Shown piece after piece: positions 1 to 64,000 of a stretch of DNA of 64,000 bases (within the stretch, counting starts at the first letter, position 1; each line of letters opens with the position of its first letter). This DNA is from Actinocorallia sp. API 0066 (GTDB taxonomy: Bacteria > Actinomycetota > Actinomycetes > Streptosporangiales > Streptosporangiaceae). The notes beneath the pieces were generated by a model that was not told the origin of the DNA, did no database searches, and saw nothing but the letters and a program-made list of their open reading frames with translations. The translations under genes and the position numbers were made by a program. The DNA is taken from positions 62,001 to 126,000 of the forward strand of contig NZ_JAJLQY010000005.1 of the NCBI RefSeq assembly GCF_020991275.1, read 5' to 3'.

Positions 1-310
1 CCAGCAGCGTCGTCTGGCTGATCCTGGCGACCGCGTTGTCGGGCAGCTTGACCGAACCGTTGATCTTGACGGTGACGCGGGCGCGCCAGCCGTCCAGTTC
101 GACGTCCTCGACCCGGCCGACCGACACGTCGTTGACCTTGACGGTGGACTGCGGCACGAGGTCGAGCACGTTCTCGAACTCGATCGCGACCTTGTAGGGG
201 TCGTCGCCGAGGTCGGGGCCGCCGGGCAGCGGGATCGACTGCACGCCCTGGAAGCCGCAGCCCGCGAGGGCGAGTGACGTTCCGGCGAGCGCGAGAGCGA
301 ACCGTCTCAT
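1..310 (-). CDS. mceE: MCE-family lipoprotein (MceE-like), N-terminal part only
   Basis: This is the start of an MCE substrate-binding lipoprotein; the gene continues beyond the left edge, so only about 103 residues are present. The N-terminus has a short basic stretch, a hydrophobic segment and the lipobox LAGC with Cys at residue 18, so the product should be lipid-anchored outside the membrane. The early MCE domain is visible around residues 35-100 (YKVAIEFENV, then DLVPQSTVKVNDVSVGRV). The ATG overlaps the mceD stop as ATGA, indicating translational coupling. In known mce operons the fifth MCE gene is the lipoprotein, which fits its place here. The remainder of the gene, and any mceF, cannot be seen. 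Confidence 0.9.
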   Translation of the reverse strand, partial: MRRFALALAGTSLALAGCGFQGVQSIPLPGGPDLGDDPYKVAIEFENVLDLVPQSTVKVNDVSVGRVEDVELDGWRARVTVKINGSVKLPDNAVARISQTTLL

Positions 311-1554
311 GGGGTGCCTCCCGTGCTGAACAGGCCGCCGAGCGTCTGGTCGGTCTGGTCGGACGTGGTGGGCGTGCCGTCCTTCTTGCCCTTGGACTTG
401 GACTTGCCGGGCTTCCCGTTCGGCCCGTAGGCGTCCGGCGGCAGCGGCTCGGGGTTGTAGGTCGTGGTCATCGCCGTGATCCAGGAGATGTCCAGGTGCA
501 GGGCGAACGGCAGGCCGCCGCTGATGGGCGCGAGCGTGTCCAGGCACTCCTCGGCGGGGGTGCCGAGTGAGTAGGCGAGGGAGCAGATCCAGTCCGCCGG
601 GTTCTTCAGCATCCGGAAGTTCGCGCGGGTGTGCAGCGAGCCGGAGATCGGGTCGTAGGCCCGCGTCATGTTGCTGATGGCCTGCGGCGCGTAGACGAGG
701 AACTCGCCGAACTCCTTCTGCCGCTTGACCAGGATCGCGGTCGCCTCGGCGAGGTCGTGCACGTTGCCGGAGAGCTGCTTGCGGTTGGCCTTGACGAACC
801 GGGTGACGTTGTCCAGCGTCGGCGCGAGGATCTTCAGCGCGGCGCTGAGCTCCTCCTTCTCCCCGTTGAGCTGGACCGACACGTCCGACAGGTGCTGGAT
901 GAACTGCCTGACCTGCGTGTCGTTGCTGGCGAGCGCCGTCGTGACGCCCTCCAGGTTCTGGATCGTCGCGACGATGTCGTCCTGGTTCTCACCGAGCGTC
1001 GACAGGATCCGGGCGGAGTCCTTGACAGTCTCGTTGAAGTCCTCGCCGGTGCCGTCCAGGTTGGCGGCCGCGACCTCCAGGAGGCGCGACAGCGAGCCCT
1101 CGGCGTTGGCGCCGTCCGGGCCGAGCGCGAGCGACAGCTCGTTGAGGCTCGCCGCGATCTGGTCGACCTCGACCGGGGTGTCGGTCTGGCTGACGGCGAG
1201 GATCGCGCCGTCGCCCATCGTCGGGCCCGTCCCGGGGTAGGCCGGGGTGAGCTGGACGAACCGGTCGGACACCAGGGACTGGGCGACGACCACGGCCTTC
1301 GCGTCCTTGGGGACCTTGCGCTTGGCCTCGTAGACCAGCTCGACCCTGACCGTCTTGCCCACGGGCGTGACGGACTCGACCGAGCCGACCGGGATGCCCA
1401 GGATGCGCACGTCGGCGCCCGGGTAGAGGCCCACGGCGCTCTTGAAGTAGGCGGTGACGCGGTGCATGCGCTCGCCGGGCCAGAACAGCACCACTGCCGT
1501 GACGGCCAGGGCGGCGACCACGAGCGGCACCAAGGCTTTGAAGAAGGTTCGCAC
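307..1554 (-). CDS. mceD: MCE-family protein MceD
   Basis: Fourth MCE subunit of a lipid-import ABC system, 415 aa. One N-terminal membrane segment (about residues 7-24) is followed by the MCE domain (about 32-110, with YPGADVRILGIPVGSV) and a long helical region expected to build a tunnel across the envelope. The C-terminus is a low-complexity Lys/Gly/Ser/Thr tail (from about residue 370) that varies in this family. The GTG start at 1554 was chosen because a GAGGT ribosome-binding site lies just upstream and the gap to mceC is 8 bp; a longer in-frame extension has no homologous features. Its stop overlaps the mceE start. Confidence 0.93.
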   Translation of the reverse strand: MRTFFKALVPLVVAALAVTAVVLFWPGERMHRVTAYFKSAVGLYPGADVRILGIPVGSVESVTPVGKTVRVELVYEAKRKVPKDAKAVVVAQSLVSDRFVQLTPAYPGTGPTMGDGAILAVSQTDTPVEVDQIAASLNELSLALGPDGANAEGSLSRLLEVAAANLDGTGEDFNETVKDSARILSTLGENQDDIVATIQNLEGVTTALASNDTQVRQFIQHLSDVSVQLNGEKEELSAALKILAPTLDNVTRFVKANRKQLSGNVHDLAEATAILVKRQKEFGEFLVYAPQAISNMTRAYDPISGSLHTRANFRMLKNPADWICSLAYSLGTPAEECLDTLAPISGGLPFALHLDISWITAMTTTYNPEPLPPDAYGPNGKPGKSKSKGKKDGTPTTSDQTDQTLGGLFSTGGTP

Positions 1555-1562
1555 TGGTGACC

Positions 1563-2618
1563 TCACGGGAGCAGCGGAAGCGGGCCGTCGGCGGGCTTGT
1601 TGTTCTTCTCGCCGCCCGAGCCCTTCTTCTTGGTCGGTCTGTCGGTGGACGGCTCCCCGATCGACACCGGGACGGGCAGGAGGTTCTGGATGTAGCTGTC
1701 GAACCACCGGCCGGTACCTGTGGCGTCCGCGAACTGCTTGCTGTAGACCGACATGAGCTGGACCATCCGGTCCAGGTTCTTCCTGTTGTCCAGGAGGATG
1801 TCGGTCACCTTCTGCAGGTTGGCGAGCAGCGGCTTGATCTCGTCCTCGTTCTCGTCGATCACCGCGTTGAGCTGTTGGGCCAGCGCGTAGGTGTTGACGA
1901 GCAGGTCGTGGATCGTCTGCCGCCGCGCCTTCACGGCCTGGAGCACCCGGTCGCCCTCACGGACAATCGACACGAGGTCGCCCTTGCGCTGGTCGAGCGC
2001 CTCGGTGACGTCGCGGGCCCGGTCGATGAGCAGGGCGAGGTCGTCGTCGCGGCTGGAGATCGTCTCGGAGATCCGGCGCAGGCCCCGCAGGGACGCCTTG
2101 ATCTCCTCCGGCGAGTTCTCGAAGGTCTCCGACAGGGTGTCGAAGGACTTCGCGAGCTGGTCGGTGTCGATCGCCTCGACGTTCTCGGTCAGGTCGGACA
2201 GCGCGGGGACCACCTCGTAGGGGGTGTGCGTCCTGGTCACCGGGATGACCTGGCCGGGCTTCTGGGCCCGCTTCCCGATCGGGTCGAGCGCCAGGTAGTG
2301 CGCGCCGAGCAGCGTCTTGATCTTGATGTGCACGACCGACGCCTCGCCGACGTGCACACCTTCGTCGATCTTGAAGTCGACGCGGACCTTGCCCGCGTCG
2401 AGGTCGAGCCCGGTCACCTTGCCGACCTTGACGCCCGCGATCCGGACCTCCTCGCCCTCCTTGAGGCCCGCGGCCTCGGCGAAGTGCGCGTGGTAGGTCG
2501 TGCCGGCGCCGATGACCGGGAGGCTGTCGAGGTTGAGCGCGAGCACGATGCCCGCGGTGATTCCGGCCAGCGCGACGGTCCCCAGGACCGCGGGGTTCCT
2601 CTCCCTGAACGGCTTCAC
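1563..2618 (-). CDS. mceC: MCE-family protein MceC
   Basis: Third MCE subunit, 351 aa, membrane-anchored by an N-terminal segment (about residues 9-28), with the MCE domain following (YHAHFAEAAGLKEGEEVRIAGVKVG) and a helical C-terminal half. The GTG at 2618 shares one base with the mceB stop (TAGTG) and has GAGG about 8 nt upstream; a second GTG nine bases further upstream is in frame but its SD would be poorly placed. The C-terminus ends in a Lys/Pro-rich tail. Function follows from the family: periplasmic/cell-wall passage of lipid towards the YrbE permease. Confidence 0.93.
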   Translation of the reverse strand: MKPFRERNPAVLGTVALAGITAGIVLALNLDSLPVIGAGTTYHAHFAEAAGLKEGEEVRIAGVKVGKVTGLDLDAGKVRVDFKIDEGVHVGEASVVHIKIKTLLGAHYLALDPIGKRAQKPGQVIPVTRTHTPYEVVPALSDLTENVEAIDTDQLAKSFDTLSETFENSPEEIKASLRGLRRISETISSRDDDLALLIDRARDVTEALDQRKGDLVSIVREGDRVLQAVKARRQTIHDLLVNTYALAQQLNAVIDENEDEIKPLLANLQKVTDILLDNRKNLDRMVQLMSVYSKQFADATGTGRWFDSYIQNLLPVPVSIGEPSTDRPTKKKGSGGEKNNKPADGPLPLLP

Positions 2619-3661
2619 TACTTGCACCTCGCGTTGTCGTTGACGAGCTTCGGCGTGTAGTACGCCGGTGCGCCGGGGAGCACGATCCGCGCGTCCATCG
2701 AGCAGAGGTAGTAGTTGAACCAGGACCCGTAGGAGGAGGTCCGGCCCAGCTTCTCCAGCCGCTCCGTGGTTCCGTCGATCTTCCGGTCCAGCAGCTTGCC
2801 GTTCTTGGCGAAGGTGCGGGTCAGCTCGTTCAGGCCGTCGATGTCCGTCTTCAGCGACGGGCGGGCGTCCACGAGCAGGTCGGCGGTGACGTCGGCGAGG
2901 GTGTTCATCGACGCGAGCGCGTCGAAGATCGCCACCCGGTCCTCGGACACGCCGCTGACGAAGCCGTTCAGCTCCTTGATCAGCCTGCTCGTCTGGTCGG
3001 TGCGGGCCGACACCGTCCCCAGCACCTCGCTGAGGTTGGTGATGACCCTGCCGATCACCTCGTCCCGGTCGGCGAGCGTGTTCGTCAGCGACGCCACGTG
3101 GCCGAGCAGGCTGTTGATCGTGCCGCCCTCACCCTGCAGGACCGTGATGATCTGCATGGCGAGCTGGTTGACGTCGTCCGGCCGCAGCGCGTCGAACAGC
3201 GGCCGGAAGCCGTTGAACAGCACGGTGAGGTCGAGCGCCTCGGTGGTCTGCGTGTCGGGCAGCGCCTCGCCGGGCCGCAGCATCTCGCCGGACGTCCCGG
3301 GGCCCTCGGCGAGCGCGAGGTACCGGGTGCCGATGAGGTTGCGGTACCGGATCGCCGCCGTTGTGCTCTTGGGCAGGCCGCGGGTGAACGGGCCCGCCTT
3401 CTCGACGCTGAAGGACACCAGCGCGTGTGTGCCGTCCTTCAGCTCGACGCCGGTCACCTGGCCGACGCGGACGCCGGACACCCTGACCTCGTCGCCCTTG
3501 AGCAGGCTCGTCGCGTCGGTGAAGACGGCGCGGTACTCGGTCGTCGGGCCGAACGTGCGGTTCGCGATGGCGACGGCGAGGATGCCGGTCAGCATCGAGC
3601 TGACCGCGACGAACACGAGGAGCTTGAGGCCCGCCGTGGCGGTGCGCTTGTTCTCGCTCAC
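2618..3661 (-). CDS. mceB: MCE-family protein MceB
   Basis: Second MCE subunit, 347 aa. N-terminal membrane segment at about residues 12-31, then the MCE domain (YRAVFTDATSLLKGDEVRVSGV) and a predicted coiled helical region. The GTG start at 3661 overlaps the mceA stop by four bases (GTGA), the usual arrangement for coupled translation in this operon. A longer reading frame exists upstream but only as antisense-like shadow of mceA. Near the C-terminus are two Cys residues (SMDARIVLP region and the final CK), possibly disulfide-forming outside the membrane; that is inference. Confidence 0.93.
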   Translation of the reverse strand: MSENKRTATAGLKLLVFVAVSSMLTGILAVAIANRTFGPTTEYRAVFTDATSLLKGDEVRVSGVRVGQVTGVELKDGTHALVSFSVEKAGPFTRGLPKSTTAAIRYRNLIGTRYLALAEGPGTSGEMLRPGEALPDTQTTEALDLTVLFNGFRPLFDALRPDDVNQLAMQIITVLQGEGGTINSLLGHVASLTNTLADRDEVIGRVITNLSEVLGTVSARTDQTSRLIKELNGFVSGVSEDRVAIFDALASMNTLADVTADLLVDARPSLKTDIDGLNELTRTFAKNGKLLDRKIDGTTERLEKLGRTSSYGSWFNYYLCSMDARIVLPGAPAYYTPKLVNDNARCK

Positions 3662-4926
3662 TTGAGGGTCACCACCTTGCCGCCGACCAGGGGGCCGAAC
3701 AGCAGTGTCGCGAAGTCGGGGACCTCGTCGGCGTTCTGCTGGAGGGTGGGCGCGGCCAGGGCCTTCACGAGGTCCTTCTGGCTGATGTCCGCACCCGGCT
3801 GCACGAACAGGTCGGTCATGCCGCGCTGCTTCCACCAGATGTTGTCCTCGGTGCCGTCCAGCGCGACGTAGTCGGGGAAGGGCACCTTGGGGTTCGGCAG
3901 GCCGTAGCACCGGGGCTTGCGGTAGTCCTTGGCCTCGGGCAGGTCGAGCGGGTACTTGTAGGCCGGGCGCGGCTTCACGATCTCGATGTAGAGGTTCGAC
4001 GACGGCCGCGTGTTGTTGCCGAAGGCGTCGTCGCCGCGGTCGACCATGATGTCGAGGCCCTCGAAGATGCACGGGAACGACGGCGAGTACGTCGCGAGGA
4101 GCTGAAGCACCTGCTTGGACGCGATGTTCACGCCGATGATCTTGTTGCCGTTGTCGAACATGAAGCGGGTGCCCTTGTCCGACACCTTGGTGACCGCGGG
4201 GATCAGCGACTCGATGGCCGCCTCCTTGTCCACGATCGTCCCGGACGTCACGTTGAGGTTCCGCAGCGCCCGCATGAACTCGGGGGTGATGTCGGCGTAG
4301 ACGTCCGACACGTCACCGAGCGCGTTGATGTCGTAGATCAGCTGCTTCAGCTCGGGGTTGACCTTGCCGAGCAGCTTGTCCAGCTTCTCCAGGTTCTGCC
4401 CGAGCTGGTCGCCGCGGCCGTCCAGGGCCGTCGCTATCGCGTTGAGCGTCGCCTGCAGCTTCGCCGGCTCGACCGCCTCCAGCAGCGGAAGCACGTCGTC
4501 GAGGACCTTGTTGATCTCGACGGTCTCGGCCGAGGTGTCCTGCCGCAGCACCACCCCGTCCCGGACGGGCTGGGCGGGCTGGGCGGGCACCGCGAGGTCC
4601 ACGTACTTCTCACCGAACAGCGTCTTCGGCAGCAGCCTGCCCGTCGCGTTCGACGGCACGAACCGCGCCTTGTCCTCCTGGATCGCCAGCTCGATCACCG
4701 CGCCGGAACCGTCGGACTCGATCTTGCGGACCTCGCCGACGACGAGCCCGCGGATCTTGACGTCCGAGTGCTCCAACAGTTGGAGCCCGGCCCGGTCGCT
4801 GGTGAAGCGGACCGTCACGACCGAGGTGAACGCCTTCTGGTAGAACGCGATGCACAGCGCGAGCAGCAGGGCGCACACGACAAGGAAGGCGACTCCGAGC
4901 ACTCGGAGTTTGATCTTCTCGCTCAT
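3658..4926 (-). CDS. mceA: MCE-family protein MceA
   Basis: First MCE subunit of the operon, 422 aa. A strongly hydrophobic N-terminal anchor (about residues 8-28) precedes the MCE domain (VRFTSDRAGLQLLEHSDVKI, then RGLVVGEVRKI). The C-terminal third resembles the MceA-type cap region. The ATG immediately follows the yrbEB stop (TAG then ATG), and the stop overlaps mceB. In characterised actinobacterial systems MceA-F form a heterohexameric tube that delivers sterols or fatty acids to YrbE permeases; the substrate here cannot be read from sequence. Confidence 0.93.
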   Translation of the reverse strand: MSEKIKLRVLGVAFLVVCALLLALCIAFYQKAFTSVVTVRFTSDRAGLQLLEHSDVKIRGLVVGEVRKIESDGSGAVIELAIQEDKARFVPSNATGRLLPKTLFGEKYVDLAVPAQPAQPVRDGVVLRQDTSAETVEINKVLDDVLPLLEAVEPAKLQATLNAIATALDGRGDQLGQNLEKLDKLLGKVNPELKQLIYDINALGDVSDVYADITPEFMRALRNLNVTSGTIVDKEAAIESLIPAVTKVSDKGTRFMFDNGNKIIGVNIASKQVLQLLATYSPSFPCIFEGLDIMVDRGDDAFGNNTRPSSNLYIEIVKPRPAYKYPLDLPEAKDYRKPRCYGLPNPKVPFPDYVALDGTEDNIWWKQRGMTDLFVQPGADISQKDLVKALAAPTLQQNADEVPDFATLLFGPLVGGKVVTLK

Positions 4927-5742
4927 CTACCCCGCCACTCTCACGGTCGTGCTGCTGCCCCAGATCGCGATGCCGAGCAGCAGGTCGAGCACGTTGATCG
5001 TCACCAGGCTGGTCCGCACCGAGCGACCGACCGCCACACCCACCCCGGCGGGGCCGCCGGACGCGTGGTAGCCGTAGTAGCAGTGGATCAACATGACGAG
5101 CGTCGCGAAGATCAACACCTTCCCGAAGGACCACAGGATGTCGTAGGGCAACAGGAACAGGTTGAAGTAGTGGTCGTACGTCCCGCCGGACTGGCCGAAG
5201 AACACCGTCACCACGAACCGCGTCGCCACGTACGAGGCGAGCAGGCCGATGACGTACAGCGGGATGACCGCGATGAGGCCCGCCACCAGACGGGTCGAGA
5301 CCAGGAACGGCAGCGACGGGACGGCCATCACCTCGAGGGCGTCGATCTCGTCCGAGATCCGCATCGCGCCGAGCTGCGCGGTGAAGCCGCAGCCGACCGT
5401 CGCCGACAGGGCGAGCGCGCTCACCAGCGGCGCCAGCTCCCGCGTGTTGAAGTACGACGCGATGAAGCCGGTGAACGCCGAGGTGCCGATCTGGTCCAGC
5501 GACTTGAAGCCCTGCAGGCCCAGCTCGACGCCGGTGAAGAAGGTCATGAAGCCGACGATCACCGCGGTGCCGCCGATGACGGCGAGGCCGCCGGTGCCCA
5601 GCGACACCTCCGCGAGCAGGCGCAGGACCTCGGTCCGGTAGCGGGTGATCGCCTTGAAGAACCACGCGAACGCGCGCCCGTAGAACGAGAGCTGCCTGCC
5701 GAGGTCGTCCAGCCGCTCCAGCGGCTTGCCGAGGGAAGCCAT
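4927..5742 (-). CDS. yrbEB: MlaE/YrbE-family permease YrbEB
   Basis: Integral membrane permease subunit of the MCE transporter, 271 aa, of usual family length. It has several hydrophobic segments and the MlaE-family cytoplasmic motif SDEIDALEVMAV, which in the family contacts the ATPase. The ATG at 5742 overlaps the yrbEA stop by one base (TGATG). A GTG one codon upstream is an alternative start. It pairs with YrbEA as a heterodimer above the Mkl ATPase encoded first in the operon. Confidence 0.95.
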   Translation of the reverse strand: MASLGKPLERLDDLGRQLSFYGRAFAWFFKAITRYRTEVLRLLAEVSLGTGGLAVIGGTAVIVGFMTFFTGVELGLQGFKSLDQIGTSAFTGFIASYFNTRELAPLVSALALSATVGCGFTAQLGAMRISDEIDALEVMAVPSLPFLVSTRLVAGLIAVIPLYVIGLLASYVATRFVVTVFFGQSGGTYDHYFNLFLLPYDILWSFGKVLIFATLVMLIHCYYGYHASGGPAGVGVAVGRSVRTSLVTINVLDLLLGIAIWGSSTTVRVAG

Positions 5743-6563
5743 CACATGCCCTTCGCCGGGACGAGTTGCAGGTACAGCGCGGAGATCAGGGTGTTCTCCA
5801 GGAAGAGCAGCATGAACGTGATGACCACCGTCTGGTTCACCGCGTCGCCCACGCCCTTCGGGCCACCCTTGGCGTTCAGGCCCTTGTAGGCGGCGACGAG
5901 CCCCGCCGTCAGACCGAACACGAACGCCTTGAACTCCGCCTGGTACAGGTCGGGAAGCTGCGCGATGCCGCTGAACGACGCGAGGTAGGCGCCCGGCGTG
6001 CCGCCCTGCAGCAGCACGTTGAACACGTAGCCGCCGACGATGCCGACGACGCTCACCAGGCCGTTCAGGAACAGCGCGATGAACGCGCACGCCAGCATCC
6101 GGGGCACGACGAGGCGGTGCAGGGGGTTGATGCCCAGCACCTCCATCGCGTCGATCTCCTCACGGATCTTGCGCGCGCCCAGGTCCGCGCACATGGCCGA
6201 GCCCGCCGCGCCCGCGACCAGCAGCGCGGTGACGATCGGACTGACCTCGCGGACGATCGCGATGACGCTCGTCGCGCCGATGTAGGACTGCGCGCCCAAC
6301 TGCCGGACGAGCCCGCCCATCTGCAGCGACAGGATGCCGCCGAACGGGATCGCCACCAGCACCGTCGGGACCACGGTGACCCCGACGATGAACCAGGACT
6401 GCTGGATGAACTCGCGCCACTGGAACGGACGCTGGAACATCGCCCTGAACACGTCGAGCGCCAGGGCGAAGAACCGCCCGGGCTCCTTGACCAGCAGATT
6501 GAACGCGCCATCGGCGACCGGGCGCAGCCTCGACGAGGCTGCGCCGTGTCGTGCCGTTTTCAT
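5742..6563 (-). CDS. yrbEA: MlaE/YrbE-family permease YrbEA
   Basis: First permease subunit of the MCE lipid importer, 273 aa. The MlaE signature REEIDAMEVLGINP is present at about residues 134-147, flanked by hydrophobic membrane helices. The N-terminus contains an amphipathic interface helix region (PFQWREFIQQSWFIV). The stop overlaps yrbEB, and the ATG starts directly before the stop of the ATPase gene is passed, so the first three genes are a compact coupled block. Confidence 0.95.
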   Translation of the reverse strand: MKTARHGAASSRLRPVADGAFNLLVKEPGRFFALALDVFRAMFQRPFQWREFIQQSWFIVGVTVVPTVLVAIPFGGILSLQMGGLVRQLGAQSYIGATSVIAIVREVSPIVTALLVAGAAGSAMCADLGARKIREEIDAMEVLGINPLHRLVVPRMLACAFIALFLNGLVSVVGIVGGYVFNVLLQGGTPGAYLASFSGIAQLPDLYQAEFKAFVFGLTAGLVAAYKGLNAKGGPKGVGDAVNQTVVITFMLLFLENTLISALYLQLVPAKGM

Positions 6564-7574
6564 CTACAAGCCTCTCCCGGCGGAAGCTCCCATGCTCGCC
6601 ACGTAGCGGGGCCACTCCTGCACCCAGTCCCGGCCCAGGTCGTCGATGAACGACCCGGGAGGCGGCGTCACGCCGTGCGCGCGCAGCCAGGAGCCGGGCG
6701 CGTGCTGGGTGGGGCGGATCCGTCCGTCGGACGGCATCAGCTGCGGGGCGATGGGCGGGAGCTTGCCCGGGTCGCTGCCGAGCTTGGCCTCGGCCTCCAG
6801 CTCGCTGATGTCCTTCTCCTCGGACATGCCGATCGGGCCGACCCGCCGCGCGTTGAGGAACTGGCGCACCACCGGCTCCTCCGACGACAGCAGCATCTCC
6901 CGCTGGCCGAACATGATCAGTTCCCTGCGGAAGAGCAGGCCGATGTTGTCCGGCACGGTGCGGGCCGTGTTGATGTCGTGCGTGACGATGAGGAACGTCG
7001 CGCCGATCTGGGCGTTGAGGTCGACGATCAGCTGGTTCAGGTACGCGGTGCGGACCGGGTCGAGACCGGAGTCCGGCTCGTCGAACAGGATGATCTCGGG
7101 GTCGAGCACCAGCGCGCGCGCGAGGCCCGCGCGCTTGCGCATACCGCCGGAGATCTCTCCCGGGAGCTTGCCCTCGGCCCCGATGAGGCCGACCATCTCC
7201 ATCTTCTCCTGGACGATCCGCTTGACCTCGGACTCGTTCTTCTTCGTGTGCTCGCGCAGGGGGAACGCGATGTTGTCGAAGAGGTTCATCGAGCCGAACA
7301 GGGCGCCGTCCTGGAACAGGACGCCGAACAGCTTCCTGGTCTCGTACAGCAGGTCCTCGGGGAGCTGCGGCAGGTTGCGGTCGCCGATCCAGACGTTGCC
7401 GCGGTCGGGCTTGAGCAGGCCGACCAGGGTCTTCAGGAACACGGACTTACCGGTTCCCGACGGGCCCAGCAGAACTGAGATCTCGCCTGCGGGCAGCGTC
7501 AGGGAGACGTCTTCCCAGATGGTCTGACGACCGAAGCGCTTCGTCAGCCCTTCGACGCGAATTTCGACGCCCAC
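6564..7574 (-). CDS. mkl: MCE-system ABC ATPase (Mkl/MlaF family)
   Basis: Energises lipid uptake through YrbEAB. 336 aa: Walker A GPSGTGKS (about residues 37-44), Q-loop FQDGALF, signature ISGGMRKR, Walker B ILFDEPDSGLDP and the switch VTHD are all intact. A C-terminal extension of about 90 residues after the ABC domain is typical of the Mkl-type ATPases. The GTG at 7574 has the strong SD GAGAGGTGA just upstream. In Mycobacterium, mkl lies near rplL but apart from the mce operons; here it directly heads a yrbE-mce operon. Transcription probably starts in the 340-bp spacer to rplL, which holds three inverted repeats. Confidence 0.95.
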   Translation of the reverse strand: MGVEIRVEGLTKRFGRQTIWEDVSLTLPAGEISVLLGPSGTGKSVFLKTLVGLLKPDRGNVWIGDRNLPQLPEDLLYETRKLFGVLFQDGALFGSMNLFDNIAFPLREHTKKNESEVKRIVQEKMEMVGLIGAEGKLPGEISGGMRKRAGLARALVLDPEIILFDEPDSGLDPVRTAYLNQLIVDLNAQIGATFLIVTHDINTARTVPDNIGLLFRRELIMFGQREMLLSSEEPVVRQFLNARRVGPIGMSEEKDISELEAEAKLGSDPGKLPPIAPQLMPSDGRIRPTQHAPGSWLRAHGVTPPPGSFIDDLGRDWVQEWPRYVASMGASAGRGL

Positions 7575-7916
7575 TCGTCACCTCTCGTCCAGCCGGGGGG
7601 ATTCCGGATCTCATGAGCGAGTAGCAGCTCCATCGTCACGTGGTGCGATCTCAACGTGACTACCGGCCAGTAGCCTGTGTCCGGTTTCACTAATCTAGTG
7701 CCGAATCACCAAAAGGGAAGGGCCGGAGAGGGGTTTTCGCGGCGAAACACGGCGACGTAAGACAATCGTTACTTACGGGTCTGACGTGATTATTGAGCAG
7801 TGACAAAAGGGCGACTCGGTCTCTACACCCAACCCAAAAGAACACTCACCACACGCGAAACGGCCGGCCACCCGTGCGGGGTGACCGGCCGTTGGACGCT
7901 CGTACGAGCGCGGGCC
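7575..7916. promoter_or_regulatory. Spacer between rplL and the mce operon, with three inverted repeats
   Basis: No gene is seen in these 342 bases. The right end holds the rplL terminator (7859-7893). The rest should contain the mce operon promoter and leader. Three dyads stand out: GTCACGT-N12-ACGTGAC at 7635-7660, CACTA-ATC-TAGTG at 7688-7700 and CGTAAG-N10-CTTACG at 7756-7777. Such dyads suit TetR- or GntR-type regulators known to control mce operons elsewhere, but no regulator gene is adjacent and I could not identify a convincing -35/-10 pair. Regulation is inference. Confidence 0.5.
7859..7893 (-). terminator. rplL terminator hairpin
   Basis: A 15-bp stem with one C/A mismatch and a 5-nt loop lies 24 bases past the rplL stop. 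On the transcribed strand it is followed by TTTCGCG, a weak U-run as is usual for high-G+C terminators. Confidence 0.75.
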
Positions 7917-8306
7917 CTACTTGACCGTGACGGTGGCGCCGGCGCCCTCAAGGGCGGCCTTGGCCTTCTCCGCGGCCTCCTTGTTGACCTTCTCCAGCAG
8001 CGGCTTGGGAGCGCCGTCCACCAGGTCCTTGGCCTCCTTGAGGCCGAGCGAGGTCAGCGCGCGGACCTCCTTGATGACCTGGATCTTCTTGTCGCCAGCG
8101 GCCTCGAGGATGACGTCGAACTCGTCCTGCTCCTCCTCGGCGGCGGCCGGGGCGCCGGGGGCGGCGGCACCGGGCGCGGCGACCGCGACGGGCGCGGCGG
8201 CCTTGACGTCGAAGGTCTCCTCGAACAGCTTCACGAACTCCGACAGCTCGAGAAGGGTCATCTCCTTGAACGCGTCGAGCAGCTCTTCGGTGCTGAGCTT
8301 CGCCAT
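7917..8306 (-). CDS. rplL: 50S ribosomal protein L7/L12
   Basis: Stalk protein that recruits translation factors, 129 aa, normal length. The N-terminal dimerisation domain (about 1-33), an Ala/Pro/Gly-rich hinge (about 35-58) and the C-terminal factor-binding domain ([20 protein letters not shown]) are all present. It follows rplJ by 68 bp and shares its leader-controlled transcript. A strong hairpin ends the unit. Unusually, rpoB does not follow; the mce operon does. Confidence 0.98.
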
Positions 8307-8374
8307 GATCTTTCCTCCGGGTATGGCTTATTGCTTAGGTCTGTTGTTGACCACGGGGGTCGGAAGGCCCGGCC

Positions 8375-8926
8375 TTATTCGGCCGGAGCCTCCTCGGTGA
8401 CGGTGTCGGCGCCCTCGGCGCGCTTGACGCGCAGGGCCTCCGAAAGCTGGGCCAGCTGGGTCGGCAGCGCGTTGAACAGCGCGGCCGCGTTGCTCTGCGA
8501 AGCCTTCAGCGCACCCGCGAGCTTCGCGAGGAGCACCTCGCGCGACTCAAGGTCGGCCAGCTTGCTGACCTGGTCGGCGTCCAGGGACTTGCCGTCCAGG
8601 TAGCCGCCCTTGATCACCAGCAGGGGGTTCGCCTTGGAGAACTCGCGCAGGCCCTTCGCGGCCTCGACCACGTCGCCCTTGACGAACGCGATCGCCGAGG
8701 GGCCCTGGAGCAGCGCGTCCAGGCCCTCAACGCCGGCGCCCTTCGCGGCGATCTTGGTCAGCGTGTTCTTCACGACAGCGAACTTCGCCGTGTCACCGAG
8801 GCTGCGGCGCAGCTCCTTGAGCTGAGCCACAGTGAGCCCGCGGTACTCGGTCAGCACGGCCGCGCTGGAGCTGGTGAAGTCGTTCTTCAGCTCCTCGACG
8901 GCCGCTGCCTTGTCCGCCCTCGCCAT
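8375..8926 (-). CDS. rplJ: 50S ribosomal protein L10
   Basis: Base of the L7/L12 stalk and autoregulator of its own operon, 183 aa. The sequence has the L10 hallmarks [16 protein letters not shown] and [10 protein letters not shown], and a C-terminal helical tail for L12 dimers ending in an acidic EEAPAE stretch. The ATG at 8926 has the near-perfect SD AAGGAG; the frame stays open far upstream but that part is the leader RNA, not protein. The long conserved leader upstream supports autogenous control. Confidence 0.98.
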
Positions 8927-9110
8927 GGGACTCCTTCTTCCACGTAGTGACCGCCCCGGCCCCGGACGCACAAAACGCCCCGGCGCAGATGCACACGGGA
9001 CGTCACAGGAGAAGATCATGTGAAGCTCGGGTTCACCTACGCGGGCCGTCCCGAGCGGACTCAGGACCCTTCGGCTGCCATGCGGCAGCAACCAGCGGTC
9101 TTCGGCACTA
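8927..9110 (-). ncRNA. L10-type ribosomal protein leader
   Basis: The transcribed strand upstream of rplJ holds GCCGAAGACCGCTGGTTG (complement of about 9089-9106), the hallmark of L10 leaders, followed by the hairpin GCTGCC-GCAT-GGCAGC (9074-9089) and further complementary G/C-rich segments before the SD. In the known family, the L10(L12)4 complex binds this RNA to repress rplJL. Exact ends are not defined; boundaries given are approximate. Confidence 0.65.
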
Positions 9111-9150
9111 GCCAGGCTACACGATTCCCCAAGATGCTTGGTAACGGGCG

Positions 9151-9181
9151 AGGGCCCCGGCGGCGCGGCTGCCGGGGCCCT
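9151..9181 (-). terminator. Terminator hairpin after the LppX-like lipoprotein gene
   Basis: Perfect 11-bp stem (AGGGCCCCGGC with GCCGGGGCCCT) and 9-nt loop, 28 bases past the stop at 9209. No U-run follows, so it may act with Rho or as an RNA-stabilising hairpin. It separates the lipoprotein genes from the rplJ leader. Confidence 0.65.
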
Positions 9182-9208
9182 GACGTTCGTCTGGGGTGGT
9201 TGCGTGGG

Positions 9209-10018
9209 TCAGGGGACCTGGAGGTCGCCGACCTGGTCGGCGGGGGGCGGGGTGACCGAGACTGGCTTGTCGTAGTCGCGGAAGACGACGGTGACGTTGA
9301 AGGTCTGGCCCTCGGTCGTGGTGACGGCGGTGACGACCTTGCGGGGCAGGTTCGCGGCGTCGGTCCAGATGTCGAAGCCGAGCTTCTCCGAGCCGTTGCT
9401 GAGCTGCTCGGCCGCCTGCTTCAGCTCGGGGTCGTACTTGGTGATCGCGTCCTTGATGTCGACGGTGCCCTTGTAGTGCACGGTGTCGACGCCGTCGATC
9501 TTCTCGGTGCCGACGCGCGTCACGTCGGTCGAGTCGGAGACGATCCTGGCCAGCTTGCCGGGGTCGGCCTGCTGGAACTGGTTGAGCAGCGCGTTCGGGT
9601 CGAACCCGGCGGCGCTCGCCGCCTCGCCGACGGTGATCTTCACCCAGGGCTTGCCGCCGCCGAGGAACTGCGCGAGCTGCTGGTTCTGCACGTAGAGCGT
9701 CTGGTCGAGCAGGATCAACCGGGTGCCGGAGACACCGACGTTGACCCCGGCGAACTCGAACGAGTCGAGCTTGACCGTGAACGCGGGAGCGGGCTTGAGC
9801 TGGAACGACCCGGAGCCCCGGGCCTTCCCGGCGCCGTCCACGGTGAGGTCGGCGCTGAACGTCTCGACCTTCTCCGTCTCGACGACGACCTGGTCGAGCG
9901 CCTCCACGGCGCTGACGTTCTCGGCGGGCAGCGCGGAGTCGGACGCCGAGCCGGCGCACGCGCTGAGCGCCAGAACGAGTGAGGTGCCGACCGCGGCACC
10001 GGCGACGAGCTTCTTCAT
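9209..10018 (-). CDS. LppX/LprG-like lipoprotein
   Basis: Predicted lipid-binding cell-envelope lipoprotein, 269 aa. Signal peptide with lipobox LSAC (Cys about residue 20). The rest resembles the LppX_LprAFG fold: repeated beta strands such as FSADLTVDGAGKARGSGSF, the KPWVKI segment, and a C-terminal DIWTDAANLPRKVV with TVVFRDYDKPV. In mycobacteria this family carries lipids or lipoglycans across the periplasm. The ATG at 10018 begins the signal peptide; an upstream extension is not signal-like. It is a paralogue of the next gene (both end in a VFRDYxKxV block). Ligand unknown. Confidence 0.8.
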   Translation of the reverse strand: MKKLVAGAAVGTSLVLALSACAGSASDSALPAENVSAVEALDQVVVETEKVETFSADLTVDGAGKARGSGSFQLKPAPAFTVKLDSFEFAGVNVGVSGTRLILLDQTLYVQNQQLAQFLGGGKPWVKITVGEAASAAGFDPNALLNQFQQADPGKLARIVSDSTDVTRVGTEKIDGVDTVHYKGTVDIKDAITKYDPELKQAAEQLSNGSEKLGFDIWTDAANLPRKVVTAVTTTEGQTFNVTVVFRDYDKPVSVTPPPADQVGDLQVP

Positions 10019-10114
10019 ACCCCGAAGTCTGCCTCCCCCACCCCGCCAACACATCCCCCGTCCGAACCAACCCACCCCGACCCCCCTCAGCCTCCCGACC
10101 TACCCACCCTCCCC

Positions 10115-10927
10115 TCACCCCGACCGATACGCCTCCACCTGCTGACGCGCCGGCGCCTTCACCACAACCCGCTTCCCGTAGTCCCGGAACACCACGGTGA
10201 TCGTCACCTCCTCGCCGTCCGGCATCACCGCCCGGATGACGGCCTTCCGCAGCAGGTCCTGCCCGTCCACCCACAACCACGTCACGTATGACGACGTCGC
10301 CGAGTCGTACTCGAACGCCTCCTTGACCCGTGGGTCGTCGAACCGCAGCCCGGCCCGCGTCCGGTCGAGCACCGCCCGGTACAGCACGGTGGGGACGCCG
10401 TCCAGCTCCTCCTCGCCCGCCCTGGTCACCACACCGAAGTCCGCCTGGAACCGGCTGACGGCGAAGGGGTCGGACTGCGGGAACGGGAGGGAGGGGCGTG
10501 CCGGGTCCGTCGTGGCGGCGTCGTTGTACTCGTCCACCGGCACGCTCAGCCACGGCTTCGACGAGGTCCGCTCGCCCTTGGGCAGCCACTCGTAGGCCAT
10601 GCCGTCGACGATGACCAGCCGTACCCTGCTCCAGGGCGACTTCCCCAGGGCGGAGGGGACCTCGGCGAGTTCGGTCCGCAGCGCGTACCGGGGAAAGCGG
10701 CGCACCTCGCCGTTGCCCCGCGCGCGGAACCCGCCCACCATCTCGATGTCGAACGCGTAGGAGCGCACCTGGTCCGTTTCTGTCGCCACCCGGACCATCG
10801 CCTCGTGCCCCGACAGCAGGCCGACGCCGACGAACCCGGACACCGGGGGCGGTTCCGGCCTCTTGGCGCAGCCGGTCGGGCCCGGAAGAAGGATCAGCGC
10901 GGCCGCCACGCCGACAACTCGCCTCAT
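10115..10927 (-). CDS. LppX/LprG-like lipoprotein, paralogue
   Basis: 270-aa lipoprotein with lipobox PTGC (Cys at about residue 20). Shares with the preceding gene the order of segments: an early strand pair with FRARGNGEVR, a W-containing KPWLSVPVDEY block, a WLWVDGQDLLRKAV segment and the C-terminal VVFRDYGKRV. The SD GGGAG lies 9 nt before the ATG. The two paralogues sit head-to-tail between rplA and rplJ with a 96-bp C-rich gap. Likely lipid binding in the envelope; no direct proof from the sequence. Confidence 0.75.
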   Translation of the reverse strand: MRRVVGVAAALILLPGPTGCAKRPEPPPVSGFVGVGLLSGHEAMVRVATETDQVRSYAFDIEMVGGFRARGNGEVRRFPRYALRTELAEVPSALGKSPWSRVRLVIVDGMAYEWLPKGERTSSKPWLSVPVDEYNDAATTDPARPSLPFPQSDPFAVSRFQADFGVVTRAGEEELDGVPTVLYRAVLDRTRAGLRFDDPRVKEAFEYDSATSSYVTWLWVDGQDLLRKAVIRAVMPDGEEVTITVVFRDYGKRVVVKAPARQQVEAYRSG

Positions 10928-11016
10928 GGGCGAATTCTCCCGTTATGACCAGCGTGCGCCTTCCAGAATGATCCTTTGTGATCAAACCGCAGCCGCCGGG
11001 CGCCGGGAAAAGCGGA

Positions 11017-11044
11017 AGGCCCGTGGGCGGGTGCCCACGGGCCT
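11017..11044 (-). terminator. rplA terminator
   Basis: Perfect 12-bp stem (AGGCCCGTGGGC with GCCCACGGGCCT) and GGGT loop, 29 bases past the rplA stop, followed on the transcribed strand by TTCCGCTTTTCCC. Confidence 0.85.
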
Positions 11045-11073
11045 CTTGTCGTCGCCCCTGGGGGCGGCGGGTG

Positions 11074-11790
11074 CTACTCGCCGTCGAGTTCGGCGGTGAA
11101 GCCGCGGGTGACGGACGGGTCGACCGGGATGCCGGGGGCCATCGTCGAGGTGACGGTGACCTTCTTCAGGTAGCGGCCCTTGGCGGCCGACGGCTTGAGG
11201 CGGAGGATCTCCTCGATCGCGGCGGCGTAGTTCTCCACGAGCTGGCGGTCGTCGAAGGACGCCTTGCCGATGATGAAGTGGAGGTTGGCGTGCCTGTCGA
11301 CGCGGAACTCGATCTTGCCGCCCTTGATGTCGGTGACGGCCTTGGCCACGTCCATCGTCACGGTGCCGGTCTTCGGGTTCGGCATGAGGCCGCGCGGACC
11401 GAGCACCCGGCCGAGCCGGCCGACCTTGCCCATCATGTCCGGGGTCGCGACCACGGCGTCGAAGTCGAGGAAGCCGCCGGAGATCTGCTCGATCACGTCG
11501 TCGGCGCCCACAAAGTCGGCACCGGCGGCGCGCGCCTCGTCGGCCTTGGCGCCACCGGCGATGACCAGCACGCGGGCGGTCTTGCCGGTGCCGTGCGGCA
11601 GGTTGACGGTGCCGCGCACCATCTGGTCGGCCTTACGCGGGTCCACCCCGAGCCGGGTGTTGACCTCGATCGTCGGGTCGAACTTGGTGACCTTGGTCTC
11701 CTTGGCCAGCCGCACCGCGTCGAGCGGGCTGTACAGCTCGTCCACGTTGATCTTCTCCGCCGCGGCCCGATAAGCCTTGCTGCGCTTCAT
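11074..11790 (-). CDS. rplA: 50S ribosomal protein L1
   Basis: Binds the L1 stalk of 23S rRNA and can repress its own mRNA in other bacteria. 238 aa, full length. The family signature is present around residues 120-145 ([20 protein letters not shown]) and the N-terminal [18 protein letters not shown] block is intact. The ATG has an AGGAAGGGGAAG-type SD close upstream. It is separated from rplK by an unusual 244-bp spacer with strong secondary structure. Confidence 0.98.
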
Positions 11791-11879
11791 CTGCTTCCCC
11801 TTCCTGGGAAGTCGTGGTGATAACGGACCGCGCGGGCCCTACCACTCGGTTTCTTCTTCTGTGCTGGTCTACCCGACCC

Positions 11880-11955
11880 GGATCGGGCGCCCCGGTGTCG
11901 CCCCGGAGGCCGCCAAGGCCGGAGGGGCGGCGCCGGGCTCGCAAGCGCCCGATCC
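11880..11955 (-). other. Large structured element in the rplK-rplA spacer
   Basis: An 11-bp perfect inverted repeat (GGATCGGGCGC at 11880-11890, GCGCCCGATCC at 11945-11955) encloses a CCCGG/CCGGG helix and an inner hairpin with CGCCCC/GGGGCG and GGCC/GGCC helices separated by a symmetric 3x3 internal loop. Both flanking genes are transcribed through it on the minus strand. It lacks a following U-run, so a simple terminator is unlikely. It could be a processing, stabilising or L1-responsive element; the function is unknown. Confidence 0.55.
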
Positions 11956-12034
11956 CGCCGCGGCGGAGCCGCGGCCAAAAAAACACAACTGCTCGATCAA
12001 GTGCTGGAAGGCCCCCCCGAAAGGAATGCTTCCC

Positions 12035-12466
12035 TTACTTGACTTCAATCCCCATCGATCGAGCAGTACCGGCGATGATCTTCGCGGCGGCGTCGATGTC
12101 GTTGGCGTTGAGGTCCTTCATCTTGAACTCGGCGATCTCGCGGAGCTGGGCCTCGGTGATGGAGCCGACCTTGGTCTTGTGCGGGACCGCGGAGCCCTTG
12201 TCGATGCCGGCGGCCTTCAGGATCATCTGCGGCGCCGGCGGCGTCTTGGTGACGAACGTGAAGGAGCGGTCCTCGTAGATCGTGATCTCGACCGGGATCA
12301 CGTTGCCGCGCTGGGCTTCGGTGGCAGCGTTGTACTGCTTGCAGAAGTCCATGATGTTGACGCCGTGCGGACCGAGCGCGGTACCGACGGGCGGCGCGGG
12401 GGTCGCGGCACCAGCGTTCAGCTGGACCTTGACGATCGCGGAGACTTTTTTCCTCTTCGGAGGCAT
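12035..12466 (-). CDS. rplK: 50S ribosomal protein L11
   Basis: Part of the GTPase-associated centre and target of thiopeptides. 143 aa. Conserved blocks: [20 protein letters not shown] at about 24-43 and [15 protein letters not shown] in the linker region. The ATG at 12466 is preceded by AAGGA seven bases upstream; a longer frame back to 12514 has no L11 similarity. Lies between nusG and rplA as in other actinobacteria. Confidence 0.98.
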
Positions 12467-12522
12467 ATCGCCATCCTTGTCCGTTCCGGGTGATTTCGGC
12501 TCCGACTCCTGCATGCACAGGC

Positions 12523-12556
12523 AACATCCCCGGCCGGAACGTGAGCCGGGGATGTT
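12523..12556 (-). terminator. Hairpin between nusG and rplK
   Basis: Perfect 12-bp stem (AACATCCCCGGC with GCCGGGGATGTT) and 10-nt loop. It lies 116 bases past the nusG stop and 57 bases before the rplK start, so it can end the secE-nusG message or sit in the rplK leader. No U-run follows. Confidence 0.6.
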
Positions 12557-12672
12557 GGAGCCCTTGAACCCCGACGCCGAAGGCGCGGGAAGACCTTAGA
12601 AGGATACCCGGCGGGCGAGCCGGGTCAGGCCGGGTCTCGGATCGGACTACCCCCGCGTGCGCGGGGAGAACG

Positions 12673-13437
12673 TCAGATCTTCGAGACCTGGTTGAAGGAG
12701 AGTTCGACGGGGGTCTCGCGGCCGAAGATCGAGACGAGGACCTTGAGCTTCTGGGTGTCCAGGTTGATCTCGTTGACCGTGGCGGGCAGCGTCGCGAAGG
12801 GGCCGTCCATGACGGTCACGGACTCGCCGACCTCGAAGTCGACGGTCGCGGCGACCTTGGTGGCGGCGGACTTGGCGGCCTGCGCCTGCTCGGGGGCCTC
12901 GGGCGCGAGCAGCTTGGCGACCTCTTCCAGGCTCAGCGGCGACGGCTTGTTCGACAGGCCGACAAAGCCGGTGACGCCCGGGGTGTTGCGGACGGCGCTC
13001 CAGGACTCGTCGGTCAGGTCCATCCGCACCAGGATGTAGCCGGGCAGGACCTTCTCGTTGACCTTCTGGCGCTTGCCGCCCTTGATCTCGGTGACCTCGT
13101 GCTGGGGCACCTCGATCTGGAAGATGTAGTCCTCCATGTTCAGGGTCGTGGTGCGGGTCTCGATGTTGCTCTTGACCCGGTTCTCGTACCCCGCGTAGGA
13201 GTGGATGACGTACCAGTCGCCCGGAAGCAGCCGCAGCTCGCGCGCGTACTCGGCGACGGGGTCGACCGCGGGCGCGGCCTCCGCCTCGTCCTGGTCGTCC
13301 GCCTCGTCCTGCGGCTCCCCGGTCCCGGCTTCGACGTCCTGGGCCTCGACGGCCTCGGCGGTCTCCGTCTCCTCGGGAACCTCCTCCGACTGCGGCTCCT
13401 GCGGGAGCTCGTCGTGGAACTGCGAGGACTCGGACAC
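12673..13437 (-). CDS. nusG: Transcription elongation/antitermination factor NusG
   Basis: Couples RNA polymerase to Rho or ribosome. 254 aa, longer than the usual 180 because of an acidic, disordered N-terminal extension (about residues 1-65, very rich in Glu/Asp/Ala). The NGN domain follows ([20 protein letters not shown]), then the KOW domain near the C-terminus ([21 protein letters not shown]). A further 30-residue Ala/Lys linker separates the two. The GTG start at 13437 matches the secE spacing of 56 bp. Such acidic extensions are common in actinobacterial NusG. Confidence 0.97.
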
Positions 13438-13493
13438 GGCGGTGACTCTTTCTCTCCGGGAACGGTGTGGTGGAACGCTCTCGCGCGGCTCTT

Positions 13494-13736
13494 CTAGGTG
13501 AAGAGGGCGAAGATGGCCTCCTGAAGTCCCCAGTCGAGCAGCGAGACGATACCGATCATGACGAGGACGAAGACCAACGACACGATCGTGTAGTTGATGA
13601 GCTCCTTGCGAGTAGGCCAGATGACCTTGCGCAGCTCACCGATGACCTGGCGGATGAACAGAGCAGGCCCGGTGCGCTTGCGCTTCGCCGGCTTGCCCTT
13701 GTCCTCGGTAGCGGCGTCGCGAATGTCAGTCGCCAT
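13494..13736 (-). CDS. secE: Preprotein translocase subunit SecE
   Basis: Single-spanning clamp subunit of SecYEG, 80 aa. Lys/Arg-rich N-terminus, conserved amphipathic stretch [20 protein letters not shown] and one C-terminal membrane helix (about 52-72). The ATG at 13736 follows the SD GAGGGTGAG. Cotranscribed with tRNA-Trp upstream and nusG downstream. Confidence 0.97.
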
Positions 13737-13839
13737 CTCACCCTCGTTCGGATTGATCGTCCGACACGGCGTGTTTTCCGCCGCGCGTGCATCCACAGTA
13801 TGCGTGCTCACGTGCGGCTGGGAACGTGAAGCTGCTCCG

Positions 13840-13912
13840 CAGGGCAAGAGGGACTCGAACCCCCAACCGCCGGTTTTGGAGACCGGTGCGCTACCAATTG
13901 CGCCATTGCCCT
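13840..13912 (-). tRNA. tRNA-Trp (CCA)
   Basis: 73-nt cloverleaf on the minus strand: acceptor AGGGCAA/TTGCCCT with discriminator G, D-arm with GCGC, anticodon stem CCGGT/ACCGG presenting CCA, and T-loop GTTCGAGTC. No encoded CCA end. Its position just before secE is the usual actinobacterial arrangement. Confidence 0.97.
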
Positions 13913-13950
13913 ACAGCGGGCGTGCTCGCGCATCACACCGCTAGGTCAGC

Positions 13951-13980
13951 AGCATACGCATCCGAGCGCGCCACGTCGAA
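13951..13980 (-). promoter_or_regulatory. Promoter for tRNA-Trp-secE-nusG
   Basis: On the minus strand TTCGAC (13975-13980) and TATGCT (13951-13956) are separated by 18 bp, a good fit to a housekeeping sigma promoter. The predicted start lies about 30 bases before the tRNA. Confidence 0.6.
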
Positions 13981-14069
13981 CCGGAATCGCGTCGGCGCGT
14001 CTAGTCCTTCCGGGTGGTTTCCCCGCACGACACCCACGGGGGACCGCCCTGATCAGGCAGGATTGGCAG

Positions 14070-15128
14070 ATGGAGCGCCGTGATCTCGCCCTGCTGCCGA
14101 AGGCACATCTGCACCTGCACTTCACCGGATCCATGCGGCACAGCACCCTGGTGGAGCTGGCGCTGCGGCACGGGGTCCACCTGCCGGAGTCGCTGGTGTC
14201 GGAGTGGCCGCCCGCCCTGCGCGCGACGGACGAGCGCGGCTGGTTCCGGTTCCAGCGCCTGTACGACCTGGCCAGGTCCGTCCTGCAGGAGCCCGACGAT
14301 CTGGTCCGGCTCGTCCGGGAGACGGCGGAGGACGAGGCGGCCGAGGGTTCCGGCTGGCTGGAGATCCAGGTGGACCCGTCGGGCTACCAGCACAGGTTCG
14401 GCGGGCTGACGCCGACGCTGGAGCTGGTCCTGGAGGCCGTCAGACGGGCCGAGGAGGCCACCGGCGTCGGGATCGGGGTGATCGTCGCGGCGAACCGCAC
14501 ACGGCACCCCCTGGACGCGAAGATCCTCGCGCGGCTCGCCGCCCAGTACGCGGGCCGTGGCGTGGTGGGCTTCGGGCTGTCCAACGACGAGCGCCGGGGC
14601 CGTCCCTACGAGTTCGAGGGCGCGTTCCGGATCGCGGGCCGGGCCGGGCTGCTGCTGGCCCCGCACGGCGGCGAGTTGCAGGGCCCGGAGTCGGTGCGGC
14701 CGTGCCTTGACCTGCTGCACGCCGACCGGATCGGCCACGGCGTCCGCTCGGTGGAGGATCCGGGCCTGGTCGAGCGGATCGCCGAGCGCGGGGTGACGCT
14801 TGAGGTGTGCCCGGCGTCGAACGTCGCGCTGGGTGTGGCGCGGAGCGCGGCCGAGGTGCCGGTGCGGCGGCTGTACGAGGCGGGGGTGCGGATGGCGCTG
14901 GGCGCGGACGACCCGCTGCTGTTCGGCTCGCGCCTGGTCACCCAGTACGAACTGGCGCGCAGCGAGCACGGTTTCGGCGACGCGGAGCTGGCCGACCTCG
15001 CCCGTTCCTCGATCCGTGGTTCCGCGGCGCCGCCGGACCTCCGCAAGCGGCTCCTGGCGGGCGTCGACGAGTGGCTGGCCGCCCCGCCCGCGAAGGCGGA
15101 CCTGGCGGCCGGGTGGCACACCTCGTGA
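14070..15128 (+). CDS. add: Adenosine deaminase-family protein
   Basis: Metal-dependent amidohydrolase expected to deaminate adenosine or a related purine. 352 aa, one TIM-barrel. Zinc ligands are seen in KAHLHLHFTG (about residues 11-20), PHGGE (about 213-217), the DRIGHG block (about 233-238) and the catalytic ADDP (about 288-291). Two positions differ from classical ADA: HFTG replaces HLDG, where the Asp contacts the ribose, and HGGE replaces HAGE. This points to a subfamily whose substrate may not be adenosine. The gene starts near a CAGGAT element 6 nt upstream and converges on murB with abutting stop codons. Confidence 0.8.
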   Translation: MERRDLALLPKAHLHLHFTGSMRHSTLVELALRHGVHLPESLVSEWPPALRATDERGWFRFQRLYDLARSVLQEPDDLVRLVRETAEDEAAEGSGWLEIQVDPSGYQHRFGGLTPTLELVLEAVRRAEEATGVGIGVIVAANRTRHPLDAKILARLAAQYAGRGVVGFGLSNDERRGRPYEFEGAFRIAGRAGLLLAPHGGELQGPESVRPCLDLLHADRIGHGVRSVEDPGLVERIAERGVTLEVCPASNVALGVARSAAEVPVRRLYEAGVRMALGADDPLLFGSRLVTQYELARSEHGFGDAELADLARSSIRGSAAPPDLRKRLLAGVDEWLAAPPAKADLAAGWHTS

Positions 15129-16190
15129 TCAGCGGGCCGGGGCGGTGGTGTCCTCGTCGAGGGTGACGCCGACGAAGGTCGGCTCGTTGACGAGGGTGAC
15201 GCCGAAGGACTCGCGGACGCCGTCGCGGATCTCGCGGGCGAGCGCGAGCAGGTCGGCGGTGGTGCCGTCGGGGCCCGGGTTGGTGAGCGCGAGCGTGTGC
15301 TTGCCGGACAGCCTGACGGGCCCGCGCGCGTGGCCCTTCCGGAAGCCCGCCTTCTCGATGAGCCAGGCCGCCGACGTCTTGGTGCGGCCGTCGGGTTCGC
15401 GGAAGGCGGGGAACCCGGTGGCCCGCGCGGACAGGTGCGCCAGCTCCTCGGGGGTGAGGATCGGGTTGGTGAAGAAGCTTCCGGCGCTGCGCGTGTCGGG
15501 GTCGGCGGGGTCGAGGACCATGCCCTTGCCCCTGCGCAGGTCCAGGACGGTGGCGCGCACGTCGGCGAGGGACGCGGTGGCGCCGACGGGGGTGCCGAGC
15601 CGCTTGGCGAGCTCCTCGAAGACGATCAGGTCGGACTCGCCCGTCTCGGCGAGCTGGAACGTCACGGAGAGCACGACGTGCCGGTCGCTGCCCTTGAAGG
15701 CGCTGTGCCGGTAGGCGAACCCGCACTCCTCGGCCGAGAAGACGCGCACCGTCTCGGCGGCGCGGTCCCAGACGCGCACCTCGGTGATCGTCTGGGAGAC
15801 GTCCTGGCCGTAGGCGCCGACGTTCTGGACGGGCGTGGCGCCCACCCTGCCGGGAATGCCGGACAGGCACTCGACGCCGGACAGGCCCTCGGCGACGGCC
15901 CTGGCGACGAACCCGTCCCAGTCCTCACCGGCCTGTGCCGTCACCGTGCCGCCGTTGACCGTGACGCCGCGGGTGCCGATCCGCACGACGGTGCCGGGGA
16001 AGCCCGCGTCGGAGACGACGAGGTTGCTGCCGCCGCCGAGCAGCAGGACGGGTTCGCCGTCGTGGTCGGCGGTCCGGACCGCCTCGATCAGCTCGTCCTC
16101 GGTGGTGACCTCGACGAAGGTGCGGGCGGGCCCGCCGAGGCGGAGCGTGGTGTAGCCGGACAGGCGCACGTCCTGGCAGCGCACGTTCAT
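15129..16190 (-). CDS. murB: UDP-N-acetylenolpyruvoylglucosamine reductase MurB
   Basis: FAD-dependent second step of UDP-MurNAc synthesis in the cytoplasm. 353 aa. FAD-binding PCMH region with LLLGGGSNLVVSDAGFPG (about 48-66), CLSGIPGRVGATPVQNVGAYGQ (about 108-130), RHSAFKGSDRHVVL and the active-site serine block GSFFTNP (about 230). Type I-like domain length. The ATG at 16190 begins directly with the strand NVRCQDVRLSGYTTLRLGG; longer in-frame starts have no support. Downstream of hadAB on the same strand. Confidence 0.97.
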   Translation of the reverse strand: MNVRCQDVRLSGYTTLRLGGPARTFVEVTTEDELIEAVRTADHDGEPVLLLGGGSNLVVSDAGFPGTVVRIGTRGVTVNGGTVTAQAGEDWDGFVARAVAEGLSGVECLSGIPGRVGATPVQNVGAYGQDVSQTITEVRVWDRAAETVRVFSAEECGFAYRHSAFKGSDRHVVLSVTFQLAETGESDLIVFEELAKRLGTPVGATASLADVRATVLDLRRGKGMVLDPADPDTRSAGSFFTNPILTPEELAHLSARATGFPAFREPDGRTKTSAAWLIEKAGFRKGHARGPVRLSGKHTLALTNPGPDGTTADLLALAREIRDGVRESFGVTLVNEPTFVGVTLDEDTTAPAR

Positions 16191-16233
16191 GTGTCTCCCC
16201 CAGATCTGGGCGGGCTGGCGGCGGTTCGGGCGG

Positions 16234-16262
16234 GGCGCGCGCACGCGGCGCGGGCGCGCGCC
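16234..16262 (-). terminator. Hairpin after hadB
   Basis: Perfect 9-bp stem (GGCGCGCGC with GCGCGCGCC) starting eight bases past the hadB stop, with an 11-nt loop. It separates hadAB from murB. Confidence 0.6.
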
Positions 16263-16270
16263 ACCCGGGT

Positions 16271-16696
16271 TCAGGCTAGCCGGACGACGGCCTTCGCCTG
16301 GCTGAGGACCTTCTGGTCGGCGGCCCTGGCGGTGAGGCCGACGACCACCTTGTTGTCGTCGAGCTTCTCCTCGACGACGCCGCTGATCACGAGGGTGTTC
16401 CCGGAGTCGTGCGCGACCGGGACCATGCCGGAGAACCGGACGCCGTAGTCGAGGACCGCGCCGGGGTCGCCCACCCAGTCGGTGACGAACCTGCCGCCCT
16501 GGGCCATGGTGAACATGCCGTGCGCGATGACGTCGGGCAGGCCGACGGACTTGGCGAAGTGCTCGTCCCAGTGGATGGGGTTGAAGTCGCCGGACGCGCC
16601 CGCGTACATCACCAGGTTGAGCCGCCGGACGTCGTAGGAGACGGCGGGGATCTCGGTGCCGACCTCGACCTCGCTGTACTTCACGGTGGCCGCCAT
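16271..16696 (-). CDS. hadB: MaoC-like (3R)-hydroxyacyl dehydratase subunit, HadB-like
   Basis: Catalytic hot-dog fold dehydratase subunit, 141 aa. Carries the hydratase-2 motif ASGDFNPIHWD (about residues 34-44) with Asp and His, and the following HGMFTMAQ helix. It forms an obligate pair with the upstream hadA product. In mycobacteria HadAB acts in FAS-II acyl chain elongation; in mycolate-free actinobacteria its exact role is less clear. Start ATG lies 2 bp after the hadA stop. No hadC follows. Confidence 0.92.
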   Translation of the reverse strand: MAATVKYSEVEVGTEIPAVSYDVRRLNLVMYAGASGDFNPIHWDEHFAKSVGLPDVIAHGMFTMAQGGRFVTDWVGDPGAVLDYGVRFSGMVPVAHDSGNTLVISGVVEEKLDDNKVVVGLTARAADQKVLSQAKAVVRLA

Positions 16697-16698
16697 GG

Positions 16699-17136
16699 TC
16701 ACACCCCCCGCTCGACGATGGTGTTGTAGGTGGTGACGACGAGTTCGCCGCCGCCGTCCCGGACCTCGGTGACGATCTTCAGCAGTTCGTTGCGTCCGGC
16801 CTTGCGGATGTCGGCGATGGTGGACGTGCAGGTCACCACGTCTCCGGCGACGATCGGGCGGACGTACTCGAAACGCTGCTCGCCGTGCACGACCATGGCG
16901 TAGTTGAGCCCGAGTCCGGGGTCGGCCAGGGCCTCGCCGCCGAGCGAGACGACGATCGGGAAGGTGGGCGGGGCGACGACGTCGGGGTGGCCCGCCGCCT
17001 CGGCCGCCGCGCGGTCGCGGTAGATCGGGTTGGTGTCGCCGATGGCGTCCGCGAACTCGCGGATCTTCACGCGGGACACCTCGTACGGCGGGGTGGGCGG
17101 GAAGGTCCGCCCGATGAAATCGGTATTGAGTGGCAT
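16699..17136 (-). CDS. hadA: MaoC N-domain dehydratase subunit, HadA-like
   Basis: Non-catalytic partner of HadB, 145 aa, FAS1_DH_region-type hot dog. The hydratase motif position reads AIGDTNPIYRD, with Tyr in place of the catalytic His, consistent with a substrate-binding rather than catalytic subunit. The ATG at 17136 follows the strong SD GGAAGGAAG; the TTG seven codons upstream is less likely. Lies just downstream of rpmG as in mycobacteria and streptomycetes. Confidence 0.92.
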   Translation of the reverse strand: MPLNTDFIGRTFPPTPPYEVSRVKIREFADAIGDTNPIYRDRAAAEAAGHPDVVAPPTFPIVVSLGGEALADPGLGLNYAMVVHGEQRFEYVRPIVAGDVVTCTSTIADIRKAGRNELLKIVTEVRDGGGELVVTTYNTIVERGV

Positions 17137-17206
17137 GCCGCTTCCTTCCGCGTTCAATCGTGCTCTGAGCCTGACCGCGCCTCGTGAGGAAGGTTACAGA
17201 ACGACG

Positions 17207-17247
17207 TTCGGCCCGTCCCCGGCGGGTGTGCCTGGGAACGGGCCGAA
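17207..17247 (-). terminator. rpmG terminator
   Basis: Perfect 10-bp stem (TTCGGCCCGT with ACGGGCCGAA), extendable by G/C pairs, starting 18 bases past the rpmG stop. Confidence 0.8.
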
Positions 17248-17265
17248 TGAGAGCAAGCGCTCGGT

Positions 17266-17430
17266 CTAGCGGGTCTCGCGGTGCGGCTGGTGGCAGCGGC
17301 AGTTGGGGCAGTACTTCTTGAGCTCCAGCCGGTCCGGGTCGTTGCGCCGGTTCTTCCGCGTGATGTAGTTGCGGTGCTTGCACTCCTGGCAGGCCAGCGT
17401 GATCTTCGGCCGAACGTCAGTGGCAGCCAC
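17266..17430 (-). CDS. rpmG: 50S ribosomal protein L33 (zinc type)
   Basis: 54 aa, starting at GTG 17430 with AAAGG upstream. The translation begins [17 protein letters not shown] and contains two CxxC pairs (CQEC at about 14-17 and CPNC at about 41-44), so this is the zinc-binding C+ form. It lies directly after tRNA-Met and before hadA. Its own terminator follows. Confidence 0.96.
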
Positions 17431-17513
17431 GATGGAGTGCCTTTCTGGTCAAGGGATGCGGACATACTGATCCGATCACCGGCCCCGGGGGGACCTTGCG
17501 TGATCGGATGTTG

Positions 17514-17587
17514 TAGCGAGGGCCGGACTTGAACCGGCGACACAGCGATTATGAGCCGCTTGCTCTGCCAGACTGAGCTACCCCGCC
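17514..17587 (-). tRNA. tRNA-Met (CAT, elongator)
   Basis: 74-nt cloverleaf on the minus strand with acceptor GGCGGGG/CCTCGCT (two G-T pairs), D-arm GCTC/GAGC, anticodon stem AGCGG/TCGCT, anticodon CAT and T-loop GTTCAAGTC. Absence of the three G-C pairs of initiators in the anticodon stem argues for the elongator; a lysidine-modified tRNA-Ile(CAT) cannot be fully excluded. Confidence 0.93.
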
Positions 17588-17651
17588 ATGACAGACCGCT
17601 GACGGCACCTCACAAGAGTACCTGACCCAGTGGTCGCCCGAAACACGGTGA

Positions 17652-17679
17652 ACGCCCGGCCCGATCGCGGGCCGGGCGT
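17652..17679 (-). terminator. Terminator after tRNA-Thr
   Basis: Perfect 12-bp stem (ACGCCCGGCCCG with CGGGCCGGGCGT) and ATCG loop, 17 bases past the tRNA-Thr 3' end and before tRNA-Met. Confidence 0.8.
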
Positions 17680-17696
17680 CACTCAATGTCTCACCG

Positions 17697-17769
17697 AGCC
17701 CCTTTACGGAATCGAACCGTAGACCTTCTCCTTACCATGGAGACGCTCTGCCGACTGAGCTAAAGGGGC
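17697..17769 (-). tRNA. tRNA-Thr (GGT)
   Basis: 73-nt cloverleaf on the minus strand: acceptor GCCCCTT/AAGGGGC, discriminator T, anticodon stem TCTCC/GGAGA with anticodon GGT, T-arm GGTTCGATTCC. The reading frame of the upstream peptidase gene runs through almost all of this tRNA before meeting a stop. Confidence 0.96.
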
Positions 17770-19320
17770 TTGCGTCGTGCTCGCAGGGAAAACCATACAC
17801 GGTCCCGCGCGAGTGCGCGAACCGGATAACGGGCGCCCCCCGGAGGGGTCCGTCACGGGGGTCTCGGCGGGCTCAGCAGCGGCTCTGTCCTGGCACGACG
17901 TGCCGTGCGCGGGCAGCGCGCCACGGAGCAGGAAGGCGTCCACGACCCCCTTCGTGCAGGGCCCCATCGGGTAGAAACCGTGCCCTCCGGACTCGTTGAC
18001 GACAAGGACGCTGCCGTCGAGCCTGCCGTGCAGGGCGCGCGCCCAGTGGACGGGCGTGGCGGCGTCGTGGCTGTTGTGCACGAGCAGGATCGGCGGCGCG
18101 CCCGCCGTCCCGAGCGCCTTTCCGGCCTCGGGCAGCGACGGCACCGGCCAGTCCACGCAGGCGAGCCACTGCGACTCGACCTGCCTGCCGAACAGCGGCG
18201 CGACCGTCACCGCCTCGTCGCCCGCGCGGGAGGCCGCCTCGGCGGTGCGGTCCTCGGGCCGCAGGTGGGTGCACGTGACGGAGTGGTAGCCGCCGGGCAC
18301 CTTCCCGCCCGACCCGCTTTCGGCGTCCTGTTCGGTGACGAGTTCGCGCAGCGCGGACCCGTCGCCGCGCAGGCCCTTGGCGAGTGCCTTGGCCACGCGG
18401 GGCCAGGTGGCCTCGCGGTAGGTGGCGAGTTCGATCACCCTGAGGAGTTCGCGGCTGGTGACGGGCGCCTCGCCGGAGCCCGCGCGCAGCGGCCTCGCGT
18501 CGAGCCGGGCGACCATCCTCCCGACCCGGGAGACGATGTCCGTCCTGTCCTTGCCGAGGGGGCAGCCGCCCTGGTCGAGGCAGGTCGCGACCATCACGCC
18601 GAAGGCCGTCTCGAACCCGACGGCCTGCGCGGACGGGTCTCCGGGCCATCCGGTGGTGTCGGCGACGGAGTCCAGGGCCATCCGGCCGACCGTCCGGGGG
18701 AACAGGTGCGCGTAGAACTGGCCGAGGACGGTGCCGTAGGACGCGCCGTAGTAGTGCAGGGCCCGTTCGCCGAGGGCGCCGCGCACGACGTCGAGGTCGC
18801 GGGCCACGTCGGGGGTGCGGACATGGGCGATGATCTTCCCGGCGCTCTCCGCGCAGCTCGCGGCGAGGGCCCTGGCGTAGGCGGCGGTGGACTCGGCCTC
18901 GCTCATCTCGGTCGTCATCAGGCAGTTGACGGGGCTGCTTTCGCCGACGCCCCTGGGGTCCATGCCGACGATGTCGTAGCGGGCGCGCAGGTCGTCGGAG
19001 AAGAAGCCGCGCGCCCGGTAGACGAAGGACAGCCCGGACGAGCCGGGTCCGCCGGGGTTGGTGAGGAGGGAGCCGAGGCGGCGGGCCGGGTCAGCGGCGG
19101 GCAGCCTGTTGACGGCAAGGGTGATCTTCTCGCCGCCCGGGTCGGCGTAGTCGAGGGGCACCTCGATCCGGGCGCACTCGAAGGTGGGGTCCTCGACGCA
19201 GGGCGTCCAGGCGGGCCGCTGGGTGTAGAAGTCGCGCAGGGGGTCGGCGGGGGGCGGCGCGAACGCGGGGATCCAGGCGATCGCCAGGCCCGCGAGCGCG
19301 AGCCAGATCCGCACGCCCAT
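17704..19320 (-). CDS. Secreted alpha/beta-hydrolase peptidase (TAP family), 3' end overlapping tRNA-Thr
   Basis: Tripeptidyl-aminopeptidase-like serine peptidase, 538 aa from the ATG at 19320, which follows GGGGGAAA; a GTG seven codons upstream is possible. An N-terminal signal-like segment (IWLALAGLAIAWIPAF) implies export. Oxyanion loop TNPGGPGSSG, nucleophile elbow GASYGT, acid HDAATP and His in GGHGFY are in the right order. The last about 45 residues after HGTSCQD are unconserved in look and are encoded across the tRNA-Thr gene; the stop TAA at 17704-17706 lies in the tRNA acceptor region. The true 3' end of the message, and whether this tail is made, is open. Confidence 0.85.
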   Translation of the reverse strand: MGVRIWLALAGLAIAWIPAFAPPPADPLRDFYTQRPAWTPCVEDPTFECARIEVPLDYADPGGEKITLAVNRLPAADPARRLGSLLTNPGGPGSSGLSFVYRARGFFSDDLRARYDIVGMDPRGVGESSPVNCLMTTEMSEAESTAAYARALAASCAESAGKIIAHVRTPDVARDLDVVRGALGERALHYYGASYGTVLGQFYAHLFPRTVGRMALDSVADTTGWPGDPSAQAVGFETAFGVMVATCLDQGGCPLGKDRTDIVSRVGRMVARLDARPLRAGSGEAPVTSRELLRVIELATYREATWPRVAKALAKGLRGDGSALRELVTEQDAESGSGGKVPGGYHSVTCTHLRPEDRTAEAASRAGDEAVTVAPLFGRQVESQWLACVDWPVPSLPEAGKALGTAGAPPILLVHNSHDAATPVHWARALHGRLDGSVLVVNESGGHGFYPMGPCTKGVVDAFLLRGALPAHGTSCQDRAAAEPAETPVTDPSGGRPLSGSRTRAGPCMVFPASTTQAPLAQSAERLHGKEKVYGSIP

Positions 19321-19432
19321 CCGGTTTCCCCCGAAGCTCACGTTCCGCAGCGATCCCTACGAAACGTAGTGATTCCCGAGGTATGTCCGGTTAAGCCCGA
19401 GCACAGGTCACCGGACCCCCAACCGCCGGTCG

Positions 19433-20119
19433 TCAGGCTTCCGGGGCGGGTGTGAACAGCGTGGCCTCGCGGGTCGCGGCGTCCGCGTCGCGGGCCCTGA
19501 TCGCGGCGACGAGCCGTGTGTGGTCGACGTACCGGTCGGGGGTGAGCGCGCCCGCGAAGAAGCCGCGCAGCTCGGCCCGGAAGAACTCGCCCAGATCGGC
19601 GTAGATCCCGATGAGGGCCGGATTGTGGGTCGCCGCGACGATGGCGGCGTGCAACGCGGCGTCGGCCTGGACGAAGTCCTCCAGCCCGCCGGGGGCGTCC
19701 TCACGGGTCGCGGCGGCCCAGGCCGTCTCCCGGCGGGCGAGGAGCGCCTCCAGGTGGTCCATCTCGGCGTCGGTGCGGCGCAGCGCCGCGAGGCCCACGG
19801 CCGAGCGCTCCAGGAGCGCCCTGAGCTCGTTGACGTGCTCGGGCGCGAGCCCGGCGAAGCTGCGGCGCATCACCCCGGCCATCTCGCTGGACGCGACGAC
19901 ATAGGTGCCCGAGCCCTGGCGGATGTCCAGGAGCCCGTTGTGGGCGAGCGCCCGGACCGCCTCGCGCAGGGTGCCGCGCGCGACGCCGAGCTGTTCGGCG
20001 AGTTCGGGCTCGGTGGGGATGCGGCTGCCGACCGGCCAGCGGCCCGAGGTGATCTCGGCGCGGAGCTGGGCGGCGACCTGCTCGAAGAGCGGCGTGCGCC
20101 GCGCTGACGACAGGGTCAT
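19433..20119 (-). CDS. GntR-family (FadR/FCD) transcriptional regulator
   Basis: 228 aa. N-terminal winged HTH (about residues 10-75: LFEQVAAQLRAEITSGRWP, ELAEQLGVARGTLREAVRAL, GLLDIRQGSGTYV) and C-terminal FCD ligand domain with the metal/ligand positions DAALHAAIV and HTRLVAAI. Divergent from an MFS gene with 76 bp between the starts. A palindrome in that spacer is a good candidate operator, so it probably controls the transporter and perhaps itself. Ligand unknown. Confidence 0.9.
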   Translation of the reverse strand: MTLSSARRTPLFEQVAAQLRAEITSGRWPVGSRIPTEPELAEQLGVARGTLREAVRALAHNGLLDIRQGSGTYVVASSEMAGVMRRSFAGLAPEHVNELRALLERSAVGLAALRRTDAEMDHLEALLARRETAWAAATREDAPGGLEDFVQADAALHAAIVAATHNPALIGIYADLGEFFRAELRGFFAGALTPDRYVDHTRLVAAIRARDADAATREATLFTPAPEA

Positions 20120-20173
20120 GACCGCATCGTCTCAGGTCGGGCGGCACCGGGGCCGGTGCTCGGATAATTCATC

Positions 20174-20190
20174 CAATCATTTTATGATTG
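20174..20190. promoter_or_regulatory. Candidate GntR operator over the MFS -10
   Basis: Perfect palindrome CAATCAT-TTT-ATGATTG. TATGAT (20183-20188), seven bases before the ATG at 20196, fits a -10 box of a leaderless message and lies inside the right arm. Binding by the divergent GntR protein would block polymerase. No clear -35 is seen. Confidence 0.6.
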
Positions 20191-20195
20191 CCGGT

Positions 20196-21395
20196 ATGGT
20201 CTCCCCTCCCACCCTCGGGGCCCCCGTCCGGCGCACCGCCGCGACCCTCCCCCTCGTCGTCCTGATCCTCGCCGTCGCGCTCAACCTGCGCCCCGGCGCG
20301 ACGACCGTGGGCCCGCTGCTGCCGGAGATCAGGGAGGCCGTCGGGCTCAACGGGTTCACCGCCGGGCTGCTCACCGCGCTGCCGCCGCTGTGCTTCGCCG
20401 TCTTCGGACCGCTCGCGCCGCGCCTCGCGCGCCGCTTCGGGGCCGCGCTCGCGCTCGCCGCGGGCATGCTCATGCTCGCCGCGGGCCTGGCCGGACGGTC
20501 GCTGGCCGCCGGGCCCGTGCTGTTCCTGCTGCTCACCACGCTGGCGATGGCGGGGATCGCGGTCGCCAACGTGCTGCTGCCCTCCGTCGTCAAGCAGGGG
20601 TTCCCAGCGCGGGCCGGGCTGATGACCGGCCTGTACTCGACGTTCCTCACGCTCGGCGCGACGGCCGGGGCGGCGTTCGCCGTCCCGGCGGCCGAGGCGC
20701 TCGGGTCGTGGCGGAACGGCCTCGCGGTGTGGGGGGCCATCGCGCTCGTCGCGGCCGTCCCGGCGCTGCGGGCGCGGCGCGGCACCGGCCGGGCCGAGGG
20801 CGGGCGGCGCACCCTGCCGCCGCTGCGCCGCAGCCCGACCGCACGGGCGCTCGCGGTGTTCTTCGCGGTGAACGCGACGGCCGCCTACACGACGATGGGC
20901 TGGCTCGCGCAGATCTACCGGGACGCCGGGTACTCCGCGCACACCGCAGGGCTGCTGCTCGCGCTGTGCGTCGCGGTCGGTGTGCCGCTGGCGTTCGCGC
21001 TGCCGGTGCTCGCCGTGCGCACCCGCGACCAGCGGGCGCTCGTCGTCGGCCTGGTCGCGACGGGCGTCGCCGCCTACACCGGCCTCGCGCTGTGGCCGGG
21101 GACGGCGCCGTGGCTGTGGGCGCTGCTCGCGGGCGTCTCCCAGTCGGCGTTCCCGCTGAGCCTCGCGCTCATCGGCATGCGCGCCAGGACCGGCGAGGGC
21201 GTGACGCTGCTGTCGTCGTTCGCGCAGAGCACGGGCTACCTGTGCGCCATCCCGGGGCCGATCATCGTCGGCGTGGCGCACGAGTGGACGGGCGGCTGGA
21301 TCGTCCCGATGGGCTTCCTCCTGGCCCTGCTCGTGCCCGCGCTGGTGTGCGGGCTGCGCGCGGCGTCCCCGCACACCGTCGAGGACGAGCTCTGA
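20196..21395 (+). CDS. MFS transporter, CynX/NimT-like
   Basis: 12-helix major facilitator, 399 aa, closest by eye to the cyanate/nitroimidazole (CynX/YycB) group: an N-terminal LNLRPGATTVGPLLPEI block and the inter-helix RLARRFG motif. ATG 20196 was preferred over the in-frame ATG four codons upstream because the latter lies inside the palindrome and TATGAT is then 7 nt away, consistent with leaderless translation. Likely an exporter or uptake carrier for a small anion or drug; substrate unknown. Converges on the histidine kinase gene with one base between stops. Confidence 0.87.
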   Translation: MVSPPTLGAPVRRTAATLPLVVLILAVALNLRPGATTVGPLLPEIREAVGLNGFTAGLLTALPPLCFAVFGPLAPRLARRFGAALALAAGMLMLAAGLAGRSLAAGPVLFLLLTTLAMAGIAVANVLLPSVVKQGFPARAGLMTGLYSTFLTLGATAGAAFAVPAAEALGSWRNGLAVWGAIALVAAVPALRARRGTGRAEGGRRTLPPLRRSPTARALAVFFAVNATAAYTTMGWLAQIYRDAGYSAHTAGLLLALCVAVGVPLAFALPVLAVRTRDQRALVVGLVATGVAAYTGLALWPGTAPWLWALLAGVSQSAFPLSLALIGMRARTGEGVTLLSSFAQSTGYLCAIPGPIIVGVAHEWTGGWIVPMGFLLALLVPALVCGLRAASPHTVEDEL

Positions 21396-21396
21396 G

Positions 21397-22821
21397 CTAG
21401 GACGGGCTCCAGTACTCCTCGCCCGGCTTTGGCGGGTCGGTGAGCGGCAGGCGGAGCGCGAACCGACCTCCCGGGCCGTCCTCGACGGTGAGGGTGCCGC
21501 CGTAGTTGTGCGCGATCTCGCGGGCGATGGGCAGGCCGAGCCCGGTGCCTCCGGTGTCCCGCTCCCGCGACTCCTTGAGCCGGGCGAACCGCTCGAAGAT
21601 CCGCTCGCGGTGCTCGGGCGGCACGCCGTCGCCGTCGTCGCGGACGAGCAGGACAGCGCGGCCGTCCTCCTCCGCGACCGACACGCGCACCTCGGACCTG
21701 CCGTGCCGCTCCGCGTTCGCCAGGAGGTTCTCCAGCACCCTGCCCAGCCGCAGCGGGCTGCACCGCACCCACAGGCCGGACCCCAGGTCGGTGGTGATCT
21801 CCAGCCGGTCCGGCATGCGCTGGCCGATCTCCTTGGTGACGAACTCGCCGAGGTCGATCAGCTCGCTGGGCGGCGCCGCGCCCGCCTCCAGCCGGGCCAG
21901 CTCCAGCAGGTCCTCGACGATCGCGCTGAGCCGCTCGACGTCGGACACCGCCTCGTGCACGGCGGTCTTCCACGGGTAGTCGTCGTCCTCGGAGTCGAGC
22001 ACCTCAAGACGCGTCAGCAGGCCCGCGATGGGGTTCCGCAGGTCGTGTGACGCCTCCGCGACGAACCTGCGCTGCCGCTCGGTGGCGTGCTCCAGCCGCT
22101 CCAGCGTGCCGTTGATCGTCTCGGCGAGCCGCTGCATCTCGCCGCCGCCGCTGTAGTGGACGGGCACCCGCCGGGATAGGTCGGACGCGGTGATCGAGGC
22201 GAGTTCCTCGGTGATCTCGTCCACCGGGCGCAGCGTGGACCCCACCCCCCACCACGTCGCCAGCCCGATCACCAGGACGAGCGCGAGGGCGAGCGCCACC
22301 GCGGACATCGTCTCCGCGGAGATCTCGTCGGTGAGCAGGACGCTGGGCAGCTCGACCGCCGCGTAGACGGTGACGGGCTGGTCGTAGGCCGTCTGCGGGG
22401 CCCGGAAGCCGACGATGTACACGCACTTGCCCACGCTCTTCGGGCAGGCCGTGGTGTCCACCCGGACGTCGGCGCCCTCCGGCTGGACCCGCGAGATCGG
22501 CGGGATGTCCCGGAGCCTGGCGCTGCCGTTCAGGACCGTCCCGTCGTCGGCGACGATCTGCACGAGGAAGGACCGCGTCGAGTGCCGGGGGAAGGGGATC
22601 GGGTCGGGCGGCCGCTCGGTGACCACGCTGGTGGCGAGCGGCCGGGCCAGGTGCGACGCCTCGCGCGCCGCGTTCATCTGGGCGCGCTCCCGCACCAGGA
22701 CCAGCACCACGCCCAGGGTGAAGATCAGCCCGGCGGCGGAGATGGCCATCATGACCATGGTGACCCGGCCGCGCACGGAGTGGAACGCGCGGGCCCACGC
22801 CCGGCTCAAGCGCTCGCCCAC
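21397..22821 (-). CDS. Membrane sensor histidine kinase (orphan)
   Basis: 474 aa. Membrane helix at about 20-43, extracytoplasmic sensor region (about 44-165, with a Cys pair in ACPKSVGKCVY), second helix at about 170-190, HAMP (about 190-245), HisKA with phosphoacceptor in ASHDLRNPIAG, and HATPase_c with NLLANAERHG, DDGDGVP and GGTGLGLPI. The GTG start has GAGGTGAT nearby. No response regulator lies next to it, so the partner must be elsewhere or missing. Confidence 0.92.
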   Translation of the reverse strand: MGERLSRAWARAFHSVRGRVTMVMMAISAAGLIFTLGVVLVLVRERAQMNAAREASHLARPLATSVVTERPPDPIPFPRHSTRSFLVQIVADDGTVLNGSARLRDIPPISRVQPEGADVRVDTTACPKSVGKCVYIVGFRAPQTAYDQPVTVYAAVELPSVLLTDEISAETMSAVALALALVLVIGLATWWGVGSTLRPVDEITEELASITASDLSRRVPVHYSGGGEMQRLAETINGTLERLEHATERQRRFVAEASHDLRNPIAGLLTRLEVLDSEDDDYPWKTAVHEAVSDVERLSAIVEDLLELARLEAGAAPPSELIDLGEFVTKEIGQRMPDRLEITTDLGSGLWVRCSPLRLGRVLENLLANAERHGRSEVRVSVAEEDGRAVLLVRDDGDGVPPEHRERIFERFARLKESRERDTGGTGLGLPIAREIAHNYGGTLTVEDGPGGRFALRLPLTDPPKPGEEYWSPS

Positions 22822-22934
22822 GCCCCGATCACCTCACCCCCGAAGGCCGCGCCCTCTCGGTCCCTGTACCCCGTCCGCCGGTGGGACGAACTCGACTTTC
22901 GTCATAAAAGGCCAGGTCAGCGGGGTTCGCGGGG

Positions 22935-24080
22935 TCAGCGGCGGCGGACGGCGCGCAGCACCGTGAACTTCGGATCGGCGGCGGCGACCGTGCAGCCGCC
23001 GAAGATCCGCCGCAGCGTCACGTGGTGGCCCAGGTGCCGGTTGACCACCGCCCACAGTTCGCCGCCCGGCCGCAGCACCCGTTTCGCCCCGGCGAACATC
23101 CGGCGGGCCGCGGCGTCCGTGGTGGCCTGGTGCGAGTGGAACGGCGGATTGGTGAGGACGAGGTCGAACGAGCCGGGGTCGAGGTCGCCCACCCCGTCGG
23201 CGGCGAGCACCCGCGCGCCGGCGACCCCGTTCGCGGCGAGCGTGGCGCGGGCGGACGCGACGGCGGCGTACGACTCGTCGGTGAGGACGATCTCGGCGTC
23301 CGGATGGGTGAGCGCGGCGGCGAGGCCGAGGACGCCGTTGCCGCACCCGAGGTCGAGGATCCGGCGCGCGCCGGGCAGCGCGGGCAGGTTCCCGAGCAGG
23401 AACCGGGTGCCGACGTCGAGCCGGTCGGCGCAGAAGACGCCGGCGTGGTTGACGACCTGGCGGCCGGAGACGGGCCCCGCGTCGTCGTCCAGGGTGTAGG
23501 TGAGCGGCCAGGGGTTCGGGCCGGGGTCCAGGGCCGGGTCGGGCTCGGCGAAGACGAGCCGTGCCTTGCGTTCGGCCAGCGACGTGGTGGTCGACCCGAT
23601 GATCCGCTCGAACAGCCGCAGCGTCGAGGTGTGGATCTCCTTGACCATGCCCGTCCCGACGACGACGGTGCCCGGCCGCAGCGCGGGGCGGAGCGCGCGC
23701 AGGGCGTCCTCCAGGGCGGCGAGGCTCTTGGGGATCCGGACGAGCAGCAGGTCGGCCTTGCCGGGCGGATCGTCGTCCGGGGTCCGGAAGGTGACGGACG
23801 CCGTGTCGATCCCGTTCCGTTCCAGGTTCGCCAGCGCCGCCCTGTGCCCGAGAAAAGAATCGATGACCAAAACCGGCCGGAGGTCGGCGAGCGCGGCGGT
23901 GAGCGCGCCCCAGCGGTCCCCGACGATCACGACCTCACCTCCGGGTGAGATCTTGCTGTCCGCGAGATGCCGCAGCAGGTACTCGTCGGCGGCGTCCCAG
24001 GCCCGCAGGGCGTCCCGTGGGTCGTCGGGGTACCTGCCGAGGTCGAGTTCGCCCCGGACCGTCGTCAACCGCTGTCGCAC
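22935..24080 (-). CDS. RlmG/RsmC-like rRNA guanine-N2 methyltransferase
   Basis: 381 aa with two domains: a degenerate N-terminal methyltransferase-like domain (about 1-190) and a C-terminal catalytic Rossmann domain with SAM motif ILDLGCGNGVLGL (about 240-252) and motif IV TNPPFHSH (about 308-315). This two-domain layout matches RlmG (23S G1835) and RsmC (16S G1207); I cannot separate them by eye. The GTG start lies 6 nt after TAGCCT, so the message looks leaderless. Confidence 0.82.
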   Translation of the reverse strand: MRQRLTTVRGELDLGRYPDDPRDALRAWDAADEYLLRHLADSKISPGGEVVIVGDRWGALTAALADLRPVLVIDSFLGHRAALANLERNGIDTASVTFRTPDDDPPGKADLLLVRIPKSLAALEDALRALRPALRPGTVVVGTGMVKEIHTSTLRLFERIIGSTTTSLAERKARLVFAEPDPALDPGPNPWPLTYTLDDDAGPVSGRQVVNHAGVFCADRLDVGTRFLLGNLPALPGARRILDLGCGNGVLGLAAALTHPDAEIVLTDESYAAVASARATLAANGVAGARVLAADGVGDLDPGSFDLVLTNPPFHSHQATTDAAARRMFAGAKRVLRPGGELWAVVNRHLGHHVTLRRIFGGCTVAAADPKFTVLRAVRRR

Positions 24081-24249
24081 CGGCCCAGGCTAGCCGCCGC
24101 GCGCCCCGCGCCGGGTCGTCCCGAAACGTGACCCAGCACCTAGACAAAAAGGGAGATACCCCAATAATTGCCCACGGACTGCTCGGTCATCCGGCCGAGC
24201 CGCCGTGGAAACCAACAGTGCGTCATCCGTGAATCAGAGGTGGACCGGG

Positions 24250-24642
24250 GTGCATCCCTTCCGTGCCGCAGTCGAAAAGGGCGACGCCGACGCCTTCGCC
24301 GGGCTCCTCGCGCCGGACGCGGTCTTCAACAGCCCCGTCGCGTTCAAGCCGTACCGGGGCCGCGAGACCGTCGCCGCCATCCTCCGCGCGGCCACCCGTG
24401 TCTTTGACGACCTCCGCTACGTGCAGGAGATCGCCGACCCCGACACGGGCGCGCACGCGCTGGTGTTCAAGGCCCGGATCGGCCCGACCGAGGTCCACGG
24501 CTGCGACTTCCTCACCGTCGCCCCGAACGGCGAGATCACCGACTTCACGGTGATGCTCCGGCCCATGTCGGCGGTGCACGCGATGTCCGAGGCGATGCGC
24601 CCGCAGTTCGACATCATCGCCCGCGAACTCGCCGGTTCCTGA
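24250..24642 (+). CDS. SnoaL/NTF2-like protein
   Basis: 130 aa single NTF2-fold domain: HPFRAAVEKGDADAFAGLLA, then FNSPVAFKPYRGRETVAAIL and the C-terminal strands DFLTVAPNGEITDFTVMLRP. Members include polyketide cyclases and binding proteins; many are uncharacterised. The GTG at 24250 is chosen because AGAGGTGG precedes it and homologues start with HPFRAAVE; earlier in-frame GTGs at 24205 and 24229 are alternatives. Ends in a strong shared terminator. Confidence 0.75.
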   Translation: MHPFRAAVEKGDADAFAGLLAPDAVFNSPVAFKPYRGRETVAAILRAATRVFDDLRYVQEIADPDTGAHALVFKARIGPTEVHGCDFLTVAPNGEITDFTVMLRPMSAVHAMSEAMRPQFDIIARELAGS

Positions 24643-24647
24643 CGCCG

Positions 24648-24680
24648 CGAAGCCCCGGCCCCGCGACGGCCGGGGCTTCG
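24648..24680. terminator. Bidirectional terminator between the SnoaL-like gene and the ABC operon
   Basis: Perfect 13-bp stem (CGAAGCCCCGGCC with GGCCGGGGCTTCG) and 7-nt loop in the 51-bp gap between convergent stops. Confidence 0.85.
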
Positions 24681-24693
24681 AAGGACGCGCCAC

Positions 24694-25410
24694 TCAGTCC
24701 GCGGTGGCGAGGGTGAGGGTGCTGAGGCGGCGGACGGCGAGGCCGAGGGCGACGAGGGTCGTCAGCAGGGCGAGGACCAGTGCCGTCGCCACCGAGGAGT
24801 CGACCTCCACGGTGCTGGCCGTGGTCAGCTCGTCCACCGACGACATCGCCCAGCTCTGGATCGACAGGTTGCGCGACCCGGCGATGAACCCGCCGATCAT
24901 CGACTCCCACACCAGCGCGTAGATCAGGCCGATCGTCACCGCGTTCCGGCTGAGCACGGCGAGCGCGAGGAACACCGCCCCGTACACGACGCCACCTTGC
25001 ACCGCGCCCACGGCGAACGCCCACGGCACGTCGGAGCCGGGCCCGAGCAGCAGCACGCCCGACACCAGGATCGGCAGCGCCGCGAACGCCGTGATGAGCC
25101 CGACGGCGCACACGTACTTGGTGAGGATCACCGAGCCGCGCGGGATCGGCTTGGTCAGCACGTACATGATCTGGCCGTCGTCGATCTCCGGCCCGATGAC
25201 GCCCGTCCCGACGATCAGCGCGATCAGCGGCAGCAGCACCACCATCCCGAACCCCTCAAGGACCCCTGTGGAGACCCCGAGCGAGTCGTTGCCGGTGAAG
25301 GCGAGCACCGCCGACAACACGAGCAGCACCGCCGGCAGCACGAACAGCAGCACCGCCCGCCGACGCCCCAGCATGCCCCGCAACGTCAGGGCGGCAATGG
25401 TCACGTTCAC
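24694..25410 (-). CDS. ABC-2 type permease
   Basis: 238 aa with six hydrophobic segments and the ABC-2 pattern of a polar loop after helix 2 (EIDDGQIMYVLTKPIPRGSVI). Last gene of a four-gene operon; its GTG overlaps the upstream ATPase stop as GTGA, so it should pair with that ATPase. Probably exports a lipid, peptide or drug. Substrate unknown. Confidence 0.88.
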   Translation of the reverse strand: MNVTIAALTLRGMLGRRRAVLLFVLPAVLLVLSAVLAFTGNDSLGVSTGVLEGFGMVVLLPLIALIVGTGVIGPEIDDGQIMYVLTKPIPRGSVILTKYVCAVGLITAFAALPILVSGVLLLGPGSDVPWAFAVGAVQGGVVYGAVFLALAVLSRNAVTIGLIYALVWESMIGGFIAGSRNLSIQSWAMSSVDELTTASTVEVDSSVATALVLALLTTLVALGLAVRRLSTLTLATAD

Positions 25411-26318
25411 TTTTCCACCAGGTAGCTGAAGACGCTTTCGAGGGACTCGTCGGAGGGCGAGACCTCGCGGAGGGTGACGCCCGCGGCTCGGGCCAGGCGG
25501 GGCAGGAGCCGGGTGAAGCGGGCGAAGTCGGTGGCTTCGACCTCCAGTCCCTGGTCGGTGAGGCGGACCGAGCGGGCCGAGCCGTCGCCGATGACGGCCG
25601 AGGCCAGCACGCGGTCGTCGGACGAGCGCAGCGAGAACACGTGCGCCCGGTCGGTCATCAGCCGCCGGATCTCCCGGAAGTCGCCGGACGCGGCGTGCCG
25701 ACCGGCCACCACAACCTCGATATGCGTCGCGAGGCGCTCGACCTCCTCCAGGATGTGCGAGCTGAACAGGATCGTGCGGCCCTGGTCGGCCATCGACCTG
25801 ATCAGCTCCATCAGCTGGAGCCGCTGGCGCGGGTCCATGCCGTTGAACGGCTCGTCGAGCAGCAGCACCGCCGGGTCGTGCACCAGCGCCGACGCCATCT
25901 TGATGCGCTGCTTCATGCCCTTGGAGTAGGTGCCGATCTGCCTGTCGGCCGCGTAGCCCATCTCGACCAGGCCGATCGCGTGCTTGGCGGCGCCGCGCGG
26001 GTCGGGCAGCCTGTGCAGCTTCGCCATGGCCAGGATGAACTGCTCGCCGGTCAGGAAGTCGTAGGCGCTCTCCCGCTCGGGCACCAGCCCGATGTGCCGG
26101 TAGACCTGCGGGTTGCCCCAGATGTCCTGCCCGTCCAGCCGGACCGCGCCCGCCGACGGCGCGAGGAACCCGCCCATCATGTGGATGAGGGTGGACTTGC
26201 CGGCGCCGTTCGGCCCGAGCAGCCCGGTGACGCCCGGCCCGATCGTCATGGACACGCCGTTGACGGCGACCACGTTGCCGTACCAGCGCGAGACGTTCTC
26301 CACGGTGATGACGCCCAT
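25407..26318 (-). CDS. ABC transporter ATPase
   Basis: 303 aa. Walker A GPNGAGKS, signature YSKGMKQR (a variant of LSGGQ), Walker B VLLLDEPFNGMDP and a C-terminal domain of about 80 residues after the ABC core, as in ABC-2 exporters. ATG overlaps the upstream permease stop by one base (TGATG); a GTG one codon upstream is also possible. Third gene of the operon. Confidence 0.92.
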   Translation of the reverse strand: MGVITVENVSRWYGNVVAVNGVSMTIGPGVTGLLGPNGAGKSTLIHMMGGFLAPSAGAVRLDGQDIWGNPQVYRHIGLVPERESAYDFLTGEQFILAMAKLHRLPDPRGAAKHAIGLVEMGYAADRQIGTYSKGMKQRIKMASALVHDPAVLLLDEPFNGMDPRQRLQLMELIRSMADQGRTILFSSHILEEVERLATHIEVVVAGRHAASGDFREIRRLMTDRAHVFSLRSSDDRVLASAVIGDGSARSVRLTDQGLEVEATDFARFTRLLPRLARAAGVTLREVSPSDESLESVFSYLVEK

Positions 26319-27244
26319 CACGCGCCCGCCTTCCGGTATCGGGCGTGCAGCGCGGCGAGCGACCCCGCCACGACGAGCACGCAGAGGAGCAGCCCGGTGA
26401 GGCCCATGGCGGTGTCCGGCACCGCGATCAGGGGTTCGGACTCGGCGTCGAACAGGGCGACCTGGACGCTGTACACGAGGTTGAACGGGGTGAACAGGTT
26501 CATCCACGCGGCCACGTCCCACGCGCCGCGGTCCTGCGAGATGCCCTGGACGATCCCGACAACGACGTTGCTGATGAGGTACAGCGCTATCACCGCCGCG
26601 ACACCGAACCCGCGCCGTGGCGTGAACGCGGCGACGAGCAGCGCGAACGACGACAGCACGAGCGCGAGCAGCACCACGCCGAGCAGCGCGAGCGCCCAGT
26701 CGCCGGTGATCCCCGCGACGGTCGGGATGTCCTCGACGCTGCCGAATCCGCCGCCCTGCTGCGCCGCCTCGATCAGGCTGGAGCGCGTCAGGAGGAAGCC
26801 GACGTACATCACCGTCACCGGCACCCCGACGAGCAGCACCAGCGCCGTGGCGAACGCGCCGAACTTGGCGGCGACGAAGTCCCACGGCCCGACCGGGCGG
26901 GAGAAGTACAGCGGGACCGACCGGTACCGGATCTCGCGGGACGCCACGACGGGCGCGAGCGCCGCGAGGAAGATCGCGATGAGCGGCTGGAACCCGTACC
27001 CGTAGGCCGCCATCGGGATGAGGAACTGCGCCTCCTTGACGATCGCCTTGATCGCGACGTCGGCGAGCGCGGGCAGCAGCAGGAACGCGGCGAGCGCGAA
27101 CGGGATGATCTTCGCCTTGGCGCCCCGGCCGAGCCCGAACAGGGCGCGCAGGTTGTGCGTGTAGAGGGCGCGCAGCGTCTGGCCGCGGCCCAGTCTCGGC
27201 CCGTCGTAGTGGCGGTAGCCGATGTCGTGGATGGCGGTGCTCAC
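26318..27244 (-). CDS. ABC-2 type permease
   Basis: 308 aa, six or so hydrophobic helices, with the ABC-2 loop SREIRYRSVPLYFSRPV after the second. The N-terminus is cytoplasmic (MSTAIHDIGYRHYDGPRLGR). The GTG overlaps the ATPase stop by four bases. Only weakly similar to the fourth gene, so the operon may form a heteromeric pump or two separate half-systems. Confidence 0.9.
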   Translation of the reverse strand: MSTAIHDIGYRHYDGPRLGRGQTLRALYTHNLRALFGLGRGAKAKIIPFALAAFLLLPALADVAIKAIVKEAQFLIPMAAYGYGFQPLIAIFLAALAPVVASREIRYRSVPLYFSRPVGPWDFVAAKFGAFATALVLLVGVPVTVMYVGFLLTRSSLIEAAQQGGGFGSVEDIPTVAGITGDWALALLGVVLLALVLSSFALLVAAFTPRRGFGVAAVIALYLISNVVVGIVQGISQDRGAWDVAAWMNLFTPFNLVYSVQVALFDAESEPLIAVPDTAMGLTGLLLCVLVVAGSLAALHARYRKAGA

Positions 27245-28134
27245 CGCTGGAACACCTCCTCGATGTGGTGGCGCGCCTGCTCCATCCGGATGAGCGCGAG
27301 GTCAAGGTCCACGACGCCGTCGCGGATGATGTCGAAGGTCGTCTCGCCGTCGATCCTGACGACGAGGGTGCGGCCCTCGGCCTGGACGGTGAGGCCGCGT
27401 TCGGCGAGGTGCGCGCCGAGCGCGTCGCGGCCCTCCTCGACCTCCACCACGAGGTTGCCGCTGGCCTCGGTGAACGACGCGACGGCCGACGAGCGCAGCA
27501 GCCTGCCGCCGTCGATGATCACCACGTGGTCGCAGACCCGTTCCAGCTCGCCCAGCAGGTGCGACGTCACCAGCACGCTGATCCCGAACTCGGCGCCCAC
27601 CCGGCGGATCAGGTCGAGCATCTCGTCGCGGCCGCGCGGGTCGAGGCCGTTGGTCGGCTCGTCGAGGAAGACGAGCTGCGGGTCGTGCACGAGCGCCTGG
27701 GCCAGCTTGACCTTCTGCCGCATGCCGGTGGAGTAGCCGCCGATCGGCCGGTAGCGCTCCTCGTAGAGGCCGACGTGGCGGAGCACGTCGGCGGCGCGCT
27801 CGCGGGCGGCCGAGGCGGGCAGTCCGGACATCCGGGCCATGTGCACGACGAACTCGGTAGCCGACACGTCGGGGGGCAGGCACTCGTACTCCGGCATGAA
27901 CCCGACGCGGCGCCGGATCTCGGCGCCGCCCGTCGTGATGTCGTTGCCGAGGACCTCGGCGCCGCCGGAGGTGGGCGGCTGGAGCCCGAGCAGGATCTTG
28001 ATGAGGGTGGACTTGCCCGCGCCGTTCGCGCCGACGAGCCCGGTGACGCCGGGTTCGACGGTGACGCTGAGTGATTCCAGCGCGGTCACGCCGGGGAACC
28101 TCATGGTGAGGTCCCGCGTGCTGATGATGGGCAT
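27241..28134 (-). CDS. ABC transporter ATPase
   Basis: First gene of the exporter operon, 297 aa. Walker A GANGAGKS, signature YSTGMRQK, Walker B LVFLDEPTNGLDP, and an appended C-terminal domain after residue 220. The ATG lies 6 nt after TAGCCT with ATGACG 18 bp further upstream, so the operon mRNA looks leaderless. The four genes overlap throughout, showing tight coupling. Confidence 0.93.
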   Translation of the reverse strand: MPIISTRDLTMRFPGVTALESLSVTVEPGVTGLVGANGAGKSTLIKILLGLQPPTSGGAEVLGNDITTGGAEIRRRVGFMPEYECLPPDVSATEFVVHMARMSGLPASAARERAADVLRHVGLYEERYRPIGGYSTGMRQKVKLAQALVHDPQLVFLDEPTNGLDPRGRDEMLDLIRRVGAEFGISVLVTSHLLGELERVCDHVVIIDGGRLLRSSAVASFTEASGNLVVEVEEGRDALGAHLAERGLTVQAEGRTLVVRIDGETTFDIIRDGVVDLDLALIRMEQARHHIEEVFQR

Positions 28135-28140
28135 GCGCCC

Positions 28141-28170
28141 AGGCTAGGGCGGACCGTACATGCCCGTCAT
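28141..28170 (-). promoter_or_regulatory. Promoter of the four-gene ABC operon
   Basis: Minus-strand ATGACG (28165-28170) and TAGCCT (28141-28146) with an 18-bp spacer; the start codon is 6 nt beyond the -10, predicting transcription to begin at the ATG. Confidence 0.6.
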
Positions 28171-28318
28171 CCCTCCTTGGAACGACCCCCACCCCTCCTC
28201 AGGACGAACCTCACCTGCGCCGACGCGCGTGTCCGGCGCGACACACGGTGGATCACCGCCGTAGTCTGACAATCCCCCCGAACCGGGCCAAGTGCCCCAC
28301 AACTCCAGAGGTGAGCCG

Positions 28319-28951
28319 ATGCTCCGCGTGGCCCTCGCCACGGCCGCCGCCGCGCTCGCGTTGAGCGCCTGCTCGGTCCAGGTCGACTTCCCCGGCACCG
28401 ACACCCAGCAGGGCGCCGCCCCCGCCAACCTCGCCGACCTCCGCGTCGCGACCGAGAAGAACGACGGCACCTACGACCGCAAACGGTTCGGCAGCCCTTG
28501 GAAGGACGTGGACGGCAACCGCTGCGACACCCGCAACGACATCCTCGCCCGCGACCTCAAGAACGTCGTGAAGCGCGACGACGGGTGCACCGTCCTGTCC
28601 GGCCTCCTTGAGGACGACCCCTACACCGACCAGTCCATCGAGTTCTCCAAGGAACGGCCGACCGCCGTCCAGATCGACCACATCTATCCGCTGGCCCTCG
28701 CCTGGCGCCTGGGCGCGTCCCAGTGGGACGACGCGCGCCGCGCCGACTTCGCCAACGACCCCGACAACCTCCTCGCGGTCGGCGGCCGGGAGAACCAGCG
28801 CAAGAGCGACAAGGGCCCCGACGAGTGGGAGCCGCCCGCCGACTACCAGTGCGCCTACGCCCAGAAGTTCACCGCGATCGCGCTGGAGTACGACCTGCCC
28901 GTCACCCAGCCCGCGCACGACGCCCTGGCACGGATGCTCAAGACCTGCTGA
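28319..28951 (+). CDS. Secreted HNH-type (DUF1524) nuclease lipoprotein
   Basis: 210 aa. Signal peptide with lipobox LSAC (Cys about residue 18), then a DUF1524/GmrSD-C-like HNH domain: IDHIYPLALAWRLGASQWDD (about 121-140) and the Asn/Lys block NDPDNLLAVGGRENQRKSDK (about 148-167), the expected His and Asn/His-type metal positions. Common in actinobacteria as secreted nucleases. The ATG is preceded by AGAGGTGA. Could act in DNA scavenging, but no partner gene is visible. Confidence 0.82.
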   Translation: MLRVALATAAAALALSACSVQVDFPGTDTQQGAAPANLADLRVATEKNDGTYDRKRFGSPWKDVDGNRCDTRNDILARDLKNVVKRDDGCTVLSGLLEDDPYTDQSIEFSKERPTAVQIDHIYPLALAWRLGASQWDDARRADFANDPDNLLAVGGRENQRKSDKGPDEWEPPADYQCAYAQKFTAIALEYDLPVTQPAHDALARMLKTC

Positions 28952-28974
28952 CGCGGGGGCGCGGGATCACGGGA

Positions 28975-29352
28975 TCACCCGACAGCGGCCCTGCGGCGTG
29001 CCACCCGGCACCATGGACCGTTCCCCTCCCGCGCCCCACCCGTCTTGATCGCGACGCTGAGCAGCGAAAGCAGCAGCCGGACGTCGTTCTCGCTCTCCAG
29101 CCGGACCCGGATCGCCGGGCCCTCCGGAACGATCCGCCCCGACAGCTCCAGGGCGGGCCTGATCCGGTCCACGCTCGCCTCGCCGAGCAGCAGCTCCGCG
29201 TCGTCGTCGTGGAGGTGGGCGACCTGGCCGCCCGCGACGGCGAGCGCGTACCCCACCCCGCACTCCGCGCGCTCCACCCGCAATCGCGGCCAGGACCGGG
29301 TCAACGAGATCACCCGCAGGGACAGGGGACTTTCCGCCGGCGCGTCGTCCAT
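28975..29352 (-). CDS. DUF5519 (luciferase-domain-like) protein
   Basis: 125 aa. Resembles the small actinobacterial luciferase-domain-like proteins: SWPRLRVERAECGVGYALAV, then VAHLHDDDAELLLGE and a C-terminal RVRLESENDVRLLLSLLSVA. No cofactor motif is seen and the name does not imply luciferase activity. ATG 29352 chosen as the first Met before this pattern; an upstream extension is possible. Converges on the nuclease gene. Function unknown. Confidence 0.6.
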   Translation of the reverse strand: MDDAPAESPLSLRVISLTRSWPRLRVERAECGVGYALAVAGGQVAHLHDDDAELLLGEASVDRIRPALELSGRIVPEGPAIRVRLESENDVRLLLSLLSVAIKTGGAREGNGPWCRVARRRAAVG

Positions 29353-29472
29353 GGCCTCATCGTGACCGTCCCCCGGCACACAAGGAACCGGGGGCACCCG
29401 AATCGTTATCTTCGGCTTCGCGCGCCGTTCAACCCGGCGTACCGGCACTTCCGGACGCCGACCGACACATCC

Positions 29473-30813
29473 CTACAGATAGGTACGAACCGCCTCGGCA
29501 AGCCGCTCCGCCACACGGTGCGCCTGCTCCTCGGCGGCGGCCTCCACCATCACCCGCACCATCGGCTCCGTGCCCGACGGACGGATCAGCACCCGTCCCG
29601 CCGAACCCAGCTCCGCCTCGGCCTCGACCACCGCCGCCGCGAGCTCCGCCGACGTCGCCGCCCGCTCCCGCGCGACACCCCGCACGTTGATCAGCACCTG
29701 CGGCAGCCGCGTCATGCACTTGGCCAGCTCGTCCAGCGGACGGCCGCGCCGCGCGACGGCGGCCAGCAAATGCAGCCCGGTCAGCACCCCGTCGCCGGTG
29801 GTGCCGTGCTCCAACATGATCACGTGGCCCGACTGCTCGCCGCCGAAGCCGAACGACCCCTCGCGCATCGCCTCCAACACGTACCTGTCGCCGACCGCCG
29901 TCTCCACCACGCGCAGCCCCTGCTCGCGCAGCGCCAGCTTGAAGCCCAGGTTCGACATGACCGTCGCGACGACCGTCGCGGACGGCAGACGGCCCGCCTC
30001 GTGCAGCTCCAGCGCGAGGATCGCCATGATCTGGTCGCCGTCCACCACCTCACCGGACGCGGTCACCGCGAGGCACCGGTCGGCGTCGCCGTCGAACGCG
30101 ACGCCCGCGTCCGCGTCGTGCGCCACCACGGCGGCCCGCAGCACGTCCAGGTGGGTCGAGCCGACCCCGTCGTTGATGTTGAGGCCGTCCGGCGCCGCGC
30201 CGATCTCGACGACGTCCGCGCCCGCCCGGCGCAGCAGGCCGGGCGCCAGCTCGGCGGCGGCGCCGTTGGCACAGTCCACCACGACGCGCAGGCCAGCCAG
30301 CGAGACGCCGATCGTGCCGAGCAGGTGGTCTGCGTAGCGGACGCTCTCGCCGAACGCGTCACGGACCCGGCCCACACCCGCGCCCGTCGGGCCCTGCCAG
30401 TCCGCGCCCAGCCGCGCCTCGATCTCGTCCTCGATCTCGTCGGCCAGCTTGAAGCCGCTGCGGTCGAAGAACTTGATGCCGTTGTCCGGCGCCGGGTTGT
30501 GCGACGCCGACAGCATGACGCCGAGGTCCGCGCCCAGCTCCCGGGTCAGGTACGCCACCGCCGGCGTCGGCAGCACGCCGAGCCGCAGCACGTCGACGCC
30601 GGCGCTCGCCAGCCCCGCGACCACCGCCGCCTCAAGGAACTCGCCCGAGGCGCGCGGGTCCCTGCCCACAACGGCGACCGGCCGGTGCCCCTCGAACGCG
30701 CCGGCGTCCCCCAGCACCCGCGCCGCCGCGATGGAGAGGTCCATCGCCAGCCGCGCGGTGAGGTCCCGGTTCGCCAGGCCCCGCACCCCGTCGGTACCGA
30801 ACAGCCGACCCAC
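29473..30813 (-). CDS. glmM: Phosphoglucosamine mutase
   Basis: Converts glucosamine-6-P to glucosamine-1-P for UDP-GlcNAc and the cell wall. 446 aa. Four-domain phosphohexomutase with phosphoserine loop SASHNP (Ser104), metal loop DGDADR (about 242-247), sugar loop GGEQSGH and phosphate loop RPSGTEP near the C-terminus. The GTG at 30813 gives the usual [12 protein letters not shown] start. Downstream of rpsI, separated by a strong terminator. Confidence 0.97.
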
Positions 30814-30846
30814 GTCAGATCACCCTCAATCCAGTCGATACGCCGA

Positions 30847-30896
30847 GGCGGCGGACACCACGCGACGCTCCTGCGTGCATCGTGGTGTCCGCCGCC
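30847..30896 (-). terminator. rpsI terminator
   Basis: Perfect 16-bp stem (GGCGGCGGACACCACG with CGTGGTGTCCGCCGCC) with an 18-nt loop, 30 bases past the rpsI stop. One of the two strongest hairpins in the window. Confidence 0.9.
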
Positions 30897-30925
30897 CGGT
30901 CGAGCAAGCCGTCAAGCCGACGGAA

Positions 30926-31435
30926 TCAACGCTTGCTGTACTGCGGGGCCTTACGGGCCTTCTTGAGACCGGCCTTCTTGCGTTCCTTGGCCCGCGCGTC
31001 ACGGGTGAGGAAGCCGGCCTTCTTCAGCGCGGGGCGGTTGTCGGGGTCCGACAGCTGCAGGGCCCGGGAGATCCCCATGCGCAGGGCGCCTGCCTGGCCG
31101 GTGACACCGCCGCCGTTGATGCGGGCGATGACGTCCCACTGGCCCTCGAGGCCGAGCGTGACGAACGGCTCGTTGATGAGCTGCTGGTGCACCTTGTTCG
31201 GGAAGTAGCCCTCAAGGGTGCGGCCGTTGATCGTCCAGTTGCCGGAGCCCGGGATGATCCGGACGCGGGCGATGGCCTCCTTGCGGCGGCCGGTGGCCGA
31301 CGCGGGGCCGGTCGCGGCCGGCACGCGGGCGACGACGTCCTCGACGACGACGGACTCGGTGGTGTACTCGGACGGAGCGTCCTCGGCGTCGAACTCGACG
31401 AACGCCTCGGTCTCGGTCTCGGTGGTCTCAGCCAC
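30926..31435 (-). CDS. rpsI: 30S ribosomal protein S9
   Basis: P-site contact protein, 169 aa. The conserved core starts at about residue 47 ([19 protein letters not shown]) and ends in the KAPQYSKR tail that reaches tRNA. An extra acidic N-terminus of about 45 residues (Glu/Thr/Asp-rich) is longer than in the family norm of about 130. GTG start at 31435. Follows rplM by 108 bp. Confidence 0.97.
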
Positions 31436-31543
31436 GTTCTTCGGTTCTCCTTGTGTTCTAACCGGGGCGGCGGACCCTGCCTAAGCTCTCAGGGCGCCCC
31501 AGCGGCCTCTTTTTGACGTGGGGGCTGGCGCAGGCCAGACCTA

Positions 31544-31987
31544 CTACTGGGCGATCTGCTCGATCTCGAACGGCACCGGCTGCTGGGCAGCGTGCGGGTG
31601 GTTCGGACCGGCGTAGACCTTCACCTTGCCGAACTGGGCGCGGCCCAGCTTGGTCTTCGGCAGCATGCCCTTGATCGCCTTCTCGACGGCGCGCTCGGGG
31701 AACTTCTCAAGCAGGTCCTTGTAGGCCACCGCGCGAAGACCACCCGGGTAGCCCGAGTGACGGTAGGCCTTCTTCTGCTCAAGCTTCTTGCCCGAGAGCG
31801 CGATCTTGTCGGCGTTGACGATGATGACGAAGTCACCGGTGTCAACGTGCGGCGCGTAGATCGGCTTGTGCTTGCCCCGAAGCAGGATCGCGACCTGGCT
31901 GGCAAGGCGACCCAGCACGACATCGGTCGCGTCGATGACGTGCCACTGACGCTCCACGTCAGCGGGCTTAGGGGTGTACGTGCGCAC
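31544..31987 (-). CDS. rplM: 50S ribosomal protein L13
   Basis: Early assembly protein, 147 aa. GTG 31987 gives [20 protein letters not shown], the normal start; an earlier GTG would add a non-conserved stretch. Signature block [23 protein letters not shown] at the C-terminal half (split over residues 105-128). Cotranscribed with rpsI. Confidence 0.97.
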
Positions 31988-32222
31988 GGCGTAAGCCTTC
32001 TTTGTTCGTCGACTGTCGGATGCGGCCCCTGGATGTCCGTACCACTTGCGTGAGATCGCGGCTCCGGGCAGGCCCATGACGGGCCGACCTTGAGGAGTTC
32101 ACGGGGTTCACCCTGAGGGCCGGGCGGTGCGCCGGATGTGGAACGCCGGAGACGGAACGGGAAGGGCCCAGGGGCTCGTCCCGCGACCGTGGTCAGGCAA
32201 CCCGACACACATACGAACGACC

Positions 32223-32252
32223 AGCATATCCGAGCCTGGGAGCGTGCGGCAA
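32223..32252 (-). promoter_or_regulatory. Promoter of rplM-rpsI
   Basis: Minus-strand TTGCCG (32247-32252) and TATGCT (32223-32228), spacer 18 bp. This leaves a leader of about 230 nt before the rplM start. Confidence 0.6.
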
Positions 32253-32290
32253 AGCGGCTGCGCACGCGCCCGTACCACGCCGTCGTGGCA

Positions 32291-32296
32291 TAGGCT
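32291..32296 (+). promoter_or_regulatory. -10 element TAGGCT for the first membrane paralogue
   Basis: TAGGCT lies 7 nt before the ATG at 32304, with no SD, so translation is probably leaderless. The -35 is not recognisable. Confidence 0.5.
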
Positions 32297-32303
32297 CAGC
32301 GCC

Positions 32304-34034
32304 ATGGGTTATCCGGGTGACAGCAACCAGCCTCGGCAGTCCTGGGACAGCGACCCCCTTGACACCGACGGGGACGACTGGTCCCGCCATCCCCGGAGCG
32401 CACCGGTTCCGCCTCAGCAGCAGCCCGCCGAGCAGCCGGGCGAGCCCGCCGGACCGTGGCAGGCCCCCCCGGCCTGGGGCGAGCAGCCGCCCGCCCCGCC
32501 CATCCCGCCCGCTCAGCCCGGCCAGCCCGGCGGATCCTGGCTGGAGGGCGCCGCCGCCCGGCCGCAGGGCCCGTTGGATGGCCAGCAGTGGTCCGGCGAC
32601 CCGCTCGCGGCGCCGCCCGCCACCGCGCTCGACCCCGGCACCGGCGGCCAGCCGGTCTACGACACGTGGCAGGGCCAGCCCGAGCCGTCCTACGACGGAC
32701 CCAGCGGCCCGCAGCAGTCCCCCTGGCATGACGACGTGCCCGGCGGCGGCGGCTCGTTCGGCCCCGGCGCGGGCGAGGCCGGCACCGGCACCGGCACCCA
32801 CGCCCTGCCCCGCTACGACGGCCAGGGCTCCTACGACACCGGCTCCTACGACGCCGACGCCTACGGCGAGGAGGCCAGGCACGACGCCGAGCGCTTCGGC
32901 GGCGGCGCCACCGCCAGCGGCAGCTACGAGGTGCCGCAGTACGACCCGGCGAGCTACGCCGCGCCGCCCGTCCCGCCGCAGAGCGCCTGGGGCGAGCCCC
33001 GCCCCGGCGAGTACGACGCCCCCGGCGGCGGCTACGACCCGCACGCCGCCCCGGTCGGCTACGACCCCCACGCGGCCCCCGTCGGCTACGACGGCCCCGG
33101 CGCGCCCGGCGAGTTCGGCGCCCCCGGCGTCCCCGGACCCCCCGGCGAGTTCGGCGGCCACGGCGGGCCCGGCGGCCCCGGCACCCCGAACGACTTCGGC
33201 GGCCCCGGCGGCTGGGACGCGCCGCCGCCGCAGGGCGGCCCCCACGAGCGCGGCGAGCAGTGGCAGCCCGAGGGCGCCCGCGACGAGATCAGCGGCTCGC
33301 GCGGCGGCCGCAAGGGCCTGCTCGTCGCGGGCGGCGTCGCCGTCGCCCTCGTGGCGGGCGGCGCCGCCGCTTACGCGCTCACCCGGGACGGCGGCACCGA
33401 CAAGCCCGGCGTCGCGCAGTCCCCTCCGGCCTCCGGCGTCCCCGTCCCCGGCGCGACGTCCTCCCCCGAGCAGCCCGCCGCGTCCGGCGGCCTCCTCAAG
33501 TCCCGCAAGACCGACCCCAGGCCGCTCAAGGCGGGTGAGGTCTTCCAGAAGAAGAGGTTCACCGTCAAGGGCACCACCTACGTGATGTACATCCGCAAGG
33601 CGACGAAGAAGTGCGCCGACGCCGTCCACGGGGAGGCGCTCCAGGCCGCCCTGAAGCGGGGCAGGTGCACCCAGTTCCTGCGCGCGACGTTCGCCACGAA
33701 GGACGGCAAGATGATCGGCACCGTCGGCGTGGCGAACCTCCGCACGTCGCAGGCGGCGGCCCGCGCCGAGAAGGCCGCCAAGGCCAAGGACGCCTACGTG
33801 CTGGCCGTCCCGGGCAAGGGCGCCACGGCCAAGATCGGCCAGGGCGACGCGCTCGGCGCCGCCTGGGTGCGCGGCCACTACCTGATCATGACGTGGGTGC
33901 AGAACCCCGACGGCAAGCCGATTCCCGCCAAGCAGCGCAAGCGCGCGCAGATCTTCGCGCAGAACACGGTGAACGGCAGCAATCTTGGACCGGCACTGCA
34001 CATTCGCGACGCGACGGGCAGACCGGCAGCCTGA
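32304..34034 (+). CDS. Single-pass membrane protein with disordered N-terminus, paralogue 1
   Basis: 576 aa, function unknown. Residues 1-335 are Pro/Gly/Tyr/Gln-rich and probably disordered in the cytoplasm, with short repeats such as GYDPHAAPV (twice, about 245-262). One membrane helix at about 338-360 (GLLVAGGVAVALVAGGAAAYAL) is followed by a linker and a C-terminal extracellular domain (about 400-576) with KTDPRPLKAGEVFQKKRF, two Cys (KKCADAV, RGRCTQF) and an Ala/Lys-rich stretch. The same C-domain recurs in the next gene. Not an actinobacterial family I can name. Confidence 0.75.
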   Translation: MGYPGDSNQPRQSWDSDPLDTDGDDWSRHPRSAPVPPQQQPAEQPGEPAGPWQAPPAWGEQPPAPPIPPAQPGQPGGSWLEGAAARPQGPLDGQQWSGDPLAAPPATALDPGTGGQPVYDTWQGQPEPSYDGPSGPQQSPWHDDVPGGGGSFGPGAGEAGTGTGTHALPRYDGQGSYDTGSYDADAYGEEARHDAERFGGGATASGSYEVPQYDPASYAAPPVPPQSAWGEPRPGEYDAPGGGYDPHAAPVGYDPHAAPVGYDGPGAPGEFGAPGVPGPPGEFGGHGGPGGPGTPNDFGGPGGWDAPPPQGGPHERGEQWQPEGARDEISGSRGGRKGLLVAGGVAVALVAGGAAAYALTRDGGTDKPGVAQSPPASGVPVPGATSSPEQPAASGGLLKSRKTDPRPLKAGEVFQKKRFTVKGTTYVMYIRKATKKCADAVHGEALQAALKRGRCTQFLRATFATKDGKMIGTVGVANLRTSQAAARAEKAAKAKDAYVLAVPGKGATAKIGQGDALGAAWVRGHYLIMTWVQNPDGKPIPAKQRKRAQIFAQNTVNGSNLGPALHIRDATGRPAA

Positions 34035-34087
34035 TCGGGTGCCACCCCAATACCCCGCAAACCCTCCGGATCCACCGCCCGGTTGAC

Positions 34088-34093
34088 TAGGCT
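34088..34093 (+). promoter_or_regulatory. -10 element TAGGCT for the second membrane paralogue
   Basis: TAGGCT is 8 nt before the ATG at 34102, again without SD. The same hexamer precedes the previous gene and the DsrE-like gene. Confidence 0.5.
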
Positions 34094-34101
34094 GTGCGTC
34101 C

Positions 34102-35280
34102 ATGTCCGGTCCTGACGACTCCCGGCCCGAGGGTCGGGCGCTCCCGACGGAGTCGGGACTTGCGAAGAGCCCGGCCGCCGCGCGCACCCTTCCCTCCGGT
34201 CCCGCCACCGACGAGGGGCCTCCGGCGTCCCCGTGGTGGGCGCCGGTGATCCCGCCCGCCGATCCCGTCGACCCCGTCGATCCCGTCGACCAGGTGCTCG
34301 CCGCGCCCGTCCGCGAGCCCGAGTCCTCCGGCGAGTTCCTCACCGGCACGATCGTGCCCAAGGGCCCGGAGATCCCGCCCGCCGAGGCGACGATCACCGG
34401 CGAGCCCCGCTGGGCCGCCGAGCCGCCCCCGCCCGCCCGGACACCGCCGGGCCCGGTCGGGCCTTCCGCCTCTTCCGACTCCGTGGTGCACCTGGCCGCC
34501 CGGCGCGACCCGCCACCTCCCCCGCCGCCTCCGGCGGAGCCGCCCGCCCCCGAGCCGCCCTCCTCACACCGGGCACCGCGCCGTCGCGGCCGGCTCCCCC
34601 TGTACCTGGCGCTCGCGCTGGTGCCCGCGATCGCCGTCGCGACACTCGCCGCCGTCGTCCTCATGAAGCCCGGCACCCCGGTTCCGGCCGTCGTCCCCTC
34701 GCCCCCGGCCGCCGTGACGACCCCCGTCCCGTCCAGCACGCCGACCGGGCCCGGCGCCACCGGCGTGCCCGCCGTGGACGCCGCCGCGACCGACCCGAGG
34801 CCGCTCAGCGTGAGCGAGATCTTTCCCGAGCGGCGGATCACCCTGGACGGCCGCATCTTCACCGCCGACCGACGCTCACTCAACCTCCGCTGCGACTACG
34901 CGGCGACGGGCGCGATGTCCAGGGCGCTCATCCGGAACGACTGCCAGGCCGTGGTGCGGACGACGTTCGTCAGCGACGACGGCAGGACCGGCGTGACGGT
35001 CGGTGTGGTGGCGATGCCGACCAAGCGGATCGCGATCACCGTGCAGAAGTCCGGCAGCCCGCCGCGCCGGGGCCAGTGGTTCGTCGGGCTGCCAGGCAAG
35101 CGCACCAAGGCGATCAGCGAGCCCGGCGGCTACGCGGCGGCCACCACCTACGGCAGGTACATCCTGTACGTCTACGTACGGCAGCTGGAGGGCCGCAAGC
35201 CCGCCAAGGGCGACCGTACCCAGGCCAGGCTCGGCACCGCCTTCATCGGCTACGTGAGCGCCCCGCTGAGGCAGCGCTAG
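34102..35280 (+). CDS. Single-pass membrane protein, paralogue 2
   Basis: 392 aa. Pro/Ala/Glu-rich disordered N-terminus (1-160), one membrane helix (about 165-188), a Pro/Thr-rich linker and a C-terminal domain (about 230-392) that aligns with the previous gene: DPRPLSVSEIFPERRITL with DPRPLKAGEVFQKKRF, then the two-Cys region (LRCDYAA, RNDCQAV) and the V/Y-rich end. Its stop overlaps the truA stop by three bases. Tandem duplication is the likely origin. Function unknown; a cell-envelope sensor or adaptor is possible. Confidence 0.75.
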   Translation: MSGPDDSRPEGRALPTESGLAKSPAAARTLPSGPATDEGPPASPWWAPVIPPADPVDPVDPVDQVLAAPVREPESSGEFLTGTIVPKGPEIPPAEATITGEPRWAAEPPPPARTPPGPVGPSASSDSVVHLAARRDPPPPPPPPAEPPAPEPPSSHRAPRRRGRLPLYLALALVPAIAVATLAAVVLMKPGTPVPAVVPSPPAAVTTPVPSSTPTGPGATGVPAVDAAATDPRPLSVSEIFPERRITLDGRIFTADRRSLNLRCDYAATGAMSRALIRNDCQAVVRTTFVSDDGRTGVTVGVVAMPTKRIAITVQKSGSPPRRGQWFVGLPGKRTKAISEPGGYAAATTYGRYILYVYVRQLEGRKPAKGDRTQARLGTAFIGYVSAPLRQR

Positions 35281-36143
35281 CCGACGGGGTACCCGACGCT
35301 CGGCGGCAGCGGCACCGACGGCGGCGCGAGCGTCCTGACCCTGCGGGTCTCCTGCGCGCGCGCGGCGAGCTGCCCGGCCTCCGGGTAGACGATCTCCACG
35401 AGGCTCAGCCCGTGCGCCGGCGCGACCTTCACCGCGGAGTCCCGCACCCCCGCCGCCAGCACCTCGGCGGGCCACTCGACGGGCTTGCGGCCGTCGCCGA
35501 CCGACAGCAGCGCCCCGACCAACGCGCGGACCATCGAGTGGCAGAACGCGTCCGCCTCGACCGTCGCGACGGCGAGCCGCTCCCCGCGCCGCTCCCACTC
35601 GTACCGCAGCAGCCGCCGGATCGTCGTCGCGCCCTCGCGCTTACGGCAGTACGCGGCGAAGTCATGCTCGCCGACGAGCAGCGCCGCCGCCGCGTTCATC
35701 CGGTCCACGTGCAGGGGGCGCGGGTGCCAGACGGTGGCGCGCCGGTCCAGCGGCGGCACCCCGGTCGGCTCGTCGCTCACCCGGTACTCGTAGCGGCGGC
35801 GCAGCGCGGAGAAGCGGGCGTCGAAGCCGTCGGGGGCGAGCGTCACCCCGGTCACCCGCACGTCCGGCGGCAGCACCGCGGCCAGCCGCCGCGTCATCGC
35901 GCCGCTGATCTGCTGGTAGTTCGGGTACGGCACCACAACGTGCGCCACCTGGCCCGTCGCGTGCACGCCCGCGTCGGTACGGCCCGCCACGGTCAGCACC
36001 GGCGGCGGGTCGAGCCGCATGATCCGGGCCAGCGCGTCCTCCACGACGCCCTGGACCGTGCGCTGCTCGGGCTGCCGCGCCCAACCCGCGAAGTCCGACC
36101 CGTCATAGGAGATGTCGAGCCGGAGCCTTACCAACGACGTCAT
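35277..36143 (-). CDS. truA: tRNA pseudouridine synthase A
   Basis: Modifies U38-40 of the anticodon arm. 288 aa. Catalytic Asp in the GRTDAGVHA motif (about residues 54-62), preceded by the conserved DISYDGSDFAGWARQP block. C-terminal domain has RRYEYRVSD and MVRALVGALLSVGDG. Located downstream of rplQ, as in many bacteria. Confidence 0.97.
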   Translation of the reverse strand: MTSLVRLRLDISYDGSDFAGWARQPEQRTVQGVVEDALARIMRLDPPPVLTVAGRTDAGVHATGQVAHVVVPYPNYQQISGAMTRRLAAVLPPDVRVTGVTLAPDGFDARFSALRRRYEYRVSDEPTGVPPLDRRATVWHPRPLHVDRMNAAAALLVGEHDFAAYCRKREGATTIRRLLRYEWERRGERLAVATVEADAFCHSMVRALVGALLSVGDGRKPVEWPAEVLAAGVRDSAVKVAPAHGLSLVEIVYPEAGQLAARAQETRRVRTLAPPSVPLPPSVGYPVG

Positions 36144-36193
36144 GTCCCCGCTTCCCGCGTCCTCGGTTTCCCTGCCAGTCTCTCAAACGCCGC

Positions 36194-36227
36194 GGACCCG
36201 CCGCCCCGGATCTGGGACGGCGGGCCC
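36194..36227 (-). terminator. rplQ terminator
   Basis: 10-bp stem with one A/C mismatch (GGACCCGCCG with CGGCGGGCCC), 16 bases past the rplQ stop. Confidence 0.7.
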
Positions 36228-36243
36228 GAATCAGGCTCGCGTT

Positions 36244-36756
36244 TTACTTGGCCTCGTCGGCCTTGTCCGCGCCGGCCTCGGTCGCCTCCGCGGCCTCGGC
36301 CGCCGGGGTCTCCTCGGTCGTCTCGGCCGGGGTCTCCTCGGCCTTCGGCGCGGTCTCCTCCGCCGGGGCGGTGGTCTTGCGCACCGTCACACCCGCGACC
36401 TGCTCGGCGACGAGCTCGATGACCGCCATGGGGGCGTTGTCGCCCTTGCGGGGGCCGATCTTGGTGATCCGGGTGTAGCCGCCGGGACGCTCCGCGAAGT
36501 GCGGGCCGATCTCGGTGAACAGCTTGTGCACCACGCCCTTGTCGCGGACGGTCCGCAGCACCAGACGGCGGTTGGCGATGTCGCCCTTCTTCGCCTTGGT
36601 GATCAGCTTCTCGGCCACGGGACGGAGGCGGCGGGCCTTCGCCTCGGTGGTGGTGATGCGGCCGTGCTCAAAAAGCTGGGTGGCGAGGTTCGCCAGGATC
36701 AGCTTCTCGTGCGCCGGGCTGCCGCCGAGGCGGGCTCCCTTGGTGGGCCTGGGCAT
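36244..36756 (-). CDS. rplQ: 50S ribosomal protein L17
   Basis: Around the exit tunnel. 170 aa; the first 118 residues are the core ([20 protein letters not shown]). A 50-residue Ala/Glu/Thr-rich acidic tail ([20 protein letters not shown]) is extra relative to the 120-aa family norm. Last gene of the alpha operon. Confidence 0.97.
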
Positions 36757-36829
36757 GGCACTTCCTTCCTGCTCCAGCCGTGTCAGGTACTGGAGTCAGC
36801 TGCGATTTCCTGGGGTACTGCTGGTACCG

Positions 36830-37846
36830 CTAGTACTGCTCGGTCTCCGCGAACGACTCGTCGTCGCTGTCGCCGAACGCGTCGGCGGCGGCGGTCGGGT
36901 CGAACCCGGGCGGGGAGTCCTTGAGGGACAGCCCCATGTCGTGCAGCTTCTGCTTGACTTCCTCGATCGACTTGGCGCCGAAGTTGCGGATGTCGAGCAG
37001 GTCCTGCTCGGAGCGGGCGACGAGTTCACCCACCGAGTGGATGCCCTCGCGCTTCAGGCAGTTGTAGGACCGGACCGTGAGGTTCAGGTCCTCGATCGGC
37101 AGCGCCATGTCGGCGGCGAGCTGCGCGTCGTGGACCGTCGGCCCCATCTCGATGCCCTCGGCGTCCACGTTGAGCTCGCGGGCCAGGCCGAACAGCTCGA
37201 CGAGGGTCTTGCCGGCCGACGCGACGGCGTCGCGCGGCAGCATGCAGTGCTTGGTCTCGACGTCGAGGATCAGCCGGTCGAAGTCCGTGCGCTGCTCGAC
37301 ACGGGTCGCCTCGACCTTGTAGGTGACCTTGAGGACCGGGGAGTAGATGGAGTCGATCGGGATCCGGCCGATCTCCTGCCCCGGCTGCTTGTTCTGCACC
37401 GCCGAGACGTAGCCCCGGCCGCGCTCGACCGTCAGCTCCATCTCCAGCTTCGCCTTGCCGTTCAGCGTGGCGATCTTCAGGTCGGGGTTGTGCACCTCGA
37501 CGCCGGTCGGCGGCGCGATGTCCGCCGCGGTGACGTCACCCGGGCCCTGCTTGCGCAGGTACATGACCACCGGCTCGTCGAGCTCGGAGGACACGACGAG
37601 CTGCTTCAGGTTCAGGATGATGTCGGTGAGGTCCTCCTTGACGCCCGGCACGGTGGAGAACTCGTGCAGGACGCCCTCGACCCGGATGCTCGTGACGGCG
37701 GCGCCGGGGATCGAGGACAGGAGGGTGCGGCGCAGCGAGTTGCCGATGGTGTAGCCGAAGCCCGGCTCCAGCGGCTCGATGACGAACCGGCTGCGGTACT
37801 CGTCGACCTGCTCTTCGGTGAGAGAGGGACGCTGTGCGATGAGCAT
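36830..37846 (-). CDS. rpoA: RNA polymerase subunit alpha
   Basis: 338 aa. N-terminal dimerisation domain ([22 protein letters not shown]) and C-terminal helix-hairpin domain ([20 protein letters not shown]) with the UP-element binding end. A 30-residue Asp/Glu tail follows. Separated from rpsD by a hairpin, so it may have its own promoter. Confidence 0.98.
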
Positions 37847-37905
37847 GATGCCCGCTTTCCGTGTGGCCGCCCGCTATATGACGGCACTGACACTTCCCTG
37901 CATGA

Positions 37906-37941
37906 GGCCCCCGGACGACGCGGAGGCGTCTTCCGGGGGCC
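37906..37941 (-). terminator. Hairpin between rpsD and rpoA
   Basis: Long stem of 15 bp with one C/T mismatch (outer GGCCCCCGGA/TCCGGGGGCC, inner GACGC/GCGTC, loop GGAG), starting 8 bases past the rpsD stop. It could terminate or attenuate transcription before rpoA. Confidence 0.7.
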
Positions 37942-37949
37942 GGTGAGCG

Positions 37950-38576
37950 CTACTTGGAGTAGAGCTCGACGATCAGCTGCTCCTGCACCTGGGTGTCGAT
38001 CTGCTGCCGGATCGGCAGCGCGTGCACCAGGATGCGCATCTTGTCGGCGACGACCTCGATCCAGGCCGGAACCTGGTGCGCCTCGGACTCGGCGCGGGCG
38101 ACGACGAACGGGGTCAGGTCGGCCGACTTGCCGCGCACCTCGATGATGTCCTTCTCGGACACCAGGAACGACGGGATGTTGACCTTCTTGCCGTTCACCA
38201 GGATGTGGTTGTGGCGGATCGCCTGACGGGCGGCGTCGCGCGACTTGGCGAACCCGGCCCGGTAGACGACGTTGTCCAGGCGGCGCTCGAGCAGCGAGAG
38301 CAGGTTCTCACCCGTCTTGCCGGTCTTGCGGTTGGCCTGCTCGTAGTAGTTGCGGAACTGCTTCTCCAGCACGCCGTAGATACGGCGGGTCTTCTGCTTC
38401 TCGCGCAGCTGGAGCTGGTACTCGGACTCCTTGGTCCGACCGCGGCCGTGCTCACCCGGAGGGTAGGGACGGCTTTCGATCGGGCACTTGGCGCCCAGGC
38501 ACTTGCTGCCCTTCAGGAACAGCTTGGTCTTCTCCCGACGGCACAGTTTGCAGTCGGCACCGGTGTAACGAGCCAT
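37950..38576 (-). CDS. rpsD: 30S ribosomal protein S4 (zinc type)
   Basis: Primary 16S binder, 208 aa. Four cysteines at the N-terminus (CKLC, CLGAKC) form a zinc finger, so this is the C+ form. S4 domain around residues 98-160 ([20 protein letters not shown]). Lies between rpsK and rpoA. Confidence 0.98.
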
Positions 38577-38593
38577 GTCTCCGTATTCTCCGA

Positions 38594-38998
38594 TCAGACC
38601 CGACGACGCTTCGGCGGGCGGCAGCCGTTGTGCGGCACGGGCGTGACGTCCTGGATCGAGCCGACCTCAAGGCCGGTGGCCTGGAGCGAGCGGATCGCGG
38701 TCTCCCGGCCGGAACCGGGGCCCTTCACAAAGACGTCGACCTTGCGCATGCCGTGCTCCATGGCGCGGCGGGCGGCGTTCTCGGCGGCCTGCTGGGCGGC
38801 GTACGGGGTGGACTTGCGGGAGCCCTTGAAACCCACGTGGCCGGAGGAGGCCCAGGAGATCACGTTCCCGTTGGGGTCGGTGATGGAGACGATGGTGTTG
38901 TTGAACGTGCTCTTGATGTGGGCGTGCCCGTGAGCGACGTTCTTCTTTTCCTTGCGGCGCAGCTTCTTGGCGGCGCCCTGGCGGCTCTTAGGAGGCAT
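38594..38998 (-). CDS. rpsK: 30S ribosomal protein S11
   Basis: Forms the platform with S18. 134 aa. Basic N-terminal tail (1-18), core [20 protein letters not shown], and C-terminal [18 protein letters not shown]. Normal length. Confidence 0.98.
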
Positions 38999-39077
38999 TG
39001 CTCTTCTTCACTCCAGAGGTCGTCGGACCGGTCGTCGGCGGGGCGCTCCGGCTTTTCCTGGCCGGGGCCCCTACGGC

Positions 39078-39458
39078 CTACTTCTTGCCGGCCTTCTTCT
39101 TGCCGGCGACGGTCTTCTTCTTGCCCTTGCGGGTGCGCGCGTTGGTCTGCGTCCGCTGACCGTGGACCGGAAGGCCCTTGCGGTGCCGGATGCCCTGGTA
39201 GCACCCGATCTCGATCTTCCGGCGGATGTCGGCCTGCACCTCGCGGCGCAGGTCACCCTCGATCTTGTAGTTGGCGTCGATGTACTCGCGCAGCGGGATC
39301 AGCTCGGCGTCGCTGAGCTGGTGGACCCGCAGGTCACCGGAGACGCCGGTGGCTGCGAGGGTCTCGAGCGCACGGGTGCGGCCGATGCCGTAGATGTAGG
39401 TCAGCGCGACCTCCAGGCGCTTCTCACGCGGGAGGTCGACACCGGCGATGCGTGCCAT
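39078..39458 (-). CDS. rpsM: 30S ribosomal protein S13
   Basis: Contacts P-site tRNA and the L5 bridge. 126 aa. Conserved N-terminus [20 protein letters not shown] and [21 protein letters not shown] with a Lys-rich tail ([14 protein letters not shown]). Begins the S13-S11-S4 unit. Confidence 0.98.
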
Positions 39459-39637
39459 CGGGCAGTGTCCTTTCGTTCAGGCGGAGGTCCTACCGACCGC
39501 GGTCCCGTCCCTGCCCAGGGCGGGCCCCGGCCTCCGACCGGGGGTCACTCACCCGTATCCCTCCGCCGTGCGGCGGCGGGACGCGGTGAACTGCGGCCTG
39601 TTGTTTTGTTGTGTTGTCGCGAGCGGAGCTGAGAGCC

Positions 39638-39751
39638 TCAGCCCTGACGCTGCTTGTGGCGCGGGTCCTGGCAGATCACCATGACGCGGCCGTGCCGACG
39701 GATGACGCGGCACTTGGAGCAGATCTTCTTGACGCTCGGCTTGACCTTCAC
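39638..39751 (-). CDS. rpmJ: 50S ribosomal protein L36 (zinc type)
   Basis: 37 aa from GTG 39751: begins (M)[20 protein letters not shown] and ends PRHKQRQG. Zn ligands are Cys at about 11, 14 and 27 with His at 32, so the C+ form. It sits 76 bp after infA and before rpsM. Confidence 0.97.
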
Positions 39752-39827
39752 GTGGGTCTCCTGACGTGTTCGCAGGGTCATTCCCGTCCGCCACGACGGG
39801 AAAGGCAACCCTCTGCTGGTGCTTGGG

Positions 39828-40049
39828 CTACTTGTAGCGGTAGACGATCCGGCCGCGAGTCAGGTCGTAGGGAGACAACTCCACCACCACCCGGTCATCG
39901 GGGAGGATCCGGATGTAGTGCATCCGCATCTTGCCGCTGATGTGCGCGAGGACCTTGTGCCCGTTGTCCAGTTCCACCCGGAACATGGCGTTCGGGAGGG
40001 ACTCGACGACAACGCCCTCGATCTCGATGGCGCCTTCCTTCTTGGCCAT
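39828..40049 (-). CDS. infA: Translation initiation factor IF-1
   Basis: 73 aa OB-fold that occupies the ribosomal A site during initiation: [20 protein letters not shown], ending [13 protein letters not shown] 40049 is the standard start; a longer frame upstream is not conserved. Confidence 0.98.
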
Positions 40050-40353
40050 GACCTCCGCGCTTCGCTGCTCGGTTACGTCTTCCTCCGTGGGGACACACGC
40101 ACGCCCGGCCGCGGCCGGCGACGGCGGAGTCCTCACGGAAGGTCCAACCCGCGCCCCGTGCGGGGCGTCCGAGACCCGATAACCCGGAATTCGAAGCCGT
40201 TCAGTCGAAACGGTGTTCGATCAAGGGGCGCATGACGGGTCTGATACTGGACCGAATAGCGAGTCTACGCGACGCGCCCGAGAATGCGAAATCAGCGACC
40301 CGCCGCCGCCTTACCGGCTTTCCCGCGCGCTTACGGGAGGGTACGTTGCTGCC
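40050..40353. other. Divergent spacer infA / HTH-protein gene
   Basis: No gene is seen. The minus strand should carry the infA promoter and leader. Hairpins are present at 40105-40118 (CCGGCCGCGGCCGG palindrome) and 40152-40167 (CGCCCC-GTGC-GGGGCG). On the plus strand TACGTT at 40342-40347 precedes the ATG at 40354 by 6 nt and fits a leaderless start. I could not assign a -35. Confidence 0.45.
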
Positions 40354-40899
40354 ATGGCGGCTTATGACTTCGAACTGGTCCTCAGCAGACCAGTCTTCGA
40401 GCATGAGCTCGACTCGCTCTTCGAGCGGACCCAAGGGTACGTCACCGTCTCCTTCGTGGGCTCCGCCGCCGACGTCACCGGCCCCGCCAACGCGCGCTGC
40501 AGCTGGGACGCGCCGACCCTGGCCCACGCGATGGTCGAGGTCGTGGCCCATGTCGAGGCCGCGGCGCCCGGCATCGTGGTCCGCCGGGTCGAGGCCGATC
40601 CGCTGCTCTCGGCCCGCGAGATCGCCGAACGCGTCGGCCGGACCGTCGAGTCGGTGCGGCTGGCCTCCACCGGCCAGCGCGGGCCCGGCGGGTTCCCCGC
40701 ACCCGAGCAGCACCGGCTGTGGCGTTGGTCACACATCTCGGCCTGGTACGGCATCGACGACGCCACCCTGGACGAGGCGGCGCCCACCACCCGCGCCGTC
40801 AACGGCTGGCTCGCGCTCCGCGAGGTCGTCCCCGAACTGGCGCCCGACCCGCGCGCCCTCGTGCAGGCGCTCACCCGCACGATCCGCGCCTCGGCCTGA
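40354..40899 (+). CDS. Small HTH-containing protein of unknown function
   Basis: 181 aa. An N-terminal alpha/beta part (1-75) with VTVSFVGSAADVTGPANARC precedes a likely excisionase/MerR-like winged HTH (LLSAREIAERVGRTVESVRL, then PAPEQHRLWRWSHISAWYG). No effector domain is recognised. The first ATG at 40354 with TACGTT 6 nt upstream suggests leaderless expression. Could be a small DNA-binding protein. Confidence 0.65.
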   Translation: MAAYDFELVLSRPVFEHELDSLFERTQGYVTVSFVGSAADVTGPANARCSWDAPTLAHAMVEVVAHVEAAAPGIVVRRVEADPLLSAREIAERVGRTVESVRLASTGQRGPGGFPAPEQHRLWRWSHISAWYGIDDATLDEAAPTTRAVNGWLALREVVPELAPDPRALVQALTRTIRASA

Positions 40900-40903
40900 C
40901 GCG

Positions 40904-41350
40904 CTAGCGGGAGCCCGGCGGCCTGGTGCCGAAGATCGTGCTGGCCAGCAGCACCGCGCCCCACGGCCCGGCCACCCACAGGAACCACGGGTAGATCAGG
41001 CTGCCGGACGCCACCACCGTCACCAGCCAGATGCTGAAGGTGATCAGGTTCACCGTCGCGTACCCGGCCCAGGCGGCCCGCAGGCCCTTCTCGTACCTCG
41101 TCATCTCGGCACCCGGCCTGGTCGCCGGGACCGGCTGCGACGCGGGGATGGGCAGGTCGTACATGTCCTGCTCGGGCAGATCCGCGGTGAGCGCCTCAAG
41201 GTCGCCGATCGTCCGGGCGGCGTACGCGGCGGCGAGCCGCTCGTTCAGCTCGTCGTGGTTCAGCCGGCCCTGCGCGAAGTTGTCACGGAGGATCTCCGCG
41301 AACCGGTCGCGGTCCCTGTCGGAAGCCCGCATCTCCGGGTTCGACGGCAT
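40904..41350 (-). CDS. DUF1707 membrane protein
   Basis: 148 aa. N-terminal DUF1707 (about 3-55: MRASDRDRDRFAEILRDNF, then LNHDELNERLAAAYAARTIGDL), a Pro-rich linker and a C-terminal two-helix 2TM-type domain (TVNLITFSIWLVTVVASG and WFLWVAGPWGAVLLAST). ATG 41350 has GAGGGAG at good spacing; a GTG three codons upstream would leave SD directly adjacent. DUF1707 is common in actinobacteria; function unknown. Confidence 0.75.
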   Translation of the reverse strand: MPSNPEMRASDRDRDRFAEILRDNFAQGRLNHDELNERLAAAYAARTIGDLEALTADLPEQDMYDLPIPASQPVPATRPGAEMTRYEKGLRAAWAGYATVNLITFSIWLVTVVASGSLIYPWFLWVAGPWGAVLLASTIFGTRPPGSR

Positions 41351-41414
41351 CCGTGTCACTCCCTCGTCCCGGTGTCGCTCTCCGGGTGTCCGCTTACGCC
41401 GAGCCGATCAAGGC

Positions 41415-42230
41415 TCAGCCCAATTCTGCGACGCGTTCCCGCCAACCATCAAGTGCCGTGAGCACCTGGGGTCCGTCGGGTGTGATCGCGACGGTGTGCT
41501 CGAAGTGCGCCGACGGCTTACCGTCCTCGGTCACCACGGTCCACCCGTCGGCCTTCTCCTCGGTGCCGGCCGCGCCGAGGTTCACCATCGGCTCGATCGC
41601 GAACACCATGCCGGGACCCAGCTGCATCCCGGCGCCCTTGCGCCCGACGTTCGGGATGAACGGCTCCATGTGCATCTCGGTGCCGATGCCGTGGCCGCCG
41701 TAGCCCTCAACGATCCCGTACCGGCCCTGAGCGCGCACGTACGACTCGACGGCGTGCCCGATGTCCCCCAGCCGCCCGCCGACGCGGCAGGCCGCCAGGC
41801 CCCGCCACAGGGACTCCTCGGTGACGTCCAGCAGCTTCGCGACGTCCGGGGCCACCTCGCCGACCGGAACGGTCACCGCGGCGTCGCCGTGCCAGCCGTC
41901 GACGATCGCGCCGCAGTCGATGGAGACGACGTCGCCCTCCCGCAACACCCTGTCGGCGCGCGGGATGCAGTGCACGATCTCCTCGTTCACCGAGGTGCAC
42001 AGGGTGGCCGGGAAGGGGGTGATCGGCCCGGGTACGCCGATGAAGGATGGGACGCCGCCGTTGCCGCGGATGTTGTCCTCGGCGATCCGGTCCAGGTCCA
42101 GCGTGGTCACGCCCGGCTTCACCGCCGCCGCGACCAGCGCCAGCGTCTCGCCCACGAGCCGCCCCGCGACCCGCATGAGCTCGATCTGCTCCGGCGTCTT
42201 CAGCTGGATGCGCGTCCGCCTTCTGAACAC
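41415..42230 (-). CDS. map: Methionine aminopeptidase type I
   Basis: Removes N-terminal Met. 271 aa. Metal ligands: DCGAIVDGWHGDAA, His in GYGGHGIGTEMHMEP, Glu in IEPMVN and Glu in the DGWTVVTEDGKPSAHFEHT block. No N-terminal zinc-finger extension, so a MetAP-I short form. GTG start at 42230. Follows adk in the secY-adk-map unit. Confidence 0.97.
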   Translation of the reverse strand: MFRRRTRIQLKTPEQIELMRVAGRLVGETLALVAAAVKPGVTTLDLDRIAEDNIRGNGGVPSFIGVPGPITPFPATLCTSVNEEIVHCIPRADRVLREGDVVSIDCGAIVDGWHGDAAVTVPVGEVAPDVAKLLDVTEESLWRGLAACRVGGRLGDIGHAVESYVRAQGRYGIVEGYGGHGIGTEMHMEPFIPNVGRKGAGMQLGPGMVFAIEPMVNLGAAGTEEKADGWTVVTEDGKPSAHFEHTVAITPDGPQVLTALDGWRERVAELG

Positions 42231-42259
42231 CCGTCCCCCCCTGCTGCCCTCGGCGCGCC

Positions 42260-42901
42260 TCAGGCGCGCAGCGCCGCGAGGGCGCGTGCGGTGACCTCTT
42301 CGACGGTCCCGGTGGCCTCGATGCCGACCAGGATCCCTTCCTTCTCGTAGAACTCCACGAGCGGCTCGGTCTGTTCCTTGTACACCTCGAGCCGGTGCCG
42401 GACGACCTCTTCCTTGTCGTCGTCCCGCTGGAAGAGCTGGCCGCCGCAGTCGTCACAGATGTCGTCGCGGCCCTCGTCGAACTCGACGTGCCAGATCCGG
42501 CCGCACTGGCCGCAGGTCCGCCGGCCCGACAGGCGGCGCACCACCTCGTCCTCGTCGACGACGAGTTCCAGCACCTTGTCCAGGCCCAGCTCGTGCTCGG
42601 CGAGGATCGCGCGCAGGGTCTCGGCCTGGGGGACGTTCCGGGGGAAGCCGTCGAGCAGGAAGCCACGGGCGGCGTCCGGCTGCGAGATCCTGTCGCGCAC
42701 CATCGCGACGGTCACCTCGTCGGGGACGAGGTCGCCCTTGTCCATGTACTGCTTGGCGAGCACGCCGAGCTCGGTTCCGCCACTGACGTTGGCGCGGAAG
42801 ATGTCACCTGTCGAGATTTTCGGGATCGACAGATGGGATGCGATGAACTGGGCCTGAGTTCCCTTGCCCGCTCCCGGGGGGCCCACGAGCACGATACGCA
42901 C
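42260..42901 (-). CDS. adk: Adenylate kinase with zinc-binding LID
   Basis: 213 aa. P-loop [10 protein letters not shown] (7-16), NMP-binding STGDIFRA and a long LID with four cysteines (CGQC, CDDC) that replace the enterobacterial form, so it should bind zinc. The GTG at 42901 overlaps the secY stop (TAGTG). Confidence 0.98.
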
Positions 42902-44202
42902 TAGCGGAGGAAACCTTCGTAACTACGCTGCTGGAGCTGAGATTCGATCTGCTTCACGGTGTCCAACCCAACGCCGACGATGATCAGGATGCTGGTGCCG
43001 CCGAAGGGGAAGTCGTTCGCCGCCTGGATGAGGGAGAACGCGACCAACGGGATGAGGGCGACCAGACCCAGGTAGAGCGCGCCGGGAGCGGTGATCCGCG
43101 TGAGCACGTAGTCGAGGTACTCGGCGGTCGGCCGCCCCGGACGGATACCCGGGATGAAACCACCGTACTTCTTCATGTTGTCGGCGACTTCAGTGGGGTT
43201 GAACGTGATGGCCACGTAGAAGTACGTGAAGAAGATGATCAGACCGAAGGTGATCGCCATGTTCACCGGGTTGTCCTGCTGGAGGTAGGGCAGGACGTAC
43301 TTGCCGAGGAACTCGCTCTCCGGCCACAGCTGGCCCCCGAGCTGCGGCAGGTACAGCAGCGACGAGGCGAAGATCACGGGGATGATGCCCGCCTGGTTGA
43401 CCTTCAGCGGGATGTAGGTCGAGGTGCCGCCGTACATGCGGCGGCCGACCATCCGCTTGGCGTACTGCACCGGGATGCGTCGCTGCGCCTGCTCCACGAA
43501 CACGACGGCCGCGACGATCGCCAGACCCACGAGCAGCACGATCGTGAAGACGAAGCCGCCCTTGGTCTGGAAGATGTTGATGAACTGCTGCGGGAACGTC
43601 GCCACAACGGTCGTGAAGATGAGGATCGACATGCCGTTGCCGATGCCCCGGTCGGTGATCAGCTCGCCCAGCCACATGATGACGCCGGTGCCCGCGGTCA
43701 TCACCACCACCATCGTGATGATGGTGAAGAACGAGTTGTCGTACAGCACGTCGACGTTCTGCCCGCTGAACAGGTTGCCCGTCGAGGCCATCGCGACGAT
43801 GCCGGTCGACTGCAGGATCGCCAGCGCGATCGTCAGGTACCGGGTGTACTGCGTGATCTTGCTGGTACCGGCCTGGCCCTCCTTCTTGAGGGCTTCCAGC
43901 CGTGGGATCACCACGGTCAGCAGCTGCAGGATGATGCTCGCGGTGATGTACGGCATGATGCCGAGCGCAAAGACCGAGAGCTTGAGCAGCGCACCGCCGC
44001 TGAACAGGTTGATGAGCGAGTACAGGCTCGCGTTGGCCCCCGACTCGGCGGCCTCGATCGCGCCTTGCACGGCGGCCACGTTCACACCCGGTGTCGGGAG
44101 GAGCGAGCCCACCCGGAACACAAAGATGATCATCAACGTGAAAAGCAGCTTCTTGCGCAGGTCGGGCGTTTTGAACGCCCTAACGACAGCGGTGAGCACC
44201 AT
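42901..44202 (-). CDS. secY: Protein translocase SecY
   Basis: Channel subunit of SecYEG, 433 aa, about ten membrane helices. Conserved blocks: [19 protein letters not shown] at the N-terminus, a loop with [20 protein letters not shown] around 245-263 and a C-terminal [16 protein letters not shown]. 150 bp of structured spacer separates it from rplO, so an own promoter is possible. Confidence 0.98.
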
Positions 44203-44261
44203 TCCTCCTGCGCGTTAACGACCTGTTCAGACGGCTTGCCAGCCGTGGTTCACCATGTCCG

Positions 44262-44279
44262 GGGTCCCGGTGGGGACCC
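44262..44279 (-). other. Hairpin in the secY leader
   Basis: GGGTCCC-GGTG-GGGACCC, a perfect 7-bp stem, 60 bases before the secY start codon. Possible leader structure. Confidence 0.4.
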
Positions 44280-44305
44280 GTCGAATGCTAACAGCAGACG
44301 CGGAC

Positions 44306-44339
44306 GGGGCCGACCCTCCAACGATGGACGGTCAGCCCC
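44306..44339 (-). terminator. Terminator-like hairpin after rplO
   Basis: 9-10-bp stem with one mismatch (GGGGCCGACC with GGTCAGCCCC) 13 bases past the rplO stop. Confidence 0.6.
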
Positions 44340-44352
44340 GGTTCCACATCCG

Positions 44353-44799
44353 TCAGACCTGCTCGGCGGTTCCGCCGGCGGCCACGATCTTCTCCTTGGC
44401 GGAGCCGGAGAAGGCGTTCACCTTCACCTGCACGGCGACGGAGATGTCGCCGGTGCCCAGGATCTTCACCGGACGGCCGGCGCGGACCGCGCCCTTGGCC
44501 GCCAGGTCGGCGGCGGTGACCTCGCCACCGGACGGGTACAGCTCGGCCAGCTTGTCCAGGTTCACCACCTGGAACTCGACCCGGTTCGGGTTCTTGAAGC
44601 CCTTGAGCTTCGGAACCCGGCGGATCAGCGGCATCTGCCCGCCCTCAAAACCGACCGGAACCGTGTTGCGGGCCTTGGTGCCCTTGGTGCCACGGCCCGC
44701 GGTCTTGCCCTTGGACGCCTCACCGCGACCCTTGCGGGTCTTCTTCTTGTGGGCGCCGGGGGCCGGCTTGAGGTCGTGGACCTTCAGAGCCTCGCTCAT
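44353..44799 (-). CDS. rplO: 50S ribosomal protein L15
   Basis: Late-assembly protein, 148 aa. [40 protein letters not shown] and the C-terminal domain ending in GGTAEQV. ATG overlaps the rpmD stop (ATGA). Confidence 0.98.
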
Positions 44800-44981
44800 G
44801 ATTCGACCTCCTCCACCTTCACCAGGTGGGCAACGGTGCGGATCAGGCCGATGACCTCGGGCTTGTCCTCGCGAACGACGCTCTGGCCGATCTTCTTGAG
44901 GCCCAGGGTCCGCAGCGAGTCCCGCTGGTTCTGCTTCTCGCTGATCACGGACTTGATCTGCGTGATCTTGAGCTGGCTCAT
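44796..44981 (-). CDS. rpmD: 50S ribosomal protein L30
   Basis: 61 aa: [20 protein letters not shown] and a [13 protein letters not shown] end. GTG/ATG overlaps with rpsE and rplO show coupled translation. Present only in some bacteria; normal in actinobacteria. Confidence 0.98.
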
Positions 44982-45616
44982 GACGTCACCTCGGCCTTCG
45001 CGGCCTCAAGGCCGGCGGCGCGGGCGCGCAGCATGGCGGCGGGGGCGACGTCCTCGATCGGCAGGCCGCGCTTGGCCGCGATCTCCTCGGGCCGCTTCAG
45101 CTGCTTGAGCGCCGCCACCGTCGCGTGGACGATGTTGATGGCGTTCGAGGAGCCGAGCGACTTGGACAGGACGTCGTGGACGCCCGCGCACTCCAGCACG
45201 GCGCGCACCGGGCCACCGGCGATGACACCGGTACCGGGGCTGGCCGGCTTGAGCAGCACGACACCCGCGGCGGCCTCACCCTGCACGAGGTGCGGGATGG
45301 TGCCCTGGATCCTGGGGACCTTGAAGAAGTTCTTCTTGGCCTCTTCGACGCCCTTGGCGATGGCCGCGGGAACTTCCTTGGCCTTGCCGTAGCCGACGCC
45401 GACCGTGCCGTTGCCGTCGCCGACGATCACGAGGGCGGTGAAGCTGAAGCGACGACCACCCTTCACGACCTTGGCGACGCGGTTGATCGCGACGACGCGC
45501 TCGATGTAAGACGTGCCCTTGTCGGCGCCACCGCGGCGGTCGTCACGGCGTCCGTCACGACGGCCGTCACGACGCTCGCCGCCCTGGCCGCCTCCGCGAC
45601 TGGGAGCAGCTGCCAT
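44978..45616 (-). CDS. rpsE: 30S ribosomal protein S5
   Basis: 212 aa. Core S5 domains: [20 protein letters not shown] and [20 protein letters not shown]. The first about 38 residues form an Arg/Gly/Asp-rich disordered extension ([20 protein letters not shown]) beyond the common 165-aa core. Confidence 0.98.
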
Positions 45617-45650
45617 TAGTGGTTCCTCTTCTCAGAGTGGGTCATGGAGG

Positions 45651-46037
45651 TCACAGTGCGAGACCCCCCTCACGGGCGCCGTCCGCGACGGCGGCGACAC
45701 GGCCGTGATACTTGTTGCCCGCGCGGTCGAAGACGACGGCCTCGACACCGGCGGCCTTGGCGCGCTCGGCGACGAGCTTGCCGACCTCCTTCGACTTCGC
45801 GGTCTTGTCGCCCTCGGCGGTCCGCAGCGCGGACTCCATGGTCGACGCCGACGCGACGGTCTTGCCCAGGGTGTCGTCGACGACCTGGACGAAGACGTGC
45901 TTGGTGGAGCGGGTCACGATGAGCCGCGGGCGCGTAGCCGTGCCGACGACCTTCTTGCGGACCCGAAGGTGGCGCCGCTTGCGGGAGACCGCCCGCGCGC
46001 TCGTGCCCTTCCGGAACAGGCCCTTGGTGCCAGCCAT
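45651..46037 (-). CDS. rplR: 50S ribosomal protein L18
   Basis: 5S rRNA binder, 128 aa: [20 protein letters not shown] and [20 protein letters not shown]. Two bases separate it from the rplF stop. Confidence 0.98.
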
Positions 46038-46039
46038 GA

Positions 46040-46576
46040 CTACTTACCAGCCTTTCCGACCTTGCGGCGGATGTGCTCGCCCTGGTAGCGCACACCCTTG
46101 CCCTTGTACGGGTCGGGCTTGCGCAGCTTGCGAATGTTCGCCGCGACCTCGCCGACCTTCTGCTTGTCGATGCCCGCGACCTTGAACAGGGTCGGCTTCT
46201 CGACGGTGAAGGTGATGCCGTCCGGCGCCTCGACGACGATCGGGTGGCTGTAGCCGAGGGAGAACTCGAGGCTCTTGCCCTTGGCCACGACGCGGTAACC
46301 GACGCCCTGGATCTCCAGCGTCTTCTCGTAGCCCTGGGTGACACCCACGACCATGTTGAAGACCAGCGTGCGGGTCAGGCCGTGCAGGCCGCGCACCGTG
46401 TTGATGTCGTTGGGACGGGTGACCGTGATCACTCCGTCGTTGAGTTCGGCCTTGATCGGCTCAGCGATCGTGTGCTCAAGGGCGCCCTTGGGACCCTTGA
46501 CGGACACGACCTGGCCGTCGATCTTCACCTCGACTCCGCTGGGAACGGAGATGGGCAGACGTCCAATACGAGACAT
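46040..46576 (-). CDS. rplF: 50S ribosomal protein L6
   Basis: 178 aa, two repeated domains: [17 protein letters not shown] and the C-terminal [20 protein letters not shown]. Normal length. Confidence 0.98.
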
Positions 46577-46593
46577 ATCTGATCCTCCTTCCG

Positions 46594-46992
46594 TTACCAG
46601 ACGTAGGCGAGGACTTCGCCGCCCACGCCGCGCTTGCCAGCCTGCTTGTCGGTCATCAGTCCGGAGGACGTCGAGATGATCGCGACGCCCAGTCCGCCCA
46701 GGACCTTCGGCAGGTTGTCCTTCTTCGCGTAGACCCGCAGACCGGGCTTGGAAACGCGCTTGATCCCGGCGATCGAACGCTCGCGGGTCGGCCCGAACTT
46801 CAGGTCGACGACGAGCTTCTTGCCCACCTCGGCGTCCTCAACGTGCCAGCCGTTGATGTAGCCCTCCTGCTGGAGGATCTCCGAGATGTGCGCCTTGATC
46901 TTCGAGTACGGCATCGACACGGTGTCGTGGTATGCCGAGTTCGCGTTGCGCAGACGCGTCAGCATGTCTGCGATCGGGTCGGTCATCGTCAT
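46594..46992 (-). CDS. rpsH: 30S ribosomal protein S8
   Basis: 132 aa: [20 protein letters not shown] and the C-terminal [21 protein letters not shown] at codon 3 is an alternative start. Preceded by an unusually long 269-bp gap from rpsN. Confidence 0.98.
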
Positions 46993-47261
46993 GGCCGCTT
47001 GGCCCTCCTCGCTGCGGTTTCCAGCTGCCCCGGCTACTCGTCCGCGGGACGTCCGGGGACGTCGCGGAGCACAGGACCCTACGGACCTACAGCGCGGTCG
47101 TGGGCGCCGCTCAGAATCGGGCGCCCTGGGTTGTTGTACGTACGGTACGCGATCGGCGCCGCGACCGCCGAATCCACGGGTCTCCCCGGGGTTCCGGCGA
47201 CCGCGGCGGCACGATCGACGCGGTCTTCCGTGCGGCCGGTCTCACACCGGCCAGTCGGTCC
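46993..47261 (-). other. Long gap inside the spc operon, with hairpins
   Basis: No gene is seen in these 269 bases between rpsN and rpsH, an unusual break for a run of overlapping or close genes. Two perfect 7-bp hairpins occur: GACCGCG/CGCGGTC at 47199-47225 and GGCCGGT/ACCGGCC at 47234-47252, right after the rpsN stop. A terminator plus a second promoter, or an S8-type leader, are possible. Confidence 0.45.
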
Positions 47262-47447
47262 CTACCAGGACGACTTGGTGATGCCGGGCAGCTCGCCCCG
47301 GTGCGCCATCTCGCGGAAGCAGACACGGCACAGGCCGAACTTCCGGTAGACCGAGTGGGGACGGCCGCAGCGCGAGCAGCGGGTGTAGCCCCGGACGGCG
47401 AACTTGGGCTTGCGGGCTGCCTTGGCGATCAGCGCCTTCTTAGCCAT
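47262..47447 (-). CDS. rpsN: 30S ribosomal protein S14 (zinc type)
   Basis: 61 aa short type with CSRC...CRVC zinc knuckle (residues about 24-43: [20 protein letters not shown]). The N-terminus [20 protein letters not shown] and ending ITKSSW are standard. ATG overlaps the rplE stop (TGATG). Confidence 0.98.
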
Positions 47448-48016
47448 CAGGCCTCCTTGAACGGGAAGCCGAGGAGCTTCAGCAGCGCCCGGCCCTCTTC
47501 GTCGTTGGTCGCGGTCGTCACGATGGTGATGTCCATACCGCGCTGGCGGTCGACCTTGTCGACGTCGACCTCGTGGAACATGACCTGCTCGGTGAGGCCG
47601 AAGGTGTAGTTGCCACGGCCGTCGAACTGCTTGGGCGACAGGCCGCGGAAGTCGCGGATGCGCGGGAGCGCGAGCGACAGCAGCCGGTCGAGGAACTCCC
47701 ACATGCGGTCGCCGCGCAGCGTGACGTGCGCGCCGATCGGCATGCCCTCGCGCAGCTTGAACTGCGCGATCGACTTCTTGGCCCGCGCGACGGCGGGCTT
47801 CTGGCCGGTGATGGCGGTGAGGTCCTTGACGGCGCCTTCGATGAGCTTGGCGTCGCGGGCGGCCTCGCCCACACCCATGTTCACCACGATCTTGGTCAGA
47901 CCGGGGATCTGCATGACGTTCTCGTAGCCGAACTGCTCGCGCAGCGCGTCCTTGATCTCGCTGCGGTAGCGCAGCTTCAGCCGCGGCTGCGGAATCTCGA
48001 CGGTGGTCTCGGTCAT
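47447..48016 (-). CDS. rplE: 50S ribosomal protein L5
   Basis: 5S rRNA/P-site tRNA bridge protein, 189 aa: [60 protein letters not shown]. Normal length. Confidence 0.98.
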
Positions 48017-48018
48017 GT

Positions 48019-48321
48019 TCAGATCTCCTTGCCGGTACGACGCGAGATCCGGACCTTCTTGCCGTCTTCGTTGACCGTGTAGCCCACGCGAGTCGGCTTG
48101 CCATCCTCGACCAGCGCGACATTGCTGACGTGCAGCGGCGCCTCGACGGTGACGATCCCGCCGCCCTTGCCCTGGGCGTCGACCTTGGTGTTCTTCTTGA
48201 TGAGGTTGGCGCCCTCGACGGTGACGCGCTCACGCTTCACGTCGATGGCGATGACCTTGCCGGTGGCGCCCTTGGACTTGCCGGCGATGACGATGACCTC
48301 GTCGCCCTTGCGGATCTTCAT
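48019..48321 (-). CDS. rplX: 50S ribosomal protein L24
   Basis: Assembly initiator, 100 aa, KOW motif [20 protein letters not shown] at the start. Its ATG overlaps the rplN stop (TAATG). Confidence 0.98.
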
Positions 48322-48689
48322 TACAGCACCTCCGGCGCGAGCGAGACGATGCGCATGAACTTCTTCTCGCGCAGCTCGCGGCCGACCGGGCCGAAGATGC
48401 GGGTACCGCGCGGGTCCCCGCCGTCCTTGATGAGCACGGCCGCGTTCTCGTCGAAACGAATGTAGGAACCGTCGGGGCGACGGACTTCCTTGCGCGTGCG
48501 GACGACGACCGCCTTGACGACGTCACCCTTCTTCACGCCGGCCGCGGGAAGGGCGTCCTTCACCGTGGCGACGATGATGTCGCCGATGCCCGCATAGCGC
48601 CGACCGGAGCCACCGAGCACCCGGATGCAGAGGATCTCCTTCGCACCCGTGTTGTCGGCGACCTTCAGTCGCGACTCCTGCTGGATCAC
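48321..48689 (-). CDS. rplN: 50S ribosomal protein L14
   Basis: 122 aa: [20 protein letters not shown] and [19 protein letters not shown] start at 48689. Preceded by a 147-bp gap from rpsQ that can fold. Confidence 0.98.
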
Positions 48690-48790
48690 TTCTAACTCCT
48701 GTTGGTTCTCACCGGTTCTCCGGGCTGTGAGACACGCCGGAGCCTGGTGGATCTGCCCTCCCGGAATCGGCCCGGAAGGGGGAGTGCGGG

Positions 48791-48818
48791 GAGCTGCCTC
48801 GGCACACCGGGGCAGCTC
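48791..48818 (-). other. Hairpin between rpsQ and rplN
   Basis: 12-bp stem with one G-T pair (GAGCTGCCTCGG with CCGGGGCAGCTC) and CACA loop, 19 bases past the rpsQ stop. Could be a partial terminator or leader hairpin. Confidence 0.55.
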
Positions 48819-48836
48819 GGCCCCCCGCAGGTCCAG

Positions 48837-49112
48837 TTACTTGGCCTTCTCCAGGATCTCCACGACGCGCCAGCGCTTGGTCGCCGACAGCGGCCGGGTC
48901 TCCATGAGCCGGACCCTGTCGCCGACGCCGCACGTGTTGGCCTCGTCGTGCGCCTTGTACTTGGTGGTACGGCGGATGATCTTGCCGTACAGGCGGTGCT
49001 TGACGCGGTCCTCAACGGCGACGACGACGGTCTTGTCCATCTTGTCGCTGACCACGAGGCCCTCCCGGACCTTGCGGTTCCCGCGCTCGACTGTCTCGGT
49101 GGTCTCGCTCAC
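48837..49112 (-). CDS. rpsQ: 30S ribosomal protein S17
   Basis: 91 aa: [20 protein letters not shown] and [19 protein letters not shown] overlaps the rpmC stop by four bases. Confidence 0.98.
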
Positions 49113-49336
49113 TTCTCGCCCTCCTCGGCAACGGTGACGATGCCGAGCTCGCGCTCCCGCATCACGGTGTAGATGCGGGCGATCTCACGCTTGACCGTCC
49201 GCAGCCGCCCGTGGTTCTCCAGCTGACCGGTAGCCGCCTGGAACCGGAGGTTGAACAGCTCCTCCTTGAATTCCTTCAGCTTGGTCACCAGCTCGTCCTC
49301 GGGCTGGGTGCGCAGGTCTTCGGCCGTGTTCGCCAT
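49109..49336 (-). CDS. rpmC: 50S ribosomal protein L29
   Basis: 75 aa: [20 protein letters not shown] and [22 protein letters not shown] 49336 overlaps the rplP stop (TAATG). Confidence 0.98.
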
Positions 49337-49752
49337 TACTCGCCCACCTCCCTCTTCACGATCCGGCACTTCATGGGCAGCTTGTGGATGGCGCGGGTGA
49401 GCGCCTCACGAGCGATCTCTTCGTTCGGGTAGGACAGCTCGAACATCACCCGACCGGGCTTGACGTTCGCGATCCACCACTCGGGGGAGCCCTTGCCGGA
49501 ACCCATGCGGGTCTCGGCGGGCTTCTTCGTCAGCGGGCGGTCCGGGAAGATGTTGATCCAGACCTTGCCGCCACGACGGATGTGACGGGTCATGGCGATA
49601 CGCGCGGACTCGATCTGCCGGTTGGTCACGTAGTGACCCTCGACAGCCTGGATGCCGTACTCGCCGAACGTCACCTTCGTACCGCCCTTGGCCATTCCAC
49701 GGCGCTTCGGGTGGTGCTGCTTACGGTGCTTGACCCTGCGAGGGATCAGCAT
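49336..49752 (-). CDS. rplP: 50S ribosomal protein L16
   Basis: 138 aa: [20 protein letters not shown] and [40 protein letters not shown]. Normal length. Confidence 0.98.
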
Positions 49753-49757
49753 GGAAC

Positions 49758-50584
<827 letters not shown>

Positions 50585-50585
<1 letters not shown>

Positions 50586-50956
50586 TACCGGGCCCTCCTT
50601 GTCTTCCTGACCGGCGCGCCCTCATCGACGGACTCGACGACCACGGTGATGTGGCTGGTGCGCTTGTTGATGCGGTAGGCGCGGCCCTGCGCGCGCGGCC
50701 GGAACCGCTTCAGGGTCGGACCCTCGTCAACCCAGGTGCGGGAGACGACGAGCGTGTCCTGCGCCAGGTTGAAGTTGTGGGTGGCGTTGGCGATGGCGCT
50801 GTTCAGCACCTTGCCGACCGGCTCGCTGGCTGCCTGAGGGGCGAAGCGCAGCACAGCCTGAGCCTCCGCGGCCGACAGGCCACGGATGAGGTCCACCACG
50901 CGGCGGGCCTTCCTGGGCGTGACGCGGATGAACCGCGCCTGGGCCCTGGCTTCCAT
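50585..50956 (-). CDS. rplV: 50S ribosomal protein L22
   Basis: 123 aa: [20 protein letters not shown] and [20 protein letters not shown] (exit-tunnel hairpin). ATG 50956 chosen at [11 protein letters not shown]; the upstream extension is not conserved. Confidence 0.98.
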
Positions 50957-50985
50957 GACTGTTCCTCTCGTGTGATTGCTGTGCT

Positions 50986-51267
50986 TCAGCCTCGGCGGCT
51001 GCGGCGGTCTTCCTTGACGTGGCTGCGGAACGTGCGGGTGAGCGCGAACTCGCCCAGCTTGTGCCCGACCATCGACTCGCTGATGAAGACCGGGACGTGC
51101 TTGCGGCCGTCGTGCACGGCGATCGTGTGGCCGATCATCTCCGGCACGATCATGGAGCGCCGCGACCACGTCTTGATGACGTTGTGGGTCCCCTTCTCGT
51201 TCTGCGCGTCCACCTTCTTGATCAGGTGGTCGTCCACGAAGGGGCCCTTCTTCAGGCTGCGTGGCAT
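50986..51267 (-). CDS. rpsS: 30S ribosomal protein S19
   Basis: 93 aa: [19 protein letters not shown] and [20 protein letters not shown]. Normal length. Confidence 0.98.
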
Positions 51268-51275
51268 GACGGCTC

Positions 51276-52109
51276 CTACCGCTTCTTGTTGCTGCGACGA
51301 CGGACGATCAGCTTGTCGCTGGGCTTGTTGGGCCGACGGGTGCGGCCTTCCTTCTGGCCCCACGGGCTGACCGGGTGGCGTCCACCGGAGGTCTTGCCCT
51401 CGCCACCGCCGTGCGGGTGGTCGATCGGGTTCATGGCGACACCGCGGACGGTCGGGCGCTTGCCCTTCCAGCGCATGCGGCCGGCCTTGCCCCAGTTGAT
51501 GTTCGACTGCTCGGCGTTGCCGACCTCGCCGACGGTCGCGCGGCAGCGCACGTCGACCTTGCGCATCTCACCGGACGGCATGCGCAGCGTGGCGTAGGTG
51601 CCCTCCTTGGCGAGGAGCTGCGCGCCGGAACCCGCGGAGCGGGCCAGCTTGGCGCCGCCGCCCGGGCGCAGCTCGATGGCGTGCACCACGGTACCGGCGG
51701 GGATGTTGCGCAGCGGGAGGCAGTTGCCGGGCTTGATGTCGGCGCCGGCGCCGTTCTCCACCGGGTCGCCCTGGCGCAGGCCCTGCGGCGCGAGGATGTA
51801 GCGCTTCTCGCCGTCCGCGTAGTGCAGCAGCGCGATGCGCGCCGTGCGGTTCGGGTCGTACTCGATGTGCGCGACCTTGGCCGGGATCCCGTCCTTGTCG
51901 TGGCGACGGAAGTCGATCACCCGGTAGGCGCGCTTGTGCCCGCCGCCCTGGTGGCGCGTGGTGATGCGGCCGTGGTTGTTCCGGCCGCCCTTCTTGGGAA
52001 GCGGTCGCAGCAGCGACTTCTCCGGCTCGGCGCGGGTGATCTCGACGAAGTCGGCCACGCTGGAGCCGCGACGACCGGGAGTCGTCGGCTTGTACTTACG
52101 GATGCCCAT
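51276..52109 (-). CDS. rplB: 50S ribosomal protein L2
   Basis: 277 aa, near the peptidyl-transferase centre: conserved C-terminal block [20 protein letters not shown] with the functional His. OB and SH3-like domains full length. Confidence 0.98.
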
Positions 52110-52147
52110 CTTTTTCGTTCATCCCATCCAGTTCGGTGCCTGCGGCC

Positions 52148-52447
52148 TTACGCCTGAGGCCCGAAAATGTCGATCCGCTCGCCCTCAGCCAGGCTGACGA
52201 TCGCGCGCTTGGTGTCCTTGCGCTTGCCGTAGCCGTAGCGGGTGCGCTTGCGCTTGCCCTGCCGGTTGATCGTGTTGACGCCGGTGACCTTGACGCCGAA
52301 GACCTCTTCCACCGCCTGGCGGATCTGGACCTTGTTGGCGTCCGGCGCGACGAGGAAGGTGTACTTGCCCTCGTCGAGCAGGCCGTAGGACTTCTCGGAC
52401 ACGACCGGCGCGAGAAGGATGTCCCGGGGGTCGTAGATCTTGCTCAC
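52148..52447 (-). CDS. rplW: 50S ribosomal protein L23
   Basis: 99 aa: [20 protein letters not shown] and [20 protein letters not shown]. Docking site for trigger factor and SRP. GTG overlaps the rplD stop. Confidence 0.98.
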
Positions 52448-53049
52448 TTGACTGCCCCCTTGGCGTGCGCGAGGAACTCCTCGTAGCCCTTCTCGGTGAA
52501 CACGATGTCGTCATTGACCATGACGTCGTAGGTGTTCAGCTGGTCGGCGACGATCACGTGCACGCTCGGCTCGTTGCGCAGCGACTTCCAGGTCAGGTCG
52601 TCCTCGCGGTCCAGGACCACGAGCACGCGCCTGGCGGAGGTCACCTCGCGCAGCGCCTTCACGGCGGTCTTCGTCTTGGGGGTCTCCCCCTCGACCAGGC
52701 CGCTGATGACGTGGACCTGGCCGACGCGGGCCCGGTCGCTGAGCGCGCCGCGCAGCGCGGCCGCCTTCATCTTCTTCGGCGTCTTCTGGCTGTAGTCGCG
52801 CGGCTGCGGGCCGTGGACGACGCCACCGCCGGCGAACTGCGGAGCCCGGGTCGAACCCTGGCGGGCGCGGCCGGTGCCCTTCTGGCGGTACGGCTTCTTG
52901 CCGCCGCCGCTGACCTCGCCGCGGGTCTTGGTCTTGTGCGTGCCCTGGCGGGCCGCGGCCAGCTGCGCCACCACGACCTGGTGGATCAGCGGCACGTTGA
53001 CCTTGACCTCGAAGATCTCGGGGGCCAGCTCGACGTTGACCTTCGTCAC
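52444..53049 (-). CDS. rplD: 50S ribosomal protein L4
   Basis: 201 aa: [20 protein letters not shown] loop (about 51-70) reaching the tunnel. GTG overlaps the rplC stop by four bases. Confidence 0.98.
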
Positions 53050-53702
53050 GACTGGTTCTCCAACTTCTTCACGGCGTTGCGGATCAGCACCACGCCGCCG
53101 TTGGGGCCGGGCACCGCACCCTTGACGAGGATGAGGTTCTTCTCGGCGTCCACGGCGTGCACGGTGAGGTTCTGGATGGTCTTGCGGGCCGAGCCCATGC
53201 GCCCGGCCATCCGCAGGCCCTTGAAGACGCGGCCGGGGGTCGCGCAGCCGCCGATGGAGCCCGGCGAGCGGTGCTTGCGCTGCACGCCGTGGCCGGCGCC
53301 CAGGCCGGCGAAGCCGTGCCGCTTCATGACACCCGCAAAACCCTTGCCCTTGCTGGTGCCGGTGACGTCGATCTTCTGACCCGGCTCGAAGGTCGAGGCG
53401 GTGATCTCCTGACCGAGGGTGTACTCGCCCGCGTCGTCGGTGCGCAGCTCCACGAGGTAGCGGCGGGGCGTGACGCCCGCCTTCGTGAAGTGCCCAGCCA
53501 GCGGCTTGTTGACCTTGCGCGGATCGATCTGGCCGAAACCGAGCTGCACGGCGTTGTAGCCGTCGTTCTCGGTGGAGCGGACCTGGGTCACGACATTGGG
53601 CCCGGCGAGGACGACGGTCACCGGAACGATCCGGCCCTCATCGTCGTAAACCTGGGTCATGCCGAGCTTCTCGCCCAGGACGCCCTTCCTGTTGACGCTC
53701 AT
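53046..53702 (-). CDS. rplC: 50S ribosomal protein L3
   Basis: 218 aa from ATG 53702: [20 protein letters not shown] and the central loop [16 protein letters not shown]. Upstream in-frame region overlaps rpsJ and is not conserved. Confidence 0.98.
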
Positions 53703-53710
53703 CGTGTTCC

Positions 53711-54019
53711 TTAGAGCTTGATCTCGATGTCCACGCCCGCGGGGAGGTCGAGCCGCATGAGCGAGTCGACCGTCTTCGGGGTGGGGTCGATGATGTCGAT
53801 CAGCCGCTTGTGCGTGCGCATCTCGAAGTGCTCGCGGCTGTCCTTGTACTTGTGCGGCGAGCGGATGACGCAGTACACGTTCTTCTCGGTCGGCAGCGGC
53901 ACCGGGCCGGCGACCTTGGCGCCAGTCCGCGTGACAGTCTCCACGATCTTCTTCGCCGAGCTGTCGATGACCTCGTGGTCGTAGGCCTTGAGCCGGATGC
54001 GGATCTTCTGTCCCGCCAT
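53711..54019 (-). CDS. rpsJ: 30S ribosomal protein S10 / NusE
   Basis: 102 aa: [20 protein letters not shown] and the tRNA-facing loop around [20 protein letters not shown]. Also binds NusB in antitermination. Begins the S10 operon after a 215-bp spacer. Confidence 0.98.
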
Positions 54020-54114
54020 GGTGCCCTCGGTGTCCTTTACTGCTCAAGCGGCGAGTTGTGGACTCTCCGCTATTAACCTCCCGCTCTCGCGAGAGGCGGG
54101 CTGACGTGTCAAAT

Positions 54115-54134
54115 GCGAGTGCTTGCGCACTCGC
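54115..54134 (-). other. Hairpin upstream of the S10 operon
   Basis: GCGAGTGC-GCAA-GCACTCGC: perfect 8-bp stem with a GNRA-type tetraloop on the transcribed strand. A TTGACA (54107-54112) lies directly beyond, but no well-spaced -10 follows. Possible leader or promoter element of the S10 operon. Confidence 0.45.
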
Positions 54135-54168
54135 GGCGTGCCCCTGGAAAAAGGGCCAGAGGCAATGA

Positions 54169-54223
54169 TATGTGACCGCGGGGGTACCTTCCGCGGTACG
54201 GGGCACTCCCCCGCGGTCACATA
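54169..54223 (-). terminator. tuf terminator
   Basis: Perfect 16-bp stem (TATGTGACCGCGGGGG with CCCCCGCGGTCACATA) and 23-nt loop, starting 12 bases past the tuf stop. On the transcribed strand CCCTTTTTCC occurs about 20 bases later. The strongest hairpin here along with that of rpsI. Confidence 0.9.
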
Positions 54224-54234
54224 CGTGTGTGGTC

Positions 54235-55428
54235 CTACTTGAGGATCTTGACGACGCGGCCCGCGCCGACGGTCCGGCCACCCTCACGGATGGCGAACTT
54301 GAGGCCCTCCTCCATGGCGACCGGCTGGATCAGGTTGACCGTCATGTCGGTGTTGTCGCCCGGCATGACCATCTCGGTGCCCTCGGGGAGGTTCACCACG
54401 CCGGTCACGTCGGTCGTCCGGAAGTAGAACTGCGGACGGTAGTTGTTGAAGAACGGGGTGTGGCGCCCGCCCTCGTCCTTGCTCAGGATGTAGACCTGCG
54501 CGGTGAACTCGGTGTGCGGGGTGTTGGTGCCCGGCTTGATGACACACTGGCCGCGCTCGACGTCCTCGCGCTTGATGCCACGGAGCAGGAGGCCGACGTT
54601 GTCGCCCGCCTGGCCCTGGTCGAGCAGCTTGCGGAACATCTCCACACCGGTGACGGTGGTGGAGGTGCTCTTCTCCTTGATGCCGATGATGTCGACGACC
54701 TCGTTGACGTTCACGACGCCGCGCTCGATCCGACCGGTGACGACGGTGCCACGACCGGTGATCGAGAACACGTCCTCGATCGGCATCAGGAACGGCTTGT
54801 CGGTGTCACGCTCGGGCTGCGGGATGTTCTCGTCCACGGCCTTCATGAGCTCGAGGATGGAACCGGCCCACTTCTCGTCGCCCTGGAGCGCCTGGTAGGC
54901 GGAGACGCGCACGACCGGGACGTCGTCGCCCGGGAACTCGTACTCCGACAGCAGCTCGCGGACCTCGAGCTCGACGAGCTCCAGGATCTCCTCGTCGTCC
55001 ACCATGTCACACTTGTTCAGCGCGACGACGATGTAGGGCACGCCGACCTGGCGGGCCAGGAGCACGTGCTCCTTGGTCTGCGGCATCGGGCCGTCGGTGG
55101 CGGCCACGACCAGGATCGCGCCGTCCATCTGGGCGGCACCGGTGATCATGTTCTTGATGTAGTCCGCGTGACCCGGGCAGTCCACGTGGGCGTAGTGCCG
55201 CGCCGCGGTCTGGTACTCGACGTGCGCGATCGAGATGGTGATACCGCGCTCGCGCTCCTCGGGCGCCTTGTCGATGTCCTCGAACGGCGTGAACGGGTTG
55301 ACGTCCGGGTAGGCGTCGTGCAGCACCTTGGTGATCGCCGCGGTAAGAGTGGTCTTACCGTGGTCGATGTGACCGATGGTGCCGATGTTTACGTGCGGCT
55401 TCGTCCGCTCGAACTTGGCCTTCGCCAC
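54235..55428 (-). CDS. tuf: Elongation factor Tu
   Basis: 397 aa. G1 [12 protein letters not shown]3 DCPGHADY, G4 NKCDMVDD, domains 2 and 3 full length, C-terminus GRVVKILK. The effector-region Thr is present in the [10 protein letters not shown] segment. ATG has a GAGGAGAACC-type SD. It is followed by a strong terminator, so the S10 operon behind it probably has its own start. Confidence 0.98.
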
Positions 55429-55467
55429 GAGGTTCTCCTCAGTGATTCTGACGTGCTCTGTGGGTCA

Positions 55468-55485
55468 CCCCCGCCGAGGCGGGGG
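55468..55485 (-). terminator. Hairpin between fusA and tuf
   Basis: CCCCCGC-CGAG-GCGGGGG: 7-bp G/C stem in the 89-bp fusA-tuf gap. It may partly terminate or mark processing. Confidence 0.5.
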
Positions 55486-55517
55486 CTCAACTTGGCTTCT
55501 GGTGCCTCGGGTGCGGG

Positions 55518-57629
<2,112 letters not shown>

Positions 57630-57670
57630 TGTGCTCGCGTCCTTGCTCTCGTGGGTTCAGCCGACCGCTG

Positions 57671-58141
57671 TTACCAGCGGTAGTGGGCGAAGGCCTTGTT
57701 GGACTCGGCCATCTTGTGGGTGTCCTCGCGCTTCTTGACCGAGGCGCCCAGGCCGTTGCTGGCGTCGAGCAGCTCGTTCATCAGACGCTCGGTCATCGTC
57801 TTCTCGCGGCGGCCGCGGGAGTAGGTGACGAGCCAGCGGAGCGCGAGCGTGGTGCTGCGGGCCGGCCGGACCTCGACCGGGACCTGGTAGGTCGCGCCAC
57901 CGACACGGCGGGACTTGACCTCGATGGTCGGCTTCACGTTGTCGAGCGCGCGCTTGAGGGTGACGACCGGGTCGTTGCCGGTCTTCTCGCGGCAGCCTTC
58001 GAGCGCGTTGTAAACGATGCGCTCGGCGATGGAACGCTTGCCGTCCAGCAGGATCTTGTTGATCAGGCTGGTGACCAGCGGCGAGTTGTACACCGGGTCG
58101 GCGACCAGTACGCGCTTGCCCGCGGGGCCCTTACGCGGCAT
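57671..58141 (-). CDS. rpsG: 30S ribosomal protein S7
   Basis: 156 aa: [20 protein letters not shown], then [19 protein letters not shown] and [13 protein letters not shown] 58141 overlaps the rpsL stop (TAATG), the usual coupled arrangement. Confidence 0.98.
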
Positions 58142-58515
58142 TAGCTCTTCTCCTTCTTCGCGCCGTAGCGGCTGCGCGCCTGCTTGCGGTTGCGGACACC
58201 CTGGGTGTCGAGCGAACCGCGGATGATCTTGTAGCGAACACCCGGCAGGTCCTTCACACGACCGCCGCGCACCAGCACGATGGAGTGCTCCTGCAGGTTG
58301 TGTCCGACACCCGGGATGTAGGCGGTGACCTCGATGCCACTGCTCAGGCGGACACGGGCGACCTTCCGCAGCGCCGAGTTCGGCTTCTTCGGCGTCGTCG
58401 TGTACACGCGGGTGCAGACGCCGCGGCGCTGGGGGCTTCCCTTCAGCGCGGGCGTCTTGGTCTTGGTCACCTTGTCCTGCCGGCCCTTTCGGACCAACTG
58501 CTGGATTGTGGGCAC
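58141..58515 (-). CDS. rpsL: 30S ribosomal protein S12
   Basis: 124 aa. Decoding-centre loops [11 protein letters not shown] and [13 protein letters not shown] carry the wild-type Lys at the positions linked to streptomycin resistance, so no resistance change is seen. GTG start at 58515. First gene of the str operon; rpoC is not adjacent. Confidence 0.98.
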
Positions 58516-58849
58516 CGCTCTCCGTCTTCCTTCGTCGTACCGGGCCCGGTCTCCGCGACCGGGTGAGCACGGCTTGTCCGTGCTCTGTTTTGTATGCGCG
58601 AGTCACACCCGGAATTTCTCGTCCGCGCATAACCCTGGATCAGCGGCCCTCGACGAGCCTCTGACCTGCTGGTTTGCTTGTTCCGCCGACCCCCGCGGTC
58701 GGGCGTGTCGCGCCGACCGTGGCCCGCCCGGCCCCGAGGGGCCTGGACCTTGAGGATCGCTTGGAATCCACGTCGCGCCGCGGCCGCCAGATACGGACCC
58801 GCCGGAGCGCACGCAAGCGTGACCCGCGATGCCGCGGGCACGAAGATAG

Positions 58850-58878
58850 AGCGTACCCAACCCCTGAGACGAGGTCAA
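58850..58878 (-). promoter_or_regulatory. str operon promoter
   Basis: TTGACC (58873-58878) and TACGCT (58850-58855) on the minus strand with a 17-bp spacer, a textbook match to actinobacterial housekeeping promoters. The start would lie near 58843, giving a leader of about 330 nt. Confidence 0.75.
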
Positions 58879-59002
58879 AGCGAATACGCCATTACCGGGT
58901 AAGGGGCGTCCGGCGCAACCTTCGCGGGGCCGAACCGCCGATGCCCTGGGGGAGGAACGGGCTGATAAGCGGGAAAAGTTCCGGAACGCCTGGATGAACG
59001 AT

Positions 59003-59035
59003 AAGACCCGTATGTCCGGAGATCATACGGGTCTT
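59003..59035 (-). terminator. Terminator after the YGQP-repeat gene
   Basis: Perfect 12-bp stem (AAGACCCGTATG with CATACGGGTCTT) and 9-nt loop, 61 bases past the stop at 59097. Confidence 0.85.
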
Positions 59036-59096
59036 CGCGTGATCCGTCACCGGGCGGGCGTGCGGGTGCCCATCCGGTGGCAAGAACGGCCCCGGC

Positions 59097-61100
59097 TCAC
59101 CAGAGCGGGGCGAAGAACGCGACGAGGATCACCACGACGGCGACGAGCGCGACGAGGCCGAGCCAGATCCAGATCTTGTTGTCCGAACCCTCGGACTGCT
59201 CCTCCTCGGCGCCCCCCTGCGCGGCGGGCTGCTCGCCGTACTGCTGCTGCCCGTACGGCTGGCCGCCCTGACCCTGCTGGGCCGGTGCCTGTCCGCCCTG
59301 GCCGTAGGGCTGGTCGCCGCCGTACTGCTGGTGCTGGCCGTAGGGCTGCTGCCCGTACTGGCCGTACCCCGGCTGTCCCGGCTGACCCTGCTGGCCGTAC
59401 TGCGGGGCCTCGCCCGGCTGGGCCTGCTGTCCGGGCTGGCCGTAGGGCTGCGCCTCGCCCTGGGCGGGCTGGCCGTACTGCTGGGCCTGGTCGCCCTGGG
59501 CGGGCTGGCCGAAGGGCGTCCCCTGGTCCCCCGGCTGGCCGTAGGAGCCGGGCTGGCCCTGAGCCTGCTGGCCGTAGGGGGAGGCGGGCTGGCCGCCGTA
59601 GGGCTGACCGTACTGGGCGGGCTGGCCGTAGCCGCCCGGCTGGTCGGGCTGGGCGTAGCCGTAGGGCTGCTGCTGGCCGTACGGCTGCTGGGGCTGGCCC
59701 GGCTGCGGGTAGGGCTGCGGCTGGCCGTACTGCGACGGCTGCTCGCCCGGCTGGCCGTACTGCGGTGCCTGGTCGGCGGGCTGGCCGTAGGACGGGGCCT
59801 GGTCGGCCGGGGGGCGGGCGTCGAACGCCTGGGTGGCGTCGGGGTCGGCCCCGGCCGGGGCGGCCGCCTGCTGGCGGAACGCGCTGGCGTCGAAGTCCAG
59901 CACCGTCTCGCCGCCGACCGGGGGCGCCGCCGGGTTCGGCTTGCCCCACGGCCGCTCGGGCTCGTGGACCGTCTCGTCCAGCGCCGGTTCGACGGGCGGC
60001 CGGTTGGTGACGAGCGGGATGTCGCCCGGGTAGGGCTGGCTGGACGGCGCGGGGACGTCCTTCCGGTCCGCCTCCGGCTGCGGCGTGCCGAGCCCCGGGA
60101 TCACCGTCGTGGCGGGCGCCTCGCCCACGGGCGGGCGCAGGTCCTCGCGCTTGGGCAGCACCGTGGGCGCGGTGCCCCACGGGTCCTCCAGCTCGGGCGC
60201 CGGACGCTCCTCGGCGGCCCCGGGATCACTGACCGTCGGGTAACCCCCCGAGGCACCGGACCCGCCGAACCCCTCCCCCGACGGCCGCCCGTAGGCGGGC
60301 GCCGACGGGTAACCGGAAGGCTGCTCACCCGGAGCGGGATAACCGGGGGGCTGCTCGCTCTGAGCCGGGTAAGCCGGAGGCTGTTCCTGCGGCGCCGGGT
60401 AGGCGGGCGGCTGCTCGGCCGGGGTCGGGTAGGCGGGCGGCTGTTCGCTCTGGGCCGGGTAGCCGGGCGCGCCGCTCGGCGGGGCCCAGGCCGTCGGCGG
60501 CTGCGGCGCGGAAGGCCGTCCGGGCGCCTGCCAGCCGGACTGCGGCGGCTGCCCGTAGGAGGACTCTGCGGGCTGCCCATAGGGCGGCTCGGCGGGCTGC
60601 GGGGGCTGTCCGTAAGCGGGCTCGGCCTGCGGCGCGGCGGGCTGGCCGTAGGGCGACTCGCCGCCCTGGGCGGGCTGGCCGTACGGGGACTCCGGCTGCG
60701 GGGCGGGCGCGGCGCCGTAGGGGTTCGCGGGCTGGCCGTAGGGCGCGGGCGGCTGGCCGTAGGCGGAGGGCGCCGGGGAGCCGTAGGGGGACGGCTGCGC
60801 GTACGGGTCGGCGGGGGGCGGCGCCTGGCCGGACGGGGGCTCGGCGGGCGGGAAGCCCGGAGCGGGCTGGCCGTAAGGGGCGGCGCCCGGCTGCCCGTAG
60901 GGCTCGGCGGGCTGGGCCGGCGGCGCGGGCGGCTGGGCCGGGGGCCTCGGCGGGCGGAGCTGCGGGGCGCCGAAGACGACGGTGCGCTCCCCCGCGGGTC
61001 TGGTGGGCGGATCGATCTGGTCGGGAGCGCCGGTGTCGGGCTGGTCGGCCGATGCCGGCTCCTCCTGCGACGGCCACTGCGGGCCGCTCTGCTCGGTCAT
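59097..61100 (-). CDS. YGQP-repeat, tail-anchored disordered protein
   Basis: 667 aa, function unknown. Nearly the whole chain is low complexity: two long regions of imperfect PYGQP/QYGQP repeats (about residues 60-290 and 460-640), and a middle Pro/Glu-rich part with motifs such as ERTVVFGAP (about 37-45), [10 protein letters not shown] and [10 protein letters not shown] single membrane helix ([20 protein letters not shown]) closes the C-terminus, so it is probably tail-anchored with the repeats in the cytoplasm. ATG 61100 starts [15 protein letters not shown]. The TxxF-like segments could be phosphothreonine sites for FHA proteins; that is inference. Confidence 0.75.
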
Positions 61101-61255
61101 CGGTGGACTCCTTATCGGCTCTCGAATACCACACGACCAGTTCACAGAGTGCCCGGTGCGCCTGCATACGGCAAATCCCCCGGCCACCGGTCAAGATTTC
61201 TTCCGTCCCGATTGAGCAAAGATCTCCGCTTTGGGGCAGGCCGTTTCCGGGTAAG

Positions 61256-61261
61256 TAGGCT
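61256..61261 (+). promoter_or_regulatory. -10 element TAGGCT for the DsrE-like gene
   Basis: TAGGCT ends 6 nt before the ATG at 61268; TTGGGG (61231-61236) is a possible weak -35 at 19 bp. No SD is present, so leaderless translation is likely. Confidence 0.5.
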
Positions 61262-61267
61262 GCCGCC

Positions 61268-61633
61268 ATGACTCGATCGCTGGTGATCAAAGTGACCGCG
61301 GGGGCCGACGCCCCCGAGCGCGCCAACCAGGCGCTGACGGTGGCCGCGGCCGCCGTCGCGAGCGGGGTCGGCGTGTCCCTGTGGCTGACCGGTGAGTCCG
61401 CGTGGTTCGCGGTGCCGGGCAAGGCGGCGGAGTTCCCGGCCCTGCCGCACGCGACACCGGTCGTGGACCTGCTCGGCATCGTGCTCGCCGGGGGCCGGGT
61501 GACGCTGTGCACGCAGTGCGCGGCGCGGCGCGACCTCACCGGCGACGACCTGCTGCCGGGCGTGCGGATAGCGGGCGCGCCCGCGTTCGTCGAGGAGGTC
61601 ACCGGAGAGGGCGTCCAGGCCCTCGTCTACTGA
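61268..61633 (+). CDS. DsrE-family protein
   Basis: 121 aa. DsrE/DsrF-like fold: LVIKVTAGADAPERANQALT, GVSLWLTGESAWFAVPG and TLCTQCAARRDLTGDDLLPG with a CxxC (about 81-84) in the position where family members carry the sulfur-relay Cys. Could handle sulfur or be a small binding protein. Overlaps the next gene (opposite strand) by seven bases at the 3' ends. Confidence 0.7.
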   Translation: MTRSLVIKVTAGADAPERANQALTVAAAAVASGVGVSLWLTGESAWFAVPGKAAEFPALPHATPVVDLLGIVLAGGRVTLCTQCAARRDLTGDDLLPGVRIAGAPAFVEEVTGEGVQALVY

Positions 61634-61914
61634 GGGTCGTCGCGGGGCGGGTGGTGCTCGCGGCGCTCGATGTGGACCGCCGCCTCCTCGGCCGGACGGT
61701 CGTCGGGCGGCGGATCCGCCCGGCGCGCCTCCTCGCGGAGCCACTCGGTGATGCCGATCTCGCCCCGGTCCTCGTCGGTGATGACGCGGTCGCGGGGCGG
61801 GTCCTCCTCGTAGGCGCGCAGGAGGTCGATCTCGAACTGCTGGTCGTCGTCGCCCATGTCGGGCGGAACGGGCGGTGTCCGGTCCCGGCCGCCGCCCTCG
61901 CGCTCACGGTCCAT
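61627..61914 (-). CDS. Small acidic hypothetical protein
   Basis: 95 aa, very rich in Asp, Glu, Arg and Pro. Contains the segment DQQFEIDLLRAYEEDPPRDR followed by GEIGITEWLREEARRADPPP. No known domain. ATG 61914 begins MDREREGGGRDR. Coding status is fair: the frame is biased and conserved-looking, but it is short. Confidence 0.5.
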   Translation of the reverse strand: MDREREGGGRDRTPPVPPDMGDDDQQFEIDLLRAYEEDPPRDRVITDEDRGEIGITEWLREEARRADPPPDDRPAEEAAVHIERREHHPPRDDPQ

Positions 61915-62020
61915 GGCACTCCTCCCGGATCGCCACCCCTTGTCAGTCCATCTTGTCCGTTCGCGGGACAAGAGAGGACAAAGGAATAACGTCCGGGAGG
62001 CGCGGTTCGTGCCCGTCCGG

Positions 62021-62740
62021 TCAGGAGGAGGCCGGGAGGACCGCCCGCAGGCGCTCCTCCCGCAGGCGTCCCGCCCAACTGTCGTCGACCGGCTCCAAGC
62101 GGCGCTTGACCGCCCAGCCGAGCAGCAGATCGGCGAGACCCGGGTTGCGGACCAAAGCGGGCCCGTGCATGTAGGTGCCGACGATGTGGCCCGCGTAAGC
62201 GCCCTCGTAGCCGTCACCGTTGCCGATGCCGACCGCGACCCGCGCCAGCGGCTTCACGCTCGGGCCGAGCCGGGTGACGCCCTGGTGGTTCTCGAACCCG
62301 GTGATCATCGGCACGCCGAGCGCCGGATCCACCTCGCCCGCGATCTCGCCGACGGCCCGGATCTCGCCCCGGCCGCTGCGGATGTCGAGCAGGCCGACAC
62401 CCTGGACGGGCTGGCCCTCCTCGCCGCCGAACTCGTGACCGAGCAACTGGTAGCCCGCGCACACCGCGAACACCGCCGCGCCGAACTCGACGGCCTTGTG
62501 CAGGCCGCCGTCCGCGCGCAGCCGCTGCGCCGCGAGGATCTGCGGCCGGTCCTCACCGCCGCCGAGCAGGTAGATGTCACCGTCCACGGGGACCGGCTCG
62601 TCCGAGCGGACCCGCACCGTCCGGGGGATGATGCCGCGCAGCCGGGCCCGCCGCTCCAGGACGATGACGTTGCCGCCGTCACCGTAGGTGCTGAGCAGGT
62701 CGGGGTAGATCCAGACGATCTTGATCTCTTCAGAGGGCAC
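62021..62740 (-). CDS. gatD: Lipid II isoglutaminyl synthase, glutaminase subunit GatD
   Basis: CobB/CobQ-type glutamine amidotransferase that supplies ammonia to MurT for amidation of lipid II D-Glu. 239 aa. Nucleophilic Cys in VCAGYQLLG (about 92-100) and His in YMHGP (about 191). GTG 62740 overlaps the murT stop by 11 bases, so the two are coupled. Confidence 0.95.
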   Translation of the reverse strand: MPSEEIKIVWIYPDLLSTYGDGGNVIVLERRARLRGIIPRTVRVRSDEPVPVDGDIYLLGGGEDRPQILAAQRLRADGGLHKAVEFGAAVFAVCAGYQLLGHEFGGEEGQPVQGVGLLDIRSGRGEIRAVGEIAGEVDPALGVPMITGFENHQGVTRLGPSVKPLARVAVGIGNGDGYEGAYAGHIVGTYMHGPALVRNPGLADLLLGWAVKRRLEPVDDSWAGRLREERLRAVLPASS

Positions 62741-63962
62741 GGCCGTACCTCGTTCGGATGTTCTGGAAGGCTGTGTAGTTGGCGATCACGTCGAGCTTGC
62801 CGGGCGGCACCGCCAGGACCGCCTGCTCGATGTCGTCGACGACGCGGAAGTCGACCTCGGCGGCCTCCAGGCGGGTCGCGAGGTCGAGCCTGCGCTCACC
62901 CGTCGCCCACACCGGACGGCCCTTGAGGACGCGGTAGTCGACGTCCCAGAGCCACGAGGTGTCACGGCCGTCGGGGCCCTGCGCGTTGATCGACAGCGCG
63001 ACCGGGCCCGGCGCGGGCTCCAGCACGTCGAACGCCTCCAGCCAGCCCGCCGGGTTCTTCGCCAGCAGCAGCCGGATGTCACGGCCCTGGAACTGGACCG
63101 TGGTGTACCGGCCCGCGACCGAGGCGACCCGGCCCAGCAGCGGCAGCGCCTGCTCCGGCGCGATCCCGAACAGGGCGACGACGGCCAGCGCCATCGCGCC
63201 GTTGGAGCGGTTGGCCCGGCCCGGGAGCTGGAGATCCAGGCCGTAGGTGTGGCCGCCGGGGGTCGTCACCCTGTCGCCGTGCAGGATCCAGTCCGGCTTC
63301 GGCCTGGCGAACGGGCACTGGCGGCACGCCCAGTGGCTTCCGTCGCGGTCGAGCGGCCCGCCGCACTCGGGACAGCACCAGGAGTCCTCCTTCCAGTGCT
63401 GGCCCACCGCGACCCAGGTGACCTTCCTGGCCGTCGAGGCGCCCCAGGTGACGAGCGGGTCGTCGCAGTTCGCCACGACGTGCGTGTCGGCGCCGTCCAG
63501 GGCCTTGCGCCACTTGCCGGCGAGCTGCCAGATCTCGCCCGCGCGGTCCATCTGGTCGCGGCTCAGGTTCATCAGGAGGACGATGTTGGCCTTCGTCTCG
63601 CTCAGGACCAGCGGCACGTACTTCTCGTCGCACTCCAGCACGCCGTACTGGGCGTCCGGCGCGGCGGCCAGCGCGCTGACGTGCCCGGTGGGCATGTTGG
63701 CGCCGAACGCGTTCGTGGCGACCTCGCCCAGGCCGCTCATCGCGCTCGCGATCAGCCTGGTCGTTGTGGTCTTGCCGTTGGTGGCGCTGACGAGGACGAG
63801 TTTGCGATCCGCGGACAGCCTGGTGAGGAGTTCGGGGTCGAGCTTCAGCCCGATCTTCCCGCCGATCACCGATCCGTCGCCTCGTCCGGCCAGCCGCGAC
63901 ATGCGCGAGGCGGTCCGCCCGAGGGCGACCGCCAGCTGCGACCGCAGCGGAAGATCACTCAT
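62730..63962 (-). CDS. murT: Lipid II isoglutaminyl synthase, Mur-ligase-like subunit MurT
   Basis: 410 aa. ATP loop TNGKTTTTR (about 61-69), Mur central domain with CDEKYVPL and a four-Cys zinc ribbon (CCPEC and CRQC, about 197-217) as in MurT. Forms a heterodimer with GatD. ATG 63962 has SD GGGGAAAGAGAAG. In actinobacteria the pair amidates peptidoglycan D-Glu. Confidence 0.97.
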   Translation of the reverse strand: MSDLPLRSQLAVALGRTASRMSRLAGRGDGSVIGGKIGLKLDPELLTRLSADRKLVLVSATNGKTTTTRLIASAMSGLGEVATNAFGANMPTGHVSALAAAPDAQYGVLECDEKYVPLVLSETKANIVLLMNLSRDQMDRAGEIWQLAGKWRKALDGADTHVVANCDDPLVTWGASTARKVTWVAVGQHWKEDSWCCPECGGPLDRDGSHWACRQCPFARPKPDWILHGDRVTTPGGHTYGLDLQLPGRANRSNGAMALAVVALFGIAPEQALPLLGRVASVAGRYTTVQFQGRDIRLLLAKNPAGWLEAFDVLEPAPGPVALSINAQGPDGRDTSWLWDVDYRVLKGRPVWATGERRLDLATRLEAAEVDFRVVDDIEQAVLAVPPGKLDVIANYTAFQNIRTRYGRAL

Positions 63963-64000
63963 CGCTTCTCTTTCCCCTATAAGCCCGACTCAGGCCGACT

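Follow-up and report, generated by a model that had tools for sequence, protein, structure and literature searches.

FHA domains recognise phosphothreonine specifically (PMC5663475), and the residue at pT+3 has a role in their binding (PMC5549992). In Mycobacterium smegmatis, the sites that change upon loss of PstP are preferentially phosphothreonines near acidic residues (PMC6554272). In the M. tuberculosis protein Rv1747, an N-terminal part with a disordered linker and two FHA domains forms condensates, for which a lower concentration suffices once PknF has phosphorylated it; Rv1747 is also found in nanoclusters in the membrane (PMC9312465). In the human Hippo pathway, the disordered linker of MST2 carries seven Thr-Met sites which are bound redundantly by the FHA domain of SLMAP (PMC5663475). 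In mycobacterial envelope control, a threonine phosphorylated by PknB is read by an FHA protein in the CwlM-FhaA and MurJ-FhaA pairs (PMC6180346).

The stretch of 64,000 nucleotides of Actinocorallia sp. API 0066 analyzed here, referred to as the window, encodes a long, putatively tail-anchored protein upstream of rpsL and fusA. Like the ABC transporter Rv1747, it would be a membrane protein with a cytosolic disordered stretch; however, it has no FHA domain or transporter of its own (no Pfam or NCBIfam match); FHA domains would act in trans, and it carries YGQ repeats in addition. Its likeness to MST2, which in contrast is a kinase, is one of arrangement, and no homology of the chains is claimed. 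The phosphothreonine read by an FHA protein would be shared with CwlM-FhaA and MurJ-FhaA, whose clients are, however, not repeat scaffolds. The way such a scaffold would work is of a known kind, whereas an FHA-read chain with its partners in trans is probably a new arrangement.

The gene and its product

The features of the locus are compiled in Table 1. The gene starts with the ATG at 61100 and comprises 667 codons and a stop codon. A longer frame with a GTG start at 61187 was rejected, as the orthologues begin at a matching MTE, MTD or MSE instead. The protein consists of 22.6% P, 15.4% Q, 13.8% G, 13.5% A and 6.4% Y, with P, Q, G, Y and A together making up 72%, and YGQ was counted 25 times. 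Of all tandem-repeat rows of the window, 22 of 49 fall at 59297-60953, inside the gene; a separate tandem-repeat cluster lies at 32484-33212. Residues 285-430, between the two repeat regions, contain little Q and Y; six of the seven threonine motifs listed for the window protein are located there.

Table 1. Features of the locus in window coordinates
Feature	Position	Strand	Basis or remark
rpsL, first gene of the str operon	58141..58515	-	
Hairpin 3' of the gene, terminator-like without T-run	59003..59035	-	12-pair stem
Gene of the tail-anchored disordered protein	59097..61100	-	ORF and orthologues; 667 aa
C-terminal membrane helix (modelled at aa 641-663) and end	59100..59180	-	AlphaFold2, sequence
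Q/G/Y-rich YGQ repeat tail, about aa 430-625	59226..59813	-	32% Q, 22% G, 11% Y; tandem repeats
Island ATQAF, aa 422-426	59823..59837	-	T column 48/50
Island ETVLDF, aa 398-403	59892..59909	-	ET[VIR][LM]DF in all three of this genus
Island DETVHE, aa 375-380	59961..59978	-	EETVRE in L038; absent from L037
Island TTVIP, aa 331-335	60096..60110	-	in L038; absent from L037
Island PTVLP, aa 312-316	60153..60167	-	kept in L038, altered in L037
P-rich YGQP and YPA-EQP repeat stretch, about aa 60-285	60246..60923	-	tandem repeats, composition
Island 1 ERTVVF, aa 38-43	60972..60989	-	T column 50/50
Shine-Dalgarno AAGGAG	61108..61113	-	7 nt before ATG 61100, read from sequence
Divergent DsrE-family gene	61268..61633	+	not next to the gene in the loci read of other genera

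AlphaFold2, run with 12 orthologues, predicts a single structural element, the helix at residues 641-663 (10-residue block means of 82-93). Everything else is predicted to be disordered, and the mean pLDDT of the whole protein is 47. Together with the reading frame and the repeats, this single predicted helix confirms the preliminary description of this DNA, which had reported a long Pro/Tyr/Gly/Gln repeat protein ending in one membrane helix. In all 50 long orthologues at most six residues follow the helix, which places it within the roughly 30 C-terminal residues that define a tail anchor. On average, 2.3 basic residues (K+R) precede the helix and 0.16 follow it, and the former outnumber the latter in 50 of 50 orthologues. 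By the positive-inside rule, the long chain is therefore probably cytosolic, with the predicted helix in the membrane. The same charge pattern argues against an envelope or surface protein with an extracellular repeat domain. Repeats rich in P, Y, G and Q are common among secreted proteins. However, the only helix is at the C-terminus and is preceded by most of the basic residues, and no hydrophobic N-terminal stretch was seen by eye in the protein sequence, which makes a surface location very improbable.

No profile of a named family in Pfam, NCBIfam or PADLOC matched the protein, and no description of it was found in the literature searched, as judged by titles and the beginnings of abstracts. 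It apparently belongs to an undescribed actinobacterial protein family with conserved threonine motifs; the family itself is real.

Genomic context and distribution

The gene had been described as sitting where rpoC is usual. We read 63 rpsL loci from this GTDB family, the window's own and 62 of relatives, and recognized rpoC by its active-site motif. In 24 loci this motif lies 2.7-3.25 kb upstream, placing rpoC next to rpsL. A P/Q/G/Y-rich tail-anchored reading frame is found up to 1.5 kb upstream of rpsL in 17 loci, and an eighteenth locus (L131) carries the gene about 3.0 kb upstream. A different long membrane-ended frame occupies this place in 13 loci, and eight belong to none of these classes or end too soon. 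Among the 18 gene-bearing loci, rpoC is present further upstream on the same strand in nine; in the other nine, the window included, it lies outside the stretch read. Thus, rpoC does often adjoin rpsL, but in the nine loci that show both, the gene lies between rpoC and rpsL and does not replace rpoC. In the genome of the window, rpoC is located 66 kb from rpsL on the same contig and strand (G000:C40:53238-54473 versus C40:120144); the gene has therefore remained beside rpsL while rpoC has not.

Genomes G090, G134 and G052 yielded three more members, all with rpoC upstream, and one more (G113) was recognized by its N-terminus only. A search of genome contigs for RPxG[DE]RTVVF gave 73 pattern matches in 56 loci from Actinomadura, Thermomonospora, Spirillospora, Actinocorallia and two MAGs, with rpoC seen upstream in 20. 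The whole long gene is present in 46 of the 56. The distance from its end to the start of rpsL is 421-690 bp in 44 of these and 2543 bp in L226; in L244 rpsL lies outside the stretch covered. One orthologue (L141, G020) is split between two frames in a draft assembly. An N-terminal profile matched four of 42 genomes (G098, G113 and G020, and weakly G011, with a stop inside); it is incompletely sensitive, as it missed G114, which carries the gene. In a set of 394 genomes of the class that includes family members, eight matched at E up to 0.001, four of which are known members; the other four (E 6e-4 to 1e-3) were taken as chance. At most 16 candidates were scored per genome, so that this is a weak negative for the gene outside the family. 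Six further N-terminal search matches (L108, L111, L112, L118, L121 and L123) were passed through a filter that displayed two of them, and none was accepted as a member.

Given its place, the gene might be a regulator of, or a leader gene for, the str operon, and in Actinocorallia it is kept next to rpsL although rpoC is far off. We nevertheless consider such a role improbable: a gap of 399-690 bp separates gene and operon in most loci, the gene lies about 3.0 and 2.5 kb from rpsL in L131 and L226, many relatives lack it at rpsL, there is no Rfam match at 57000-64000, and a hairpin follows the gene. This hairpin had been taken as a terminator. The 112-nt stretch holding it folds with a z-score of -3.7, and in 32 of the 46 whole genes found by the motif, the 150 nt after the gene contain a hairpin equalled by at most one of 20 shuffles. 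It has no T-run, however, and is absent from the list of a scan of the window for T-tailed terminators; a terminator is thus likely but no more than that.

The divergent DsrE-family gene was dismissed as a synteny partner, being kept beside the gene in three of 61 loci, all of the window's genus. Of 150 family genomes, 146 have a match to its product. In this genus a GatD/MurT-like pair for lipid II amidation, scoring below the NCBIfam cut-offs, also adjoins the gene (62021-63962, minus strand, in the window).

Conserved threonine islands

We aligned 50 long orthologues, namely those of the window, L038, L142 and L143 and the 46 whole ones found by the motif, excluding ten that were cut off or broken. 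The repeats, whose alignment the preliminary description had proposed as a check, drift in length and order, while the consensus keeps seven short threonine islands, one of them TR.D.GQQQW. Their T columns hold threonine in 50, 43, 47, 46, 50, 48 and 41 of the 50 sequences, and serine replaces threonine twice in all. The conservation of island 1 is partly by construction, since the motif used to find the named orthologues is that of island 1.

The pattern [DE]RT(VLIM)2(FVIL) occurs 134 times in the 50 orthologues, at least once per protein, and not at all in 200 shuffles (mean 0.0, maximum 0). Discounting one occurrence per protein still leaves at least 84, and the serine form of the pattern occurs 0 times. 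TxxF is found 105 times versus 16.1 in shuffled sequences and SxxF three times versus 15.7, and TQAF occurs 26 times in 26 of the 50 proteins. The islands often have D or E at -2 and a hydrophobic residue at +3, some having P, D or E at +3. Three TxxF-like segments had been pointed out previously: RTVVF and DATQAF are true TxxF motifs, whereas TVLDF has its F at +4. T423, A425 and F426 are invariant in a 12-row alignment. The window's genus keeps ERTVVF and DATQAF and shows PTVLP, TTVIP and ETVLDF where other genera have RTLIV and RTMMV; PTVLP and TTVIP are not found in Actinocorallia populi of the same genus. Genome-wide, three of five matches to the [DE]RT-hydrophobics pattern in G098 and three of nine in G085 fall in this gene, with one and no match, respectively, in a backwards control. 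Of the other eight matches, five lie in long frames of high GC3 that by eye read like folded proteins, and three in short or low-GC3 frames.

Furthermore, each of the six threonine columns examined uses two or three different codons. Among 15 close pairs, the islands have a pN/pS of 0.17, the repeat tail 0.27, the linker 0.28 and the helix 0.51; the corresponding values in 300 random pairs, in which synonymous change is high, are 0.47, 0.56, 0.64 and 0.94, the helix being highest in both sets. Purifying selection outside the repeats, on which the preliminary description had made its reading depend, is thus seen most strongly in the islands. A functionless low-complexity expansion, which the drift of the repeats in order and length might suggest, is hardly credible given that the islands are kept over genera despite synonymous change.

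A further alternative is a membrane condensate scaffold driven by YGQ/PQG multivalency, in which the islands would bind a non-FHA partner or be kinase sites whose phosphorylation dissolves the assembly. The YGQ-type composition is indeed kept while orthologue length varies from 446 to 819 aa, and the repeat tail itself has a pN/pS of 0.27 in close pairs. However, the strongest conservation falls in the islands and not in the repeats, and threonine is hardly ever swapped for serine, which a bare kinase site would allow. We therefore regard this alternative as unlikely, though the strongest of the competing explanations.

FHA domains as putative readers

As expected for FHA ligands, the islands hold a conserved threonine, not serine, in fixed surroundings, and the frequent acidic residue at -2 and hydrophobic one at +3 likewise suit a phosphothreonine-specific FHA reader; conservation of threonine only fits reading by FHA domains because these are specific for phosphothreonine (PMC5663475). 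The genome of the window has six FHA matches and 49 Pkinase matches, 48 of them over the cut-off. Named from sequence, the FHA proteins would be FhaA- and FhaB-like neighbours, one GarA-like protein and three others. Thus, the proposed resemblance of the islands to FHA-binding phosphosites gains indirect support from their specificity for threonine, their occurrence far above chance and the presence of both domain types in the genome.

With slightly more confidence than doubt, we propose that the protein is a tail-anchored cytosolic scaffold on which Hanks kinases phosphorylate threonines that FHA domains bind in trans. The C-terminal helix, as supported by prediction and charge pattern, would tether the disordered chain of 640 residues to the inner side of the membrane. 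Hanks-type Ser/Thr kinases would phosphorylate several of the conserved threonines, and FHA domains would dock on these, the +3 residue helping selectivity. Several docking sites and the sticky YGQ/PQG repeats together could gather FHA proteins in membrane patches, perhaps condensates; that such repeats might form condensates, as the preliminary description had suggested, is plausible. The repeats would serve as spacer and glue, and hence their composition would be kept more than their order. Possible clients are the FhaA/FhaB/PknB system or a zinc-ribbon/FHA protein whose operon includes a kinase. The conserved threonines could also serve a reader other than FHA. The motif conservation gives this clade-wide protein a testable role and names the threonines to test. 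If the proposal is true, docking sites and FHA domains reside on separate proteins, so that the roles of docking and of sticky repeats in bacterial membrane condensates become separable.

At 13 loci from other genera of the GTDB family, a different long disordered membrane-anchored protein is encoded upstream of rpsL. Motifs were counted in 12 of these (L157, L158, L159, L161, L163, L168, L172, L174, L176, L177, L182 and L187; L164 was left out). There are 12 TWAF motifs, spread over 11 of the 12 proteins, versus 0.02 in shuffled sequences, and nine GSGNTWAF in eight. TxxF is found 36 times versus 9.3 and SxxF 14 times versus 19.0 in shuffled sequences, and TQAM-like motifs are also present. 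These proteins share their place with the scaffold and likewise have threonine-specific motifs, TWAF and TQAM. However, their C-terminal domain has more than one hydrophobic stretch and the [DE]RT-hydrophobic motif is present in none of the 12; the likeness is one of place and motifs, and no shared origin is claimed.

A candidate partner

The candidate partner in the genome of the window consists of a zinc ribbon, a 305-residue YGQP-rich linker, a second zinc-ribbon-like piece and an FHA domain. It is encoded last in a run on the minus strand (L343, G000:C1:384500-402500, at 7791-14394), together with a Ser/Thr kinase, a 370-aa protein, a ClpB-like AAA ATPase and a Fer4_12 4Fe-4S/radical-SAM protein. 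SLMAP is the best PDB sequence match of its FHA domain, and the alignment places Arg, Ser and His opposite SLMAP R32, S52 and H55, which are described as pT-binding residues (PMC5663475). The partner also has a motif, REETLIPPE, that resembles ERTMMVPPPE of the scaffold, and both proteins may therefore be substrates of one kinase.

All 22 gene-bearing genomes have a relative of the partner (E up to 1e-8), as do 17 of 53 without the gene, the 53 being those whose rpsL loci were read without finding it, some on short contigs (L188 was left out). Its linker measures 126-340 residues in the 20 gene-bearing genomes in which it was measurable (two were not), versus 27-34 residues in four measured genomes of the 17 lacking the gene and in two genomes outside both groups. 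Among the other 13 of the 17, G027 has an open frame (453 aa) long enough for a linker. In G048 and G089, in which neither the gene nor an rpsL match was found, the linker has 153 and 132 residues. Independent co-evolution of the gene with the FHA operon was rejected, as an FHA tree of 30 rows explains the co-occurrence by one change in one clade. The additional members in G090, G134, G052 and G113 lend it weak support because their genera already had members.

A homotypic YGQ pairing with the FHA protein, suggested by the genome of the window, is no general rule, since the Tyr contents of linker and scaffold are anticorrelated (rho -0.57, p 0.025, n=15); in Thermomonospora, among others, the linker contains little Tyr. 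A two-part device, in which the multi-phosphothreonine chain recruits in trans the zinc-ribbon/low-complexity/FHA protein of the kinase-ClpB-like AAA-radical-SAM operon into membrane condensates and kinase activity sets the place of assembly, is conceivable but quite doubtful. At six further places of the same genome (L310, L313, L314, L317, L327 and L328), other proteins carry three YGQ close together, and several of these proteins appear by eye to have membrane helices.
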